A stretch of 64,000 bases of DNA, taken from the NCBI RefSeq assembly GCF_002102355.1, contig NZ_LQPT01000101.1, forward strand, positions 124,001-188,000. Reading direction: 5' to 3'. The notes under the pieces were generated by a model. It was not told the origin of the DNA. It ran no database searches and saw only the letters and a program-made list of their open reading frames with translations. Positions within the stretch are counted from its first letter, which is position 1. Every line of letters begins with the position of its first letter. Source of the DNA: Mycobacterium sherrisii (lineage in GTDB: Bacteria; Actinomycetota; Actinomycetes; Mycobacteriales; Mycobacteriaceae). The position numbers and the translations under genes were made by a program. Positions 1 through 64,000 of the stretch are shown here, piece by piece.

Positions 1-1
1 G

Positions 2-2470
2 ACCGCGGCGGGCGCCCAAAGTGCCGACGCCAAAGGCGCTTACGTACAGATCAACCTCGCCGGTAACCAGGGCACCACGCTGGCCAACGAGTCGGTGGAC
101 GCCGTTCGCAAGGTGATCGACGAGAACAAGGCACCGCCGGGCGTCAAGGCCTACGTCACCGGTCCCGCGGCGCTGTCCGACGACATGCATCTAATCGGTA
201 ACGCGAGCCTGGCCAAGATCACGCTGTTCACGCTGGGCGCCATCGCGATCATGCTGCTGCTGGTGTACCGGTCCGTCGTGACCACGTTGGTGCAGCTGTT
301 CATGACGTTCGTGGCGTTGGCCTGTTCCCGGGGTGTCGTTGCGGTCTTGGCGTATCACAACGCGTTTGGGCTCACCACGTTCGCAGCCAACATCCTGACC
401 ATGTTGGCCATCGCGGCCGGAACGGACTACGGGATCTTTTTGGTCGGGCGCTACCAAGAGGCGCTGCGCGCGGGTGAAGACCGAGAATCGGCGTATTACA
501 CCACGTTCAAGGGTGTGGCTCCGGTGGTCTTGGGCTCGGGGCTGACGATCGCCGGTGCCACCTACTGTCTGAGCTTCGCCCGGCTGCCGTGGTTCAACAC
601 CATGGGCGCACCGGTGGCGATCGGCATGCTGGTGGTGGTGCTGGCCGGGCTCACGCTGGGGCCGGCCGTGGTGTTCGTCGGCAGTCGCTTCCACCTGTTC
701 GAATCCAAGCGGGTGGCCAAACGAGGGCGGCTGTGGCGGCGGGTGGGCACGGCGGTAGTGCGTTGGCCCGCACCGGTTCTGGCGGTCAGCGGCGCCGTGG
801 TGCTGGTCGGCATGGTCGCCCTGCCGACCTACACGACGAGCTACAACGATCGCTTCTATCTACCCACCTCGGCGCCGTCCAACCAAGGTCAGGAGGCGGC
901 GAACCGGCACTTTTCCGAGGCGCGGATGAACCCCGATCTGCTGATGATCGAATCCGACCACGACATGCGCAACACCGCCGACATGCTGGTGTTGGACCGG
1001 GTCGCCAAAAACGAGATGCGCACGCTGGGCATCGCCATGGTCCAGGACATCACCAGGCCGCTGGGCATTCCCATCCAGCACAGCTCGATACCGTTCCAGA
1101 ACAGCATCCAAAGCCAGACGACCATGCAGAACATGGGCTTCCTCAAGGAGCGGATGAACGACATCCTCAGGATGGCCGACGATTTGCAGACCCAAATCGA
1201 CACCACGCAGCGCCAATACGAGGTGTCGCTGGATCTGGCCAACGCAGCCGAGGACAGCGCCAACACCACGGCGGTGACCTCGGAGATCACCGACAACCTA
1301 CGCAACCACATCGCGGATTTCGACGACACCTTCCGGCCGGTGCGCACCTACTTCTATTGGGAGAAGCACTGTTTCGACATCCCGTTGTGCTTCGGGCTGC
1401 GGTCCCTGTTCGACACGCTGGACGGCTTCGACCAACTCGCCGAGCAGTTCCACTATCTCACCACCGACATCAAGCACACCGCCAAGGCATCACGCGACCT
1501 GACGGCGCTATTCCCCACGCTGATCACCACGCTGAAGACCACCCGGGGCATCACGCTGACGCTCTACCAGACGTTCAAGGCGATGATCAACCAGATGGAG
1601 GCGATGAGCAACACCGCAATCGTGATGGGGCAGAGCTTCGATCAGTCCAAGAACGACGACTTCTTCTACCTGCCGCCCGAGGCGTTCGACAACCCCGACT
1701 TCCAGACCGGTCTGCGCATGTTCTTGTCGCCGGACGGGAAGTCGGCGCGGTTCTTCATCACCCATCAGGGCGATCCGATGACACCGGAAGGCATTTCGCG
1801 GGTCGACGCCGAACGCACGGCGGCGCAGGAGGCGTTGAAGCAGTCCTCGCTGTCGGATGCCCGGGTGTATCTCGGCGGAACGGCGGCGACCTTCCGGGAC
1901 ATGGCCGACGGCGAGAAGTATGACTTGATGATCGCGGTGGTATCGGCGCTGACGCTGATCTTCATGATCATGCTGCTGCTGACCCGCAGCGTGGTGGCCG
2001 CGCTGGTCATCGTCGGCACCGCGGCCAGCTCCATCGCCGCGTCATTCGGTCTGGCCGTACTCATTTGGCAGGATCTGTTCGGCATCAAGATCCACTGGAT
2101 CGTCGCCGCGCTCTCGGTGATCATCCTGTTGGCCGTCGGATCCGACTACAACCTGCTATTGGTCTCCCGGTTCCGGGAGGAGATCCATCACGGCCTCAAG
2201 ACCGGCATCATCCGCTCGATGGCGGGCACCGGTGGGGTGGTGACCGCCGCGGGCCTGGTGTTCGCGTTCACGATGGCGGCGATGCTGGGCAGCGACCTGC
2301 GGGTGCTGGGCCAGTTCGGCTCGACCGTGTGCATTGGTCTGCTGCTCGACACGCTGATCGTGCGCACGCTGTTGATGCCGTCGATCGCCACGCTGCTCGG
2401 CCGGTGGTTCTGGTGGCCGCAGGTCGTGCACCCACGCGGTGACCACGCCCGAAAGCCGGTGCCGGCCTAG
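2..2470 (+). CDS. MmpL family RND transporter, 3' part (5' end outside window)
   Basis: C-terminal 822 residues of an inner-membrane MmpL transporter, a proton-driven RND exporter of lipids or siderophores. The reading frame is open from base 2, so the first internal start (GTG at 95) is not the real start. The fragment starts in the first periplasmic domain, then has the first transmembrane bundle with an Asp-Tyr pair in AAGTDYGIFLVGRY, a long periplasmic loop rich in coiled-coil-like sequence with a CFDIPLCFG cysteine pair, and a second bundle with the matching Asp-Tyr pair in GSDYNLLLVSRF. In MmpL3 these Asp-Tyr pairs form the proton relay. The long loop and cysteine pair suggest the MmpL4/5 type rather than MmpL3; the substrate cannot be told. 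The stop codon overlaps that of the convergent degV gene by 4 bases. This gene is not beside degV in M. tuberculosis. Confidence 0.93.
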   Translation, partial: TAAGAQSADAKGAYVQINLAGNQGTTLANESVDAVRKVIDENKAPPGVKAYVTGPAALSDDMHLIGNASLAKITLFTLGAIAIMLLLVYRSVVTTLVQLFMTFVALACSRGVVAVLAYHNAFGLTTFAANILTMLAIAAGTDYGIFLVGRYQEALRAGEDRESAYYTTFKGVAPVVLGSGLTIAGATYCLSFARLPWFNTMGAPVAIGMLVVVLAGLTLGPAVVFVGSRFHLFESKRVAKRGRLWRRVGTAVVRWPAPVLAVSGAVVLVGMVALPTYTTSYNDRFYLPTSAPSNQGQEAANRHFSEARMNPDLLMIESDHDMRNTADMLVLDRVAKNEMRTLGIAMVQDITRPLGIPIQHSSIPFQNSIQSQTTMQNMGFLKERMNDILRMADDLQTQIDTTQRQYEVSLDLANAAEDSANTTAVTSEITDNLRNHIADFDDTFRPVRTYFYWEKHCFDIPLCFGLRSLFDTLDGFDQLAEQFHYLTTDIKHTAKASRDLTALFPTLITTLKTTRGITLTLYQTFKAMINQMEAMSNTAIVMGQSFDQSKNDDFFYLPPEAFDNPDFQTGLRMFLSPDGKSARFFITHQGDPMTPEGISRVDAERTAAQEALKQSSLSDARVYLGGTAATFRDMADGEKYDLMIAVVSALTLIFMIMLLLTRSVVAALVIVGTAASSIAASFGLAVLIWQDLFGIKIHWIVAALSVIILLAVGSDYNLLLVSRFREEIHHGLKTGIIRSMAGTGGVVTAAGLVFAFTMAAMLGSDLRVLGQFGSTVCIGLLLDTLIVRTLLMPSIATLLGRWFWWPQVVHPRGDHARKPVPA

Positions 2471-3300
2471 CGTTCTGGAGTTTCCAGGCAGACTGCGACG
2501 GCTCCGGGCCCGACGTGGATGCCCAGCACCGGCCCCAGCGAGGTGATGATGGCCGGCTCGCAGGCCGGCAACCGCTGGGCCAGTGCGACGGCGACTTCGC
2601 TGGCACCGTTGGGGTTCGCGACGTGGTGCACCGCCAGCGCGGCCGAACCCTCGCCGACAATCTCGCACACCTCGTCCAGCAAAGCCGCGGTCGCCTTGCT
2701 GATGGTCCGTACCCGTTGGGCCAGCACGAGTTTGCCGTCGTCGATGCGCAACAGCGGTTTCAGGGACAGCGCGGTGCCCAGCCATGCCTTGGCCCCCCCG
2801 ATGCGGCCGCTGCGCCGCAGGCTCTCCAGGCCGTGCACCACGATGAACGCATGACCGCGGCGTACCGACGAGTCCGCGGCGGCCACAACGGCGGTCAAGT
2901 CACCCCCATCCGCGGCGACCCGTGCGGCGGCCAGCGCCACGAAGCCGGTGCCCATGGCCGTCGACTTGGAGTCGATCACTCGCACTGCGGGACCCAGTTG
3001 AGCGGCGGCGCGTTCGGCCGCCCGGTAGGTGCCCGACAGCGCCGACGAGATGTGCACCGCCACCACCCCGTCGCCGCCGGAGTCGGCCAGCGCCTGACCG
3101 TATGCGGCGGCCAGTTCGGATGGGGTGGCCGCCGCGGTGGTGGCGTGGCGCAGGTAGACGTCGTCGGGGATTTCGTCGACACCGTCGCGCAGGTCATCGC
3201 CATCGAGCAGGATGTGCAGCGGGACAACGCGTATCGCCCACTTGTCGAGCAATTCGTCCGGAAGACGCGACGATGCGTCGGTCACCACCACGACGGTCAC
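2467..3300 (-). CDS. DegV family fatty-acid-binding protein (Rv2417c-like)
   Basis: 277-residue DegV-fold protein. Members bind a fatty acid between two domains; FakB relatives present it to a fatty acid kinase. Visible signatures are the N-terminal VVVVTDASSRLP strand-turn, the HISSALSGTY segment that lines the ligand head-group site, VIDSKSTAMGTG, and a C-terminal domain with LKPLLRIDDGKL. No fatty acid kinase (FakA) lies nearby, so the ligand and partner are open. It is the last gene of the nadD-rsfS-gpgP-octT-degV string, as in M. tuberculosis, separated from octT by about 50 bases that contain a decayed MIRU-like fragment. Start is GTG at 3300, directly giving the conserved first strand. 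Confidence 0.9.
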   Translation of the reverse strand: MTVVVVTDASSRLPDELLDKWAIRVVPLHILLDGDDLRDGVDEIPDDVYLRHATTAAATPSELAAAYGQALADSGGDGVVAVHISSALSGTYRAAERAAAQLGPAVRVIDSKSTAMGTGFVALAAARVAADGGDLTAVVAAADSSVRRGHAFIVVHGLESLRRSGRIGGAKAWLGTALSLKPLLRIDDGKLVLAQRVRTISKATAALLDEVCEIVGEGSAALAVHHVANPNGASEVAVALAQRLPACEPAIITSLGPVLGIHVGPGAVAVCLETPER

Positions 3301-3307
3301 GCCCGCC

Positions 3308-3345
3308 CCCCATCGCTTCGTCTTGCATCGTCGGCGGCGCGAATC
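3308..3345 (-). repeat. Degenerate MIRU-like fragment between octT and degV
   Basis: On the plus strand the stretch reads CATCGCTTCGTCTTGCATCG then TCGGCGGCGC, resembling the CATCGCTACGCTCTGCATCG core of the obg-proB element with a few changes. It sits in the short octT-degV spacer, the typical place for MIRUs (between consecutive genes of an operon). Confidence 0.55.
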
Positions 3346-3349
3346 ACGG

Positions 3350-4258
3350 TCAACCGCGCGGCTTCTCGCCGGCGAGGCCGGCTTGATTGCGCGGCTTCTC
3401 CCCCTCGCGCTGCGCGCTCTGCATCGTGGCGGCGGCGGCCTGATTGCGCGGCTCCTCCCCCTCGCGCTGCGCGCTCTGCATCGTCGCCGCGCCGGCCTGA
3501 TCGCGCGGCTCCTCCCCCTCGCGCTGCGCGCTCTGCATCGTCGCCGCGCCGGCCTCGGCGAGCGCCTTGAGCATCAGCTCGGCTACCGCCTGGTGCGCCT
3601 CGAAATTCCAGTGGATCCCGTCCGGGTTACCACAACCACTCATAACCTGCTCGGCCACAGCGGCTTTCAGATCCACCAGGGGAACATCGTGATGCTGCGC
3701 CCATTCGGTGATCGCCGCCGCGGTGGCGGCGCGGCCGTGATGGGCCTTGCCGTACGTCTCGGCGATATGGACCGAGGGCAGCGACGCCACAATCGGAATG
3801 CCCGGCCTGTTGAAATCGATTGCGCCACGGGTCTGTTCGAGATACTCGGCACTCAGGTGCGGCGGCAGCGCGGCCCTGGCCACCGGCGACAGCCTGGGTT
3901 GCAGCCAGCCGTAGCCGTCGCGCACCCAGCGCCGCAGCCGGGGTGGGCGGACGTAGCGGATCAGCTCGCGCAGCGCCGTCGGCAGCACCGACGGCAGCGA
4001 ATCCATTCCGCCGGTCGCGAATATCACCGCGCCGGCTTTGGGCAGCGCGGCCCAGGCTCGCGGATCCTGCGTCGCGGCCCACCACACGTCTCGACACGTC
4101 CAGCCGATCCGACCGATCAGTTCGACATCCCAATCCAATTGGGCACCAACGATATTGGGCCATATTCGCGGATCGTCGGCGGGCAGGCCGCCAGTCGGGC
4201 CGTAGTAGGCCAGCGAGTCGGCGAAGACCAGCAGGGTCGGTCGTACGTCAACAGACAT
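3350..4258 (-). CDS. octT: OctT, diglucosylglycerate octanoyltransferase (Rv2418c-like) with repeat-derived C-terminal tail
   Basis: 302-residue SGNH/GDSL-fold acyltransferase. OctT transfers octanoate to diglucosylglycerate, an early intermediate of methylglucose lipopolysaccharide. The nucleophile motif is FADSLAYYG (Ser15), an Asn/Gly block lies in GRIGWTCRD and FATGGMDS, and the Asp-His pair is [10 protein letters not shown] near residue 230. The start ATG at 4258 lies 5 bases after the gpgP stop, so the two are translationally linked; a longer open frame upstream only shadows gpgP. The C-terminal about 65 residues are three 19-residue repeats ([19 protein letters not shown] and variants) plus a partial fourth, encoded by 57-bp tandem repeats that resemble the MIRU element between obg and proB. 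The tail is hydrophilic and probably disordered; it looks like a repeat that invaded the 3' end of the gene. Confidence 0.9.
3382..3552 (-). repeat. Three 57-bp tandem repeats, MIRU-like, inside the octT 3' end
   Basis: Three near-identical 57-bp units (3382-3438, 3439-3495, 3496-3552) in frame with octT. On the minus strand each unit contains GACGATGCAGAGCG followed by a GAGG(G)GGAGGAG-type stretch, matching the order of motifs in the single MIRU-like element at 28806-28862. A partial fourth unit lies at about 3353-3381. Units differ from each other by only a few bases, which suggests recent duplication or copy-number variability. Confidence 0.85.
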
Positions 4259-4263
4259 CGTTT

Positions 4264-4923
4264 TCAGCCCTGCGCCGAAGCATTCCACACGTCCAGGCGC
4301 CACCGAATGCTGTTGAACTCGGCGTCGCCATCGGGAGAGTGGCCGGAGAGCTGCACCCAGCTGGCATTGCCCATGCCGCCCAGGATCGGCCAGTTGGCGA
4401 TCGGAAGCCGCAGCAGCGCAGCCGATAACGCGGCGATGAGACCGCCGTGGGCGACCAGCACCACCGGTCGGTCCGGTTCGGCGGCGTCCCCCCAGTCCGA
4501 TTCGCCGGCCACCAGCTCGGCGACCAGCGGCACGCTGCGCGCGGCGACGTCGACCCTGCTCTCGCCGCCGTGCGGCGCCCAGGTGGCGTCCTCCCGCCAA
4601 GTGATCCGCGCGCCCGGTGCCTGCGCATCAACCTCGCTGTGGGTCAGGCCTTGCCAGTCGCCCAGGTGCGTCTCGCGCAGCCGCTCGTCCACCCGCACCT
4701 GCAGCCCGGTCCGCTCCCCCAGCGTGGTCGCGGTGTCGTAGGCGCGATGCAAATCGGACGACACGATCAGCATCGGTTGCAACTTTCCCAGCACCTCGGC
4801 GGCCGCGACCGCCTGAGCCCTGCCGAGTTCGGTGAGCGCGGAGTCCAGCTGACCCTGCATCCGGCTGCCGGCGTTGAAGTCGGTTTGCCCATGCCGCAAC
4901 ATAATTAGCCGCCGGATACTCAT
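4264..4923 (-). CDS. gpgP: Glucosyl-3-phosphoglycerate phosphatase (Rv2419c-like)
   Basis: 219-residue histidine phosphatase (phosphoglycerate-mutase superfamily). It removes the phosphate of glucosyl-3-phosphoglycerate to give glucosylglycerate, the second step of methylglucose lipopolysaccharide synthesis. The catalytic phospho-acceptor motif LRHGQTDFN is at residues 9-17; the second Arg ([11 protein letters not shown]), the Glu of [12 protein letters not shown] and the second His of [10 protein letters not shown] complete the active site. The start ATG overlaps the rsfS stop (ATGA at 4920-4923), and octT follows after 5 bases. Length and context match the M. tuberculosis enzyme. Confidence 0.93.
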
Positions 4924-5303
4924 TTTGCGCTGTCCTGATCGCTGTCGTCGATCTCGACCGGCAGGACCGGGCAGTCACCCCACAAGCGATCCAAGGCGTA
5001 GAAGTTGCGATCGTCCTGGTGCTGGATGTGCACGACGATGTCGCGGTAGTCCAGCAGCGTCCAGCGACCCTCTCGGGCGCCCTCCCGGCGCGCCGGCTTG
5101 TAGCCGGACTTCAGCATCTTTTCTTCGACCTCGTCGACGATCGCGTTGACCTGCCGCTCATTGGACGCCGACGCGATGACGAAACAGTCCGTGATGACCA
5201 GCTGCCCGGAGACGTCGATGACGACGACATCGTTGGCGAGCTTGGCGGCCGCGGCGTTGGCCGCGATGGTGGCCATCTCGATGGCTTCCGGCGTGGCGCT
5301 CAT
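4920..5303 (-). CDS. rsfS: Ribosome silencing factor RsfS (DUF143)
   Basis: 127-residue RsfS/Iojap protein. It binds ribosomal protein L14 and blocks joining of the 30S and 50S subunits when nutrients are limiting. Family features are [31 protein letters not shown] near the N-terminus, [14 protein letters not shown] and the [12 protein letters not shown]-terminal block. The start ATG at 5303 overlaps the nadD stop (ATGA), and its stop overlaps the gpgP start in the same manner. The longer open frame upstream of 5303 is a shadow of nadD. The nadD-rsfS pairing is conserved across bacteria. Confidence 0.95.
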
Positions 5304-5968
5304 GTGCCATTGCCCGCCGCGAGGCTGGACTGGGTGGCGTCGAGATCGTCGCCCACGGGTTCGCGATAGAGCCGGCGCTTGGAGACGTATTGCACGACGC
5401 CGTCGGGCATCAGGTACCACAGCGGCCGGCGCTGGGCGGCACGCTTGCGGCAATCGGTCGACGAGATGGCCAGCGCCGGAATTTCGACCAGGGCGAGGGC
5501 ATCCTGGGCCAGCTCCCCGAGTGCGTCGGTGATGTGCTCGCGGCGCAAGTCGTAGCCGGGCCGGCTGACGCCGATGAACCGCGCCAGGTCGAACAGCATC
5601 TCCCAGCCCTGCCAGGACAGGATGGAGGACAGCGCGTCGGCGCCGGTGATGAAGAACAGCTCGGCGTCCGGGTTGAGCGCGTGTAGATCCTGCAGGGTGT
5701 CCTTGGTGTAGGTGGGTCCGCCGCGGTCGATGTCGACGCGGCTGACCGAGAACCGCGGATTGGACGCCGTCGCGATCACCGTCATCAGGTACCGGTCCTC
5801 GGCCGCGGAAACGTTGCGGGACTTCTGCCACGGCTGTCCGCTGGGCACGAATACCACTTCGTCGAGGTCGAACAGGTCGGCCACCTCGCTGGCGGCAACC
5901 AGATGCCCGTAATGGATGGGATCGAATGTCCCACCCATCACTCCGAGCCGGCGACGGGGTTTTTGCAC
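5300..5968 (-). CDS. nadD: Nicotinate-nucleotide adenylyltransferase
   Basis: 222-residue NadD, which makes deamido-NAD from nicotinate mononucleotide and ATP, an essential step in NAD synthesis that feeds NadE (19251-21293). Nucleotidyltransferase motif [11 protein letters not shown] at residues 12-22; the C-terminal ATP-binding motif appears as ISSTDCRKR, with the conserved ISST. Start is GTG at 5968, placing the motif at the normal distance from the N-terminus. The first gene of the string nadD-rsfS-gpgP-octT-degV; rsfS starts inside its stop codon. Confidence 0.95.
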
Positions 5969-6112
5969 GATGTGCCAGCTTACCGGGCCGCTCGCGGCGC
6001 CCGCCCGGCCGGCAGTTGCCGCGCCGTGCTCACCGCGCCCCCTCAGTCCCGTCCCGGACGCCCACGGACGAATTGCGGGCGATTTTGCTGCGCAGCACCC
6101 ACACTCGGCGGC

Positions 6113-7567
6113 TCACACCGGCAGCAGTTGGTCGATCACCGTCGCGAGCTGCTTGGCGGATCGGCATTCGTGCATGGTGATCACCTCTTCGTAGCGCGGC
6201 ACCGCCGAGTCGCCGCTGCCCCACAGGTGACGGGGCTCGGGATTGAGCCAGTGGGCGTGCCGGGCGGCGGTGACCATATCGGAGAGGACGTCGAGGGCCG
6301 GGTCGCGGTAGTTGGTGCGCCCGTCGCCGAGCACCAACAACGAGCTGCGCGGCGACAGCACATTCGGATTGGCCTGCACGAACGAGACGAACGCATTGCC
6401 GTAGTCGGAGTGCCCGTCGCGGCTGTATACCCCGGCTTCGCGGGTGATCCGCTGAATCGCCACGGCCAGATCGCATTCCGGGCCGAACATGTGCGTCACC
6501 TCGTCGGTGGTGTCGATGAAGGCGAACACCCGTACTCGGGAGAACTGTTGGCGCAGCGCGTGCACCAGCAGCAGGGTGAAATGACTGAAACCAGCCACCG
6601 AGCCGGACACGTCGCACAGCACCACCAGTTCCGGCCGCGCCGGGCGCGGTTTGGCCAAAACCACGTCGATCGGTACCCCGCCGGTGGACATCGACTTGCG
6701 CAATGTCTTTCGCAGATCGATGGTCCCGGCGCGGCTACGACGCCGGCGCGCCGCCAGCCGGGTGGCCAGGGTGCGTGCCAGCGGCGCCACCACCCGCTGC
6801 ATCTGGCGCAGCTGGTCGCCGGAGGCCCGCAGAAACTCGACGTTCTCGGAAAGCTGTGGGATGCCGTACATCTGGACGTGGTCGCGCCCTAGCTGCTCGG
6901 CGGTGCGCCGCTTGGTCTCGGCGTCGACCAGCTTGCGCAACTGGGTAATCCGCTGCGCTGCAAGTGCTTTGGCGATCTGTTCCTGGGTAGGGGTCGGTTC
7001 GTCGTAAGGGGCCAGCAGGCCCGCGAGCAACTTGCCCTCCAGCTCGTCGAGCGCCATCGCCTTGAGGGCCTGATACGACGAGAACGACGGACCGCGACTG
7101 GAGCTGTACTTGCCGTAGGCCTCGACGATCCGCGCGATCATCGCGACGAGTCGCTGGTCCAGGTCGGCCAGGTCCTCGTTCTGGGTGAGTAGGTCGAGCA
7201 GCATCTGCCGCATCGCCTCGACATCGTCGGGCGGCAGGGCGTCGCCGTCGGAGCCCGAATCGCCCGCCTCGTCCGCCTCGTCCATGACGACGGCGCGCGC
7301 ACCCATCGCCGCGGGGAACCACAGGTCGAACATCGCGTCGTAGGTCTCGCGGTGGTCGGGCTGGCGCAGCACCGCGCAGGCGATGCCTTCGCGCAGCACG
7401 TTGCGGTTACTCAGGCCGAGCGTGGCCATCACCCGTCCGGCGTCCACCGTCTCCGATGGGCCTACCGAAATCCCCACCCCGCGAAGCGCTTCCACGAAGC
7501 CGACCAGGTGACCGGGCAACCCGTGTGGGGCCAGGGGCCGGGAAGGGCGGACGCGGCGCGGGGGCAT
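6113..7567 (-). CDS. VWA-domain protein, CoxE-like (Rv2425c-like)
   Basis: 484-residue VWA-containing protein, the usual partner of a MoxR AAA+ ATPase. The N-terminal half is helical (about residues 1-260, including an acidic DEADEAGDSGSD linker); the C-terminal half is a von Willebrand A domain with the MIDAS motif DVSGSV and later a TNYRDP metal-site loop. MoxR/VWA pairs act as metal-insertion or chaperone modules for a protein target, which cannot be identified here. Start ATG at 7567 shares one base with the moxR stop (TGATG), so the pair is translationally coupled. Open frame upstream of 7567 is a shadow of moxR. Confidence 0.9.
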   Translation of the reverse strand: MPPRRVRPSRPLAPHGLPGHLVGFVEALRGVGISVGPSETVDAGRVMATLGLSNRNVLREGIACAVLRQPDHRETYDAMFDLWFPAAMGARAVVMDEADEAGDSGSDGDALPPDDVEAMRQMLLDLLTQNEDLADLDQRLVAMIARIVEAYGKYSSSRGPSFSSYQALKAMALDELEGKLLAGLLAPYDEPTPTQEQIAKALAAQRITQLRKLVDAETKRRTAEQLGRDHVQMYGIPQLSENVEFLRASGDQLRQMQRVVAPLARTLATRLAARRRRSRAGTIDLRKTLRKSMSTGGVPIDVVLAKPRPARPELVVLCDVSGSVAGFSHFTLLLVHALRQQFSRVRVFAFIDTTDEVTHMFGPECDLAVAIQRITREAGVYSRDGHSDYGNAFVSFVQANPNVLSPRSSLLVLGDGRTNYRDPALDVLSDMVTAARHAHWLNPEPRHLWGSGDSAVPRYEEVITMHECRSAKQLATVIDQLLPV

Positions 7568-8442
7568 CAGTTCAGCCTTAACTCTCCAGCGGCGCGTTGC
7601 TGATCCGATTGGTGTTTGAGGACCACGCCCAGCGTCTGGGCGACGACGGCATCGTCGATGGTGTCCATCCCCAGTGCCAGCAGGGTGCGGCCCCAGTCGA
7701 TGGTCTCGGCGATCGACGGCACCTTCTTGAGCTGCATGCCCCGCATGACACCGATGATGCGCACCAGCTCCTCGGCCAGATGGGCGGGCAACTCGGGCAC
7801 CCGGGACAACAGGATGCGGCGTTCCAGGTCGGGTGTCGGGAAGTCGATGTGCAGGAACAGGCAACGACGCTTGAGCGCCTCCGACAGTTCGCGGGTGGCG
7901 TTGGAGGTCAACACCACCAGCGGCGTCCGTTCGGCGGTGATGGTGCCCAGCTCGGGAACGGTCACCGCGAAATCGGACAACACCTCCAACAGCAAGCCCT
8001 CGATTTCGATATCGGCCTTGTCGGTCTCGTCGATCAGCAGCACGGTCGGCTCGGTGCGCCGGATGGCGGTCAGCAACGGACGCTGCAGCAGGAACTCCTC
8101 GCTGAACACGTCGTCCTTGGTCTGATCCCAGTCACCCGAGCCGGCCTGGATCCGCAGGATCTGCTTGGCGTGGTTCCACTCGTAGAGGGCGCGGGCCTCG
8201 TCGACACCCTCGTAGCACTGCAGCCGCACCAGACCCGAGTCGGTGGCCTGCGCGATGGCGCGCGCCAGCTCCGTCTTGCCCACCCCCGCGGGCCCCTCCA
8301 CCAGCAGCGGCTTGCCCAGCCGATCCGCCAGAAACACCGCGGTCGCGGTGGCGGTGTCGGGCAGGTAGCCGGTCTCGGCCAACCGCCGCGAGACGTCGGC
8401 GATGTCGGCGAACAGCGGAGTCGACCTGGCGGGCACGCTCAC
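7567..8442 (-). CDS. MoxR-family AAA+ ATPase (Rv2426c-like)
   Basis: 291-residue MoxR-type AAA+ ATPase. Walker A is EGPAGVGKTELA (about residue 50), Walker B VLLIDETDKAD, sensor-1 in VLTSNATRELSEA and an arginine-rich LKRRCLFLHIDFP. MoxR ATPases work with VWA proteins to remodel or insert cofactors into partners; the partner gene follows with a TGATG overlap. GTG start at 8442 is preceded by AGGAG about 10 bases upstream. It lies 30 bases downstream of proA, so it may be co-transcribed with it. Confidence 0.93.
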   Translation of the reverse strand: MSVPARSTPLFADIADVSRRLAETGYLPDTATATAVFLADRLGKPLLVEGPAGVGKTELARAIAQATDSGLVRLQCYEGVDEARALYEWNHAKQILRIQAGSGDWDQTKDDVFSEEFLLQRPLLTAIRRTEPTVLLIDETDKADIEIEGLLLEVLSDFAVTVPELGTITAERTPLVVLTSNATRELSEALKRRCLFLHIDFPTPDLERRILLSRVPELPAHLAEELVRIIGVMRGMQLKKVPSIAETIDWGRTLLALGMDTIDDAVVAQTLGVVLKHQSDQQRAAGELRLN

Positions 8443-8472
8443 AATCTCAGTTCTCCTAAAACTAGATCGGGG

Positions 8473-9732
8473 TCAGGCCGGGCGAACCTGGCCGTCTCCC
8501 CACGCGATCCATTTGGTCGAGGTCAGTTCCGGCAGACCCATCGGACCGCGGGCATGCAGTTTCTGGGTCGAGATACCGATCTCGGCGCCGAAACCGAATT
8601 GCTCGCCGTCGGTAAAACCGGTCGACGCGTTGACCATCACCGCGGCCGCATCGACCCCGTCGGTAAACCGTTGCGCCGCAGCCATATTGTCGGTCACGAT
8701 GGCCTCGGTGTGTCCGGTCCCGTATTCGTTGATGTGGGCGATCGCGGCGTCCACGCCGTCGACCACCGTCACCGCGATGTCCATCGACAGGTATTCGCGG
8801 CGCAGGTCGTCCTCGCTCGGCGCCTCGAGCAATCCGCCGTGCACGGTCACGCCGGCGTCCTGCAGCGCCGCCACCAGTCGGGGCACCGCATGCGCGGCGA
8901 TCGCCCGGTCCACCAACAACGTCTCGGCGGCGTTGCACACGCTGGGCCGCCGGGTCTTGGAGTTGAGCAGGATCCGCTCGGCCACATCCAAATCCGCACC
9001 GCCGTCGACGTAGACGTGGCAGTTGCCGACACCGGTCTCGATGGTGGGCACCTGCGCGTCGCGCACCACCGCCTCGATCAGGCTGGCGCCGCCGCGGGGG
9101 ATCACCACATCGACCAAGCCGCGCGCCTGGATCAGGTGCGTGACCGTGGACCGGTCGTCGGCGCAGAGCAGTTGGACGGCGTCGGCGGGCAGGTCTTCGC
9201 TGGCCAGCGACGAACGCAGCACCTCGACCAGCGCCTGGTTGGATCGCGCCGCGGACGAACTGCCGCGCAGCAGCACGGCATTGCCCGACTTCAGCGCCAG
9301 ACCGAAGGCGTCGACGGTGACATTGGGCCGGCCCTCGTAGATCATTCCGACCACGCCGAGCGGAACTCGCTGCTGGCGCAGCTGCAGCCCGTTGGGCAGG
9401 GTGTAGCCGCGCAGCACCTCGCCGATCGGGTCGGGCAGCCCCGCCACCTGGCGCAAACCGGCCGCGATGCCGTCCACCCGCGTGGCGTCCAGCGCCAGCC
9501 GGTCCAGCATCGCGTCGGACGTCCCCGCGGCCCGGGCCGCATTGAGGTCGTCGACGTTGGCGGCCAGGATCTGCCGGGTGTTTGCGGTGATCGCATTGGC
9601 GGCGGAGTGCAGCGCCTGGTCCTTGGCCACCGTCGGCAACAACGCCAGCGCACGGGACGCGATGCGGGCGCGGCGGGCGGCGGCGTGAACCTCCTGACGT
9701 AGGTCAGGGCGCGACGGTGCTTGCAGACTCAT
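8473..9732 (-). CDS. proA: Gamma-glutamyl phosphate reductase
   Basis: 419-residue ProA, which reduces glutamyl-5-phosphate to glutamate-5-semialdehyde with NADPH, the second step of proline synthesis; ProB is encoded at 27706-28809. It is an aldehyde-dehydrogenase-fold enzyme: [18 protein letters not shown] cofactor region, [23 protein letters not shown], and catalytic Cys in [12 protein letters not shown]. The ATG at 9732 has a perfect TANNNT -10 (TACCCT) 6 bases upstream, indicating a leaderless mRNA; the open frame further upstream is therefore not translated. Confidence 0.95.
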
Positions 9733-9738
9733 CGATCC

Positions 9739-9744
9739 AGGGTA
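9739..9744 (-). promoter_or_regulatory. -10 element for leaderless proA
   Basis: TACCCT on the minus strand, 6 bases before the proA ATG at 9732, with no ribosome binding site between them. Confidence 0.55.
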
Positions 9745-9790
9745 TCGGGCTTGAGGCGGCCAGGTAACACGGCCCGGGTCCCGGTCGCCG

Positions 9791-11194
9791 TCAGCCGACG
9801 CGCTCGCCGCGCGCGGCGGCACGCACTTTGCTCTGCCGCTCGTCGATGATGTGCCCGAAATCCTGTAGCAACACCGGCTCGCGCATCACCAGGCGCTCGA
9901 GGTGTTCGCGGTCGATTTCCAGCGCGGTGACCTCGTCCAGGGCGTACGCGCCGGCCATGTTCGGCTGCCGGGTCAGCGCGGTCAGCCCGAGAAACGAGCC
10001 CTCCTCCAGGATGGTGATCGGCACCACCGACCCGTCCCCCGCGGTGGCCGTCAGCCGTACCCGCCCGGCCACCAGAAACGTCATCCCCGCGGGTACCTGA
10101 CCCACGTACTCGACGATCTCGCCGGCGCCGTACAGCACGATCCGCGCGCAGGACTGCAGCGCCTGCTGATCGGCGACGGTCAGCCGCAGTGCCGGCGCCA
10201 CCACGGTCCGCAAGGCATCCGCGACCCGTTCCCGCGTCGAGTAGTCGTCGTCGGCGCCGTCCAGATGCAGCTCGGCCCGGCGGGCGGCGTACCAGATCCA
10301 GCGCAGGAACATCGACCGAGCGTCGCCATCGTCGGCCGGCGAGTAGAGCGCGATCGTCGTGGCATATTCGCCGGCCCCGACCGGAACCGAGCGGGGGACG
10401 CTGCCGGCTCTCAGTTGCGGTAGCTGAGCGGCGACGCGGGTCAGCAACTCGCATACTCGATCGGGCGGGTCGGCCAGCGAAAACGTCGTCTTGACCGTCA
10501 GCCGGTGGGTGCCCGCCGGGCGACTGAGATTGGTGAACGAGGTGCTGGCCAGCGTCGAGTTCGGCATCACCCGAATGCCGCTGCTGGTCTGGATGTGCAC
10601 CGCCCGCCAGTTCACCTCGACGACGCGACCGCGCTCGTCGGAGGCGTCGAGCCAATCGTCGATGCGGAAGGGCTGCTCGAACAGCATGAACAGGCCGGAC
10701 ACGATCTGGCCCACGGAGTTCTGCAGCATCAGGCCGAGGACGACGGACGTCACGCCCAGCGCGGTGAACACACCGCCCACCCGGACGCCCCAGATCACCG
10801 ACAAGATGATGGCCAGGCCGACGCCGATCAGCGCGAACCGGGCCACGTCGAGGAAAATCGTCGGCAACCGTTTGCGCCAGCTGTCCTGCGGCGCGCTTTC
10901 GAACACCGTGGCATTGAGGCCGGACAGCAGTAGCACCAGCACCAGGAAGCCGAACACCGTGGACAGGATGCGCACCGTGGCATCCCCGGACGGCACCTGC
11001 GCGGCCTTGACCACCAGCAGCAGTAGTGCGACCAGCGGCAGCACCGCGTTGCGCAGCAAGCTGACCTGCCTGGCCAGTCGGTTGTGGCGGCGAAGCAGCG
11101 CGTGGTGCAGCTCGGTGAGCAGGATCAGCGCGACGGGAAATCCGAGCGCGACACCGATGGCCCAGTAGAACCAAGACGAATGGAACGCGTTCAT
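9791..11194 (-). CDS. MscS-type channel with C-terminal cyclic-nucleotide-binding domain (Rv2434c-like)
   Basis: 467-residue membrane protein. Four to five N-terminal transmembrane helices (residues about 8-30, 50-70, 75-95, 120-145), then the MscS pore/beta domain ([54 protein letters not shown]), then a CNMP/Crp-like domain at the C-terminus ([38 protein letters not shown]). Likely a mechanosensitive or cyclic-nucleotide-modulated ion channel. Start ATG at 11194 shares a base with the stop of the upstream adenylate cyclase homologue (TGATG), so a cyclic-nucleotide sensor domain is directly coupled to a cyclase-like gene. The CNMP phosphate-binding cassette is divergent, so ligand binding is uncertain. 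Confidence 0.9.
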
Positions 11195-13404
11195 CAACGC
11201 TCCGACAACCGGTAGATCGGCTGATCCTTGCCACCGACCGAAATCGTGCCGGCTGAGCTGAATTGCCGGGTATCCCGCATCGCCTCGTACACGCTCGAGG
11301 TGACGTAGATGCCGGGTTGCGGTGCGCCACTGTGCATTTGGTAGGCCAGGCTCACCGCGCCGCCCCACATGTCGTAGACCAGGCTGGATCTGCCCACCAG
11401 GCCGCTGACCACGTTGCCGGTGTTGATGCCGACCCGCAGCCGCAGTTGATGCGAGCTTTGGCTATTGAACCGGTCGATGATCTGGCGCATCTCCAACGCG
11501 AATTCGATGCTGCGGTAGATGCTGTCCAACCGCGGGGTAAGGACACCGCAGCTGGCCAGGTATCCGTTGTGGAAGGTTCGAATGCGTTCGACGCCAAGGG
11601 ATTCGGCCGCCGCGTCGAACTGCCGGAACAGATCGTCGACTATCCCGATCAGTTGGTCTGCGCTGAGATCGTTCGAAATCTCGTCCAGACCGACGATGTC
11701 GGCGAAAATGATGGCGACGTCCTGGTGGGTTTGCGAGATGGTTTCCTGCCCCTCGCGATAGCGTTGCGCCACCGATTCGGGCATGAGCGCCAACAGCAGC
11801 CGGTCGTTTTCCTTGCGTTGTTCGTTGAGCAGCTCGTCCTTGATGGCCAGATTCCGGCTCATCTCGTTGAAAGCCTGTGTGAGATCGCCGATTTCGTCGC
11901 GAGAGCGCACCGGGATGCTGAATTCGTAGTCACCGGCGCTGATCTTCTGGGTACCGGCCTGCAGCCTGCGGACCGGCCGCAGCATCACCTGGGCGAGCAG
12001 CATCGACGCTACGCATACGACGAAGATCATGGTTGCGACGCTGATCACCAGGGTTTGGCTGAACCTGCCCAGCCGCGCGAACGCGTCGGCGTCATCGCGT
12101 GTCACCAGAATCGACCAGTGCAGATCCGAATCCGGCACGTTCAGCGGCGCAAAAGCCTCCATTTCGTTGTTGCCGGTGTAGTCGGTCGCGGTGACGGTCC
12201 CGGTCTGACCGCGTTGCGCGGCGCGGAAACCCGCGGTGATCGCCGGCTGCACCAGCGTCGTGGTCCCCAGCCGGATCGCCCGCTGCACGACGTCGGGCGA
12301 GGTGCCGGCGGCCACCGCTTCGCGCTGGTACTTCTGCGGGTCCTGCAGGAAAAGCCGGGAATCTGAACGCATCAACCCGTCGGATCCCACCAGATAGGAC
12401 TCGGTCGACGGGCCCATTCCGGCCGCCTCCCACTGCTTCTCGGCGGTCATGATGCTGTTGATCTTCGAGATTGGTAGGGGCAGCGCCATGACACCCTCGA
12501 CCTTGCCGTTCATCCCGATCGGTGAGACCACCCACGCCGTGGGGGCGGCCAGGGCGGGCTGATACTGCTGGAAGTCGGTGATCCAGACGAAGTCCACATC
12601 GTTGGAGCGCATCGCCTTTTGGTAGGCGTCGCGCAGGTTGGTTTCGCGATAGGGGCCGGTGAGGATATTGGTGCCGAGGTCGGGGCCTTTTTGCACCGAG
12701 TAGACGACGGTCCCCTGGTCATCGAGCAGCAGTGCATCGCGGTAATCGAACCGGGTGACGATGTCGCGCAAGTAGAAATCGAAGCGGGCGTTGGCCGCCG
12801 ACCAGGCGCTGCCGTCGCCGGCGTCGGCCGGCGGCAACGATTCCGAAGCGGTCCGCGGTGCTGCGGTGTAGTAAGCCTGCAGGTACTTCTGCGCATTGGA
12901 GGTCGGCAGAATGGCGTTGAGGTCGACGGTCTCTCCGGTGACCCGGCTGATCGGTTTGATCATGTCGTTGTTGTAGTAGTTGATCAGCCCCTGCTGTTGA
13001 GCCGGCGTAATTTGCGCGTTGGCCAGTTGTCCGTAGGCGGCCGCAAAGGCCCGTTCGGCGTCGACGACGCTGAACCCGCCGCTGTAGACGATCACCGAGT
13101 TGGTGACTTCCTTGAAGAGCGTCAGCAGTTGGCGCTTCTGGGACTCCCGCAATTCGGTCAGCCGCTCGGACTCCACTTGCCGCAAGGCGGTGCGACCGGA
13201 CAGAGCGCCGATCAGGCCGACGACGGCGACCGACAAGATGCTGCACACCAATAACGTCATCAACAGCTTGGACTGGATGCCCACCCGGAACAGCCGGCGG
13301 CGGCGCGGCTTCGGTGCGAGATCAGCGGGCTGAGGTGCGACTGCCTCGTGCGTCGGGCCGGATGCGGTGACCGACGTGGCGTCGGCCAGTTCATGCGATG
13401 TCAA
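11194..13404 (-). CDS. Class III adenylate cyclase-like membrane protein with dCache sensor and HAMP (Rv2435c-like), catalytic residues replaced
   Basis: 736-residue protein: short Pro/Arg-rich N-terminus, transmembrane helix (about 50-72), large extracytoplasmic sensor region (about 75-480, two-lobed Cache-like), second helix, HAMP (MLRPVRRLQAGTQKISAGDYEF), a short coiled coil, and a class III nucleotide cyclase domain. The first metal Asp is kept (IIFADIVGLDE). The second metal Asp is Asn (RTFHNGYLAS), the purine-specifying Lys in that strand is changed, and the transition-state Asn and Arg are Ser and Gln (VSLAYQMHS). Canonical cyclase activity is therefore unlikely unless it pairs with another subunit. 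TTG start at 13404 has GGAAGGGG upstream and gives a length close to the 730-residue M. tuberculosis protein. Coupled to the downstream channel gene by TGATG. Confidence 0.88.
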   Translation of the reverse strand: MTSHELADATSVTASGPTHEAVAPQPADLAPKPRRRRLFRVGIQSKLLMTLLVCSILSVAVVGLIGALSGRTALRQVESERLTELRESQKRQLLTLFKEVTNSVIVYSGGFSVVDAERAFAAAYGQLANAQITPAQQQGLINYYNNDMIKPISRVTGETVDLNAILPTSNAQKYLQAYYTAAPRTASESLPPADAGDGSAWSAANARFDFYLRDIVTRFDYRDALLLDDQGTVVYSVQKGPDLGTNILTGPYRETNLRDAYQKAMRSNDVDFVWITDFQQYQPALAAPTAWVVSPIGMNGKVEGVMALPLPISKINSIMTAEKQWEAAGMGPSTESYLVGSDGLMRSDSRLFLQDPQKYQREAVAAGTSPDVVQRAIRLGTTTLVQPAITAGFRAAQRGQTGTVTATDYTGNNEMEAFAPLNVPDSDLHWSILVTRDDADAFARLGRFSQTLVISVATMIFVVCVASMLLAQVMLRPVRRLQAGTQKISAGDYEFSIPVRSRDEIGDLTQAFNEMSRNLAIKDELLNEQRKENDRLLLALMPESVAQRYREGQETISQTHQDVAIIFADIVGLDEISNDLSADQLIGIVDDLFRQFDAAAESLGVERIRTFHNGYLASCGVLTPRLDSIYRSIEFALEMRQIIDRFNSQSSHQLRLRVGINTGNVVSGLVGRSSLVYDMWGGAVSLAYQMHSGAPQPGIYVTSSVYEAMRDTRQFSSAGTISVGGKDQPIYRLSER

Positions 13405-13516
13405 TCGCCTGCCCCTTCCTCGGAAGCCGCCGTTCACGCAGCACCCTAGCGCGCGGACGTCACAAAATTGGCGTTTGCGAGCCGCAATTGGCTTCAAAAG
13501 GCCAGTCAAGGGCGAC

Positions 13517-13522
13517 TAACGT
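13517..13522 (+). promoter_or_regulatory. -10 element for leaderless rbsK
   Basis: TAACGT 7 bases before the rbsK ATG at 13530, no ribosome binding site between; fits the mycobacterial leaderless pattern. Confidence 0.5.
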
Positions 13523-13529
13523 TGGCCGC

Positions 13530-14408
13530 ATGGCACGGCTCTGCGTCGTCGGCAGCGTGAACATGGACATGACGTGCGCTGTCGATGCTCTGCCCCGCCC
13601 GGGACAGACGGTGCTCGCGTCGTCGTTGCACTACGCGCCGGGCGGCAAGGGCGGCAACCAGGCCGTGGCCGCGGCGCGGGCGGGCGCGCAGGTGCAATTC
13701 ATCGGTGCGGTCGGCGACGACGACAAGGCGGCACCGTTGTGGGCGCATTTGTCGGACAACGGCGTTGGTTTGGACGCGAGCGTCGCGGTACCCGGCCCCA
13801 GCGGGACGGCGATCATCGTCGTCGACGGTCACGCGGAGAACACCATCGTGGTGGCCCCCGGCGCCAACGGCCTGCTCACCGTGAGCTCCGCGGCGGCCCG
13901 CACGGTTGTCGAGCGTTGCGAGGTGTTGTTGACGCAGTTGGAGATTCCGGTCGGTACCGCCGTCGACGCGGCGCGCCAAGCGAAGACCGCCGGCGCGGTC
14001 GTCATGGTGAATGCGTCGCCGGTCGGGCACGACCCGGGCGCGCTGGCCGAGTTGGCCGAGCTCGCCGATGTGGTGATCGCCAATGAGTCCGAGGCCGAAG
14101 AATGGTCATGGCGGCCAACGTTTTTGGTGACGACGCTGGGCCCCCGCGGCGCCCGGTGCGTCAGTGCCGCGGACGAGTTTTGGGTGCCCGCGCCGTCGGT
14201 GAAGGCGGTGGACACCACCGGTGCGGGCGACGTCTTCGCCGGAGTATTGGCCGCGCACTGGCCACCGGGCGCGGGGTCGCGAGCCGAGCATCTGGCCGCG
14301 TTGCAGCGGGCGTGTGCCGCGGCCGCGCTGTCGACACTGGTACCCGGCGCCGGTGACTGCGCACCAGACGCCCGCGCCATCGACACCGCGGTGTCCGGGG
14401 CTTCGTGA
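13530..14408 (+). CDS. rbsK: Ribokinase (PfkB family, Rv2436-like)
   Basis: 292-residue PfkB-family sugar kinase. N-terminal VVGSVNMDMT, PfkB signature 1 GGKGGNQAVAAARAG (residues about 36-50), and signature 2 DTTGAGDVFAGVLA with the catalytic Asp. These match ribokinase, which phosphorylates D-ribose to ribose-5-phosphate; rpiB lies elsewhere in the window (54959-55447). The NESEAEEW motif is typical of ribokinases. The ATG at 13530 is leaderless by its -10 spacing. The following membrane methyltransferase starts inside the stop codon. Confidence 0.92.
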   Translation: MARLCVVGSVNMDMTCAVDALPRPGQTVLASSLHYAPGGKGGNQAVAAARAGAQVQFIGAVGDDDKAAPLWAHLSDNGVGLDASVAVPGPSGTAIIVVDGHAENTIVVAPGANGLLTVSSAAARTVVERCEVLLTQLEIPVGTAVDAARQAKTAGAVVMVNASPVGHDPGALAELAELADVVIANESEAEEWSWRPTFLVTTLGPRGARCVSAADEFWVPAPSVKAVDTTGAGDVFAGVLAAHWPPGAGSRAEHLAALQRACAAAALSTLVPGAGDCAPDARAIDTAVSGAS

Positions 14409-15016
14409 TGCACGCCGCGGCCGGCATTGCGTTGGCCCTTCTGACGGCGTTCGGCGTGCTCGGATTCGGTTGGCGCAGTTGGCTACAGTACCGGCGCACT
14501 GGTTCCGCTGGCCTTCGCCGGATCAGCGGCGGACCCATCGAATGGCTTGCAGGCGCGGGGTTTGTGCTCGCGCTGGCGGTGACGGTAAGCGCCCCGCTCG
14601 CCCAGCTGGGTGACCTCATCGCGCCACCGCGTGTGTTGAACGACGGCCGGATTCAGGCCGCAGGGATTGTGATTGCGTTGGGTGGCATCGCGGCGACGGT
14701 GTATGCGCAACTGGTGATGGGCGATTCGTGGCGGATCGGGGTGGACAAACGCGAGACCACGCCGCTGGTGACCACCGGTATCTTCGGGCGGGTGCGCAAT
14801 CCGATCTACACGGCCATGTTCGTGTTTGCCCTCGGCATCACACTGGTGACGCCGAATGTCGTTGCGCTGATCGGCTTCGTCCTGCTCGTCGCGACGGTCG
14901 AGCTGCAGGTGCGCCGGGTCGAGGAGCCGCACTTGCGGCGCGTCCACGGCGATACATATGCGGCGTACACGGAAAGTGTCGGCCGCTTCGTTCCGGGCGT
15001 CGGGTTGATTCGTTAG
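14408..15016 (+). CDS. Isoprenylcysteine carboxyl methyltransferase-like membrane protein (Rv2437-like)
   Basis: 202-residue integral membrane protein of the ICMT/PEMT family. About five transmembrane helices; the SAM-binding core is FGRVRNPIYTAMFVFALG, followed by the C-terminal VRRVEEPHLRRVHGDTYAAY signature. Bacterial members methylate small lipids or unknown substrates; the substrate here is unknown. Start ATG at 14408 overlaps the rbsK stop (TGATG); a GTG at 14405 is an equally in-frame alternative. The stop overlaps that of the convergent GntR gene by 4 bases. Confidence 0.82.
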   Translation: MHAAAGIALALLTAFGVLGFGWRSWLQYRRTGSAGLRRISGGPIEWLAGAGFVLALAVTVSAPLAQLGDLIAPPRVLNDGRIQAAGIVIALGGIAATVYAQLVMGDSWRIGVDKRETTPLVTTGIFGRVRNPIYTAMFVFALGITLVTPNVVALIGFVLLVATVELQVRRVEEPHLRRVHGDTYAAYTESVGRFVPGVGLIR

Positions 15017-15831
15017 CGCGGGTCTCGGCGCACATCGTGGGCGATCGCAAAACCGCCACCGGTCTCCAACTCCGCCGCCGACTGAGTCATCAGCACGCGA
15101 CTACGGCTCGGCGACAACACAATTGATAGGTAGTGGTGTGGTTGGTCGGCGACGAAAGCGACCCGGTTGACGCGGAGCAGCGCCGCGCCGATGGCGGTGT
15201 CCAACAGGTGGGCGCTGCGCGGACCGGCGATCTCGGCGGTGATTTCGTGTTGTACCCGCTGGACGACGACGCCGAGACCGGAGAGCAGCTCGTAGAGCGG
15301 CTCGCGCTGTAGGGCCGGCACCGTCAACCGCTCCGCCAGTGCGCTGGGCAGCCAGGCTTCGGTGATGATCAATGGCTCGCCGGTCCTGCGTTGCCGCCGC
15401 AACCGGACGATCTGCAGCAGCTCCTCAGACGTCTGCAAAGCGTCGGCGACGAATCGCGGCGGGCGCCGGCGCGGGTCGAGTTCGAGCACTTCGACCTCGG
15501 TCTCGAACTGGGCCTGCCGCAGTCCGTCCAGATAAGAGCCGCTGGCGGCGGCCAGTGTGGTCGAGCCGTGCTCACACACGAACGAACCGACGCCGCGCCT
15601 GCGCTCGATGTAGCCCTGGTCGGCCAGGTCGGCCAGCGCACGACGGACCGTGATCCGCGAAACCCCGAACTGGTCGCACAGCGTTTGCTCGGTGGGTAGT
15701 GCGTCACCGGGGGACAACACGCCGCGGTCGATTTCGTCGTGCAGCACTAGAAAAAGCTGCCGGTGCAGCGGCACCCCGGCCCCGGCGGATACCGGACCGT
15801 TCGCCGCGCTGGCCTGCCGCATGGTCGCCAT
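15013..15831 (-). CDS. GntR-family regulator, HutC subfamily (UTRA domain)
   Basis: 272-residue transcription factor. Winged helix at residues about 20-90 (PLHRQLFLVLHDEIDRGVL, LPTEQTLCDQFGVSRITVRR, IERRRGVGSFV) and a C-terminal UTRA ligand-binding domain (VLELDPRRRPP, ITEAWLPSALAERL, VQRVQHEITAEIAG, LLRVNRVAFVADQPHHYLSI). It is divergent from the lyase/dehydratase operon at 15952-18650, and a perfect palindrome lies between the two start codons, so it probably represses that operon and itself. Start ATG at 15831 is preferred; ATG at 15822 is possible, and the longer frame would run into the palindrome. Confidence 0.9.
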   Translation of the reverse strand: MATMRQASAANGPVSAGAGVPLHRQLFLVLHDEIDRGVLSPGDALPTEQTLCDQFGVSRITVRRALADLADQGYIERRRGVGSFVCEHGSTTLAAASGSYLDGLRQAQFETEVEVLELDPRRRPPRFVADALQTSEELLQIVRLRRQRRTGEPLIITEAWLPSALAERLTVPALQREPLYELLSGLGVVVQRVQHEITAEIAGPRSAHLLDTAIGAALLRVNRVAFVADQPHHYLSIVLSPSRSRVLMTQSAAELETGGGFAIAHDVRRDPR

Positions 15832-15851
15832 GCTCCCACACCGCCCGCATT

Positions 15852-15903
15852 GCGCCGACCCCATCGGTTGTTATATACATATAACAACCGATGGGGTCGG
15901 CGC
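15852..15903. promoter_or_regulatory. Perfect 25-bp-arm palindrome between divergent GntR and lyase genes
   Basis: Two 25-base arms (15852-15876 and 15879-15903) that are exact reverse complements, with a 2-base centre. The centre is AT-rich (GTTATATACATATAAC, a GT...AC GntR-type operator with -10-like TATAAC on both strands) while the outer arms are GC-rich. It lies 21 bases from the GntR start and 49 from the lyase start. Likely operator plus symmetrical divergent promoter; the full length is longer than one dimer site needs and both transcripts could fold it as a hairpin. Confidence 0.85.
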
Positions 15904-15951
15904 GGAGGTCCGCCGCGCCCGACGCGGGGATCCCGGACTGAAAGGACGCCG

Positions 15952-16854
15952 ATGGCCACCACCCGCACAATCGAGGCCCGGCGGCGCCTGCGGGAGCTGC
16001 TGGACAAACGCGAACTCATCGTCGCGCCAGGGGTTTTCGACGGAATCTCGGCGCAACTGACCAAACGCACCGGGCACGTCGCGGCCTACCTGACCGGGGC
16101 GGGCGTCGCCGCCGCCGGCTTCGGCCTGCCCGACATCGGATTGGTCAGCGCGACCGAAATGTCCGAGCGAGCCCGGGTGATCGTCGGCGCGCTCGGCGAT
16201 GTCCCGCTGATCGCCGACGCCGACACCGGCTACGGCGCGCCGATGAACGTGGTGCGGACCGTGCGGGCCTATGACGACGCCGGAGTCGCGGCAATTCAGT
16301 TGGAGGATCAGGTCTTTCCCAAGCGCTGCGGTCACTTGCCGGACAAGCAGGTCGTCGACACGGCCGTGTTCGAGCAGACGCTGGCGGCCGCGCTCGACGC
16401 CAGATCCGACAACAACCTCCTCGTCGTGGCCCGCACCGACGCCCGGGCGCCGCTCGGCCTGGACGCGGCCATCGAACGGGCGAACCGTTACGCCCAGGCG
16501 GGTGCCGACATCATCTTCGTGGAGGCACCCCGAGGAGCCGAGGAAATCGAGCGCATCGGACGCGAAGTCGACGCCCCGCTGCTGATCAATTTGGTGTTGG
16601 GCGGGGTGACCCCGTTGCTGCCGGCGACGCGTCTGCAAGAGCTCGGCTACGCGATCGCGATCCATCCCGGCGATCTGCTGGTGCGCGCCACATTGGCTAT
16701 GCTGCAGCGCCTTTGCGAGCTCAACGGCACCTCAAAAGAAGATGCCGCCGCGCACCTGCCCGCCAACCCGGCCGATTTCTTCAACCTTGTCGGCATGGCC
16801 GAATGGCTGCAACTGGACACCAAATACGCACAGCGGGAGCGCTCATGGGCATGA
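15952..16854 (+). CDS. Isocitrate lyase/PEP mutase superfamily lyase (2,3-dimethylmalate or methylisocitrate lyase type)
   Basis: 300-residue TIM-barrel enzyme. Superfamily metal and substrate residues are visible: YLTGAGVAA, DADTGYGAPMNV, the acidic EDQ, and the flexible active-site loop FPKRCGHLPDKQ. The Lys-Arg-Cys-Gly-His block carries the catalytic Cys of true C-C lyases, unlike PEP mutases. Start ATG at 15952 has GAAAGGA upstream. Because the next two genes encode an aconitase-type dehydratase (large and small subunits), the arrangement resembles the dimethylmaleate hydratase/2,3-dimethylmalate lyase pair of nicotinate degradation, which yields propionate and pyruvate. Methylisocitrate lyase is the alternative. 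Which substrate is used is an inference. Confidence 0.85.
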   Translation: MATTRTIEARRRLRELLDKRELIVAPGVFDGISAQLTKRTGHVAAYLTGAGVAAAGFGLPDIGLVSATEMSERARVIVGALGDVPLIADADTGYGAPMNVVRTVRAYDDAGVAAIQLEDQVFPKRCGHLPDKQVVDTAVFEQTLAAALDARSDNNLLVVARTDARAPLGLDAAIERANRYAQAGADIIFVEAPRGAEEIERIGREVDAPLLINLVLGGVTPLLPATRLQELGYAIAIHPGDLLVRATLAMLQRLCELNGTSKEDAAAHLPANPADFFNLVGMAEWLQLDTKYAQRERSWA

Positions 16855-18092
16855 CCATCATCGAGAAGATCCTTTCCTGCAAGGCAGGACTGGACTCGGT
16901 GTCGCCAGGCGAGACCGTCGTCGTCGACGTCGACATGACCGTGCTGATTGACCTGCAATTCGCGACCATGTGGATCCAGCCCACCCGGATCCATGATCCC
17001 GACAAGCTGGCCGTCGTCATGGACCACGCCGTGCCCGCACCGACCATCAAAGATGCGGCCGGCGGGCCACGCGCCCGCAAGTTCGTCGCCGACTTCGGCA
17101 TCGAACGCTTTTACGACGTCGGCCGGCACGGCATCTGTCACCAGGTCATCGCCGAGAACGGCCTGGCACGCCCCGGCGAGATCCTGGCCTGTACCGATTC
17201 CCACACCTGCGCGGCCGGCGCGTACAACACCGCCGCCCGCGGCCTGGGGCCCGCCGAGGTGTACTCGATCATGTGCACCGGCACCACCTGGTTTCAGGTC
17301 GCGCCGACCATCAGGTACGAGTTGGACGGCATCAAGCCAGACACCGTCAGCGGCAAGGACATCTTTCTGCATATTGCCGACAAGTACGGCGACGCCGCGA
17401 ACATGAACCTGGAATTCGGCGGCCCCGGCCTGGCCGGCGTTCCGATGCACGACCGGCGCACCATCGCAACCCAGGCCGCCGAAATCTCGGCCGACTTCAG
17501 CACCTTCGAGTCCGACGACGTGCTGGCCCGATTCCTGGCTGAGGCCGGTGTGACCGGATATGCCTCGGCCGCACCGGATTCCGACGCGTCCTACCACGCG
17601 GTGCGCCACATCGACCTGTCGGTCCTGGAACCCTACGTGGCACGGCCGGGCACGGTCAGCCGCAACGGGTTGCCCGTCTCGCAGTTGGGGAGGCAGCGGG
17701 TGGACCAGGCATTCATCGGATCGTGCGCAAACGGTCAACTCGAGGACCTCGCGATCGCCGCACACGTGTTGCGGGGCAACTCGGTGGCCCCCGGCGTGCG
17801 ACTGCTGGTCACCCCGGCTTCCCAAGCGGTCTACCGACAGGCGATGCGGCTGGGCTATTTGCAAGACATCGCCGACGCGGGAGGCGTCGTCACCAACTCC
17901 ACCTGTGGGGCGTGCTTCGGCTACCACATGGGCGTCGTCGGGCCCGGCGAGGTGTGCATCACGTCGAGCACGCGCAACTTCACCGGACGCATGGGCAGCA
18001 CCGAGGCCGAGATCTACCTGGCCTCCCCGGCGACGGTGGCCGCGTCGGCGATCACCAGATTCATCACCGACCCAAGGAGTGTGCCGGCATGA
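16845..18092 (+). CDS. Aconitase/3-isopropylmalate dehydratase-type large subunit (LeuC/DmdA-like)
   Basis: 415-residue 4Fe-4S dehydratase large subunit. Early motifs [21 protein letters not shown] and [20 protein letters not shown], then the cluster ligands: Cys in [13 protein letters not shown] and the two Cys of [13 protein letters not shown], and [19 protein letters not shown] near the end. The lack of a fused swivel domain and the CGACFG form match the separate-subunit LeuC/homoaconitase/dimethylmalate dehydratase group rather than aconitase. Start ATG at 16845 has GGGAG 6 bases upstream and overlaps the lyase by 10 bases; ATG at 16851 would give an ATGA overlap. The small subunit starts inside its stop codon. 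Confidence 0.88.
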
Positions 18093-18650
18093 GCGTGCGG
18101 TTCTCCGGCCGGGTGTGGGTGTTCGGCGACGACCTCAACACCGACGCCATGTACCCCGCATTCGCGATGAAGATGGAACCACCCGAAGCGGCCAGACACA
18201 TCTTCTACGAGGTCCGCCCCCGGCTGGGCCGATCAGGTTTGCCCGGGCGACATCGTGCTGGCCGGGAAGAATTTCGGCGTCGGCTCCTCGCGACCGGTGG
18301 CCGCGCTGTTCACCGAGTTGGGTATCGCCGGGCTGGTCGCCGAGGAATTCAATTCGCTGTTCTTCCGCAATGCCGTGAACGCCGGCCTGCCCGCGATCAC
18401 CGTGCCCAACGCCACCGCCGTGTTCAGCGAGGGAGATTGTGGAATCTTCGACCTCGACGCGGGCAGTTGGCGCAATGACAGCACCGGAGCGGAGGGGTCG
18501 GTTCCGAAGCCGCCCCGCCTGATCCTCGAGATCCTGGAAAGCGGCGGCGTCATGCCCCGGCTGGCCGCACAGGGCTATCTGCCCGCCGAACTCGGCGACC
18601 TGCTCCGCTCGAGTGCGGTCGCCATGCGCGGTTCCGGAAGCGGCGCCTGA
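18089..18650 (+). pseudogene. Aconitase-type small subunit (LeuD/DmdB-like), frameshifted
   Basis: The swivel-domain partner of the preceding large subunit, split by one base. From ATG 18089 the frame gives [20 protein letters not shown] to FYEVRP, then goes out of frame; the frame that continues reads [20 protein letters not shown] (with [10 protein letters not shown] following) to the stop at 18650. The break is in a run of five C at 18217-18221; with four C the two parts join as one protein of about 186 residues with normal family length. Either a sequencing error in the homopolymer or a real inactivating (or phase-variable) mutation. The ATGA overlap with the large-subunit gene shows it was made as its partner. 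Confidence 0.85.
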
Positions 18651-18672
18651 GGCCGTGAGCCGGCTCACGGCC
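18651..18672. terminator. Perfect 22-bp palindrome directly after the dehydratase operon
   Basis: GGCCGTGAGCC followed by its exact reverse complement, starting at the base after the stop codon of the small subunit. A strong GC-rich hairpin with no U-tract, a common form of terminator or 3' end stabiliser in mycobacteria. Confidence 0.5.
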
Positions 18673-18770
18673 GCTCCCCGAACCCGCTGACCTGCGAGTG
18701 GCAGTAAGTGGCAGCATCCGGCGGCGATCCGGCAGTGCTTTGCGAGCAACCTCGGTGGCATCGGTGTCGA

Positions 18771-18796
18771 CCCGACCAGACCCGACCAGACCCGAG
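18771..18796 (+). repeat. Short 10-bp direct repeats upstream of the 18811 gene
   Basis: CCCGACCAGA occurs twice back to back (18771-18790), followed by CCCGAG. It lies just before the ribosome binding site (GAGAGGAA) of the next gene. Function unknown. Confidence 0.6.
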
Positions 18797-18810
18797 CCGA
18801 GAGGAACGTC

Positions 18811-19224
18811 ATGTCCGCCATCACTGTTGACCGCACCCGCACTCGCGACGGCTTGTTGCGCTTCGCCATGCGCGCCGACGCCGCCATCAGTGGCGTGGTC
18901 GGTATCGCCGGCCTCCCGCTGGCCGGCTGGCTGGCCCGCATATCCGGCACCACGATCGAGTTCGAATACGGCATGGCCGCGTTCCTGATCGGCTACGGCG
19001 TGCTGGTGTTCGGGCTGGCGGCGCTGCCGTCGGTGCTGCGAGCCGGTATCGCGGTCGTCCTCGGCAACCTGCTCTACACGGTGGCCGCCGTGGCGCTCGT
19101 GCTCACCGACGTCTTCCCGCTGACCGTCACCGGAGTGATCGTCACCCTGGCATCCGGCATCTACACCCTGTTCTTCGCCGAACTGCAGTACCAGGGTTGG
19201 CGGCGCGCGCGGGCGTCGCGCTAG
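18811..19224 (+). CDS. Small four-helix integral membrane protein, function unknown
   Basis: 137-residue protein with four predicted transmembrane helices (about 27-45, 53-72, 77-97, 104-123), a basic N-terminus and a basic C-terminus (YQGWRRARASR). I do not recognise a characterised family. The start ATG at 18811 has GAGAGGAA at good distance. It is separated by about 160 bases from the dehydratase operon and ends convergently with nadE. Probably a cytoplasmic-membrane protein of unknown role. Confidence 0.75.
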   Translation: MSAITVDRTRTRDGLLRFAMRADAAISGVVGIAGLPLAGWLARISGTTIEFEYGMAAFLIGYGVLVFGLAALPSVLRAGIAVVLGNLLYTVAAVALVLTDVFPLTVTGVIVTLASGIYTLFFAELQYQGWRRARASR

Positions 19225-19250
19225 TACGCCGTCCGCGGCCGTAATCGGGG

Positions 19251-21293
19251 CTAGTCCTCGGGAACCTCGCGGTCGATCTCGTCGAGCCAGATGCGCGCCG
19301 ACATGTCCGACGGCGCACGCCAATCCCCGCGCGGAGATAGCGCGCCGCCGTGCGAGACCTTGGGGCCGTTGGGCAGCGCCGAACGCTTGAACTGGCTAAA
19401 CGAGTAAAACCGTTGCACGAACACCTGCAGCCAGTGCCGGATCTCCTTAAGCGAATAGGACGGCCGCTTGTCCTGCGGGAACCCGGCCGGCCAGTTGCCC
19501 CGTTCGGGATCGCTCCACGCGTGCCAGGCCAGAAAGGCGATCTTCGACGGCCGGAATCCGAAACGCAGCACGTGGAACAGCGAGAAGTCCTGCAGCGCAA
19601 AGGGTCCGACCTTGGCTTCGCTGCTCTGCAACTCTTCTTCTTCCCCGCTGGGAACGAGTTCGGGGGTGATCTCGGTGTCGAGCACCGACTGCAGCACCTC
19701 GGCAACGTCCGATGAGAACTGTCCCGACGAGATGACCCAGCGAATCAGGTGCTGGATCAGGGTCTTGGGCACACCGGCGTTGACGTTGTAATGCGACATC
19801 TGGTCGCCCACACCGTATGTCGACCAGCCCAGGCCGAGCTCGGAGAGGTCGCCGGTACCCAGCACGATGCCGCCGCGCTGGTTGGCCAGCCGGAACAGGT
19901 AGTCGGTGCGCAGCCCCGCTTGGACGTTTTCGAAGGTGACGTCGTACACCTTCTCGCCGCGCGCGAACGGGTGATCCATTTCCTTGAGCATCAGCTGCGC
20001 GGTGTCGCGGATGTCGATCTCGGCGAAGGTCACCCCAAGCGCGCGGCACAACTCGATCGCGTTGCGCTTGGTGCGGTCGCCGGTCGCGAAGCCCGGCAAC
20101 GTGAACGCGAGAATGTCGCTGCGGGGTCGGCTTTCGCGGTCCATCGCCCGAGCGGCGACGATCAGCGCGTGCGTCGAGTCCAGTCCACCGGAGATCCCGA
20201 TCACGATTTTCGGAAAGTCCAGCGCCCGCATCCGTTGCTCGAGGCCGGACACCTGGATGTTGTAGGCCTCGTAGCAATCGTGTTCCAGCCGTTCAGCATT
20301 GGCGGGCACGAAGGGGAACCGTTCGATCTCGCGGCGCAGTCCGATGTCGCCGGCGGGCGGGTCGAGCCGGAACTCGATGCGGCGGAACGACTGCGTCAGG
20401 GGCCGGTGGTGGCGGCGGTTGTCGTCGAAGGTCCCCATCCGCAACCGCTCCGAGCGCAGCAACTCGGTGTCGACGTCGGCGACCGAACGGCGCTCTCCCT
20501 TGGGGAACCGCTCGGATTCGGCGAGCAGCACGCCGTTTTCGAAGATCATGGTTTGGCCGTCCCACGCCAGGTCGGTGGTCGACTCACCCTCACCGGCGGC
20601 GGCATAGACGTAAGCCGCCAGGCAGCGCGACGACGCGGAGCGGGCCAGCAGGCGGCGGTCGTCGGCCCGCCCGATGGTGATCGGGCTGCCCGACAGGTTC
20701 GCCAGCACCGTCGCACCGGCCAAGGCCGCCTCGGCGCTCGGTGGGATCGGGACGAACATGTCCTCGCAGATTTCGACGTGCAACACGAAGTCGGGCAGAT
20801 CGGACGCGGCGAACAGCAGGTCGGGCCCGAAGGGCGCTTCGATGTCGCCGATGCGGATGACGCCGCGCTCGTCGTCACCGGGGGTGATTTGGCGGCGCTC
20901 GTAGAACTCCCGATAGGTCGGCAGGTACGACTTGGGGGCCACGCCGAGCACCGCGCCGCGATGGATGACCACCGCGGTGTTGTAAATGCGCTGGCGGTAC
21001 CGCAGCGGCGCGCCCACCACCAGGACGGGTAGCAGATCCGCCGAGTGCGTGACGATGTCGGCCAGGGCGGCCTCGACGTCGTCGAGCAACAGGTCCTGCA
21101 GCACGATGTCTTCGATGGAGTAGCCGGACAGCGTCAATTCGGGAAAGACCGCCAGGCCCACACCGTCGTCGTGGCATGCACCGGCCAACCGCAACACCGA
21201 CGCGGCGTTGGCCGCCGGGTCGCCGATCGTGGTGTGGTGCGTGCATGCCGCCACGCGGACGAAACCCTGGCTATAGCTGTTGTAGAAGTCCAT
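19251..21293 (-). CDS. nadE: Glutamine-dependent NAD+ synthetase
   Basis: 680-residue NadE, which converts deamido-NAD to NAD with ammonia from glutamine; final step after NadD (5300-5968). N-terminal nitrilase-type glutaminase domain with the triad Glu52 (FPELTLSGY), Lys121 (APKSYLPTY) and the Cys of VEICEDMF; C-terminal synthetase with the ATP-binding loop GISGGLDSTHAL and the EMDHPFARGE and GTGDLSELGLGW segments. Length matches the 679-residue M. tuberculosis enzyme, which channels ammonia through a tunnel in an octamer. Start ATG at 21293 follows GGAAGGG. Confidence 0.97.
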   Translation of the reverse strand: MDFYNSYSQGFVRVAACTHHTTIGDPAANAASVLRLAGACHDDGVGLAVFPELTLSGYSIEDIVLQDLLLDDVEAALADIVTHSADLLPVLVVGAPLRYRQRIYNTAVVIHRGAVLGVAPKSYLPTYREFYERRQITPGDDERGVIRIGDIEAPFGPDLLFAASDLPDFVLHVEICEDMFVPIPPSAEAALAGATVLANLSGSPITIGRADDRRLLARSASSRCLAAYVYAAAGEGESTTDLAWDGQTMIFENGVLLAESERFPKGERRSVADVDTELLRSERLRMGTFDDNRRHHRPLTQSFRRIEFRLDPPAGDIGLRREIERFPFVPANAERLEHDCYEAYNIQVSGLEQRMRALDFPKIVIGISGGLDSTHALIVAARAMDRESRPRSDILAFTLPGFATGDRTKRNAIELCRALGVTFAEIDIRDTAQLMLKEMDHPFARGEKVYDVTFENVQAGLRTDYLFRLANQRGGIVLGTGDLSELGLGWSTYGVGDQMSHYNVNAGVPKTLIQHLIRWVISSGQFSSDVAEVLQSVLDTEITPELVPSGEEEELQSSEAKVGPFALQDFSLFHVLRFGFRPSKIAFLAWHAWSDPERGNWPAGFPQDKRPSYSLKEIRHWLQVFVQRFYSFSQFKRSALPNGPKVSHGGALSPRGDWRAPSDMSARIWLDEIDREVPED

Positions 21294-21351
21294 CGCCCTT
21301 CCATTGTCGCGCGAACAGTGTCAACAGTATTTGGCCGGGTATCACCCCTGC

Positions 21352-21891
21352 ATGAGTGATACCGCTGTGCTGGTGGTCGACATGATGAACAGCTATCAGC
21401 ATCCCGACGCCGAGGTACTGATACCCAATGTTGCCAAGATCATCGACCCGCTGGCCGATCTCGTCCGCCGGGCCCGCGATTCCGACGACGTCGATCTGAT
21501 CTACGTCAACGACAACTACGGTGACTTCACCGCCGCGTTTGCCGATCTCGTCGAATCGGCCTGCAACGGCGAGCGGCCCGATCTGGTGGAGCCGATCGTG
21601 CCGACGGACGGCACCCGGGTGATGACCAAGGTGCGCCACAGCGCGTTTTATGCCACGCCGCTCTCGTACCTACTCAATCGCCTCGAGACCGAGCGGCTGA
21701 TCCTGACCGGTCAGGTCACCGAGCAGTGCATCCTCTACAGCGCGCTGGACGCGTACGTGCGTCACCTGCAGGTCGTCATTCCCAGGGATGCCGTCGCACA
21801 CATCGACGAGGAACTCGGCGCGGCGGCGTTGAAGATGATGGGGAGCAACATGTCGGCCGAGCTGACGACGGCGGCCGACTGCATCGGGTAA
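21352..21891 (+). CDS. Isochorismatase-family cysteine hydrolase
   Basis: 179-residue alpha/beta hydrolase of the isochorismatase/nicotinamidase family. The triad is Asp in VVDMMNSYQHP, Lys in VMTKVRHSAFYATPL and Cys in GQVTEQCILYSALDAY. It lacks the clear DxHxxxH metal site of canonical nicotinamidases, so the substrate is uncertain. Divergent from nadE with about 58 bases between starts, which suggests a link to NAD or amide metabolism. ATG at 21352 chosen because the family core begins three residues later; the ATG-less extension upstream lies in the promoter region. Confidence 0.85.
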   Translation: MSDTAVLVVDMMNSYQHPDAEVLIPNVAKIIDPLADLVRRARDSDDVDLIYVNDNYGDFTAAFADLVESACNGERPDLVEPIVPTDGTRVMTKVRHSAFYATPLSYLLNRLETERLILTGQVTEQCILYSALDAYVRHLQVVIPRDAVAHIDEELGAAALKMMGSNMSAELTTAADCIG

Positions 21892-22248
21892 AGATGTCTC
21901 GCCACCAAATTCCTTGGGCGACACAGGATTTCGCCTGATCGCAGGAGTGACTAACGTCTTGGGGCCCGAGCTCTACAGTTATCGAGGTGGTGGATGCGCG
22001 CCGGGACGCAGGGCTGCGGGTTCTCGCACCGAATTGCGCGTGGTTTCGGAGAGTTTGCTAGCAGCAACTGCGGTTCCCAAGGTCAGGCTACCTGTCCAAG
22101 CCTTGGCGGGACGTACCCGAGCTGGCGCGGTGAAAGCGCGGCACCGGGTGCGGTGTTTGGTGCCACCGACGCCGCCGGTGCACAAGGGCCTGACCATGTC
22201 GGATCCGTCACGTTGAACCGTCGCCGCCGTCGCCGTGGGACACCTCGC
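21892..22248. other. Intergenic region, no supported gene
   Basis: About 357 bases between two convergent genes. Short open frames are present on the plus strand but they lack a good ribosome binding site, family signature or mycobacterial start context. I see no clear terminator, tRNA or repeat. Confidence 0.5.
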
Positions 22249-22617
22249 TCACCGGTCGGTCAACCGCACCATGACGGTGACCCTGCCCTTTTCGTCGCGC
22301 GTGGCCACGGCCTGCCCGGCGCGCTGGGCCCCGTCGAGTTCCAATGTCACCGGTCCGCCGTCTCCGAGGAAGTTGCGCCACCACGTCTTGGCCTCCGGCA
22401 GGTTGACATTGATGGTGATCTCGTCGCCGGCGCGGCGGTATGCCACCGGGAGGCTGAAGCTGCGTCCCGACCGTCGCCCGGTGTAGCCGACGATAACGAT
22501 GTTGCGGTTCACCAGCCCGCCAAAGCGTCGCGATTTCGCCAACGCCGCAACGGGTGCATTGAACACCGGCGCGGCGCGCATCACTAGTCGTCCGAGTCTT
22601 TTCGGGGTACTTGCCAT
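22249..22617 (-). CDS. F420-dependent nitroreductase/quinone reductase (Ddn-like split barrel)
   Basis: 122-residue protein of the deazaflavin (F420)-dependent nitroreductase family (DUF385). Typical segments are an N-terminal amphipathic helix, VIVGYTGRRSGRSFSLPVAY, ITINVNLPEAKTWWRNFL and GGPVTLELDGAQ. Family members reduce quinones or nitro compounds with F420H2 at the membrane. It is the second gene of a two-gene unit with the DUF1772 membrane protein (33-base gap), divergent from a TetR regulator. It is shorter than Ddn (151 residues) and lacks part of the N-terminus of the longer forms. Confidence 0.8.
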   Translation of the reverse strand: MASTPKRLGRLVMRAAPVFNAPVAALAKSRRFGGLVNRNIVIVGYTGRRSGRSFSLPVAYRRAGDEITINVNLPEAKTWWRNFLGDGGPVTLELDGAQRAGQAVATRDEKGRVTVMVRLTDR

Positions 22618-22650
22618 GGCAATGTCCTTCGAATTAGTGGTGATAATCGT

Positions 22651-23127
22651 TCATGCGATCAGCGTGACACACAGCGCGACGAGCGCAAGTCCTTGCAGGA
22701 CGGCGCGGGCGTTGCTGATCCGGTCCCAATGTGCTTGCAATACACGAACATTCGGCAGCACCTGGTCAATTTCGGCCGCGGCGGTGAGCTGTCGATTGAT
22801 CGGCGCACTTACCCGGGTATAGAGCAGCAGCCAAACCAGCAACAGCACGACGGCGGCCCCGGCTGCCATGGCCTGGGTCCAACGCGCAGCCAATGCGGCC
22901 AGGGCTGCGCTGACGATGGCCGCGACGACTCCGATGGCACCCGGCACGGGCATTCGTCGGTCCCCATAACGGTGCACAAACCCCGTCACGGCCCCGAGAG
23001 TGCGATCGTCGAGGCGGGCCAATGCCGGTCGCAATACCACCGCGCAGAACACGTCGGTGCCGTAAACCACGGCAACGCCCAGGACTGCGATCAGTGCCGC
23101 GATCTGCGCGGAATGAGAAGCGAACAC
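22651..23127 (-). CDS. DUF1772 membrane protein (anthrone-oxygenase-like)
   Basis: 158-residue membrane protein with four transmembrane helices (about 8-30, 60-80, 85-103, 138-157). VYGTDVFCAVVLRPAL near the N-terminus and the helix-loop NVRVLQAHWDRISNARAVLQG are typical of DUF1772. Fungal relatives are anthrone oxygenases; bacterial roles are mostly unknown. GTG start at 23127 is 6 bases after AGGGG. The promoter region carries TetR-type operators, so this operon is probably repressed by the divergent regulator. Confidence 0.8.
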   Translation of the reverse strand: MFASHSAQIAALIAVLGVAVVYGTDVFCAVVLRPALARLDDRTLGAVTGFVHRYGDRRMPVPGAIGVVAAIVSAALAALAARWTQAMAAGAAVVLLLVWLLLYTRVSAPINRQLTAAAEIDQVLPNVRVLQAHWDRISNARAVLQGLALVALCVTLIA

Positions 23128-23160
23128 GTCGAGCCCCTATTTTTATTGATGCCAGATACC

Positions 23161-23224
23161 CTAGCGATGCTAGGTGGCACCGCCGCTCGAGTCAATAGCA
23201 ACGCTAGATCGTCTAGCGCTGCTA
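23161..23224. promoter_or_regulatory. Operator cluster for the divergent TetR (three TAGC-N3-GCTA sites plus a 17-bp inverted repeat)
   Basis: TAGC-N3-GCTA occurs at 23162-23172, 23196-23206 and 23214-23224; the first is extended to CTAGCGATGCTAG, and a 7-3-7 inverted repeat CGCTAGATCGTCTAGCG lies at 23202-23218 between the other two. The third site overlaps the -10 of the TetR gene and the first overlaps a TAGGGT -10 on the minus strand for the DUF1772 gene. This is a bidirectional auto-repression layout. Confidence 0.75.
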
Positions 23225-23228
23225 TCAT
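23223..23228 (+). promoter_or_regulatory. -10 element for leaderless TetR gene
   Basis: TATCAT 6 bases before ATG 23235; overlaps the last TAGC-N3-GCTA operator by two bases. Confidence 0.55.
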
Positions 23229-23234
23229 CCCGGC

Positions 23235-23825
23235 ATGCCCATCGAGGACCGTCGCGCGCGGGAGCGAGCCGCGCGCCACCGCCTGATCATCGCGACGGCT
23301 CGCCGGCTGGCCGAAACCGAAGGCTGGGATGCCGTCACCACGCGCCGGCTGTCTGCCGAGATCGAATACAGCCAGCCCGTGCTCTACACCCACTTCGCCA
23401 ACATGGAACAGCTCGCCCAGGCCGTCGCGCTGGACGGCTTCGGCGAACTCGCCGAGACGCTGCAAACCGCGCGCACCGCCGCCGCCACGCCCGCCGACGC
23501 GCTGCGGCGGGTCGCGCAGACCTACCTCGATTTCGGCCGCCACAACCCGGCGCTCTACGACGTAATGTTCACCCGCGCAACAACGTTGCACTTCGCCGCC
23601 GACGACACGCCGCCGGAATTGGTATCGGCGTTCACGGAGTTGCGCGACGCGATCGCTGCTGCTGCCGAGCAACGCGATCCGGACACGCTTGCCGAGGTGC
23701 TCTGGTCGGCACTGCACGGACTGGTCACACTCTCCCGCACCAGCCGACTGCGTCCCGATTTCGACGCCGATCGCCTCGACCTGCTACTCACCCAACTGTC
23801 CGCCCACGGCGCCGTGGCCGGCTGA
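23235..23825 (+). CDS. TetR-family repressor
   Basis: 196-residue TetR regulator. DNA-binding helix-turn-helix at residues about 10-55 (LIIATARRLAETEGWDAVTT, RRLSAEIEYSQPVLYTHFAN), C-terminal helical domain related to the TetR_C WHG family (FGRHNPALYDVMF, LWSALHGLVTLSRT). Divergent from the DUF1772/F420-reductase unit and very probably its repressor, given the operator cluster between them. The ligand is unknown; the target genes suggest a quinone-like or aromatic compound. Leaderless ATG start. Confidence 0.9.
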   Translation: MPIEDRRARERAARHRLIIATARRLAETEGWDAVTTRRLSAEIEYSQPVLYTHFANMEQLAQAVALDGFGELAETLQTARTAAATPADALRRVAQTYLDFGRHNPALYDVMFTRATTLHFAADDTPPELVSAFTELRDAIAAAAEQRDPDTLAEVLWSALHGLVTLSRTSRLRPDFDADRLDLLLTQLSAHGAVAG

Positions 23826-23897
23826 AACGAATCCCGGTCTCACCGCGATAACGAGAAGGTAACGGGCCGGTGCGGAGACTTCAGCGGGGTCACACGG

Positions 23898-24395
23898 ATG
23901 AAGACGAATGGGATCGTCGCCGTCCTCGCCGTGGGCGCCGCGCTCTCCCTGGGACCGCCGCTGGCGACCGCACCGGCCAACGGAGATCCGGCCACGGCCG
24001 TCGGCCGCACCACCGACCACAACCCGCTCGACGGCGACTACGAGGGCTACTGCACGTGGGGGGCCCAAGAGCAGATACACGCCCACGCCGGCTACTACAT
24101 CAAGGCGCTCACGGGCGATGCCGAAACCTGGGCGAACCAAGTTCGAGCGGCGGGCTGGACAGTGGTGGACAACCCGCAACCACATTCGATCGCCGTCTTC
24201 AGCAGCTCGCTCGTCGGCGGCGTCGGACACGTCGCCTGGGTCGACGCCGTCAATGGCAACAACATCACGATCACCGAAATGAACACCGGCTACGGGGCAA
24301 CGGCGTCAAATGGCTACCGCACCACCGGGTTCCACGAATTCGACACGCGCACCCTCAGAGCTGTCCCCGGAATCAGCTACATCCTGATCCCCTGA
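23898..24395 (+). CDS. Secreted CHAP-domain peptidoglycan amidase/peptidase
   Basis: 165-residue exported protein. A signal peptide (residues 1-26, hydrophobic core AVLAVGAALSLGPPLA, cleavage near TAPANG) is followed by a single CHAP domain: catalytic Cys in YEGYCTWGAQEQ, His in GGVGHVAWVDAV and the polar third residue in ITITEMNTGYGA. CHAP enzymes cleave peptide cross-links or the amide of peptidoglycan. No cell-wall anchor is present. No obvious ribosome binding site; the neighbours give no further clue. Confidence 0.8.
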   Translation: MKTNGIVAVLAVGAALSLGPPLATAPANGDPATAVGRTTDHNPLDGDYEGYCTWGAQEQIHAHAGYYIKALTGDAETWANQVRAAGWTVVDNPQPHSIAVFSSSLVGGVGHVAWVDAVNGNNITITEMNTGYGATASNGYRTTGFHEFDTRTLRAVPGISYILIP

Positions 24396-24405
24396 TGCGT
24401 CGTAG

Positions 24406-24650
24406 TCACCTGGGCCGCAAGCGGGGCAGCCAGACCGGCACGTTGAGCTTGTACTCCTCATACTCGTCCCCGTTTTGTCTTGTCAGGGTTGGCTGTTCGT
24501 ACAAACGGACAAAGGTCGCGAAGGCAATCCACACGATCGCGGCGTACACCACTAGTCCCGGACTGCGATACACCACCGCCTGCCCCAGGATTATCAGCAC
24601 GAGTCCGCATTAATCGGGTTGCGGACATAGCGATTGAACCCGGTGCACAT
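24406..24650 (-). pseudogene. Remnant of an ICMT/PEMT-family membrane methyltransferase
   Basis: The C-terminal part is intact in one frame (VLIILGQAVVYRS to the conserved YEQPTLTRQNGDEYEEYKLN and VPVWLPR ending). The preceding signature RYVRNPI is found just upstream in a different frame, with a stop in the C-terminal frame, so at least one indel near 24600 breaks the gene. Further upstream the family sequence decays beyond recognition. An intact relative is at 14408-15016. Confidence 0.65.
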
Positions 24651-24829
24651 CGCCGCGGCACTTCCGTAACCCGACGCCCAGCTGGGAATCGATCTCGCAT
24701 GGCACAGCTGCTGGGCATCGCGTATTTGCGGTACATCAACCCGCCTTTTGTGCCGAGGCGTCAAGCAGGTGTCCGCACCGCGCTGCCGGGATGAGTGATC
24801 GACTACCCCATGCGGCGCGGGTTAGCCCG

Positions 24830-24835
24830 TACTCT
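24830..24835 (+). promoter_or_regulatory. -10 element for leaderless sirtuin gene
   Basis: TACTCT exactly 7 bases before the GTG at 24843; no ribosome binding site. Confidence 0.55.
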
Positions 24836-24842
24836 CGACTAG

Positions 24843-25700
24843 GTGAGCACCCAAGCCGAATCGCCGGAACTGGTCGCGCTGCTGGCGGGTCGGCGGATCG
24901 CCGTGCTGACGGGCGCAGGGATGTCCACCGATTCCGGCATCCCCGATTACCGCGGTCCGGGTTCGCCGCCGAGCAACCCGATGACGATCCGCCAGTTCAC
25001 CTCGGATGCCGCATTCCGGCAACGGTATTGGGCGCGCAATCACGTCGGCTGGCGGCACATGGACCAGACGCAGCCGAACGCGGGGCATCGGGCACTGGCC
25101 GCGCTCGAACGCGCCGGGGTGGTCACCGGTGTAATCACCCAAAACGTCGACCTGTTGCACACCAAGGCCGGCAGCACGAACGTGATCAACCTGCACGGCA
25201 CCTACGCCCGGGTGATTTGCCTGAACTGCGCTCACACCGTGAGCCGGGCCGCACTGGCGACGCGGCTCGAGGCGCTCAATCCGGGGTTCGTCGAACGCGC
25301 CGAGTCCGTCGGTGGGCTTGCGGTGGCACCCGACGCCGACGCCGTCGTCGCCGACACCGCGTCATTCCGCTACCTGGACTGCCCGTCCTGTTCCGGAATG
25401 CTCAAACCCGACATCATCTACTTCGGCGAAAGTGTGCCTAAAGACACCGTGGCGCAAGCACTTTCACTGGTTGATCACGCCGACGCGCTGCTGGTCGCCG
25501 GTTCGTCGCTGACGGTGTTCTCCGGCTATCGCTTCGTGCGGCACGCGGCGGCCGCGGGCATCCCGGTCGCCATCATCAATCGCGGCCCTACCCGCGGTGA
25601 CTCGTTGGCCACCGTCAAAGTCGACGGCGGATGCTCCGAGCTGCTGGTGCTGCTCGCCGGCGAACTGGGGGCTGCGCCGGTGCCGCTGGCGTTGCGCTAG
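24843..25700 (+). CDS. Sir2-family NAD-dependent protein deacylase (sirtuin)
   Basis: 285-residue sirtuin. Rossmann NAD motif VLTGAGMSTDSGIPDYRG (residues about 20-37), TQNVDLLHTKAG, catalytic His in NLHGTY, zinc-binding CLNC and CPSC pairs (flanking about 45 residues), KPDIIYFGES and the GSSLTV ribose-binding motif. The GIPDYRG and the long inter-Cys insert fit class II (SIRT4-like) sirtuins rather than the CobB type. It removes acyl groups from lysine using NAD. A second sirtuin of this type is known in several non-tuberculous mycobacteria. GTG start is leaderless; the stop overlaps the convergent P450 stop by 4 bases. Confidence 0.92.
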   Translation: MSTQAESPELVALLAGRRIAVLTGAGMSTDSGIPDYRGPGSPPSNPMTIRQFTSDAAFRQRYWARNHVGWRHMDQTQPNAGHRALAALERAGVVTGVITQNVDLLHTKAGSTNVINLHGTYARVICLNCAHTVSRAALATRLEALNPGFVERAESVGGLAVAPDADAVVADTASFRYLDCPSCSGMLKPDIIYFGESVPKDTVAQALSLVDHADALLVAGSSLTVFSGYRFVRHAAAAGIPVAIINRGPTRGDSLATVKVDGGCSELLVLLAGELGAAPVPLALR

Positions 25701-26965
25701 AACTCACACGGCAGGCTGCGCACCGCGTGCACGAAGTTGCCCGCCACATAAGTGGCCTCACTGGCTTGGATGTCGGGCAGCTGACGCAGCAGTTCGCCGA
25801 AAAATGCCCGCAGCTGCGCGCGCGCCACGTGGGCGCCGAGGCAGAAGTGCAGTCCGCCGCCGCCGAAGCCGACATGCGGGTTGGGGCTGCGGCTGAGGTC
25901 AAAGCGCTCCGGATGCTCGAACGCCTCGGTGTCCCAGTTCCCGGACGGATAGAACATCACCACCTTTTCCCCCGCGGCGATCCTCTGGCCACCGAGCTCG
26001 AAATCGGTTGCTGCCGTTCGGCGAAACGTCATCACCGGTGATGCCCAGCGCACGAACTCCTCGACCGCGGCGCCGATGCGGTTCTCGTAATCGGCGAGCA
26101 GCCAAGCCCGTTGGTCGCCGAAATCGGTGAGGGCTTTCATGGTGTGGCTCATGGTTTGTCGGGTGGTGTCGTTGCCGGCCACGGAAAGCAGCACGAAGAA
26201 CGCGGCCACCTCGGCGTCGGTGAGCCGGTCACCGTCGACCTCCGCATGGACCAGGCTGCTGATCAAGTCGTCACCGGGGTGCTCGCGGCGCTCGGCGGCC
26301 AGCGCGCCGATGACCTGGTGCAGGTACATCTGTTGTTCGAAGATGACTTCCAACGCCGGGCGCCCATTGAGGAAGTTGGGGTCGGCCCATGACACCAGCG
26401 CGTCGGTGGCGTGTGCCATGCGCTCCCGCTCGGCATCCGGAATGCCCACCATGTCCGACAGCGTGCGGATGGGCAGTTCCTTGGCACACAGGTCGACGAA
26501 ATCCGCACCGGTCCCGGCGTCGCGAAGCTCCTCGACGATCGCCTTGGCGTTCGCCCGGATCGACTCCTCGATGCGGCGCACCTGCCGCGGTGTGAACGCG
26601 GCGTGGGCCAGCTTGCGCAGCTTGGTGTGCCGCGGCGGATCCATCGCCAGAAAGGACTGCGACGCCTCCAGCAGCTCGGTCGGAATGCTCTCGAACATCA
26701 CCCCCTTGCCGGACAGGAACACGTCGCTGTTGCGGCTGACGGTGACGATGTCGGCTCGCCGGGTGACCGCCCAATAGCCGGGGTCGTCGGGATCGGGCAT
26801 CAGGGAGTCCTCGACCGGCGGATGCCAGCTCACCGGCCGTTCGGCCCGCAGCACGGCAAACGAGCGTTCGCGGTCGGCGGCCGTCGTCGACCAGAACTCG
26901 CGCGAGGACAGATCAATCGGGTCGTAGGTGCGGGGACGGTCGGACCGCCCGGTCAGCACTGCCAT
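25697..26965 (-). CDS. Cytochrome P450
   Basis: 422-residue soluble P450. I-helix oxygen-binding motif VAGNDTTRQT, ExxR in AVEEFVRWASP, and the heme-binding loop FGGGGLHFCLGAHVAR with the axial Cys. PxxF-type and FLAMDPPRHTKLRKLAH helix-C region are typical of mycobacterial CYPs that act on steroids, fatty acids or terpenes. I cannot assign the CYP family. ATG at 26965 has GGAGG 6 bases upstream. Divergent from a TetR regulator with a 17-bp operator in between. No ferredoxin or reductase gene is adjacent. Confidence 0.93.
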   Translation of the reverse strand: MAVLTGRSDRPRTYDPIDLSSREFWSTTAADRERSFAVLRAERPVSWHPPVEDSLMPDPDDPGYWAVTRRADIVTVSRNSDVFLSGKGVMFESIPTELLEASQSFLAMDPPRHTKLRKLAHAAFTPRQVRRIEESIRANAKAIVEELRDAGTGADFVDLCAKELPIRTLSDMVGIPDAERERMAHATDALVSWADPNFLNGRPALEVIFEQQMYLHQVIGALAAERREHPGDDLISSLVHAEVDGDRLTDAEVAAFFVLLSVAGNDTTRQTMSHTMKALTDFGDQRAWLLADYENRIGAAVEEFVRWASPVMTFRRTAATDFELGGQRIAAGEKVVMFYPSGNWDTEAFEHPERFDLSRSPNPHVGFGGGGLHFCLGAHVARAQLRAFFGELLRQLPDIQASEATYVAGNFVHAVRSLPCEF

Positions 26966-27007
26966 CGTTGGCCTCCGTCCACTCGGGAATCCTGTCGAAC
27001 ACTATGC

Positions 27008-27037
27008 CTAGACAACGTGTCTAGTCAATATGTTGAC
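27008..27037. promoter_or_regulatory. TetR operator between P450 and its regulator
   Basis: A 7-3-7 inverted repeat CTAGACA-ACG-TGTCTAG at 27008-27024, abutting a second 5-4-5 repeat GTCAA-TATG-TTGAC at 27024-27037. Located 43 bases from the P450 start and 20 bases from the TetR start. Confidence 0.65.
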
Positions 27038-27045
27038 AGTGCGGT

Positions 27046-27051
27046 TATGCT
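27046..27051 (+). promoter_or_regulatory. -10 element for leaderless TetR gene (27058)
   Basis: TATGCT 6 bases before ATG 27058. Confidence 0.5.
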
Positions 27052-27057
27052 CGGCAA

Positions 27058-27702
27058 ATGCCGTCGGTCACCCGCAAGCCGCAGCCCAGGCGCGAGCACA
27101 CGCGCCAGCAGCGGCGCGAGGGGATGGAGCGCCGACTCCTCGACGCGACCGAGCGGCTGATGCGCGGCGGGGCCAGTTACACCGAGCTGAGCGTGGACCG
27201 GCTGGCGACCGAGGCCGGCATCTCGCGGGCCAGCTTCTACATCTATTTCGAGGACAAGGGCCATCTGCTGCGCCGGCTTGCCGGTCAGGTGTTCGCCGAT
27301 CTGGCCGCAAGCGCGGACCGGTGGTGGCGGGTGGCCGAACGTCGTGACCCCGAGGACCTGCGCGCGGCGATGACGTCCCTGGTGGCCAGCTACCGCCGGC
27401 ATCAGCCGGTGCTGGTCGCGTTGAACGAGATGGCCGCCTACGATCCGGTGGTCGGCGCGACATACGGCAATCTGTTGACCGCAGTCGCCGGGCGGATGAC
27501 CCGGGTCATCGAAGAAGGGCAGACCGATGGCTCGATTCGACCCGAACTGCGCGCCGGGACCACGGCCAGCACGCTCACCTGGATGGTCGAGCGGGCCTGT
27601 CAGCAGAACCTGCCGACCGCGCCCGAGTCCTACGACACCGAACTGGCCGCCACGCTAGCCGAAATCATCTGGGCCACTTTATATCTCGAGACCCCGCACT
27701 GA
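27058..27702 (+). CDS. TetR-family regulator
   Basis: 214-residue TetR protein with a basic N-terminal arm (PSVTRKPQPRREHTRQQRRE) and a helix-turn-helix at about residues 22-70 (RLLDATERLMRGGASYTELS, VDRLATEAGISRASFYIYFE). The C-terminal ligand domain is helical (TWMVERACQQNLP near the end). Divergent from the P450 and probably controls it. Leaderless ATG by the -10 spacing. Ends 3 bases before the convergent proB stop. Confidence 0.9.
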   Translation: MPSVTRKPQPRREHTRQQRREGMERRLLDATERLMRGGASYTELSVDRLATEAGISRASFYIYFEDKGHLLRRLAGQVFADLAASADRWWRVAERRDPEDLRAAMTSLVASYRRHQPVLVALNEMAAYDPVVGATYGNLLTAVAGRMTRVIEEGQTDGSIRPELRAGTTASTLTWMVERACQQNLPTAPESYDTELAATLAEIIWATLYLETPH

Positions 27703-27705
27703 CTT

Positions 27706-28809
27706 TCAGATGGCAACCAAGTCGTCGGCGTGCACCGCGGGCCGGCGCAACTCCCCGGCCAGTTCCGAGGTCGACCGGCCGATCATCGTCTCGAGTTCGG
27801 CGGCGTCGTAGGCAACGACGCCGCGGGCCACCGCTGCCGCGTCCGGGCCGCACAATTCGACGACGTCGCCGGCGTAGAACCGGCCCGACACCGCGGTGAT
27901 GCCCGCGGCCAGCAGGGACCGCCGCTGCTGCACCACCGCACGCACCGCGCCCGCATCCAAGACCAACGAGCCGGTGGCCTCGGCGGCGTAGCGAACCCAG
28001 AACCGGCGGGCCGACATTCGGACCGGACGGGCCGCGAACACGGTGCCCGACGACGCATCGGTGAGCGCGGTCGCGGCATCGGAGGCCGCGGCCAGCAGCA
28101 CCGGCACACCGGCGTCGGCGGCCAGCAACGCCGAGGACATCTTGGACGTCATGCCCCCGGTGCCGAGCGCGCTGCCCGGCCCGGCCACCACGCCCTCGAG
28201 ATCCGATTCCGCCGCCACCTCCGGGATGAATCGGGCGCCCTTGGACTTTCGCGGGTCGGTGTCATAGAGCCCGTCGATGTCGGACAAAAGCACCAGCGCG
28301 TCGGCACCGACCAGATGGGCCACCAGCGCCGAGAGCCGGTCATTGTCGCCGAAGCGGATCTCGTTGGTGGCCACCGTGTCGTTCTCGTTGACGATCGCCA
28401 CCGCGTGCAACGCGCGCAACCGGTCCAGGGTGCGTTGGGCGTTGATGTGCTGGGCCCGCATCGAGATGTCGTGGGCGGTGAGCAGCACCTGTCCGACCGT
28501 GCGCCCATACCGGGAAAACGCGGCGCTCCAGGCATTCACCAGCGCCACCTGACCCACGCTGGCCGCGGCCTGTTTGGTCGCCAGATCCCTTGGGCGGCGC
28601 GACAAACCGAGCGGCTCGATGCCGGCGGCGATGGCACCGGAGGAGACGATGACGACGTCGGTGCCGGCCTTCATTCGCGCCTCGATCGCGTCGGCCAGTT
28701 CGGCCAGCCGGCCCGCGTCGAACACTCCCGACCGGGTGGTCAGGGCGTTGGTCCCGATTTTGACGACGATTCGCCGCGCGGTGCGGATGGCCTCGCGGTG
28801 GGCGGTCAT
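27706..28809 (-). CDS. proB: Glutamate 5-kinase
   Basis: 367-residue ProB, which phosphorylates glutamate in the first step of proline synthesis; ProA is at 8473-9732. N-terminal amino-acid kinase domain ([56 protein letters not shown]-like [10 protein letters not shown]) and a C-terminal PUA domain ([20 protein letters not shown] to [11 protein letters not shown]). Start ATG at 28809 is the family start; the longer open frame runs through the MIRU-like spacer into obg. Preceded by obg in the same order as M. tuberculosis. Confidence 0.95.
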
Positions 28810-28862
28810 GCTGCGCCGCTCCTCCTCATCGCTACGCTCTGCATCGTCGCGGGCGCTCACGA
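28806..28862 (-). repeat. MIRU-type repeat between obg and proB
   Basis: About 55 bases from the obg stop to the proB start. Minus strand contains GTGAGCGCCCGCGACGATGC then AGAGCGTAGCGATGAGGAGG and AGCGGCGCA ending at the ATG. The TGA of obg and the ATG of proB form its ends, the classic placement of mycobacterial interspersed repetitive units of the short (about 53 bp) type inside operons. Confidence 0.75.
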
Positions 28863-30311
28863 ATCCTCGCCGTGTTCGCGGCGTCGGCGCCGGGCCGCCT
28901 TGCGTTCGGCGGCGCCGGTGCGTTCGGTGCGTTCCAGGCGCGCGTCGGTGCCTCTTCCGGACATCGGACCCGACAGCGCGACCTGATGACCCGCCGGTGT
29001 TTGCGGCTCCCAGTCGAAGGTCATCTCGCCGATGGTCACCGCGCAGCCCGGCCGCGCGCCCAGCCGCAGCAGTTCCTCCTCGACCCCGAGTCGGGCCAGC
29101 CGGTCGGCCAGATAGCCCACCGCTTCGTCGTTGTCGAAATTGGTTTGGCCGATCCAGCGTTCGGGTCGCGCCCCGGTGACGACGAACCCGCCCTCGCCGT
29201 CGGGTGCCACGGTGAAACCGCTGTCGTCGACGGGTACCGGGCGGATCACCGGGCGACGTGCGATCGGCGCGGGCCGTGCGGCGTGGTAGTCCAAGATCAT
29301 CTTCCACAGCCCAAAGATCAACGGCGGCAAGCCTTCTCGGGTTACGGTCGACACCAGGAAGACCGGCCAGCCCCGCGCGGCGATGTCGTCGCGGACAAAC
29401 TCGGCGAGCTCGCGCGCTTCCGGCACGTCAATCTTGTTGAGCACGACCGCGCGTGGGCGTTCGGCCAGGTCGGTCAGCACCGCATCGCCTTGCAGCGTCG
29501 GTGTGTTGGCGGCGAGTTCGACTTCCAGCGCGTCGATGTCCGAGATCGGGTCGCGACCCGGCTCGGTGGTGGCACAGTCGACCACATGCACCAGCACCGC
29601 GCACCGCTCGATGTGCCGCAGGAAATCCAGGCCCAGGCCGCGACCTTCGGAGGCGCCCGGAATCAGTCCGGGCACATCGGCCACGGTGAACGAATGCTCG
29701 CCCGCCGAGACGACGCCCAGGTTGGGCACCAGGGTGGTGAACGGATAGTCGGCGACCTTGGGTTTGGCCGCCGAAATCACCGAGACCAACGACGACTTTC
29801 CGGCGGAGGGAAACCCGACCAGCCCGGCATCGGCGACGGTCTTGAGCTCGAGGGTGAGGTCGCGCTCCTGGCCGGGCTCGCCCAGCAGCGCGAAGCCGGG
29901 TGCCTTGCGGGCACGCGACGCCAGCGCCGCGTTGCCCAGGCCGCCGCGACCGCCGGCGGCGGCTTCGAACCGGGTGCCGGCGCCCACCAGATCGGCCACC
30001 AGCCGGCCGTTTTCATCCAGGACGACGGTGCCGTCGGGCACCTTGACTTCCAGATCCGCACCGGCCGCGCCGTCACGGTTGTTGCCCATCCCCTGCTTGC
30101 CGGCCGGCGCGGTGACGTGCGGACGGAAGTGGAAATCGAGCAGGGTGTGCACCGCGGGGTCGACGACGAAGATGATGCTGCCGCCGCGGCCGCCGTTGCC
30201 GCCGTCGGGCCCGCCTAGCGGCTTGAACTTCTCGCGATGGACCGAGGCGCAGCCGTTACCGCCGGAACCCGCGCGGGCGTGGATGACGACTCGATCGACG
30301 AACCGCGGCAT
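28857..30311 (-). CDS. obg: GTPase Obg/CgtA
   Basis: 484-residue Obg GTPase, needed for 50S ribosome assembly. Glycine-rich Obg domain (residues 1-158, [28 protein letters not shown]), G domain (G1 [11 protein letters not shown]3 [13 protein letters not shown]4 [10 protein letters not shown]) and a C-terminal OCT domain (EDQ-like [24 protein letters not shown]) with a basic, low-complexity tail ([15 protein letters not shown]). Next to rpmA and rplU as in most bacteria. Spacer to proB is a MIRU element. Confidence 0.96.
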
Positions 30312-30353
30312 CGGGGGTCCTCCCAGCTACCCGCATGCACGGGCGCAGCGACC

Positions 30354-30620
30354 TCAGTCGGTGGTCGGCCCGGCCGCGACGATGTTGACGGTCTTGCGGC
30401 CGCGCCGGACACCGAACTCGACCGCACCGGCGGCCGTCGCGAACAGGGTGTCGTCACCGCCACGGCCGACGTTGGCGCCGGGGTGGAACTTGGTGCCGCG
30501 CTGCCGGACGATGATCTCGCCGGCCTTGACGACCTGGCCGCCGAACCGCTTGACGCCGAGCCGCTGGGCGGCAGAGTCGCGACCGTTGCGCGAGCTGGAA
30601 GCGCCCTTCTTGTGTGCCAT
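30354..30620 (-). CDS. rpmA: 50S ribosomal protein L27
   Basis: 88-residue L27. Starts [20 protein letters not shown], the conserved N-terminal tail that reaches into the peptidyl-transferase centre, followed by [20 protein letters not shown] and [12 protein letters not shown]. Located 15 bases after rplU and about 40 before obg; the usual rplU-rpmA-obg order. Confidence 0.97.
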
Positions 30621-30635
30621 GTCTTCTCGCTCTCG

Positions 30636-30947
30636 CTACTTGATTCCGGTGACCTTCAGGACCGTCAGCTGCTGACGGTGGCCCTGCCGCTTGTGGTAGC
30701 CGGTCTTGTTCTTGAACTTGTGGATGCGGATCTTCGGGCCCTTGGTGTGCTCGAGCACCTCGCCAGTCACCGCGACCTTGGCCAGCGACTGCGCGTCGGA
30801 GGTGACGGTGGAACCGTCGACGACCAGCGCGACCGGCAGCGACACCCTGGCCCCGGGCTCGGAGTCGAGCTTTTCGACCTTGACCACGTCGCCGACGGCA
30901 ACCTTGTATTGCTTGCCACCGGTCTTGACGATTGCGTAGGTCGCCAT
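30636..30947 (-). CDS. rplU: 50S ribosomal protein L21
   Basis: 103-residue L21: [20 protein letters not shown] start, then [16 protein letters not shown] and the 23S rRNA-binding C-terminus [23 protein letters not shown] 30947 has GGCAGGAG upstream; the longer frame upstream is untranslated leader. First gene of rplU-rpmA-obg-proB, with a promoter at 31085-31114. Confidence 0.97.
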
Positions 30948-31084
30948 GGTTGCTCCTGCCTCTTCCTCACGTCTTCCGCGCGCGTGCTCACCGCGATGCG
31001 CGTGGTGGGTCTTGGGTGCGGGTCTGCGCCGATTGCTTGGCAGCCCCGCTGCCGACAGCCGAAGGGCTTGACGACAACTGTCCA

Positions 31085-31114
31085 AGGGTACGTGACCAGC
31101 ACCTACAGGGTCAA
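31085..31114 (-). promoter_or_regulatory. Sigma-A-type promoter for rplU-rpmA
   Basis: Minus strand -35 TTGACC (31114-31109) and -10 TACCCT (31090-31085) with an 18-base spacer. About 138 bases upstream of rplU, leaving a leader of about 130 bases that could carry translational control. Confidence 0.7.
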
Positions 31115-31213
31115 ACCGGCCTACCGGCCCCATATTGCCGCGAAACTGTATTCCGCGACGGCTCTTACTCGCGAAACGCGTCGCTAGTTGGAGTCTCGCG
31201 GCAACCCCGGGGG

Positions 31214-34018
31214 TCAGTCGGCGTGGACGGGGGGTCCCGCCGGTCGACCGGCCGCGCGCCGGCGACGATGCCGGCCCAATCCCGACCCACCACCGGAACC
31301 GTTGGTAAAGCCGTTCTCGTCGTCGGAGTCCTCGGTGTCGTCGAGATCCTCGTCGTCGTCGAGATCTTCATCGTCGTCATCGAGATCCTCGTCGTCGAGA
31401 TCCTCGTCATCGTCGTCGAGATCCTCGTCGTCGAGGTCCTCGTCATCGTCGGTCGAGTCCTCCTCGTCGACGTCGTCGGTGTCCTGATCGATGTCCTCGT
31501 ACTCGTCCTGATCGGTGTCGTCGAGGTCGGCGGGACCCTCAACCGTGGCTTTCTCGTCGACCTCGCCGGCGACCACCGCATCGGTCTCATCGCCGTCGTC
31601 GTTGTCACGGGCGCCCGACGCTCCAGCGGCCATCGCCTTGAACATCGGGTGCTCACCGGGGGCATGCACCGGCACCTTGGCCACCGGCTGTTCCTCGGAG
31701 CGGTTCTTCTTCGACCGCTTGCCTCGCCGGCCGCCGGAGTCGGACTTGCGTCCGGCCGCCGGGGCCGAGTCGACCGGGTCGCCATGCAGCAGGATCCCGC
31801 GGCCGCCGCAGTTCGGGCAGGTCGTCGAAAACGCCTCGATCAGGCCGGTGCCCAACCGTTTGCGGGTCAACTGGACCAGGCCCAGCGAGGTCACCTCGGA
31901 AACCTGGTGACGGGTGCGGTCCCGGGCCAGCGCCTCGGTGAGCCGACGCAGCACGAGGTCGCGGTTGGACTCGAGAACCATGTCGATGAAGTCGATGACG
32001 ACGATGCCGCCGATGTCGCGCAGCCGCAGCTGGCGCACGATCTCCTCGGCCGCCTCGAGGTTGTTCTTGGTGACCGTCTGCTCGAGGTTGCCGCCGGAGC
32101 CGGTGAACTTGCCGGTGTTGACGTCGACCACCGTCATCGCCTCGGTCCGATCGATGACCAGCGTGCCGCCCGAGGGCAGCCACACCTTGCGTTCCATCGC
32201 CTTGGCCAATTGCTCGTCGATGCGATGCACGGCGAACACGTCCGGGCCCGGCTGGCCATCCGCGCCGGTGGCCGGCTCGTACTTGGTCAGCTTCGAAACC
32301 AGGTCCGGGGCAACGGAATTCACGTACTCGTTGATGGTGCCCCACGCCTCGTCACCGGACACGATCAGCCCGGCGAAGTCCTCGTTGAACAAGTCGCGGA
32401 TGACCTTGACCAGCACGTCGGGCTCTTCGTAAAGCGCCACCGCCGCGCCGGCGGCCTTCTGCTTGGTCTCGGTCGCCTTGGCCTCGATCTGTTCCCAGCG
32501 CTGCTGCAGGCGGGTGACGTCGGAGCGGATGTCCTCTTCCTTGACGCCTTCGGACGCGGTCCGGATGATCACCCCGGCGTCCGCGGGAACCACCTCGCGC
32601 AGAATCTCCTTGAGCCGCTGGCGTTCGGTGTCGGGCAGCTTGCGGCTGATCCCGGTGGACGACGCGCCCGGCACGTAGACCAGATAGCGCCCGGCCAGCG
32701 ACACCTGGGTGGTCAGCCGGGCACCCTTGTGGCCGACGGGGTCCTTGCTGACCTGGACGACGACGTAGTCGCCGGGCTTGAGGGCCTGTTCGATCTTGCG
32801 GTCCGCTCCGCCCAGTCCGGCGGCTTCCCAGTTGACCTCACCGGCGTACAGCACGCCGTTGCGTCCGCGGCCGATGTCGACGAAGGCCGCCTCCATCGAG
32901 GGCAACACGTTCTGCACGATGCCCAGGTAGATGTTGCCGACCAACGACGCCGAAGCCGCCGAGGTGACGAAGTGCTCGACGACGATGCCGTCCTCCAGCA
33001 CCGCGATTTGGGTGTAACGCGCGCCGGGGTGCGGCGGCTCGGTGCGGACCCGGTCGCGCACCACCATCACCCGCTCGACGGCCTCGCGGCGGGCCAAAAA
33101 CTCGGCCTCGGTCAGTACCGGCGGGCGGCGCCGTCCGGCGTCACGCCCGTCGCGGCGCCGCTGCCGCTTGGCCTCCAGCCGGGTCGACCCGTCGATGCCC
33201 TTGATCTCGGCATTGCTCGAGCCGTTGCCATTGTCGGCGGAGCCCTTGCCCCGCGGCGCCCGCTCGTGCACGACGGTGTTTGGTGGATCGTCGGGCGACG
33301 GCCCGTCTTCGTTGTCGTCGCCGGAACCCGACTTGCGGCGGCGGCGCCGCCGCCGCCGTCGGCTGCCGTTGTCGGCCGAGCCTTCGTCGCCGTCGTCGGA
33401 GTCGTCCGCATCCTGGCCGTCATCGTCGGAATCATCCGAGTCGTCCGAGTCGTCCGAGACGCCGGATTTCGGTCCGCGCTGCTCGGAATCGGCGTCGTCA
33501 TCCGGGCCGTCGGGGCCGCCCTGTTCACCGCGACCGCGGCCGCGTCCTCGCCGGCCCCGCCGACGCCGCCGGTTGGAGGGCCGGTCGCCCTGGTCTTCGT
33601 CGTCATCACCGTCGGCGTCGTCGGTGTCGACACCGTCGTCGACGGCGCTGTCGTCCGCCGCCGCGACCGGCTGCGGCGCGACGAACAACGGCATGTAGGC
33701 CGCGTGCTCTGCCGGGGTCTCCGGTACCGGCCGCGACTGTGCTGCGCCGAACGTGGTCGTGGTGACCGCAGCGCTGCTGAACGCGACGAAATTTTCCGGC
33801 GGCCGAGGCGACAGCAGGTCACGCACCCGGATCGCGTCTTCGTAGTCGACGCCGGAATGCGCGCTGCGGATGCGTCCATCCAGCGCGGCCAGCGCGTCCA
33901 GCACTCGCTTGCTGGTGGTTCCCAGTGCTCGAGCCAGCGAGTGGACTCTCAGGCGGTCCGGCAGGTCCTCCTGGGCCGGCTCAGTTGTTTGGTCCGAAGT
34001 CTGGTCACCGTCTATCAC
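31214..34018 (-). CDS. rne: Ribonuclease E/G
   Basis: 934-residue RNase E. Order: N-terminal helix-turn-helix-like [20 protein letters not shown], a long acidic/basic low-complexity region (about 100-300, with [16 protein letters not shown] and [15 protein letters not shown]), S1 domain ([20 protein letters not shown]), 5' sensor, DNase I-like catalytic domain ([20 protein letters not shown] with the metal Asp and Asn, VVIDFIDM), the Zn-link [10 protein letters not shown], and an acidic C-terminal tail of [12 protein letters not shown] repeats ending in basic RHRRRR. In mycobacteria RNase E is essential and initiates most mRNA decay. The catalytic core is central, unlike E. coli. A long open frame on the opposite strand is an artefact of its composition. 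Confidence 0.96.
31340..31480 (-). repeat. Tandem acidic-codon repeats in the rne 3' end
   Basis: About 12 copies of a short imperfect unit (GACCTCGACGACGAGGATCT-type on the minus strand) encode alternating DLDDEDLDD and DDEDLDD segments. Imperfect period of 12-36 bases. Probably length-variable between strains. Confidence 0.6.
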
Positions 34019-34337
34019 GTATTCTCCTCAAGCCCCCGGGCGCGTCGTATCGACGCGGCCACGCGAGGGCTTCGCTATGTGCTCGGGCCACTTTCTCCCG
34101 AACTTGTGATGGTCTCGCCCCGAGCGACTCGGTAAGAACCAACTCGGCGCCGTGCTGAATGTCGGCCCGACATGCGGCGCATCATCGCGAGCTGGCAATG
34201 GTCGCGCTTGTCTAAGTCTTCATTCGGGTGTCCGACGCCGGTCCGGCGACGTTCACCCTTTGTCAGTATCCCACATCACGCGGGCGGTCCCTACGACCGT
34301 GACTCGGAACGCCGACTTTGCGCTTGCGGCCGGGGGC
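34019..34337 (-). promoter_or_regulatory. rne upstream region (long 5' leader/promoter)
   Basis: 319 bases between ndk and rne with no gene. It holds the rne promoter and 5' UTR; in RNase E genes this leader is the autoregulatory target in other bacteria. I find no single convincing -10/-35 pair. Confidence 0.4.
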
Positions 34338-34748
34338 CTAGGCGCCGGGAAACCATAGCGCGATTTCGCGCTTTGCTGAGTCGATCGAGTCGGATCCGTG
34401 CACCAGATTGAATTGCGTTTCCAAACCGAAATCGCCCCGAATAGTGCCGGGTACGGCCTTCTCGACCGGGTCGGTACCACCCGCGAGCTGCCGAAATGCC
34501 GCGATCGCCCGCGGCCCCTCCACGATTGCCGCAACGACCGGGCCCGACGTGATGAAATCGAGCAGCGACCCGAAGAATGGTTTGCCGTCATGCTCGGCGT
34601 AGTGCTCGCTGGCCAACTCCGTGCTGACGTGGCGCAGCTCGAGCGCCGCGATCGTGAGTCCCTTGCGCTCGATTCGGTTGATGATCTCCCCGACCAGGCG
34701 GCGTTCGACGCCATCGGGCTTGATCAGTACCAAGGTCCGTTCGGTCAC
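34338..34748 (-). CDS. ndk: Nucleoside diphosphate kinase
   Basis: 136-residue NDK, transferring phosphate among nucleoside di- and triphosphates. [20 protein letters not shown] at the N-terminus and catalytic His in NLVHGSDS. Starts at GTG 34748, 7 bases after a perfect -10 (TACGCT), indicating a leaderless mRNA and excluding the longer upstream frame. Same length as the M. tuberculosis enzyme. Confidence 0.95.
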
Positions 34749-34755
34749 GGCGGAC

Positions 34756-34761
34756 AGCGTA
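34756..34761 (-). promoter_or_regulatory. -10 element for leaderless ndk
   Basis: TACGCT on the minus strand, 7 bases before GTG 34748. Confidence 0.55.
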
Positions 34762-34777
34762 CAGAATGAATCGAAAC

Positions 34778-35161
34778 TCAGGCTGACGGCGACTCGTCGT
34801 GCCGCTGGCGGCGCTGGACCTCGGCGCGGAAGTACGCGATCAGCAGCCACAATCCCCCGAACAGCACCCCGATGAAGCCGACCGCGGGATAGACCGCAAA
34901 TCCGGCGAGGACGACGACCTGGACACCGAGGTTGACCCAGATGGCCCAGGGCCTGCCCTGCAACCCGCACAGCAAAATCAACAGCGCGGCCAGGCCGATC
35001 AGGTAGCCCAGCGAGGCCCCGTCGAGACCGCCACCGACCTCGCCGACCACCGGTATCGCCAGCAACACCACGACGGCCTCCAGGATCAGCGTCGCGGCCA
35101 TCACCCCGCGGAAACTCTTCCAGGGGTCGGCGGCGGGCGTGGGCTGGCCGCTATCGGTCAC
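34778..35161 (-). CDS. DUF4233 membrane protein (Rv2446c-like)
   Basis: 127-residue membrane protein with four transmembrane helices (about 18-38, 48-65, 70-88, 90-110), with conserved [20 protein letters not shown]. Function unknown. Start ATG at 35161 overlaps the folC stop (ATGA), so it is translationally coupled to folate enzyme synthesis, an arrangement conserved in actinobacteria. Confidence 0.88.
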
Positions 35162-36606
35162 TGCGGATCACGACCAAACAACGTACGCGCCGCCCCGGCG
35201 GTGACGACCGAGCCGGTGATCACCATGCCGGTACCGGAGAACTCACCGCCCGCGCCGTCGGCAGTGGCCTCGTCGACCAGCGCCGTCGCCACATCGATGG
35301 CGTCGCGCAGCGTCGCCGCGGTCAGCACGCGGTCGGGTCCGAAACGTTGTTCGGCGGCCAACGCCAGCGACTCGACGTCCAGTGCCCGCGGTGACCCGTT
35401 GTGCGTCACCACCACCGAATGAAAGGCCGGCTCCAGGGCCGCGAGGATGCCGTCGACGTCCTTGTCGGCCATCACCGACAGGACCCCGACCAGATAGCGG
35501 AAGTCGAATTCACTTTCCAGGGTCTGCGCGAGTGCCGCCGCGCCGGCCAGATTGTGCGCAGCGTCGATGAAAACCGTTGGGGCGCTGCGCATTCTCTCGA
35601 GACGGCCGGGGCTGGTGACGGCCGCGAAGCCGGCGCGCACCGCCTCGACGTCGAGCTGGCGCTGCGCGCCGGCGCCGAAGAACGCCTCCACCGCCGCCAA
35701 CGCGACCGCGGCGTTGTGCGCCTGGTGTTCGCCGTGCAGCGGCAGGTAGATGTCGGAATACACCCCGCCGAGGCCCTGCAGCTGCAGCACCTGCCCGCCG
35801 ATCGCGACTTGACGGCCCAGCACCGCGAACTCGGAGTCCTCCCGCGCAACCGCCGCATCGGACCGAACGGTCTGCGCCAGAAGCACTTCCATGACCTCGG
35901 GGGGCTGTCGGGCGATCACCGCGACCGTGTCGGGGGCGCCGTCGGGGGCCGTGGTGATGATGCCGGCCTTCTCGCCGGCGATCCCGGCGACGTCCGCGCC
36001 GAGATAGTCGACATGGTCGACACCGATCGGGGTGACGACCGCGACCGGCGCGTTGATCACGTTGGTGGCGTCCCAACGACCGCCCATGCCCACCTCGACC
36101 ACGGCGACCTCGACTGGCGCGTCGGCGAACGCCGCAAACGCCATCGCGACCAGGACCTCGAACTTGCTCATCGCCGGACCACCGGCGGCCTGGGACTGCG
36201 CGTCGATCATCTGCACGAACGGTTCGATCTCGCGGTAGGTGGCCACGTATTGCGCTGGGCTGATCGGCATTCCGTCGATTGCGATGCGCTCCACCGCCGA
36301 CTGCAGATGGGGGCTGGTGGTGCGTCCGGTCCGCCGCTGCAGCGCGGTCAGCAGCGCGTCGATCATGCGCACCACCGAGGTTTTGCCGTTGGTCCCCGCG
36401 ACGTGAATCGACGGGTAGCCCAGCTGCGGTGAGCCCAGCAGATCCATCAGGGCGCTGATGCGGGTCAGGCTCGGCTCGATTTTCGTTTCGGGCCAACGCT
36501 GATCGAGCACATGCTCGACCTGCAGCAGGGACGCGATCTCGTCCGGCGTCGGGGCCGCACTGGCGGCTCCCCCAGGATGGTCGAGCCAGTCCGGCGACTC
36601 GGTCAT
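35158..36606 (-). CDS. folC: Folylpolyglutamate synthase/dihydrofolate synthase
   Basis: 482-residue Mur-ligase-fold FolC, which adds glutamates to folates. ATP-binding loop [32 protein letters not shown], and C-terminal domain [12 protein letters not shown]. Located between valS (stop overlaps its start as ATGA) and the DUF4233 gene (which starts in its stop), so the three form one operon. A short Ala/Pro-rich N-terminal extension is typical of mycobacterial FolC. Confidence 0.95.
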
Positions 36607-39260
36607 TGCAGCCCGGCCAGCCTGGCGTTGATGCGCTCGGTCTCCTCCTGCGCCAGCCGCTGTCGGTCGCGGATCTTGGCGACGACGTTCTGCGGCGCCT
36701 TGGCCAAGAAGTCCTCATTGGCCAACTTTGCTGCGGTAGAAGCCAATTCCTTCTGTGCCGCCGCCAAGTCCTTCTCCAGCCGGCGCCGCTCGGCGGCCAC
36801 GTCGATAGTGCCCGAGGTGTCGAGTTCGACGACGACGGTGCCACCGCTGAGCCGGACTTCCAGGGACACCGAAGCGCCGAACTGCGGTCCCGGCGCGGTA
36901 AGCCAGGCCAGCGAGGTCACCGCCGCGACCTGAGTGCTCAGGTCGCACTCTTCGACACCGGCCAGCCGGGCCGGCACCTTTTGCCGGTCGGCCAGGCCCT
37001 GGTCGCTACGGAATCTGCGGATCTCGGTCACCAACCGCCGCATGTCGGTGATTCGTTGCGTGGCAACGGGGTCCAATTCAATTCCGGACGGCTTCGGCCA
37101 GTCGGCAATGACCAGTGATTCTTCGTCGGTCAATCCCTGCCATAGCGCTTCGGTGACGAACGGGATCACCGGGTGCAGCAACCGCAGCAGCGTGTCCAAC
37201 GTCGCGGCCAACACCGCGGTGGTTCCGGTGAGCCCTTCGGCCAGTTGCGTTTTGGCCAGTTCGACGTACCAGTCGCAAAATTCGTCCCAGGCGAAGTGGT
37301 AAAGCGCCTCACAGGCACGGCTGAACTCGTAGCCGTCAAACGCCGAATCTGCTTCGGCGCGAACTTCTTCCAACCTTCCCAGGATCCATCGATCCGCGTC
37401 GGTCAGCTCGGAGGCCGGCGGCAAGGTCGTTTCTGGGCGCCATTGCGCGCCGTTGAGCAACGCGAATCGGGTGGCGTTGAACAGCTTGGTGCAAAAGTTG
37501 CGCGAGGCCCGGACGTGGTCCTCGCCGACGGACAGGTCGCCGCCGGGACTGGCGCCGCGGGCCAGGGTGAACCGCAGCGCGTCGGCCCCGAACAGCTCCA
37601 CCCAGTCCAGCGGATCGATGACGTTGCCCTTGGACTTGCTCATCTTGCGACCGAACTCGTCGCGGATCAGTCCGTGCAGGAAAACGTCGGTGAACGGGAC
37701 CTGCGGCTTGCGGGCGCCGTCGAGGGTGATCGCGTCATCACCGCCGACGAAGGTGCCGAACATCATCATGCGCGCCACCCAGAAAAACAGGATGTCGTAC
37801 CCGGTGACCAAAACGCTTGTCGGATAGAACTTTTCGAGTTCGGGCGTCCGTTCCGGCCAGCCCAGTGTGGAGAATGGCCACAACCCCGAGGAGAACCAGG
37901 TGTCCAGCACGTCGGGGTCCTGCTCCCAGCCCTCGGGTGGCGTCTCGTCGGGCCCGACGCAGCGCTGTTCGCCGTCGGGGCCGTACCAGATGGGGATGCG
38001 GTGGCCCCACCACAGCTGCCGCGAGATGCACCAGTCGTGCATGTTGTCCACCCACGCAAACCAGCGGGGCTCAAGGCTGGCCGGGTGAATCACGGTGTCG
38101 CCGTTGCGCACCGCGTCGCCGGCGGCCTTGGCCAGCGATTCCACCCGCACCCACCACTGCAGTGACAGTCGCGGCTCGATCGCTTCACCACTGCGCTCGG
38201 AGTGCCCGACGCTGTGCAGATAGGGCCGCTTCTCGGCGACGACGCGGCCCTGCGCGGCCAGCTCCTCGCGCACGGCGACCCGTGCCTCGAATCGGTCCAT
38301 GCCGTCGAATCGCGTTCCGGTGTCCACGATTCGGCCCTTGGTGTCCATGATCGAGATCATCGGAAGCTGGTGGCGCAGCCCGATCTCGAAGTCGTTCGGG
38401 TCGTGCGCGGGCGTGACTTTCACTGCACCGGTGCCGAATTCGGGGTCGACGTGCTCGTCGGCGACGATGATGAGCTGCCGGTCGAGGAAGGGGTGCGGCA
38501 GGGCGGCGCCAACCAGGTGCCGATAGCGTTCGTCGTCGGGGTGCACTGCGATGGCGGTGTCTCCCAACATCGTTTCCACGCGGGTGGTGGCGACGACGAT
38601 GTGCGGTTGGGAGTCGTCCAGCGAGCCGTACCGGAACGACACCAGTTCGCCCTCGACCTCGTCGTAGGTGACCTCGATGTCCGACAGCGCGGTCTCGAGC
38701 ACGGGCGACCAGTTCACCAGCCGTTCGGCCCGGTAGATCAGACCCGCGTCGTACAGGCGCTTGAAGATCGTCCGCACCGCCCGTGACAGACCCTCGTCCA
38801 TGGTGAACCGGTCCCGGTCCCAGTCGACCCCATCGCCGAGCCGGCGCATCTGCCCGCTGATCGCGCCGCCGGATTCGCGTTTCCAATCCCAGACCTTTTC
38901 GATGAACAGCTCGCGGCCGAACTCCTCTTTGGTCTTGCCGTCGACGGCGAGCTGCCGTTCCACCACACTCTGGGTCGCGATGCCGGCGTGATCCATGCCG
39001 GGCTGCCACAACACCTCATAACCCTGCATGCGTTTGCGCCGGGTCAGGGCATCCATCATGGTGTGTTCCAGTGCGTGGCCCATGTGCAGGCTGCCGGTGA
39101 CGTTCGGCGGCGGCAGCACGATCGAGTAGCCCGGTTTGGAGCTGGTCGGGTCCGCCTTGAAGTAGCCCGCGTCCACCCAGCGTTGATAGATCGTGGTCTC
39201 CATCGCACCGGGATCCCACGACTTGGGCAGCTCGGCGGCGGAGTTGGGGCTGGCGGTCAC
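36603..39260 (-). CDS. valS: Valyl-tRNA synthetase
   Basis: 885-residue class I aminoacyl-tRNA synthetase. HIGH motif in [23 protein letters not shown] in [17 protein letters not shown]1 editing domain (about 190-350), anticodon-binding domain, and a C-terminal coiled coil arm ([20 protein letters not shown]). GTG at 39260 is 6 bases after the -10 TAGAAT, indicating a leaderless mRNA. First gene of valS-folC-DUF4233. Confidence 0.97.
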
Positions 39261-39266
39261 CGGTCA

Positions 39267-39272
39267 ATTCTA
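39267..39272 (-). promoter_or_regulatory. -10 element for leaderless valS
   Basis: TAGAAT on the minus strand, 6 bases before the GTG at 39260. Confidence 0.55.
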
Positions 39273-39345
39273 GGAAGCCGCACCTGGCCGTCTGTAAGCG
39301 CCCGAACCGGCGTGGGCTCGGTCACTCGCGGTTCGGCCGCCGCGC

Positions 39346-39951
39346 TCAGGGAATCGTCAGCACCTGACCGGGATGAATCAGGTCGGGATCGGCGACGCCG
39401 CTGGCGTCGGCGATCACCTGATACCTGCTGCCATCACCGTAGAAGCGTTCGGCGATCGCCCACATGGTGTCGCCGGACGCGACGGTGTAGGTACGCGGCG
39501 TGGGCGCAGCGGGGGCCTCCCCGGCCGGTTCCGGCGGGGGTTCGTCGACGGGTTGGCCAGGGCCGGCAGTCATGCCGCCGGCACCCGGTTCCGGAGCGGG
39601 CGCCGGCGGGGGCGGGCCGTCGGTCTGCGTATTGGTCGCCCACGCCGGGCCGTCGGCTGCGTAGAGCACCAGATTGCCGTCGTCCTGAAGCACCAGCCGG
39701 ACGTCCTTCTTGCCCTGCGTGTCGGTGTGCCAGACCGGCTTGTCCGGGAGGTACAGCACGAAGTTGCCGTCGGACTGCAGTTCGGCGCGCGTCACATCCT
39801 GACCATTGGTCGCACTCGCCCACAACGCTTCGCCTCGCGCGGCCAGCACCAGGTTCCCGTCGTCTTGAAGGGTGAGGGTGTAGGCGCCATTGTTCGAGGC
39901 GAGCGATTGTCCACGCTCCAGCTTTTGTCCTTGGGTCAGCGTGTCTGACAT
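39346..39951 (-). CDS. Bulb-lectin (mannose-binding type) protein with C-terminal LysM domain
   Basis: 201-residue protein with a monocot-type mannose-binding lectin domain (about 1-110) carrying three repeats of the QDDGNLVLY sugar-site motif (LQDDGNLVLAARG, LQSDGNFVLYLPD, LQDDGNLVLYAAD), a Pro-rich linker (112-150) and a C-terminal LysM domain (YTVASGDTMWAIAERFYGDG, QVIADASGVADPDLIHPGQV). The first site is degenerate (VLAA). No signal peptide, so export would need a non-classical route. A similar lectin with LysM is known in M. smegmatis. Start ATG at 39951 follows GAGAGGAA. It lies in a single-gene slot between valS and the Rv2449c homologue. Confidence 0.88.
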   Translation of the reverse strand: MSDTLTQGQKLERGQSLASNNGAYTLTLQDDGNLVLAARGEALWASATNGQDVTRAELQSDGNFVLYLPDKPVWHTDTQGKKDVRLVLQDDGNLVLYAADGPAWATNTQTDGPPPPAPAPEPGAGGMTAGPGQPVDEPPPEPAGEAPAAPTPRTYTVASGDTMWAIAERFYGDGSRYQVIADASGVADPDLIHPGQVLTIP

Positions 39952-40056
39952 GGCTTCCTCTCGTCATCGCACCGATGTCGGTCCGAGATGGCATACCCCC
40001 TCGAGGCCGCCGGAATCATCGGAACCAGATCGAACGAAAACTGTTGCGGCAGCGGC

Positions 40057-41313
40057 TTAGTCCAGCCGATCCGTCCGCAGCGACACACCCGCGGCCGGCA
40101 ACCTGGTCAGCAATACGTCACCCATTGCGGCCGCGGGCGTCAGCACCCCGTGCAAGTCCGGGAGTTTGTCGCGGTCCAGCGCCAGGGCCAAGCCGCACTC
40201 CCCCAGCAGCACCGAGGTCGCTTGGTAGCCCGGGTCGCCCCGCTGCTCCATCCTGGCCACGTAGCGCGCCCCGGTGGTCGTGGTGGTGTAGGTCTCCAAC
40301 CGGTAGTAGCCGCGCTCTCGCACCCGCGGACTCGGGCCGGTGCCGGATTTGGGCAGGATGCGCTCTATCAGCGGCCGCGGCAGCAGCCGGGCGTAACGGC
40401 TGCCCAGCTCGAACGACGCGTTACCGACCCCGGCCACCAGGATCGATGCCGCCGCGGCCAACGGCGAGGAGCCGACGCTCATGTGTTCGCTGTACCGGAA
40501 CCGCCGGCCATAGGACCAGTCGAGTAATGCGTTGCTGCGCCGCACAATTCGGGTGTTGATCGGGGCCATCAAAAAACCGGCGGTCCAGGCGCCGTCGAGC
40601 TCGGGCGCGATGTAGCGGCCACGCCGCCAGGGCAGGTCGGGCTGGCGGCCCAGCTCGGGTTCGGCGCCGCGATCGGGGCTCAGCGTGTAGGGATCGGCCA
40701 GGCACCGGCGAAGTTCCGAATCGCTGGACGCCGCGCGCAGCACCCCCACCAATGAGGCCACCGTCCCGCCGGAGACCCCACCGAACAGCGAGCGCAGCAC
40801 GAAATGGGTGTCGCCGAGTTCGCCCGTACCATCGTCGCGCGCCGCGCGATAGAGGGCATACACCGACATGTCGGAGGGGACCGAATCGAATCCGCAGCAG
40901 TGTACGATCCGGGCGCCGGTGTCGTTGGCTTGTTTGTGATACCGGTCGATCGCCGCGCGGATGAAATTCGCCTCACCGGTCAGGTCCGCGTAGTCGGTAC
41001 CCGCCGCGGCGCACGCGGCCACCAGCGGCAGCCCGTACCGGGCGTAGGGCCCCACCGTCGTGACGACGACCTGGGCACGGGCGGCCATCTCATTCAACGT
41101 GGACGGCGACGACGCGTCGGCGATCAGCACGGGCCAGGACTGCGCGGCCGGAGCTAGCCTGTCGCGCACGGCCCGCAGCCGCTGCGCAGAGCGTCCGGCC
41201 AGGGCGATGCGCGCGCCGGTGCCGGCGCGGGCCAAGTATTTAGCGGTGAGCTGGCCGACGAAACCGGTCGCCCCATAAACCACGATGTCGAATTCACGCC
41301 CCGTCGCGGTCAT
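40057..41313 (-). CDS. Saccharopine dehydrogenase-like/trans-acting enoyl reductase family protein (Rv2449c-like)
   Basis: 418-residue protein with an N-terminal Rossmann NAD(P) motif (DIVVYGATGFVGQLTAKYLA) and family blocks VVTTVGPYARYGLPLVAACA, YADLTGEANFIRAAID and CCGFDSVPSDMSVY. In M. tuberculosis the related Rv2953 is a trans-acting enoyl reductase for phthiocerol and glycolipid synthesis; Rv2449c itself has no proven function. Single-gene unit, opposite to nothing nearby. Start ATG at 41313. Confidence 0.88.
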   Translation of the reverse strand: MTATGREFDIVVYGATGFVGQLTAKYLARAGTGARIALAGRSAQRLRAVRDRLAPAAQSWPVLIADASSPSTLNEMAARAQVVVTTVGPYARYGLPLVAACAAAGTDYADLTGEANFIRAAIDRYHKQANDTGARIVHCCGFDSVPSDMSVYALYRAARDDGTGELGDTHFVLRSLFGGVSGGTVASLVGVLRAASSDSELRRCLADPYTLSPDRGAEPELGRQPDLPWRRGRYIAPELDGAWTAGFLMAPINTRIVRRSNALLDWSYGRRFRYSEHMSVGSSPLAAAASILVAGVGNASFELGSRYARLLPRPLIERILPKSGTGPSPRVRERGYYRLETYTTTTTGARYVARMEQRGDPGYQATSVLLGECGLALALDRDKLPDLHGVLTPAAAMGDVLLTRLPAAGVSLRTDRLD

Positions 41314-41399
41314 CGTCGCGACGGTACCGGATGGTCAGCCGCGTCCGGCGGGCCCGCGCGCCGAGCGACGCCCTGCGCCTTGGCGCTGTGCGATGAACA

Positions 41400-41452
41400 G
41401 GAAATGCCGGGCACCAGGCCCGGCATTTCCCTGCGACGGCAGCGCTGCCGTC
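41400..41452. terminator. Two strong hairpins after rpfE
   Basis: A 13-bp perfect stem with a 5-base loop (41400-41430, arms GGAAATGCCGGGC and its complement) and, nearer the stop codon, an 18-bp palindrome (41435-41452, GACGGCAG-CG-CTGCCGTC). Placed between the rpfE stop (41465) and the next gene; a bidirectional terminator is the simplest reading. Confidence 0.7.
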
Positions 41453-41464
41453 GATGGCGGTCGG

Positions 41465-42067
<603 letters not shown>

Positions 42068-42191
42068 TCATCTTCGACACGCGGCTATCTCGAGACGATA
42101 ACGAACAGATCACGGCACGCATTACCGAATATTTCTGCAGGTCACGCCTCACTTTTCCGTAGGCAATCGCAAGTCAAGATCCGCACCCGAT

Positions 42192-42230
42192 CGTGACCCG
42201 AATCACGCAGTTTTTGTGACGCGGGCCACC
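42192..42230. promoter_or_regulatory. Crp-type binding sites upstream of rpfE
   Basis: CGTGA-N6-TCACG at 42192-42207 matches the cAMP-receptor consensus TGTGA-N6-TCACA at 8 of 10 positions and is palindromic; a second weaker half-site TGTGA-N6-CCACC is at 42215-42230. About 390 bases upstream of the rpfE start. Known Crp control of rpfA in M. tuberculosis makes this plausible. Confidence 0.5.
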
Positions 42231-42887
42231 GATTTTGCACGTTTAGAAACCTGCCTTGACGATCTGTACGCCGCCACGTGGCGCCGAGCCGGGGGTCGGC
42301 TGTCGAGCTGTTGCCGTCACCGGTCCGCGCGCTGCGAGATTCTTCCTACCAACCCGAAGACGTTCTGCTGCAAAATGATTCGTGACAACACCGCGCTGAT
42401 TCCGAGATCCCCTTATGCACAACTAGTTAACACGTCGCACAAAGACCTGGACAAATGTGTCCACGAGTTACCAAGCGCTGCAACGCGTTTGCAAACACGG
42501 TGCCGCGAAGTCCACACCTCGCTACCGAAACGGCACCCAAGGGTCTGGGGCCCACCGGCACCCGCCTCGGTCCCAGTTTGCGCCGGAAAATTTGCCGAGA
42601 GAATGCGTATTGGGCGTTATACGCAAGCGCCGCCGGCCGTTCCGGAGGAAAACGTACTAGCACAGCCATCGCGGGAAGCCGAAATTCCGTCTGCTCCAAT
42701 GTCATACGCTCTCGGATTCCAGCCGATGCAAAATACCGGGCGCGGCCCGACCCACATTGTCCGGTTAAAGTAGCGAAAAAAATACAATTACCATTTACTT
42801 AGCCAGGCCGCACAATTACGTCGCCAACCATGAATAGTTCGCGATCCGCCACGCAATTACCCTAACGACGGTCGAAGCGCGGGGCTC
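42231..42887. other. Non-coding stretch between the rpfE regulatory region and mobA
   Basis: About 650 bases with lower G+C than surroundings and no family match in any frame. A 185-residue plus-strand frame (42216-42773) lacks coding character. CAATTAC occurs three times near the mobA end (42785-42791, 42813-42819, 42854-42860) in AT-rich sequence. Might be the residue of the small genes (Rv2451, Rv2452c) found here in M. tuberculosis. Confidence 0.5.
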
Positions 42888-43481
42888 TCAGGCGCCCGGA
42901 CGCACCAGCGCACGAAACTCGGCGTCGGTGTTGACATTGGTCAATGGGCGCGTATCCGGCAGGACGATCTGCTGCGCATCGGACGCGTCGATCAGCGCGC
43001 TCATCTTGCGCTCGCCGGCGGCGACCAGCGCGTCAATCCGATCGGCCAGCTCGGTCCGGTACACCGCGGCAAGGTAGTGGCTGCGACCGTCCCACGGCAG
43101 CACCACTTCGGCATCGGTCTTGGTCGCGAGCTGCATCAGTTGATCGACGAGTTCGGCTGTCAGCAGTGGCATATCGACCGCGCAGACGAAGGCGTACCGT
43201 GCGCCGGCCTCCACCGCGGCGCGCAATCCCCGTCCGGTGGCGGGCAGCGGTCCCAGCCCCTGAATCTCGTCACGGATCACCCGCGCGGTCAGATGAGGCA
43301 GCGGTTGGCCCGGTGCGGCCACGACGAAGACCGGATCGCAGCGCTGCGCGAGAACCCCGGCGACGAACTCGACCATTGTGGCCGCCCCATCCGGACCCGG
43401 CAAAGTGGCCTTGTCGCGGCCCATGCGTCGCGATTCGCCCCCGGCAAGTACTACCCCGGCCAACGACACCGCATCGGTCAC
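42888..43481 (-). CDS. mobA: Molybdenum cofactor guanylyltransferase
   Basis: 197-residue nucleotidyltransferase MobA, which links GMP to molybdopterin to form the bis-MGD cofactor. GTP-binding [21 protein letters not shown] at residues 6-26, [11 protein letters not shown] and [15 protein letters not shown]. Immediately downstream of korB (13-base gap), so probably part of the korA-korB-mobA transcript. Confidence 0.92.
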
Positions 43482-43493
43482 GGCCTCAGCCCC

Positions 43494-44597
43494 CTAGTCG
43501 ACGGTCCAGGTGTCGCGCCCGCGCAACAACGATTGGAGGGCGGCGGCGTCGAATGGGGTCGACGACCGGGCCGCGGCGACCTGGGCGCGGGCAGCGTCGT
43601 CATAGGTGGGCCGGGTGATATCCCGGAAGATCCCTAGCACGGTGTGATCCAGGTTCTGCTCCGAAAGCCGCGACAGGGCGAACGCGTACGCGGAGTTGTC
43701 GGCGTGCGCGTCGTGCTTGACGATCTCGTCGACCGCCACGTCGGCAGTCTTGGCCACCTCGAGGCTGAAGCCGGACTTCACCACGCAGTATTCGCCGTTG
43801 GCGCCGAACACAATTGGCTCGCCGTGCCGGACGTTGATCACCCGGTCCTCGGCGCCCTCCTTGCGCAGCGCGTCGAACGAACCGTCGTTGAAGATCGGGC
43901 AATCCTGCAGGATCTCGACCACTGCGGCGCCACGGTGCTCGGCCGCGCCGCGCAGCACCTCGGTCAGCCCGGCCCGGTCGGAGTCAAGTGCCCGGCCGAC
44001 AAAGGTCGCCTCGGCGCCCAGCGCCAGCGAGACCGGGTTGAACGGATGGTCCAGCGACCCCATCGGCGTCGACTTGGTGATCTTGCCAACCTCGGACGTC
44101 GGCGAATACTGGCCCTTGGTCAACCCGTAGATCCTGTTGTTGAACAACAGGATCGTGATGTTGACGTTGCGGCGCAGCGCGTGGATCAGGTGATTACCGC
44201 CGATCGACAGCGCGTCGCCGTCGCCGGTGACCACCCACACCGACAGGTCCTCGCGGGCCAGCGCCAAACCGGTGGCGATCGCCGGGGCGCGACCGTGGAT
44301 CGAGTGAAACCCGTAGGTCTCCAGGTAGTACGGGAACCGGCTGGAGCAGCCGATCCCGCTGACGAAGACGATGTTCTCCCGGCGCAGCCCCAGCTCCGGC
44401 AGGAAGTTGCGGATGGTGTTGAGGATGACGTAGTCGCCACAGCCCGGGCACCAGCGCACCTCTTGGTCGCTGGTGAAGTCCTTACTCTTCTGCGGCTGAT
44501 CCTCTGGGGTCAACGCGGGCACGCCGTCGTTCTTTTTCAGCCTCGGCGTCAACCCGAGGTCCGTGCCCGCCAGGTCGCCAGCAATCCCACTCGTCAT
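43494..44597 (-). CDS. korB: 2-oxoglutarate:ferredoxin oxidoreductase, beta subunit
   Basis: 367-residue TPP-dependent beta subunit. CPGCGDYVILN cluster ligands near residue 50, TPP motif VVTGDGDALSIGGNHLIHAL with NITILLFNNRIYGLTKGQYS, and VEILQDCPIFNDGSF. With KorA it decarboxylates 2-oxoglutarate to succinyl-CoA and reduces ferredoxin, an oxygen-tolerant bypass of the 2-oxoglutarate dehydrogenase complex in mycobacteria. Start overlaps the korA stop (ATGA). Confidence 0.95.
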   Translation of the reverse strand: MTSGIAGDLAGTDLGLTPRLKKNDGVPALTPEDQPQKSKDFTSDQEVRWCPGCGDYVILNTIRNFLPELGLRRENIVFVSGIGCSSRFPYYLETYGFHSIHGRAPAIATGLALAREDLSVWVVTGDGDALSIGGNHLIHALRRNVNITILLFNNRIYGLTKGQYSPTSEVGKITKSTPMGSLDHPFNPVSLALGAEATFVGRALDSDRAGLTEVLRGAAEHRGAAVVEILQDCPIFNDGSFDALRKEGAEDRVINVRHGEPIVFGANGEYCVVKSGFSLEVAKTADVAVDEIVKHDAHADNSAYAFALSRLSEQNLDHTVLGIFRDITRPTYDDAARAQVAAARSSTPFDAAALQSLLRGRDTWTVD

Positions 44598-46546
44598 GCG
44601 TTAGCTCCCGCTCCAACCGTTGCTGCCGCCATTCTGGCGACCATCGTCTTGTCTTGCTCGATCTCGGCCAGCGTTCCCGCCAACGCCGCCCGAATCACCC
44701 GCCCGATTTCGTCGGCGAGGAACGCGATGCCCTGCACCTTGGAGACCGACTGCACGTCGACCAGATATTTGCTGCGCAGCAGCATCGCGAGCTGACCCAG
44801 GTTCATCTCCGGCGCCACCACCCGCGGGTACCGGCGCAGCACATCGCCGAGGTTGGCCGGGAATGGGTTCAGGTAGCGCAGCTGGGCGTGCGCGACCTTG
44901 ATGCCCTTGCGCCGCGCGCGCCGGCAGGCCTCGCCGATCGGACCGTAGGAGCTACCCCAGCCGATCAGCAGCAATTCGGCGTCGCCCGTCGGGTCGTCGA
45001 CCTCGAGATCGGGAACCTTGATTCCGTCGATCTTGGCCTGACGCAACCGCACCATGAGGTCGTGGTTGACCGGCTCGTAGGAAATGTTGCCGGAGCCGTT
45101 CGCAGCCTCGAGGCCGCCGATACGGTGTTCCAGACCCGGCGTGCCCGGCACGGCGAACTGGCGAGCCAGCGTCTCCGGGTCGCGCGCATACGGCTGAAAC
45201 GGTTCGTCCGGCTTGGCGAAGGCGTGCGTAATCGGCTGCAGCGACGAGACATCCGGGATCTGCCACGGCTCCGAGCCGTTGGCGATCGCGCCGTCGGACA
45301 GCACGATCACCGGGGTGTGGTAGGACACCGCGATGCGCGCCGCCTCGATGGCGGTTTCGAAGCAGTCGGACGGCGACTTGGGCGCCACCACCGCCACCGG
45401 CGACTCGCCGTTGCGGCCGAACAGCGCCTGCAGCAGGTCGGCCTGCTCGGTCTTGGTCGGTAGCCCGGTCGACGGGCCGCCGCGTTGCACATCGATGACC
45501 AGCAGCGGCAGCTCGGTCATCACCGCCAGTCCGAGGGCCTCGGACTTCAATGAGATGCCCGGGCCGGAGGTGCTGGTGACTCCCAGTGCGCCGCCGTAGG
45601 AAGCGCCGATCGCGGCGCAGACGCCACCGATCTCGTCCTCGGCCTGGAAGGTGATGACGTTGAAGTTCTTGTGCCGGGACAGCTCGTGCAGGATGTCCGA
45701 GGCCGGCGTGATCGGGTAGCTGCCGAGCACGACCGGGATGTTGGCGAGCTGACCGGCCGCGACGATGCCGTAGGCCAGCGCGGTGTTGCCGGAGATCTGC
45801 CGGTACTCGCCCGGCGGCAGGGTCGCCCGCGACACCTCGTAGGTGGTGCCGAAAGCCTCGGTGGTTTCGCCGTAGTTCCAGCCCGCCTTCAGGGCGAGCA
45901 CGTTGGCTTCGGCGACGTCGGGCTTGCGGACGAACTTCTCCCGGATGAAGTTTTCGCTGGTCTGGATCGGTCGTCCGTACATCCACGACAACAGACCGAG
46001 GGCGAACATGTTCTTGGCCCGCTGGCCGTCTTTCTTGGACGCGCCGATCGCCTCGACGGCCCCCAGCGTGAGCGTGGTCATCGCGACGGAATGCACGACG
46101 TAGTCGGACAGCTCCCCGGTTTCCAGCGGGTTGGCTACATAGCCGACCTTCGTCAGGTTGCGTTTGGTGAATTCGTCGGAGTTCGCGATCACCATTCCGC
46201 CGCGGGGCAGATCGCCGATGTTGGCCTTCAACGCGGCCGGATTCATGGCAACCAGTACGTCCGGCCGGTCACCGGCCGTCAGGATGTCGTAGTCGGCGAT
46301 TTGAATCTGGAAGGACGAGACACCGGGCAAAGTGCCTGCAGGGGCCCGAATTTCGGCGGGGTAGTTCGGCTGCGTGGCGAGGTCGTTACCGAAAAGCGCT
46401 GCCTCCGAGGTGAACCGGTCACCGGTCAGCTGCATACCGTCGCCGGAGTCGCCGGCAAACCGGATGACTACTTGCTCCAGGCGCTGACGGTCCGACGCGC
46501 CGTTGTGATGAGATTCAGATCCGGCTCCGCTGCCGTTCGGATCCAC
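44594..46546 (-). CDS. korA: 2-oxoglutarate:ferredoxin oxidoreductase, fused gamma-alpha subunit
   Basis: About 650 residues. Gamma domain first (VVIRFAGDSGDGMQLTGDRF, FPAEIRAPAGTLPGVSSFQ-like region), then the alpha PYR-type domain (LAYGIVAAGQLANIPVVLGS, FQAEDEIGGVCAAIGASYGG, VTSTSGPGISLKSEALGLAV) and a C-terminal swivel domain (VVAPEMNLGQLAMLLRSKYL). GTG at 46546, preceded by GAGAGGCGGAGAC, gives a length close to the 653-residue M. tuberculosis protein; ATG at 46561 is an alternative. Forms an operon with korB and mobA. Confidence 0.94.
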   Translation of the reverse strand: MDPNGSGAGSESHHNGASDRQRLEQVVIRFAGDSGDGMQLTGDRFTSEAALFGNDLATQPNYPAEIRAPAGTLPGVSSFQIQIADYDILTAGDRPDVLVAMNPAALKANIGDLPRGGMVIANSDEFTKRNLTKVGYVANPLETGELSDYVVHSVAMTTLTLGAVEAIGASKKDGQRAKNMFALGLLSWMYGRPIQTSENFIREKFVRKPDVAEANVLALKAGWNYGETTEAFGTTYEVSRATLPPGEYRQISGNTALAYGIVAAGQLANIPVVLGSYPITPASDILHELSRHKNFNVITFQAEDEIGGVCAAIGASYGGALGVTSTSGPGISLKSEALGLAVMTELPLLVIDVQRGGPSTGLPTKTEQADLLQALFGRNGESPVAVVAPKSPSDCFETAIEAARIAVSYHTPVIVLSDGAIANGSEPWQIPDVSSLQPITHAFAKPDEPFQPYARDPETLARQFAVPGTPGLEHRIGGLEAANGSGNISYEPVNHDLMVRLRQAKIDGIKVPDLEVDDPTGDAELLLIGWGSSYGPIGEACRRARRKGIKVAHAQLRYLNPFPANLGDVLRRYPRVVAPEMNLGQLAMLLRSKYLVDVQSVSKVQGIAFLADEIGRVIRAALAGTLAEIEQDKTMVARMAAATVGAGANA

Positions 46547-46807
46547 GTCTCCGCCTCTCATTGATCGACCGGGCAGGCACACTGCCAAAGTTTCAGGTTA
46601 CGCGCCGTTTTGTTGCTCCCCAGCCCCATGCGATTTGCATGAGACTGGCAGTACCAATTATGGCACTGGTCATCAGGTCAAATGAACGTCCGACGCCGCG
46701 CGTCCTTAGGGTTATCTTAGGCAAAATGCGTGTTCAGCACGTGCTACTGACGAGTACGGCACGAAACTGTGGTGTTGGTCACGTAGTGTGGCAAATTCGC
46801 CCAGCCC
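46547..46807. other. korA upstream region
   Basis: About 260 bases between korA and the clpX-side repeats, with no gene. It should hold the korAB promoter; I see no confident -35/-10 pair or operator. Confidence 0.4.
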
Positions 46808-46919
46808 GGCCAGCCCGATTGCCTGACTCCTCAACGCGGCACCCGCCGCTTGATCGTCGTCAGGCCAGCCCGATTGCCTGACTCCTCAACGCGGCACCCG
46901 CCGCTTGATCGTCGTCAGG
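46808..46919. repeat. 55-bp tandem duplication spanning the clpX stop codon
   Basis: Two exact 55-bp copies (46808-46862 and 46863-46917) followed by the first bases of a third. Each unit contains an inverted repeat GCCTGAC...GTCAGGC with an inner GCGG...CCGC stem, so each transcribed copy can fold. The clpX stop codon lies at the end of the second copy. Could be a strain-variable locus (VNTR) that also serves as tandem terminator. Confidence 0.8.
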
Positions 46920-48195
46920 CGCTCTTGTCGCGGCGCTCGGAGCGTGAGGGCTTGCGCGGCACGATCGTCGGCAACACGTTGTCCTGCACCGTCTCCTTGG
47001 TGACCACGACCTTGGCGACGTCGTCGCGGCTGGGGATGTCGTACATCACCGGCAGCAGGACTTCCTCCATGATCGCCCGCAGACCCCGGGCGCCGGTGCC
47101 GCGGTGGATCGCCTGGTCGGCGATCGCCTCGAGCGCATCGTCGGTGAACTCCAGCTCCACGCCGTCCATCTCGAACAGCCGGGTGTACTGCTTGACCAGC
47201 GCGTTCTTGGGCTCGGACAAGATCTTGACCAACGACTCCATGTCCAGGTTGGTAACCGAGGCGACCACCGGCAACCGGCCGATGAACTCGGGAATCAGGC
47301 CGAACTTGATCAGGTCTTCGGGCATCACTTCGGCGAAGTGGTCGGTGGTGTCGATCTCGGCCTTCGAGCGCACCTCGGCGCCGAAGCCCAGGCCCCGCTT
47401 GCCGACCCGCTCGTAGATGATCTTCTCCAGTCCGGCGAACGCACCCGCGACGATGAATAACACGTTGGTGGTGTCGATCTGGATGAATTCCTGGTGCGGG
47501 TGCTTGCGGCCGCCCTGCGGGGGCACCGACGCCTGCGTGCCCTCCAAAATCTTGAGCAGCGCTTGCTGCACTCCCTCGCCGGAAACGTCGCGGGTGATCG
47601 AGGGGTTCTCGCTCTTGCGGGCGATCTTGTCGACCTCGTCGATGTAGATGATGCCGGTCTCGGCGCGCTTGACGTCGTAGTCGGCCGCCTGGATCAGCTT
47701 GAGCAGAATGTTCTCGACGTCTTCACCGACGTAACCGGCCTCGGTCAGGGCGGTGGCGTCGGCGATGGCGAACGGGACGTTGAGCATCTTGGCCAGCGTC
47801 TGGGCCAGATACGTTTTCCCGCAGCCGGTGGGGCCGAGCATCAAGATGTTGGACTTGGTCAGCTCGACCGGCTCGCACCGGGAGTCACGACCCTTTTCGC
47901 CGGCCTGAATTCGCTTGTAGTGGTTGTAAACCGCGACCGCGAGTGTCCGCTTGGCGGTGTCCTGCCCAATGACGTAGCCCTCCAGGAACTCCCGGATTTC
48001 GGCCGGCTTGGGCAGTTCGTCGAGCTTGACGTCGTCGGCGTCAGCAAGCTCCTCTTCGATGATCTCGTTGCACAGGTCGATGCACTCATCGCAGATGTAA
48101 ACCCCGGGGCCCGCAATGAGTTTTTTAACCTGCTTTTGGCTCTTCCCGCAGAATGAGCACTTCAGCAGATCACCGCCGTCTCCGATGCGCGCCAT
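46915..48195 (-). CDS. clpX: ATP-dependent Clp protease ATP-binding subunit ClpX
   Basis: 426-residue AAA+ unfoldase. N-terminal zinc-binding domain ([20 protein letters not shown] then CDECIDLC), Walker [16 protein letters not shown], Walker [12 protein letters not shown], the pore loop GYVGEDVE and the ClpP-docking IGF-type loop seen here as GRLPVV-adjacent [17 protein letters not shown] segment. Delivers substrates to ClpP1P2 encoded at 49372-50612. Separated from the ClpP operon by mmuM on the other strand, as in M. tuberculosis. Confidence 0.96.
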
Positions 48196-48450
48196 GGTGC
48201 CTCAGTGCCTACTTCCTGTTCGCCGTACGCCTCAACGTGCCGCATGTATTCCCCCGACGCTACCCGCTAGATCGGGCCCGCCGCGACCATTAGCGCCGAA
48301 TCGCGTCGGTGGTATTCATGCCTGTCCGAAAACATATAGCCCGACAACCGCCCGCACCGGCCGAGACGCGCTTTCCGTGTCTTTGGCGTGTCGCGGTCGT
48401 TACCCCACCGAGGCTGGCTACGCCGCGGGCTGGTTGCCAGGCCCCCACCC

Positions 48451-48456
48451 TACAGT
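48451..48456 (+). promoter_or_regulatory. -10 element for leaderless mmuM
   Basis: TACAGT exactly 7 bases before the GTG at 48464; an out-of-frame ATG at 48460 and an in-frame ATG at 48470 lie nearby, so this fixes the likely start. Confidence 0.5.
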
Positions 48457-48463
48457 GGCATGG

Positions 48464-49375
48464 GTGGGGATGGCTGCGGATTCTTTGTGGCCCACCAATT
48501 CCGTGCTGATCAGCGATGGCGGCCTGGCCACCGAGTTGGAGGCGCGCGGCCACGACCTGTCCGACGCGTTGTGGTCGGCGAGGTTGCTGGCGGATGCCCC
48601 GCACGAGATCGCCGCGGTGCACACCGCATTTTTTCGCGCTGGTGCCCAAATCGCTACAACCGCCAGTTATCAAGCGTCGTTCGACGGCTTTTCCGCACGC
48701 GGTATCGGCCGCGATGAAGCGGTCGAATTATTGCGGCGCAGCGTCGAACTCGCGGCACAATCCCGTGCTGCAACCGGCGGCCTGCTGGTCGCCGCTTCGA
48801 TAGGTCCCTATGGTGCGGCGCTGGCCGACGGCTCCGAATATCGCGGACGCTACGGGTTATCCGTCGCCCAACTGCGACGGTGGCACCGGCCGCGGCTCGA
48901 GGTGTTGGCCGACGCGGGGGCCGACGTGCTTGCCCTGGAAACCGTGCCCGACGCCGACGAGGCCGAAGCGCTGGTCGACCTGGTGCGTGCGGTTGGCAGG
49001 CCGGCGTGGTTGAGCTACACCATCGACGGGACCCGCACGCGCGCCGGACAACCCCTAACCGAGGCGTTCGCGGTGGCCGCCGGCGTCGCGGAGATCGTCG
49101 CCGTCGGCGTCAACTGCTGCAGTCCCGACGACGTCCCGTCGGCGATCGAAATCGCCTCTGCGGTAAGCAAACCCGTGATCGTTTATCCGAACAGCGGGGA
49201 GCACTGGAACGGCCGCGCCTGGACCGGCGCGTCCCGCTTCTCCGTGGACCGGGCCCGGCAGTGGATCACGGCCGGGGCCCGCATCGTCGGCGGCTGCTGC
49301 CGGGTGACGCCCGCCGGCATCGCGGCCCTGGCGGACGTCGCCAAAAGCGCCGAGGGCGAACGCGACGGTCGCTAG
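48464..49375 (+). CDS. mmuM: Homocysteine S-methyltransferase
   Basis: 303-residue zinc enzyme that makes methionine from homocysteine and S-methylmethionine or [23 protein letters not shown] at the N-terminus, [19 protein letters not shown], and zinc ligands in VNCCSPDDV and [13 protein letters not shown]. Leaderless GTG at 48464 is chosen over ATG 48470. Stop overlaps the convergent clpP2 stop by 4 bases (CTAG). Confidence 0.92.
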
Positions 49376-50016
49376 TTGGTCTGCGCGGACAGCTTCCGGT
49401 ACTCGAGCACCGTGTCGATGATCCCGTAATCCTTGGCCTCTTCGGCGGTCAGGATCTTGTCCCGGTCGGTGTCCTTGCGGATCACCGACGGTTCCTTGTT
49501 GGTGTGCCGGGCCAGCGTCGTCTCCATCAGCGTGCGCATCCGCTCGATCTCGGCGGCCTGGATCTCCAGGTCGGAGAACTGGCCCTGGATCACGCCCTGC
49601 AGCGACGGCTGGTGGATCAGCACCCGGGCATTGGGCAGCGCCATTCGCTTACCCGGGGTTCCGGCGGCCAGCAACACCGCCGCGGCCGAGGCCGCCTGTC
49701 CCAGGCACACGGTCTGGATGTCGGCGCGGACGTACTGCATGGTGTCGTAAATCGCCATCAGCGAAGTGAATCCCCCACCGGGCGAGTTGATGTACATGGT
49801 GATGTCGCGGTCCGGGTCCAGCGACTCGAGTACCAGTAATTGGGCCATGATGTCGTTGGCCGAGGCATCGTCGACCTGCACGCCGAGGAAGATGATGCGT
49901 TCCTCGAACAACTTGTTGTACGGGTTCGACTCCTTGACACCGAAGCTGGAGTGCTCGATGAACGACGGCAGGATGTAGCGCGCCTGAGGCTGGATTTCAG
50001 GGTGCTGGGGACTCAT
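49372..50016 (-). CDS. clpP2: ATP-dependent Clp protease proteolytic subunit 2
   Basis: 214-residue serine protease. Catalytic Ser in [15 protein letters not shown], His in [10 protein letters not shown], Asp in IRKDTDRDK. ClpP2 forms the ClpX/ClpC1-binding ring of the hetero-tetradecamer with ClpP1; both are essential in mycobacteria. Start ATG at 50016 overlaps the clpP1 stop (ATGA), matching the 214-residue M. tuberculosis protein; the longer frame upstream shadows clpP1. Confidence 0.96.
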
Positions 50017-50612
50017 CGGGCTTCTCCATTGGTGATGTGGGCGGCGCGGGTGATGATGTGGTCGACGAAGCCGTATTCCAGGGCCTCCTGCGCGGTGAAC
50101 CACCGGTCGCGGTCCGAGTCGGCCTCGATGCGTTCGATCGACTGGCCGGTGAACTCGGCGTTCAGCCGGAACATCTCCTTCTTGATGACGTGGAACTGCT
50201 CGGCCTGGATGGCGATGTCGGCCGCGCTACCGGTCACTCCACCGAGCGGCTGGTGCATCAGGATGCGGGCGTGCGGCAACGCGAAGCGCTTGCCCTTGGT
50301 GCCGGCCGCCAATAGGAACTCGCCCATCGAGGCGGCCATGCCCATCGCGTAGGTGGCGATGTCGCACGGCGCCAGCACCATCGTGTCGTAAATGGCCATC
50401 CCTGCGCTGATCGAGCCGCCCGGGGAGTTGATGTAGAGGTTGATGTCCTTGTCGCTGTCCTCGGCGGCGAGCAGCAGAATCTGCGCGCACAACCGGTTGG
50501 CGACCTCGTCGTTCACCTCCGAACCCAGGAAGATGATGCGCTCGGAGAGCAAGCGCTCATACACCGAGTCCGTGAGGTTGAGGCCCACCGAATTCGTACG
50601 CATGTCAGTCAC
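50013..50612 (-). CDS. clpP1: ATP-dependent Clp protease proteolytic subunit 1
   Basis: 199-residue serine protease with Ser in [17 protein letters not shown], His in ILMHQPLGG, Asp in EADSDRDR. Partner ring of ClpP2. GTG at 50612 ([12 protein letters not shown]) is preferred because it gives the M. tuberculosis length, has an AAAGCAGG ribosome binding site, and because the upstream GTG codons at 50648 and 50654 fall in or against the -10 TAGTGT at 50651-50656. A ClgR-type box lies upstream. Confidence 0.93.
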
Positions 50613-50650
50613 GACGGGGTTACCTGCTTTCTCGAGATCTGTACTCACCG

Positions 50651-50656
50651 ACACTA
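50651..50656 (-). promoter_or_regulatory. -10 element for clpP1P2
   Basis: TAGTGT on the minus strand, about 40 bases upstream of the chosen clpP1 start. Confidence 0.45.
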
Positions 50657-50696
50657 ACCAACCAAGCCCGCCGTTTCGCGCCGCGCACCCCGCGTT

Positions 50697-50707
50697 CGCT
50701 CACAGCG
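50697..50707. promoter_or_regulatory. ClgR binding site for clpP1P2
   Basis: CGCTCACAGCG matches the ClgR consensus CGCYNANRGCG at every fixed position. It lies about 41 bases upstream of the clpP1P2 -10 (TAGTGT). ClgR activates clpP1P2 in M. tuberculosis and corynebacteria. Confidence 0.7.
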
Positions 50708-50718
50708 TCAAGGCCGGA

Positions 50719-52116
50719 TCACTCGTCGCTGGGCTGTTCGGTCGTGTCCCCGGCTTCTTCGGCTGCTTCGTCGGTTGCTTCGTTGGCGGGCCGATTGCGG
50801 TCCGGGAAAAACTCGCTCGTGTCGATGACGTTGCCGTCGGTGTCGGTGACGGTCGCCGCCGAGACCACTGCGGCAATCGCCAAACCGCGCCGCACGTCGG
50901 CGAACATGGCGGGCAGCTGGTTGTTCTCCTGAAGGTAGGCGAACAGTTGCTGCGGTTCGATGCCGTACTGCCGCGACGTCGCCACCAGCCGCTCGGTCAG
51001 GTCGTCCTGGCCGACCTGGATGTCCAGGTCGTCGGCCAGCGCGTCGAACAGCAGCTGACGCCGGACGTCCTTTTCCACCGCGGTGCGTGTCTCGGCCTCG
51101 AACTCCTCACGGGTCTTGCCCTGCTGGGCGAGCACCTCGGCGAACCGGTCCTCGTCATGCCCGACGCTGTCGATCGCACCGTGTATCGCGCTGTCGAACT
51201 GGGCGGCCACGATGGCCTCCGGCAGTGGCACGTCGACCTGTTCGAGCAGCGCGTCCATCGTGGCTTGCTGAATCTTCTCGGCCTGCTGGGCGCGTTTGAG
51301 CCGGGCCACCTGGTCGCGCAGATTGGTCCGCAGCTCGTCGATGGTGTCGAATTCGCTTGCCAATTGCGCGAATTCGTCGTCGGGCTCCGGCAACTCGCGT
51401 TGTTTGATCGTCTTGACCGTGACGGTGACCTGTGCGTCTTGGCCCGCGTGCTCCCCGGTCGCCAGCTTGGCGGTGAATTCCTTGGACTCGTCGACCGACA
51501 TGCCGATGAGCGCCTCATCGAGGCCGTCGATGAGACGGCCGGAGCCGACCTCGTGCGACAGACCTTCCGCGGCGGCGCCCGGCACCTCTTCGCCGTTCAC
51601 GGTCGCCGACAGGTCGATCGAGACGAAGTCGCCGTCGGCGACCGGTCGGTCCACCCCGGTCAGCGTGCCGAACCGGGCCCGCAGCGACTGCAGTTCGGCT
51701 TCGACGTCCTCGTCGCTGACCTCGATCGGGTCCACCGACACCTGCAGCGAGCTCAACTCCGGAAGGGTGAGTTCGGGGCGAACGTCGACCTCGGCGGTGA
51801 ACGCGAGGTCTTCGCCGTACTCCTTCTTGGTCACCTCGATCTCCGGACGGCCGATCGGGTGCACTTCGGTCTCGCTGACCGCCTGCCCATACCGGGCCGG
51901 CAGCGCCTCGTTGACGACCTGATCCAGCATCTCCTCGCGACCGAATCGGGCCTCGAGCAGCTTCGTCGGCACCTTGCCGGGCCGGAAGCCCGGCAGCCGG
52001 ACCTGCTTGGCCAACTCCTTGTAGGCGCGCTGGAAGTCGGGTTCGAGTTCGGTGAAAGGCACCTCCACGTTGATGCGCACCCGGGTGGGGCTCAACTGCT
52101 CGACGCTGCTCTTCAC
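50719..52116 (-). CDS. tig: Trigger factor
   Basis: 465-residue ribosome-associated chaperone. N-terminal ribosome-binding GFRPGKVP signature ([15 protein letters not shown]), FKBP-type PPIase domain in the middle (about 160-240, [20 protein letters not shown]), and a helical C-terminal chaperone body, ending in an acidic, disordered tail ([20 protein letters not shown]). Upstream of clpP1P2 as in most bacteria but separated from it by its own terminator region and the ClgR box. Confidence 0.96.
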
Positions 52117-52182
52117 GGGTGTGCTCCTTGATGTCGTTCTGTGGTGGCCTGGCGAGCCAGCTGGGTTGCGGCGCGGTGCTGG

Positions 52183-52256
52183 TCGGGGTGACAGGATTTG
52201 AACCTGCGGCCTTCCGCTCCCAAAGCGGATGCGCTACCAAGCTGCGCTACACCCCG
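52183..52256 (-). tRNA. tRNA-Pro (anticodon TGG)
   Basis: 74-base cloverleaf on the minus strand: acceptor CGGGGTG paired with CACCCCG, D-arm GCGC...GCGC, anticodon stem CCGC/GCGG around loop TTTGGGA with anticodon TGG, T-arm with GTTCAAATC, no encoded CCA. Located between tig and tRNA-Gly, as in M. tuberculosis. Confidence 0.93.
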
Positions 52257-52401
52257 CGCTGACCTCGCGATCCTACGGCCCCCCAGTACCAGCAGGGCCA
52301 CCGGCTTCGGAGCGAACTCAAGACCTCACAATGCAGTCACGAATCTGCGTCGATTAGATTTGATGTTCGCAGCCAGATACAGTCTCGCTCGACTAATGCA
52401 T

Positions 52402-52472
52402 GCGGGCGTAGCTCAATGGTAGAGCCCTAGTCTTCCAAACTAGCTACGCGGGTTCGATTCCCGTCGCCCGCT
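52402..52472 (+). tRNA. tRNA-Gly (anticodon TCC)
   Basis: 71-base cloverleaf: acceptor GCGGGCG paired with CGCCCGC, D-arm GCTC...GAGC, anticodon stem CTAGT/ACTAG around loop CTTCCAA with anticodon TCC, T-loop GTTCGATTC, no encoded CCA. It lies 28 bases before lipP and may share its transcript. Confidence 0.93.
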
Positions 52473-52500
52473 CGGGTAGGTAGCTCCACAGAAAGGCGCC

Positions 52501-53703
52501 ATGAGCGACCTTGCACTTGAAGCCACCATCAACGGTTCCTGCGCGCCGGACTTCATCGGGGTCCGCGACGCGTTCGAGCGCAATTTTGCGCTGCAACTCG
52601 AACACGGCGCGGCCGTCGCGGTCTGGGTGGACGGGAATCTCGTGGTCAACCTGTGGGGCGGCTGGGCCGACGAGGCGGCGACGCGGCCCTGGCAACAAGA
52701 CACGCTGACCACGGTGCTCTCCGGCACCAAGGGACTGTCGGCCACCTGCATGCACCAGCTCGTCGATCGCGGCGACGTGGACCTGCACGCGCCGATCGCG
52801 CGGTACTGGCCGGAATTCGGGCACGCGGGCAAGGAGCACATCACGCTGGCCATGGTGATGAGTCACCGGTCCGGCGTCATCGGGCCGCGAGCCCCGATGA
52901 CCTGGGAACAGGTCTGCGATTGGGATTACGTCTGCGAACAGCTGGTCAGCGCCGAACCATGGTGGGAGCCCGGCACCGCCCAGGGCTATCACATGACGAC
53001 CTTCGGTTTCATCGTCGGCGAGGTGTTCCGGCGAGTGACCGGCCGCACGATCGGCCAGTACCTGCGCACCGAGATCGCCCAACCGCTGGGCGCCGACGTT
53101 CACATCGGCCTGTTGCCCGCCGACCAGCTGCGGTGCGCGGAGCGGGTCAACAAGCCGCACATGCGTGACCTGCTCACGCACGTCCCGGCCAGCCCGCGCA
53201 GCCTGGCCGATCACCCGAAGGCCGGCCTGGCCGTCGCGATGGGTTGGGCGCCGGACGACGAGGTCAGCTCGTATGACCTCGACCGCTGGCGCGCGCTGGA
53301 ATTCCCCGGCACCAACGGGCAGGTGTCGGCGCTGGGCCTGGCGACGTTCTACAACGCGCTCGCACAAGGAAAGCTGTTGAGCCGCCAGCACATGGACGTG
53401 ATCCGGGAATGTCAGGGCGGCCACGAGACCGACCTGGTGCTCGGCCCTCGGGTTGCCGACCACGGCTGGGGGCTGGGTTACATGCTCAACCGGCGCTGCG
53501 TGAACGGGCCCAACCCGCGGATCTTCGGCCACGGCGGGCTCGGCGGTTCGTTCGGGTTCGTCGACCTCGAGCACCGCATCGGTTACGCCTACGTGGCGAA
53601 CCGGTTCGACGCCACCAAGGCCAATGCCGATCCGCGCAGCCTGGCGTTGAGCAATGAGGTCTACGCCACCCTCGGGGTCGACGTCTCCCGGTTCTCGACG
53701 TAA
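52501..53703 (+). CDS. lipP: Beta-lactamase-family esterase LipP (Rv2463-like)
   Basis: 400-residue serine hydrolase of the class C beta-lactamase/EstB type. Catalytic SxxK in LSGTKGLSATCMHQL (about residue 78), Tyr motif YHMTTFG region and RIFGHGGLGGSFG with the third-motif HGG. Such proteins hydrolyse short-chain esters. ATG 52501 has AAAGG upstream. A 12-bp stem hairpin follows the stop. Confidence 0.9.
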   Translation: MSDLALEATINGSCAPDFIGVRDAFERNFALQLEHGAAVAVWVDGNLVVNLWGGWADEAATRPWQQDTLTTVLSGTKGLSATCMHQLVDRGDVDLHAPIARYWPEFGHAGKEHITLAMVMSHRSGVIGPRAPMTWEQVCDWDYVCEQLVSAEPWWEPGTAQGYHMTTFGFIVGEVFRRVTGRTIGQYLRTEIAQPLGADVHIGLLPADQLRCAERVNKPHMRDLLTHVPASPRSLADHPKAGLAVAMGWAPDDEVSSYDLDRWRALEFPGTNGQVSALGLATFYNALAQGKLLSRQHMDVIRECQGGHETDLVLGPRVADHGWGLGYMLNRRCVNGPNPRIFGHGGLGGSFGFVDLEHRIGYAYVANRFDATKANADPRSLALSNEVYATLGVDVSRFST

Positions 53704-53705
53704 GA

Positions 53706-53737
53706 CGCGCCCTGCCGAGCGAGGCCGGCAGGGCGCG
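53706..53737. terminator. Hairpin between lipP and the convergent exported gene
   Basis: 12-bp perfect stem (CGCGCCCTGCCG and its complement) with an 8-base loop, starting 2 bases after the lipP stop. No U-tract; bidirectional terminator likely since the next gene points towards it. Confidence 0.7.
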
Positions 53738-53755
53738 ATGGCAGTCAGGGATCGA

Positions 53756-54049
53756 TCAGGGGTGCCATCCTGGCGGCGGCGGCGGACCCCAGGGCCGGTC
53801 CGGCGGCGGTGGGGGGCCGCCCCACCCCGGTCCGCGGTCCCCCGGACGATCCGGCGGCCCGCCGCGCCAGTCATGGCAGTTGTTCCAGTCCCAGTTGTTG
53901 CCCCAGCCCGGGTCCCAGAACTCCCCGGGGCACCACTGCGGGAATGGCCCGGGCGCCGCGACCGCGTCGGCGGCGTTGCCGACGCCAACCAGACCCGCGA
54001 CCGCAGCTCCGGCGAAAATCGTTGCAGCTAAACGAGGAATCATCTTCAC
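53756..54049 (-). CDS. Small secreted Pro/Gly/Trp-rich protein
   Basis: 97-residue protein with a signal peptide (MKMIPRLAATIFAGAAVAGL to AADAVA) and a mature part rich in Pro, Gly, Trp and Asp with two Cys (QWCPGEF, WNNCHDW) and Pro runs (GPPPPPDRPWGPPPPPGWHP). No family with known function. Mycobacterial-type secreted protein, possibly cell-wall associated. Confidence 0.75.
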   Translation of the reverse strand: MKMIPRLAATIFAGAAVAGLVGVGNAADAVAAPGPFPQWCPGEFWDPGWGNNWDWNNCHDWRGGPPDRPGDRGPGWGGPPPPPDRPWGPPPPPGWHP

Positions 54050-54143
54050 AGCGCACTTTTACCCGCCCGGGGCCGACCGAAAACTATAGACGCCAGCGTT
54101 TCTTCCTGGCAGTTTCCTGCCAATCGGGCGGGCGGTGCGGTGC

Positions 54144-54950
54144 TCACTTCTGACAGGCCGGGCACCAGAACAGGTTGCGCCCCTCCAACACCGCCGTGCG
54201 GATCGGCCCGCCGCAAACCCGGCACGGTTCGCCGGCACGGCGGTAGACGTAGGTGCGGGGCCGATCCGGCCGGTACGACGGCAAACCGTGGTCGTGCTCG
54301 GGCCGCACCACGATAATCTTGCCGCGCCGCAGGCCGACCTTCATCAGCGCCACCAAATCGGCCCAGGCCGCATCGAATTCCGTGTCGCCGATTGACCGTC
54401 CGGGCCGGTACGGGTCGATGCGATGCCGGAACAACAATTCGCTGCGATAGACGTTGCCCACCCCGGCGATGACGGTCTGATCCATCAGCAACGCGCCGAT
54501 GGGCCTGCGCGACTTGGTGATTCGGGTCCACGCCCAGGATGGGTCGGCGTCGTTACGTAACGGGTCGGGGCCCAGCTTGGCCACGACGTCGCTGACCGCG
54601 GCCTCATCGATCACCTCGCAGACCGTCGGGCCGCGCAGGTCGGTGCCGTACTCGGCGCCGACCATCCGCATGCGTACCTGCCCGACCGCTTCCGGAAGGG
54701 TTGCGCCGTCGCCGCGCTCCCATTCGGTGAAGCTGCCGTACAGACCCAGGTGGACGTGCACGATCGGACCGTTGGCGTAGTGGTGGAACAGGTGCTTACC
54801 CCACGCGCTGGACTTGCGCAGCACCTGCCCGCTCACCGCGGCCGCCGGCCCCGCGAACCGGCCCTGCGGGCTGGACACGGCGACCGGTGCGCCGCCAAAC
54901 CGCCGTTGATGCAACCGGGCCAGCCGGTGCAGGGTGTGTCCCTCAGGCAA
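54144..54950 (-). CDS. nei2: Endonuclease VIII-like DNA glycosylase Nei2 (Rv2464c-like)
   Basis: 268-residue Fpg/Nei-family glycosylase that removes oxidised pyrimidines and cuts the abasic site. After loss of the initiator Met the chain would begin Pro-Glu (PEGHTLHRLA), the catalytic N-terminus. The start is therefore TTG at 54950. Helix-two-turn-helix MDQTVIAGVGNVYRSELLF and a C-terminal zinc finger (CRVCGG ... CPACQK) are present. Starts 8 bases after rpiB, so co-transcribed with it. Confidence 0.93.
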   Translation of the reverse strand: MPEGHTLHRLARLHQRRFGGAPVAVSSPQGRFAGPAAAVSGQVLRKSSAWGKHLFHHYANGPIVHVHLGLYGSFTEWERGDGATLPEAVGQVRMRMVGAEYGTDLRGPTVCEVIDEAAVSDVVAKLGPDPLRNDADPSWAWTRITKSRRPIGALLMDQTVIAGVGNVYRSELLFRHRIDPYRPGRSIGDTEFDAAWADLVALMKVGLRRGKIIVVRPEHDHGLPSYRPDRPRTYVYRRAGEPCRVCGGPIRTAVLEGRNLFWCPACQK

Positions 54951-54958
54951 CGCGGTGC

Positions 54959-55447
54959 TTAACCCTGCGCACCGGGCACCGGCGGCGCGTCGTGCGTGCG
55001 TTCGTACTCGTCCAGAATGTCGATACGCCGTTGATGCCGTTGCGCTTTCGACCACGGCGTGGCGAGGAAGGCGTCGACGAAGCTCAGCGCCTCGTCCACG
55101 GTGTGCATGCGCCCGCCAATCCCGATCAGTTGGGCGTTGTTGTGCTCACGCGCCAGCGACGCGGTCTCGACGCTCCACGCCAGCGCGCAGCGGGCGCCCG
55201 GCACCTTGTTGGCCGCGATCTGCTCGCCGTTGCCCGACCCGCCCAACACGATGCCCAGGCTGCCGGGGTCGGCCACCGTGCGGGTGGCCGCGGCGATGCA
55301 GAACGCGGGATAGTCGTCGTCGGCGTCGTAAGCGAAGGCGCCGCAATCGATCGGCTCGTGTCCGGTTTTCTTCAGATGCTCGATGATCGCTTGCTTGAGC
55401 TCGAATCCGGCGTGGTCGGCACCCAGGTAGACGCGCATGCCCGTCAT
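54959..55447 (-). CDS. rpiB: Ribose-5-phosphate isomerase B
   Basis: 162-residue RpiB interconverting ribose-5-phosphate and ribulose-5-phosphate. RVYLGADHAGFELKQAII, the active-site Cys region CGAFAYDADDDYP, GIVLGGSGNGEQIAANKVPG and HNNAQLIGIGGRMH. In actinobacteria it is the main isomerase. Start ATG at 55447. Confidence 0.96.
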   Translation of the reverse strand: MTGMRVYLGADHAGFELKQAIIEHLKKTGHEPIDCGAFAYDADDDYPAFCIAAATRTVADPGSLGIVLGGSGNGEQIAANKVPGARCALAWSVETASLAREHNNAQLIGIGGRMHTVDEALSFVDAFLATPWSKAQRHQRRIDILDEYERTHDAPPVPGAQG

Positions 55448-55483
55448 TCTGCACGACGCCGTGCACGGCGGGCAGCGGCAGAC

Positions 55484-56107
55484 CTAGTCGAACTCCGGGG
55501 CCTCGGTCCGGGTCCGCTTGAGCTCGAAGAAGTGCGGATAAGAGGCAAAGATCACCGAGGCGTCCCACAACTTGCCGGCTTCTTCGCCGCGCGGAATCTT
55601 GGACAGTACGGGCCCGAAGAACGCCACGCCGTTGACGTGGATGGTCGGGGTGCCGACGTCATCGCCGACTGCGTCCATCCCGGCGTGGTGGCTCTTGCGC
55701 AACGCCTCGTCGTAGTCGGTGCTGGTGGCGGCCTTGGCCAGGTCGGCCGGCAGTCCCGCGTCCTCGAGCGACAGCTTGATGACGTCGTCGAGATCCTTGT
55801 TGTCCTCGTTGTGAATTCGGGTGCCCATCGCGGCGTAGAGCGGCGCCAGCACCGCCGGTCCGTGCGCCTGCTCGGCGGCGATCGCCACCCGCACCGGGCC
55901 CCATGCGCGTTTCATCATCTCCTGGTACTTCTCCGGCAGGTTCTCCCGGTTCTCGTTGAGCACCGCGAGGCTCATGACGTGGAAGTTCACCTTGATGTCG
56001 CGGACCTTCTCGACCTCGAGGATCCAGCGGGAGGTGATCCAGCACCACGGGCACAGCGGGTCGAACCAGAAATCGGCTTGGTCTTTTACAGGGGTCTTCT
56101 GGGACAT
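55484..56107 (-). CDS. Mycothiol-linked DsbA-family nitroreductase (Rv2466c-like)
   Basis: 207-residue thioredoxin-fold protein. CPWC active site in [14 protein letters not shown], helical insertion, and the cis-Pro loop [14 protein letters not shown]. Rv2466c is a mycothiol-dependent reductase that activates nitro prodrugs and responds to oxidative stress. ATG 56107 follows GAGAGGAC. Separate unit from rpiB (36-base gap on the same strand). Confidence 0.93.
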
Positions 56108-56220
56108 CGGCCAGTCCTCTCCGCGGGGTCGAGTAAGCGAAAACGGTCACAACACCGTTCAGCACAACCGTAGTCGCCGCGCGGGTGTTCCCGTTTCGCA
56201 CCGCAAAACGGCGGCGCTAC

Positions 56221-56226
56221 TAAGTT
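56221..56226 (+). promoter_or_regulatory. -10 element for leaderless pepN
   Basis: TAAGTT 6 bases before the GTG at 56233. Confidence 0.45.
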
Positions 56227-56232
56227 GGACGG

Positions 56233-58833
56233 GTGGCCCTTCCTAACCTGACTCGCGACCAAGCCATCGAGCGCGCGGCCCTCGTCACCGTCGACAGCTA
56301 CCAGATCACCCTCGATTTGACCGACGGTAACGGCGGCCCCGGCGACCGCACCTTCCGCTCCACCACCACCGTGGTGTTCGACGCATTGGCCGGCGCGGAC
56401 ACGGTCATCGACCTGTCCGCCGAGACCGTTCGCAGCGCCACCCTCAACGGGCGAGAGGTGGACATTTCCGGTTACGACGAATCGACCGGTATCCCGTTGC
56501 GCGGTCTGGCCGACCGCAACGTCGTCGTCGTCGACGCCGACTGCCGTTACTCCAACACCGGTGAGGGCCTGCACCGCTTTGTCGACCCGGTGGACAACGA
56601 GATCTACCTGTACTCGCAGTTCGAAACCGCCGACGCCAAACGGATGTTCGCCTGCTTCGACCAGCCCGACCTCAAGGCGACCTTCGAGGTGCGGGTGACC
56701 GCGCCGCGGCACTGGAAAGTGATCTCGAACGCCGCCACGTCGTCGGTCGAGGAGTCGGCGGGCAACCGCGTGCACCTGTTCGCGGTCACCCCGCGGATGA
56801 GCACCTACCTGGTTGCGCTGATCGCGGGCCCGTACGCCGAGTGGACGGACTCCTATCGCGACGAGCACGGCGAGATCCCGTTGGGCATCTATTGCCGGGC
56901 CTCGCTGGCCGAACACATGGACCCCGAGCGGTTGTTCACCGAGACGAAGCAAGGATTCACCTTCTACCACAACAACTTTGGCGTGCCCTACGCATTCGGC
57001 AAATACGACCAGCTGTTCGTCCCCGAATTCAACGCTGGCGCAATGGAGAACGCGGGAGCGGTGACATTTTTGGAGGACTATGTCTTCCGCAGCAAGGTCA
57101 CCCGGGCCTCCTACGAGCGGCGCGCAGAAACGGTGCTGCACGAGATGGCGCACATGTGGTTCGGCGACCTGGTGACCATGACGTGGTGGGATGACTTGTG
57201 GCTCAACGAATCCTTTGCCACCTTCGCCTCGGTTCTTTGCCAGGCCGAAGCGACGGAATACACGTCGGCGTGGACGACGTTCGCGACCGTCGAGAAGTCG
57301 TGGGCATACCGCCAGGACCAGCTGCCGTCGACACACCCGATCGCAGCGGACATCCCCGACCTGCATGCGGTCGAGGTGAACTTCGACGGCATCACCTACG
57401 CCAAGGGCGCCTCGGTGCTCAAGCAGCTGGTCGCCTACGTCGGCCTGGAACACTTCCTGGCCGGCTTGCGCGACTACTTCCGGGCGCACGCCTTCGGCAA
57501 CGCCACGTTCAGCGATCTGCTGACCGCGCTGGAGCGGGCGTCGGGTCGTGATCTGTCGACTTGGGGCCAGCAGTGGCTGAAGACCACCGGGTTGAACACG
57601 CTGCGCCCCGAGTTCGAGGTGGACGCGGACGGCAGGTTCACCCGGTTCGCGGTGACGCAGAGCGGCGCGGCGCCCGGGGCGGGTGAAACCCGGGTGCACC
57701 GGTTGGCGGTCGGCGTCTACGACGACGACGCCGGCAAGTTGATGCGCGTGCACCGCGAAGAGCTCGACGTCGACGGCGCCGAGACGGAAGTGCCTGCGCT
57801 GGTTGGTGTGTCGTCCGGCAAGTTGATCCTGGTCAACGACGACGACCTGACCTACTGCTCGCTGCGGCTGGACCCGCAGTCGTTGCAAACGGCGCTGGGG
57901 CGCATCGCCGACATCGCCGACTCGTTGCCCCGCTCGCTGGTGTGGTCGGCGGCGTGGGAGATGACCCGCGAGGCCGAGCTGCGGGCCCGCGACTTCGTGG
58001 CGCTGGTGTCCCAAGGCGTGCAGGCCGAGACCGAAGTCGGGGTGGCCCAGCGACTGCTGCTGCAGGCACAGACGGCGCTGGGCTCCTACGCCGAGCCCAG
58101 CTGGGCTCGCGAGCACGGTTGGCCGCGCTTCGCCGATCGGGTGCTGGAACTGGCCCGCGCGGCCGAACCCGGGTCCGATCACCAGCTCGCCTTCGTCAAC
58201 ACGCTGTGTTCGTCGGTGTTGTCGACCCGGCACATCGCCACGCTGGCCGACCTGCTCGACCGCGACCCCGCCGAGTCGGGCCTGGCCGACCTGGAGATCG
58301 ACGCCGACCTGCGGTGGCGCATCGTTACCGCGCTGGCCGCCGCCGGCGACGTCGACGCCGACGGGCTCGAGACGCGGTTCATCGATGCCGAGGTGCAGCG
58401 CGACCCGACGGCGACCGGCAAGCGGCACGGCGCCCAGGCCGCCGCGGCTCGCCCGCAACCCGAGGTCAAGGAGCAGGCATTCACCACCGTGGTGGAGGAC
58501 GACACGCTGGCCAACGCGACGACCCGCGCGATCGTCGCGGGCTTCGGCGCGCCGGGTCAGTCGGAGTTGCTCAAACCGTTCACCGCCCGCTACTTCCAGG
58601 CGATTCCCGGGGTGTGGGCGCGGCGCTCCAGCGAGGTCGCGCAGACGGTGGTGATCGGACTCTACCCGTCGTGGGACATCAGCGAGGACGCGATCGCCGC
58701 CGCCGACGAGTTCCTGGCCGGCCCCGAGTCACAAGTGCCGCCGGCCCTGCGTCGCCTGGTGCTGGAGGGGCAGGCCGGGGTGAAGCGGGCGTTACGGGCC
58801 CGCGCTTTCGACGGGAGTCCGGCCGCGAGTTAG
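56233..58833 (+). CDS. pepN: Aminopeptidase N (M1 family)
   Basis: 866-residue zinc aminopeptidase. GAMEN exopeptidase motif in [14 protein letters not shown], zinc site [14 protein letters not shown] with the third ligand Glu in [10 protein letters not shown], and a large C-terminal helical ERAP1-like domain. Removes N-terminal residues in the cytosol. GTG at 56233 is leaderless. Stop overlaps that of the convergent DUF5130 gene by 4 bases (TTAG). Confidence 0.96.
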
Positions 58834-59297
58834 GCCGGCGCGATCCCCGCGCTGAGCACGCGGATCGCGCTGATCAGACCGTCGACCAGGTGCCCCTGCT
58901 CGAACGCCGACGACGCCGCGGCGACACCGAGCGGTGCGGCCGACTCGGCGCCGCGTCCGCGGACGTCCGCGCCGTACACCACCTCGATGACGGACTGGTT
59001 GGGCGACACCGCCAGCAGCACCGCGTTGTTCGGCGTCGGCACCTTGGCCAGGATCTCGCGGGCCCGGGCCGCCGTGTCGCTGCCCAAGTCGCCGAGGTAG
59101 ATGGCGAACCGCGTCATCGACTGGCGGGAACCGTATTTCAGGGCGTCGTCGATGGCGACGAGGTCCTTGATCGGGAACGGGTAGTGCGACGAAAGCTCAC
59201 CGGGCTCGGTCACACCGGACAGCCGCCCGCTCGTCGTGATGGCGAACCCCTTCGGCAGCCCGGCGGGCTCTTTGGTCGCTACCTCACCACGTGCCAC
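58830..59297 (-). CDS. DUF5130/TPM-like protein, respiratory supercomplex associated (Rv2468c-like)
   Basis: 155-residue protein with the DUF5130 core ([60 protein letters not shown]). The M. smegmatis relative was found bound to the cytochrome bcc-aa3 supercomplex (PRSAF1). GTG at 59297 has GGAGGT exactly 7 bases upstream and is preferred over the GTG at 59306; it overlaps the preceding small gene by 14 bases, so the two are coupled. Confidence 0.85.
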
Positions 59298-59508
59298 TGG
59301 CGCCACCTCCGACTGAGAACTCCGATGAGTGATGTCCGTGTGCCCCGCCGACCGCCTCGTCGGTGGCCGCCCACAAAATCGGCGGATGCGTCCACGGCTC
59401 GGACATCTTGTAGGTCGCCGGGTGCGGGCCCTTGCGCGACCAGATCAGCGCCGCCAGCACGATCACCAGCAACGCCGGGATTCCGACCACTAACAGGTGA
59501 ATCTCCAT
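59284..59508 (-). CDS. Small membrane protein, CtaJ-like cytochrome aa3 oxidase subunit
   Basis: 74-residue single-pass protein: [20 protein letters not shown] helix at residues 3-22, then [20 protein letters not shown] and a Gly-rich tail (VGGGASGTW). Sequence, size and the adjacent DUF5130 gene match the small subunit CtaJ seen in the M. smegmatis supercomplex. Start ATG at 59508; the longer frame upstream lacks support. Confidence 0.75.
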
Positions 59509-59575
59509 AGCGCTCACGACGGAAACCGTATCCCACCGAGTGCCGCCGGGGCGCGCGTGGACACCACTTTGCGGA

Positions 59576-60319
59576 TCAGGCCGCACCCTCGCCCAGATAC
59601 CGGGCCCAGGCGGGGTCCATTTCTTTGACCGTCGACAGCAGTCGCCAGTGCTGCCCGGTCGGCGGCAAGGGGGCCCGCCGCAGCGCCCAGCCGAGCTCGG
59701 TCAGCAGCTTGTCGCCCTTGCGGTGGTTGCACGTCGAGCAGCACGCGACGCAGTTCTCCCACGAATGCTCGCCGCCGCGGCTGCGGGGTACCACATGGTC
59801 GACGGTGTCGGCCTTCGCGCCGCAGTAGGCGCAGCAGAAGCGGTCGCGGTGCATCAGCGCGGCGCGGGTCATCGGAACCCGGGCCCGGTAGGGCACCCGG
59901 ACGTAGGACCGCAACTGGATCACCGACGGCACCACGATCGACTGGGTCGCCGAGTGGACGACGGGACCGGCCGGATCGTGGTGCACCACGTCGGCCTTGC
60001 CGCAGATCACCATCACGATCGCCCGCCGCATGGGCAGCGCGGTCAGCGGCTCGTAGGTGGAATTCAGCAGCAACACCCGGCGCCGGCTCCAGATGGAGGC
60101 GCTGTCGTGCCGGGCGGGTGGATGGGTTTCGGCGGCCCGGGCGGGGTGGTGGGAAAGATTCTGGGCGGGGTGGTGGGAAAGGCCCGGGCCGGGGTGGTGG
60201 GAAACGCCCGGGCCGGGGTGGTGGGAAACGCTATGCAACGACGACGCGGGTGCGGGTCCGGTTAGCCCTGCCGTGCCAGCCGAACTGCGGTGGCTGCGGC
60301 GTTTCTTGCCCTGCGCCAT
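59576..60319 (-). CDS. HNH endonuclease family protein (Rv2469c-like) with N-terminal His-Pro repeats
   Basis: 247-residue protein. C-terminal HNH domain: CAYCGAKADTVDHVVPRSRG, WENCVACCSTCNHRKGDKLL with two zinc-binding Cys pairs. N-terminal about 70 residues are basic and contain four 8-residue repeats (VSHHPGPG, LSHHPAQN and variants) encoded by 24-bp tandem repeats. The usual M. tuberculosis form is shorter and begins near VLLLNSTYEPLTALP. ATG 60319 has GGAGG 4 bases upstream, which supports translation of the repeats. The substrate is unknown. Confidence 0.85.
   Translation of the reverse strand: MAQGKKRRSHRSSAGTAGLTGPAPASSLHSVSHHPGPGVSHHPGPGLSHHPAQNLSHHPARAAETHPPARHDSASIWSRRRVLLLNSTYEPLTALPMRRAIVMVICGKADVVHHDPAGPVVHSATQSIVVPSVIQLRSYVRVPYRARVPMTRAALMHRDRFCCAYCGAKADTVDHVVPRSRGGEHSWENCVACCSTCNHRKGDKLLTELGWALRRAPLPPTGQHWRLLSTVKEMDPAWARYLGEGAA
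60133..60228 (-). repeat. Four 24-bp tandem repeats in the HNH gene
   Basis: GGGGTGGTGGGAAA recurs every 24 bases (ends at 60156, 60180, 60204, 60228). In frame, each copy encodes SHHP plus four residues. Probably copy-number variable. Confidence 0.85.
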
Positions 60320-60463
60320 GAATCCTCCGCCGATAGTCCACCATGATTCGCCGCCAATCGCACGCCTAATTGCAGGTGCACGCCGTGTCGAACCAGTGAA
60401 CAGCAGGCGTGCCCCGGGCCGATTTGACGTTGCGGGGGCGCCAATGCACCACAATGGAGGGCG

Positions 60464-60859
60464 ATGGATCAGGTACAACAGTCCTTTTACGACGCCGTCG
60501 GCGGTGCGGAAACCTTCAGAACGATCGTGGCGCGGTTCTACGCGCAGGTCCCCGAGGATGAGATCCTGCGGGAGCTGTATCCCCTCGACGATCTGGCGGG
60601 TGCTGAAGAACGGCTGCGGATGTTCCTTGAGCAGTACTGGGGCGGCCCCCGGACCTACTCCGATCAGCGCGGACATCCCCGACTGCGGATGCGGCACGTG
60701 CCGTTTCGGATCACTCCCATCGAACGCGACGCGTGGTTGCGCTGCATGCGGACCGCCGTCGCATCGATCGACACCCGGACTCTCGATGACGAACATCGTC
60801 GCGAACTACTCGACTATTTGGAAATGGCCGCCCACTCACTCGTCAATTCATCGTTTTGA
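60464..60859 (+). CDS. glbO: Truncated haemoglobin O (trHbO)
   Basis: 131-residue group II truncated globin. Tyr B10 in [11 protein letters not shown]1 Tyr in ELYPLDDL, proximal His in RMRHVPFRI, Trp G8 in ERDAWLRCM. Binds oxygen tightly and interacts with membrane respiration in mycobacteria. ATG has GGAGGG directly upstream. aglA follows after 24 bases, forming a two-gene unit. Confidence 0.95.
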
Positions 60860-60883
60860 TGCCGGAGAACCGAACGGAGCAGC

Positions 60884-62449
60884 ATGGGCCCCGCATGGTG
60901 GTCAAACGCGGTTTTTCACCAGGTGTATCCACGGTCGTTCGCCGACACCGACGGCGACGGGGTCGGTGATATCGACGGCGTGGTGGCCCATCTGGACCAT
61001 CTGGAGCGGCTCGGTGTGGACGCGATTTGGCTCAACCCGGTGACCGTCTCGCCGATGGCCGACCACGGCTACGACGTCGCCGATCCCCGCGACATCGACC
61101 CGCTGTTCGGCGGGATGCCCGCGATCGAACGGCTGATCGCGGCGGCGCACCAGCGGGGCATCAAGATCACGATGGATGTGGTGCCCAACCACACCAGCTC
61201 GGCCCACCCGTGGTTTCAGGCGGCGCTGGCCGCGGGGCCCGGCACCGACGCGCGGGACCGGTATTTCTTCCGCGACGGCCGGGGCGCCGACGGGGAGCTA
61301 CCGCCCAACAACTGGACCTCGGTCTTTGGCGGCCCCGCGTGGACGCGGGTGGTGGAGCCCGACGGCAATCCGGGCCAGTACTACCTGCACCTGTTCGACA
61401 CCGAGCAGCCGGACCTGAATTGGGAGCATCCGGACGTCTTCGACGATTTCGAGAAGACGCTGCGGTTCTGGCTGGAGCGCGGCGTTGACGGCTTCCGCAT
61501 CGACGTGGCCCATGGCATGGCCAAGCCGGCGGATCTGCCCGACGCGAAGGGTGACGTCAAGGTGCTCAGTCACAGCGACGACGACCCGCGATTCAACAAC
61601 CCGAGCGTGCACGACATTCACCGCGGCATCCGCAAGATCGTCGATGACTACCCCGATGCGGTGACGATCGGCGAGGTCTGGGTGATGGACAACCTGCTGT
61701 GGGCCGAGTATCTGCGACCCGACGAACTGCATCTGGGATTCAACTTCCGGCTGACCAAGATCGACTTCGACGCCGCCCAAATCCACGACGCGATCCAGAA
61801 TTCGCTCGCGGCTACCGCGGTCTACAAATCGGTGCCGACGTGGACGCTGTCCAATCACGACGTGGGCCGGGAGGTCACCCGCTACGGGGGCGGCGAAATC
61901 GGGTTGCGCCGCGCGCGTGCGATGGCGATGGTGATGCTCGCGCTGCCGGGCGCGGTGTTCATCTACAACGGCGAGGAGCTGGGGCTGCCCGACGTGCTGG
62001 ACCTGCCCGACGAGGTACTGCAGGACCCGACGTGGGAACGCTCGGGCCACGTCGAGCGGGGCCGCGACAAGTGCCGGGTCCCGCTGCCGTGGTCCGGCAC
62101 GGCACCGCCGTTCGGCTTCTCCAGTTCCCCCGACACCTGGTTGCCGATGCCCGCCGACTGGGCGTCGCTGACCGTCGAGCGGCAGGACGCCGATCCGAAT
62201 TCGACATTGGCGTTCTTTCGCACTGCGCTCCAATTACGCAGGGAGCGAAGCGAATTCGACGGTGGCGAACTGGAGTGGTTGAGCGCATCGGCGGACGGGT
62301 TGGCATTTCGGCGTACGGCCGGCGGGCTGATCTGCGCCCTGAACACCGGCGAGCGCCCGATGCCGCTGCCGTCCGGCGAAGTAATTCTGGCCAGCGCACC
62401 GTTGGTCGACGGTCGATTGCCAAACGACACGGCGGCCTGGCTGGTCTAG
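60884..62449 (+). CDS. aglA: Alpha-glucosidase, GH13 (oligo-1,6-glucosidase type, Rv2471-like)
   Basis: 521-residue GH13 enzyme. Nucleophile Asp in DGFRIDVAHGMAK, acid/base Glu in TIGEVWVMD, transition-state Asp in TLSNHDVGREV and the MDVVPNHTSSAHPWF block. The ITHP-type fourth region matches oligo-1,6-glucosidases that cut alpha-1,4/1,6 or trehalose-related sugars. ATG 60884 follows GGAGCAGC. Same order after glbO as in M. tuberculosis. Confidence 0.94.
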   Translation: MGPAWWSNAVFHQVYPRSFADTDGDGVGDIDGVVAHLDHLERLGVDAIWLNPVTVSPMADHGYDVADPRDIDPLFGGMPAIERLIAAAHQRGIKITMDVVPNHTSSAHPWFQAALAAGPGTDARDRYFFRDGRGADGELPPNNWTSVFGGPAWTRVVEPDGNPGQYYLHLFDTEQPDLNWEHPDVFDDFEKTLRFWLERGVDGFRIDVAHGMAKPADLPDAKGDVKVLSHSDDDPRFNNPSVHDIHRGIRKIVDDYPDAVTIGEVWVMDNLLWAEYLRPDELHLGFNFRLTKIDFDAAQIHDAIQNSLAATAVYKSVPTWTLSNHDVGREVTRYGGGEIGLRRARAMAMVMLALPGAVFIYNGEELGLPDVLDLPDEVLQDPTWERSGHVERGRDKCRVPLPWSGTAPPFGFSSSPDTWLPMPADWASLTVERQDADPNSTLAFFRTALQLRRERSEFDGGELEWLSASADGLAFRRTAGGLICALNTGERPMPLPSGEVILASAPLVDGRLPNDTAAWLV

Positions 62450-62501
62450 CCGCGCGTCGGCGACGCAAGCGTCGAGGCGTCCGTTCCTCTATATCTAGTA
62501 C

Positions 62502-63539
62502 ATGCCGACGTACGAGTGGACAGTGATTGGGGCCGGCCCGGCGGGCATCGCCGCGGTGGGCAGGCTGCTCGATCACGGCGTCGCTGCGCACAAGATCGCC
62601 TGGATCGATCCGGCCTTCGCTGTGGGCGACCTCGGTCAGAAGTGGCGGCCGGTGTCCAGCAACACCATTGCCTCGACGTTCCTCGACTTCTTGGCCGGCT
62701 CCGCGGCATTCCGGTTCTCCGAGGCGCCGCCCACCCCGCTGCGGGAAGTCGATCCGCGGGAAACATGCGCGCTGGCCTTGGTCGCGGATCCGTTGGTGTG
62801 GGTCACCGAACAGCTGCGTGAGCGGGTGCGAGCGGTCCACGCGACGGCGACATCCCTGCGGCTGGGGCAGCGGCGATGGCGGATCGAAACCGACCACGAA
62901 GACGTCACGTCGGCCAATGTCGTGCTCGCCGTCGGCGCCGTCCCCAAGAGGCTTTCCCATCCCCACCTCAAGGAGATTCCCGTCGAGGTGGCGCTGGATC
63001 CCGAAAAGCTGGCGGCCGAACCGCTCGAGGGCGCCACGGTCGCCGTGTTCGGCTCGTCGCACTCGTCGATGATCGCCCTGCCGCACCTGCTGCGCCATCC
63101 CGTCGAGAAAGTGCTCAACTTCTACCGCAGCCCGCTCAAATACGCTGTGTACCTGGACGATTGGATTTTGTTCGACGACACCGGCCTCAAGGGCCGGGCG
63201 GCGCAGTGGGCCCGCGAGAACATCGACGGCGACTTCCCGGACCGGCTCGAACGCTACCTGGTGGACAGCCCGGAATTCGACGAGAAGCTCGCGAGCTGCG
63301 ACCGCGTGGTCTACACCGTCGGCTTCGAGCGCCGGAAATTACCGGAGACCCCGCAGTGGGGTCCGCTGGAGTACAACCAACAGAACGGCATCATCGCGCC
63401 CGGCTTGTTCGGGCTGGGCATCGCGTTTCCGGAGTACGCGAAGGACCCCTACGGGTTTGGCCAGTACCGGGTGGGCCTGAAGAAGTTCATGGATTACCTG
63501 GACGCGGTTTTGCCGCTGTGGCTGCGCTACGGGACCTGA
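62502..63539 (+). CDS. FAD/NAD(P)-binding oxidoreductase
   Basis: 345-residue flavoprotein. FAD Rossmann motif VIGAGPAGIAAVGRL at residues 8-22, second nucleotide-binding motif VAVFGSSHSSMIALPHLL at about 185, and a C-terminal VYTVGFERRKLP. Resembles flavin monooxygenase/pyridine nucleotide-disulfide oxidoreductases but without a CxxxxC redox pair, so likely an oxidase or monooxygenase with unknown substrate. ATG at 62502 with a weak -10-like TATATC 6-7 bases upstream; possibly leaderless. Confidence 0.85.
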   Translation: MPTYEWTVIGAGPAGIAAVGRLLDHGVAAHKIAWIDPAFAVGDLGQKWRPVSSNTIASTFLDFLAGSAAFRFSEAPPTPLREVDPRETCALALVADPLVWVTEQLRERVRAVHATATSLRLGQRRWRIETDHEDVTSANVVLAVGAVPKRLSHPHLKEIPVEVALDPEKLAAEPLEGATVAVFGSSHSSMIALPHLLRHPVEKVLNFYRSPLKYAVYLDDWILFDDTGLKGRAAQWARENIDGDFPDRLERYLVDSPEFDEKLASCDRVVYTVGFERRKLPETPQWGPLEYNQQNGIIAPGLFGLGIAFPEYAKDPYGFGQYRVGLKKFMDYLDAVLPLWLRYGT

Positions 63540-63547
63540 CGCCAGCG

Positions 63548-64000
63548 TCAGCGCAGCACCAGTGCGGCGTCGCCACGGCGGCGGTACACGGTGCCGAATT
63601 TGGCGTCCAGGCGCAACCAGGACGGCATTATTCTCACCCTGATCATTTCGTCGGCGCCGACCGCCTCCGGTGACTGCGGCAGAAATCCCATGGCGGTCAG
63701 GGCGAACACGCAACGCATCGGCAGCCCCACGCTGGTGTCGGCCGCGCTGACCCGGATGACCTCCTGGTCGAGCAGCGACACCGGCGGCCCGTGGGCGCTG
63801 CCGTGTTCCTTGGCCAGCCGCGCGCCCCGCTGCGCCAGGTCCAGCATCACCCGGGCCGGTACGTCGTCGAGGTGGGTGAAGCCCGATTCCGGGGGCAGCG
63901 CGCCGCGCCACGACGAGTCCATCGCGAAACCCGGGTCAACATAACCGGTCTCGTCCATCGCTGCCAATCCGCGGCTCAAATCCGCTGCGCCGACCGTCAT
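63548..64000 (-). CDS. Conserved protein of unknown function (Rv2474c-like), cut by window end
   Basis: 150 visible residues from the window edge to a stop at 63548. Conserved blocks are GYVDPGFAMDSSWRGALPPE, PVSLLDQEVIRVSAADTSVG, PMRCVFALTAMGFLPQ and IRVRIMPSWLRLDAKFGTVY. The ATG at the last base pair may or may not be the real start. Position suggests the Rv2474c homologue. I do not recognise a catalytic motif. Confidence 0.6.
   Translation of the reverse strand: MTVGAADLSRGLAAMDETGYVDPGFAMDSSWRGALPPESGFTHLDDVPARVMLDLAQRGARLAKEHGSAHGPPVSLLDQEVIRVSAADTSVGLPMRCVFALTAMGFLPQSPEAVGADEMIRVRIMPSWLRLDAKFGTVYRRRGDAALVLR

Follow-up and report, generated by a model that had tools for sequence, protein, structure and literature searches.

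Regulators of the HutC subfamily of the GntR family, which combine a GntR with a UTRA domain, provide the closest described systems. NagR/YvoA and DasR, and SdhR where long symmetry is concerned, act at a single palindrome that forms a divergon with the regulator gene. According to PMC4494728, most HutC-subfamily operators follow the pattern NyGTMTAKACNy, with GT and AC 4 nt apart and with named exceptions, and PMC2018728 gives two predicted HutC operators in Mycobacterium smegmatis, 12-14 bp in length. Our searches of the literature on template switching, GntR/HutC operators, cruciform operators and mycobacterial quasi-palindromes found no description of the palindrome or the gene cluster analyzed here.

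The locus lies in a 64,000-nucleotide stretch of the Mycobacterium sherrisii genome, referred to below as the window. On the minus strand, it encodes a GntR-family regulator of 272 amino acids (15013..15831) in which both the GntR domain (PF00392, 70.3 bits) and the UTRA domain (PF07702, 65.1 bits) score above the Pfam cut-offs. The start was taken as 15831, where 23 of 30 relatives align from the first residue; an alternative, longer reading starts at 15864, inside the palindrome. The regulator reaches 101.4 bits against the equivalog of the HutC histidine-utilisation repressor, TIGR02018, below its cut-off of 220. Its solved relatives by sequence include 2ra5, DasR and YvoA, and its closest named relatives (79-81% identity) come from Mycobacterium sp. 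1100029.7, M. genavense, M. ahvazicum and M. montefiorense. On the plus strand lie a lyase of the PEP-mutase/isocitrate-lyase superfamily, methylisocitrate-lyase-like (15952..16854; PF13714 above cut-off, TIGR02317 below), an aconitase/LeuC-like large subunit (16845..18092; PF00330 and NF001614 above cut-off), and a LeuD-like small subunit that is broken into two frames (18089..18650).

Between the divergent gntR and lyase genes, as the earlier note had placed it, positions 15852..15903 read GCGCCGACCCCATCGGTTGTTATATA-CATATAACAACCGATGGGGTCGGCGC, a perfect 52-bp palindrome with 25-base arms around a 2-base centre. That description proved exact. With centres of up to 8 bases allowed, the other perfect inverted repeats in the window have arms of 13 bases at most. 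At the matching-pair probability of 0.278 given by the window's composition, about 8e-9 such palindromes are expected per window, and the 15 pairs beyond the conserved core would arise by chance with a probability of about 5e-9. Folded as single-stranded DNA, the 52-mer reaches -31.4 kcal/mol (z -12.4). The palindrome is nested, each outer arm forming a small inverted repeat of its own, CCGA-5-TCGG (15854-15868 and 15887-15901). Another palindrome, at 44130-44154, was considered as a control operator and dropped, as it lies inside a long open reading frame taken for coding.

Comparison with related loci reduced the conserved part to the middle 22 bp, GTTGTTATATACATATAACAAC (15867..15888), with the form GTTGTTAT-N6-ATAACAAC. 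The query GTTGTTATATNNATATAACAAC occurs once in the genome of M. sherrisii with up to 3 mismatches allowed. Across 30 loci found by GntR homology, the form is present without mismatch in 26, with two mismatches in 2 and with three in 1; in the remaining locus, from M. genavense, the core is absent even at 3 mismatches. Among 396 genomes of the genus, 53 carry the core at no more than one mismatch, always at a single site, and 52 of the 53 have a gntR match within the stretch fetched around it. When 198 genomes within this set were searched anew, the core (at most one mismatch) was present in 21 and a lyase of at least 74% identity in 22, with all 21 falling within the 22. In the one additional lyase-bearing genome, the contig starts inside prpD, and the expected position of the core is beyond the contig end. 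Because the core tracks one locus this closely and sits between divergent genes, the simplest reading is that it is the operator of the regulator encoded there. We conclude that the 22-bp core is probably the operator of the adjacent GntR protein, with binding inferred from sequence comparison. For this core, then, the comparison supports the operator proposed in the earlier note: it is in the same place in 26 of 30 loci and follows the locus genome by genome.

For closer comparison, we reduced 59 distinct sites with flanks to 55 by dropping three with two or three core mismatches (L056, L058 and L061) and one with no gntR nearby (L076). Numbering arm positions outward from the centre, positions 3-11 are paired in 91-100% of the 55 sites. 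Two of the dropped sites, L058 and L061, have degenerate cores with little symmetry and count against full conservation. L056, from M. lepraemurium, combines a degenerate core, with three mismatches, and a fragmented prpD match; operator and operon seem to be decaying together. A separate palindrome in genome G354 (L122, positions 2405-2426) carries the same GTTGTTAT-N6-ATAACAAC letters with 16-base symmetry just past the stop (2371) of a nadE-like frame, named by eye, in a locus lacking matches to gntR, prpD and lyase. Because nadE neighbours the locus in the window, this palindrome may be a relic.

The length of the palindrome fared differently from its core. Pairing runs 0-6 positions past the core in 53 of 55 sites, 10 in L020 and 15 in the window, whose arms are the only ones to reach position 26. 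The 52-bp length is thus real here and not cluster-wide, being absent from all 54 other sites compared; the search beside homologous clusters that the earlier note had suggested returns the core and not the long arms. A midpoint-rooted FastTree phylogeny of the gntR stretch, drawn without support values, places the window beside seven sisters (L032, L034, L037, L107, L108, L111 and L071), in which the run past the core is 3-6. This shorter symmetry in sister loci is what a template switch in the window's lineage would leave, and comparison with the sisters also bears on which arm was copied. The left outer arm (positions 17-26; 15852..15861) begins with the GCGCC of TTGCGCC, a motif found in the left flank of all seven sisters and of the window. 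The right outer arm (positions 17-26; 15894..15903) is its reverse complement and has no sister counterpart: GGCGC occurs at right positions 12-34 in the window only, 1 of 55 loci and none of the seven sisters. At position 16, the left flank has C in the window, L107 and L037; on the right, L107 and L037 have a mismatching C and the window a pairing G. With TTGCGCC shared on the left and GGCGC unique on the right, copying from left to right would explain the pattern best. The mid-arm CCC at positions 17-19 is in neither sister flank, so the direction of copying rests on the outer end and position 16.

The long arms were most likely made by copying of one flank onto the other, and the right arm looks like a template-switch copy of the left. 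Template switching can bring about both arm homogenisation and spacer inversion, according to PMC8604942. The window palindrome has the centre TACA, found otherwise only in L078, and 27 of 55 sites, 3 of the 7 sisters among them, have TGTA; spacer inversion would turn TGTA into TACA, and two transitions would do as well. L020, which also has no prpD beside its site, may be a second, shorter case of arm lengthening. We found no intermediate state in close relatives: the 7.8 kb examined in G089, the genome nearest by nadE, lack gntR, lyase and leuC alike, and 8 of 12 further genomes (L152-L157, L159 and L160) have neither leuC nor a close lyase and so offer no intermediates. Among those eight, L157 has a 32% lyase match and is the only one with part of gntR. 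L161-L163 have the full gntR-prpD-lyase-leuC row. In L158 (5160-5260), gntR and a prpD fragment are kept and the palindrome is gone, with the TTGCGC of the left flank running into prpD sequence; from this junction, a deletion appears to have removed the operator.

The window also differs from most relatives in its gene content. A gene of the MmgE/PrpD family (PF03972, PF19305) is present in the stretches of 45 of the 55 sites, between the palindrome and the lyase wherever the stretch covers both. The M. sherrisii genome has no close prpD, only a 30% match elsewhere. What is left of it appears to be the plus-strand segment 15909..15941, whose DNA aligns with the 3′ ends of relatives' prpD genes and whose translation, SAAPDAGIPD followed by a stop, matches 6 of 10 residues of the L037 end, LAAPVAGALD; together these indicate that prpD was deleted down to about its last ten codons and stop. 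Just upstream on the same strand, GGAGGTCCG (15904..15912) resembles, by eye, GGAGATCCG in L107, L108 and L111 and is a probable relic of the prpD ribosome-binding region. We had considered prpD deletion and arm copying as one event, BLASTN having first put the deletion junction at the right arm. The resemblance of GGAGGTCCG to the sisters' ribosome-binding region means that copy and deletion may be two events. No prpD match was found in L014, L015, L019, L020, L040, L063, L077, L084 and L104 either; the L077 locus retains a 3′ prpD remnant (seen in L123), and L104 lies near a contig end. The loss of prpD and the split in leuD suggest an operon in decay, or an assembly error in leuD.

Between the core and the outer arms are two 5-bp shoulders (arm positions 12-16; left, 15862..15866, and right, 15889..15893), whose letters vary among species while their complementarity is kept. 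Leaving out the window and L020, positions 12, 13, 14, 15 and 16 are complementary in 40, 32, 31, 26 and 26 of 53 sites, against 28.9, 15.1, 19.1, 15.3 and 19.2 expected when right flanks are shuffled among loci, a shuffling that ignores relatedness. The symmetry of ordinary sites then drops abruptly, from 26 of 53 at position 16 to 4 of 53 at position 17; positions 17 and 18, complementary in 4 and 6 sites, fall below the shuffled level of 13.2 and 13.8. We also compared own with exchanged flanks in greedy nearest-neighbour pairs, a swap test that largely respects relatedness, with some pairs distant (up to 33% apart in the gntR stretch). At positions 12-16, own flanks did better in 16 pairs, worse in 1 and equally well in 9 (26 pairs; p 0.0003), and with the window and L020 included, better in 16, worse in 2 and equally well in 9 (27 pairs; p 0.001). 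Positions 17-31 of the same sites served as an internal negative control: the result was 6 to 11 with 9 ties at 17-21 (p 0.33), 7 to 6 with 13 ties at 22-26, and 9 to 4 with 13 ties at 27-31. With all 55 sites, scoring by run length past the core gave 20 to 1 with 6 ties (27 pairs), and scoring by paired positions among 12-20 gave 18 to 3. Covariation at positions 12-16 is firm. Depletion at 17-18 is only suggestive, because the shuffles ignore relatedness and the swap test at 17-21 returned the p value given above.

The covariation does not follow the protein in any simple way. The recognition helix, SRITVRRAL, is identical in 55 of 55 proteins and the wing is nearly so. In the subset of 23 loci without any difference in helix or wing, pairing holds at 3.22 of 5 shoulder positions against 2.14 after shuffling, a level attained in 0 of 10,000 shuffles; here the swap test gives 9 to 0 with 2 ties (11 pairs). 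A drifting preference of the homodimer is therefore a poor explanation, unless contacts are made elsewhere, for example by the N-terminal arm. Two candidates are left: a selected DNA structure, and mutation by copying of one arm onto the other. Against the latter, at least two mirrored changes within positions 12-16 are present in only 3 of 26 sister pairs, so block copies of the shoulders are rarely seen. Isolated paired changes are uninformative on the mutation process according to PMC8794818, which likewise reports no enrichment of paired changes together with loop inversion in that study.

TATAAC is present on both strands of the core, and the left flanks carry TTGC at an almost constant spacing in 53 of 55 sites and TTGCGC in 31 of 55; in the window, TTGCGC (15850..15855, plus strand) could be the -35 element of a rightward promoter. 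These motifs make the symmetrical promoter envisaged in the earlier note plausible, although a sigma-70 scan found no promoter. Such a negative scan says little in mycobacteria. If transcripts do start just outside the core, none from these promoters would span both arms, which would tell against the RNA hairpin also suggested there. An RNA element (hairpin, attenuator or bidirectional terminator) in a transcript crossing the palindrome would account for the strong folding, and a scan of 15700-16050 returned 5 terminator-like sites against 0.2 in shuffled sequence; 3 of these are 5-bp dyads inside the arms. Against it, the 25-bp stem is followed by no T run on either strand, as an intrinsic terminator would need; wobble pairs are not enriched at 12-16 (20 of 110 non-Watson-Crick cells with the window left out, against about 17.5% expected); and only one arm would be present in any transcript that begins just beyond the core. 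An Rfam search at E up to 1 gave five matches, all below their gathering scores, which we took as chance matches to a perfect hairpin and rejected as evidence of an RNA family. We consider an RNA element very improbable.

A selected DNA structure has more to recommend it. Negative supercoiling between the divergent promoters could extrude a cruciform or DNA hairpin, whose stem outside the core would need pairing and not particular letters; the window would have a stronger version of it. This fits the way the shoulders covary without sequence conservation, also in the identical-helix loci, as well as the abrupt stop of complementarity at position 16, the sub-shuffle level at 17-18 and the folding of the 52-mer. 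The sub-shuffle level, however, comes from the relatedness-blind shuffles, pairing stops at the edge of the core in 13 of 55 sites, which means that a long stem is not required, and our literature search for cruciform operators at divergent promoters yielded only a review; we regard this explanation as unlikely, though not negligible. The symmetric sites of homodimers change in step, and a longer protein site, in which GntR or two dimers read shoulders and outer arms and both half-sites shift together with the homodimer's preference, would produce covariation of this kind. The 26-bp palindrome with additional symmetry of SdhR, itself of the HutC subfamily, and the extra boxes near GntR-family sites, both reported in PMC4494728, lend it some plausibility. 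It is nevertheless at odds with shoulders that differ under one and the same recognition helix and a nearly constant wing, and that go on covarying where helix and wing are identical, and we think it distinctly unlikely. Chance or an assembly artefact might be invoked for a single copy seen in a draft genome of 128 contigs. The expectation under chance, together with the recurrence of the core at one site each in 53 genomes, leaves that possibility next to nil and has already refuted it for the core.

On balance, we favour a reading that we think rather probable, in which a single-copy core operator of a HutC/UTRA-type GntR regulator has had its arms lengthened by a template switch, the added length being a mutational product. 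The operator would lie between, and probably overlap, the divergent promoters of gntR and of the prpD/lyase/leuCD operon, and a GntR dimer on the 22-bp core would repress both directions until released by a metabolite; comparison across loci supports such a divergent operator. In the M. sherrisii genome, a template-switch (quasipalindrome) event would have written the reverse complement of the left flank across the short spacer that separated the operator from the former prpD ribosome-binding site, adding 10 bp of mirror symmetry to each arm (positions 17-26). Such a local mutational extension probably accounts for the long arms, and the extra length would not make a longer binding site. Counting against this reading, the abrupt end of symmetry at position 16 in ordinary sites is not predicted by random template switching, and the spacing of GT and AC is 12 where HutC operators usually have 4. 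A more tentative proposal, to which we give less than even weight, is that positions 12-16 bear the signature of a paired stem in a place where transcripts from these promoters should not include both arms. The site could then be a cruciform operator whose stem length is fixed at 16, or a template-switch hot spot that keeps re-symmetrising the operator, in which case the window would preserve one long event. The shoulder covariation is a real puzzle, to be explained by recurrent template switching or a selected DNA structure, and it is the part most worth following, beyond what the earlier note had seen. Covarying positions are usually taken to demonstrate RNA structure, and operator symmetry to demonstrate contacts by a dimer. 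With its dozens of orthologues and a DNA-reading helix that does not change, this locus tells the two readings apart, and it offers a natural test of whether the replication machinery or DNA structure, and not protein contacts, can maintain the symmetry of bacterial operators.

The operon of relatives resembles methylcitrate-cycle modules (PrpD, aconitase, PrpB) in uniting an MmgE/PrpD gene, an aconitase-like pair and a methylisocitrate-lyase-like lyase. It differs in that the proteins here score below the NCBIfam equivalog cut-offs, with the LeuC-like protein passing two subfamily models, and in that the M. sherrisii window has lost prpD and has a broken leuD. In L037 (2493-3938 and the rest of the operon), PrpD-like, LeuCD-like and methylisocitrate-lyase-like genes stand together, none of them reaching an equivalog cut-off, and look like a parallel methylcitrate-type pathway. 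With template-switch (quasipalindrome) mutations, as treated in PMC8794818, PMC8604942 and PMC7202029, the palindrome shares an arm that is the exact reverse complement of the other, multi-base paired changes and a possible spacer inversion. The cases treated there concern RNA genes, yeast coding DNA and E. coli mutagenesis, unlike the present one, which would be a bacterial operator traced across species. As in the HutC-subfamily systems, there is one site per core-bearing genome, nearly always beside gntR. Unlike those operators, this one has its innermost GT and AC 12 nt apart instead of 4, a core of 22 bp, shoulders that vary while remaining complementary and, in this genome, arms of 25 bases.
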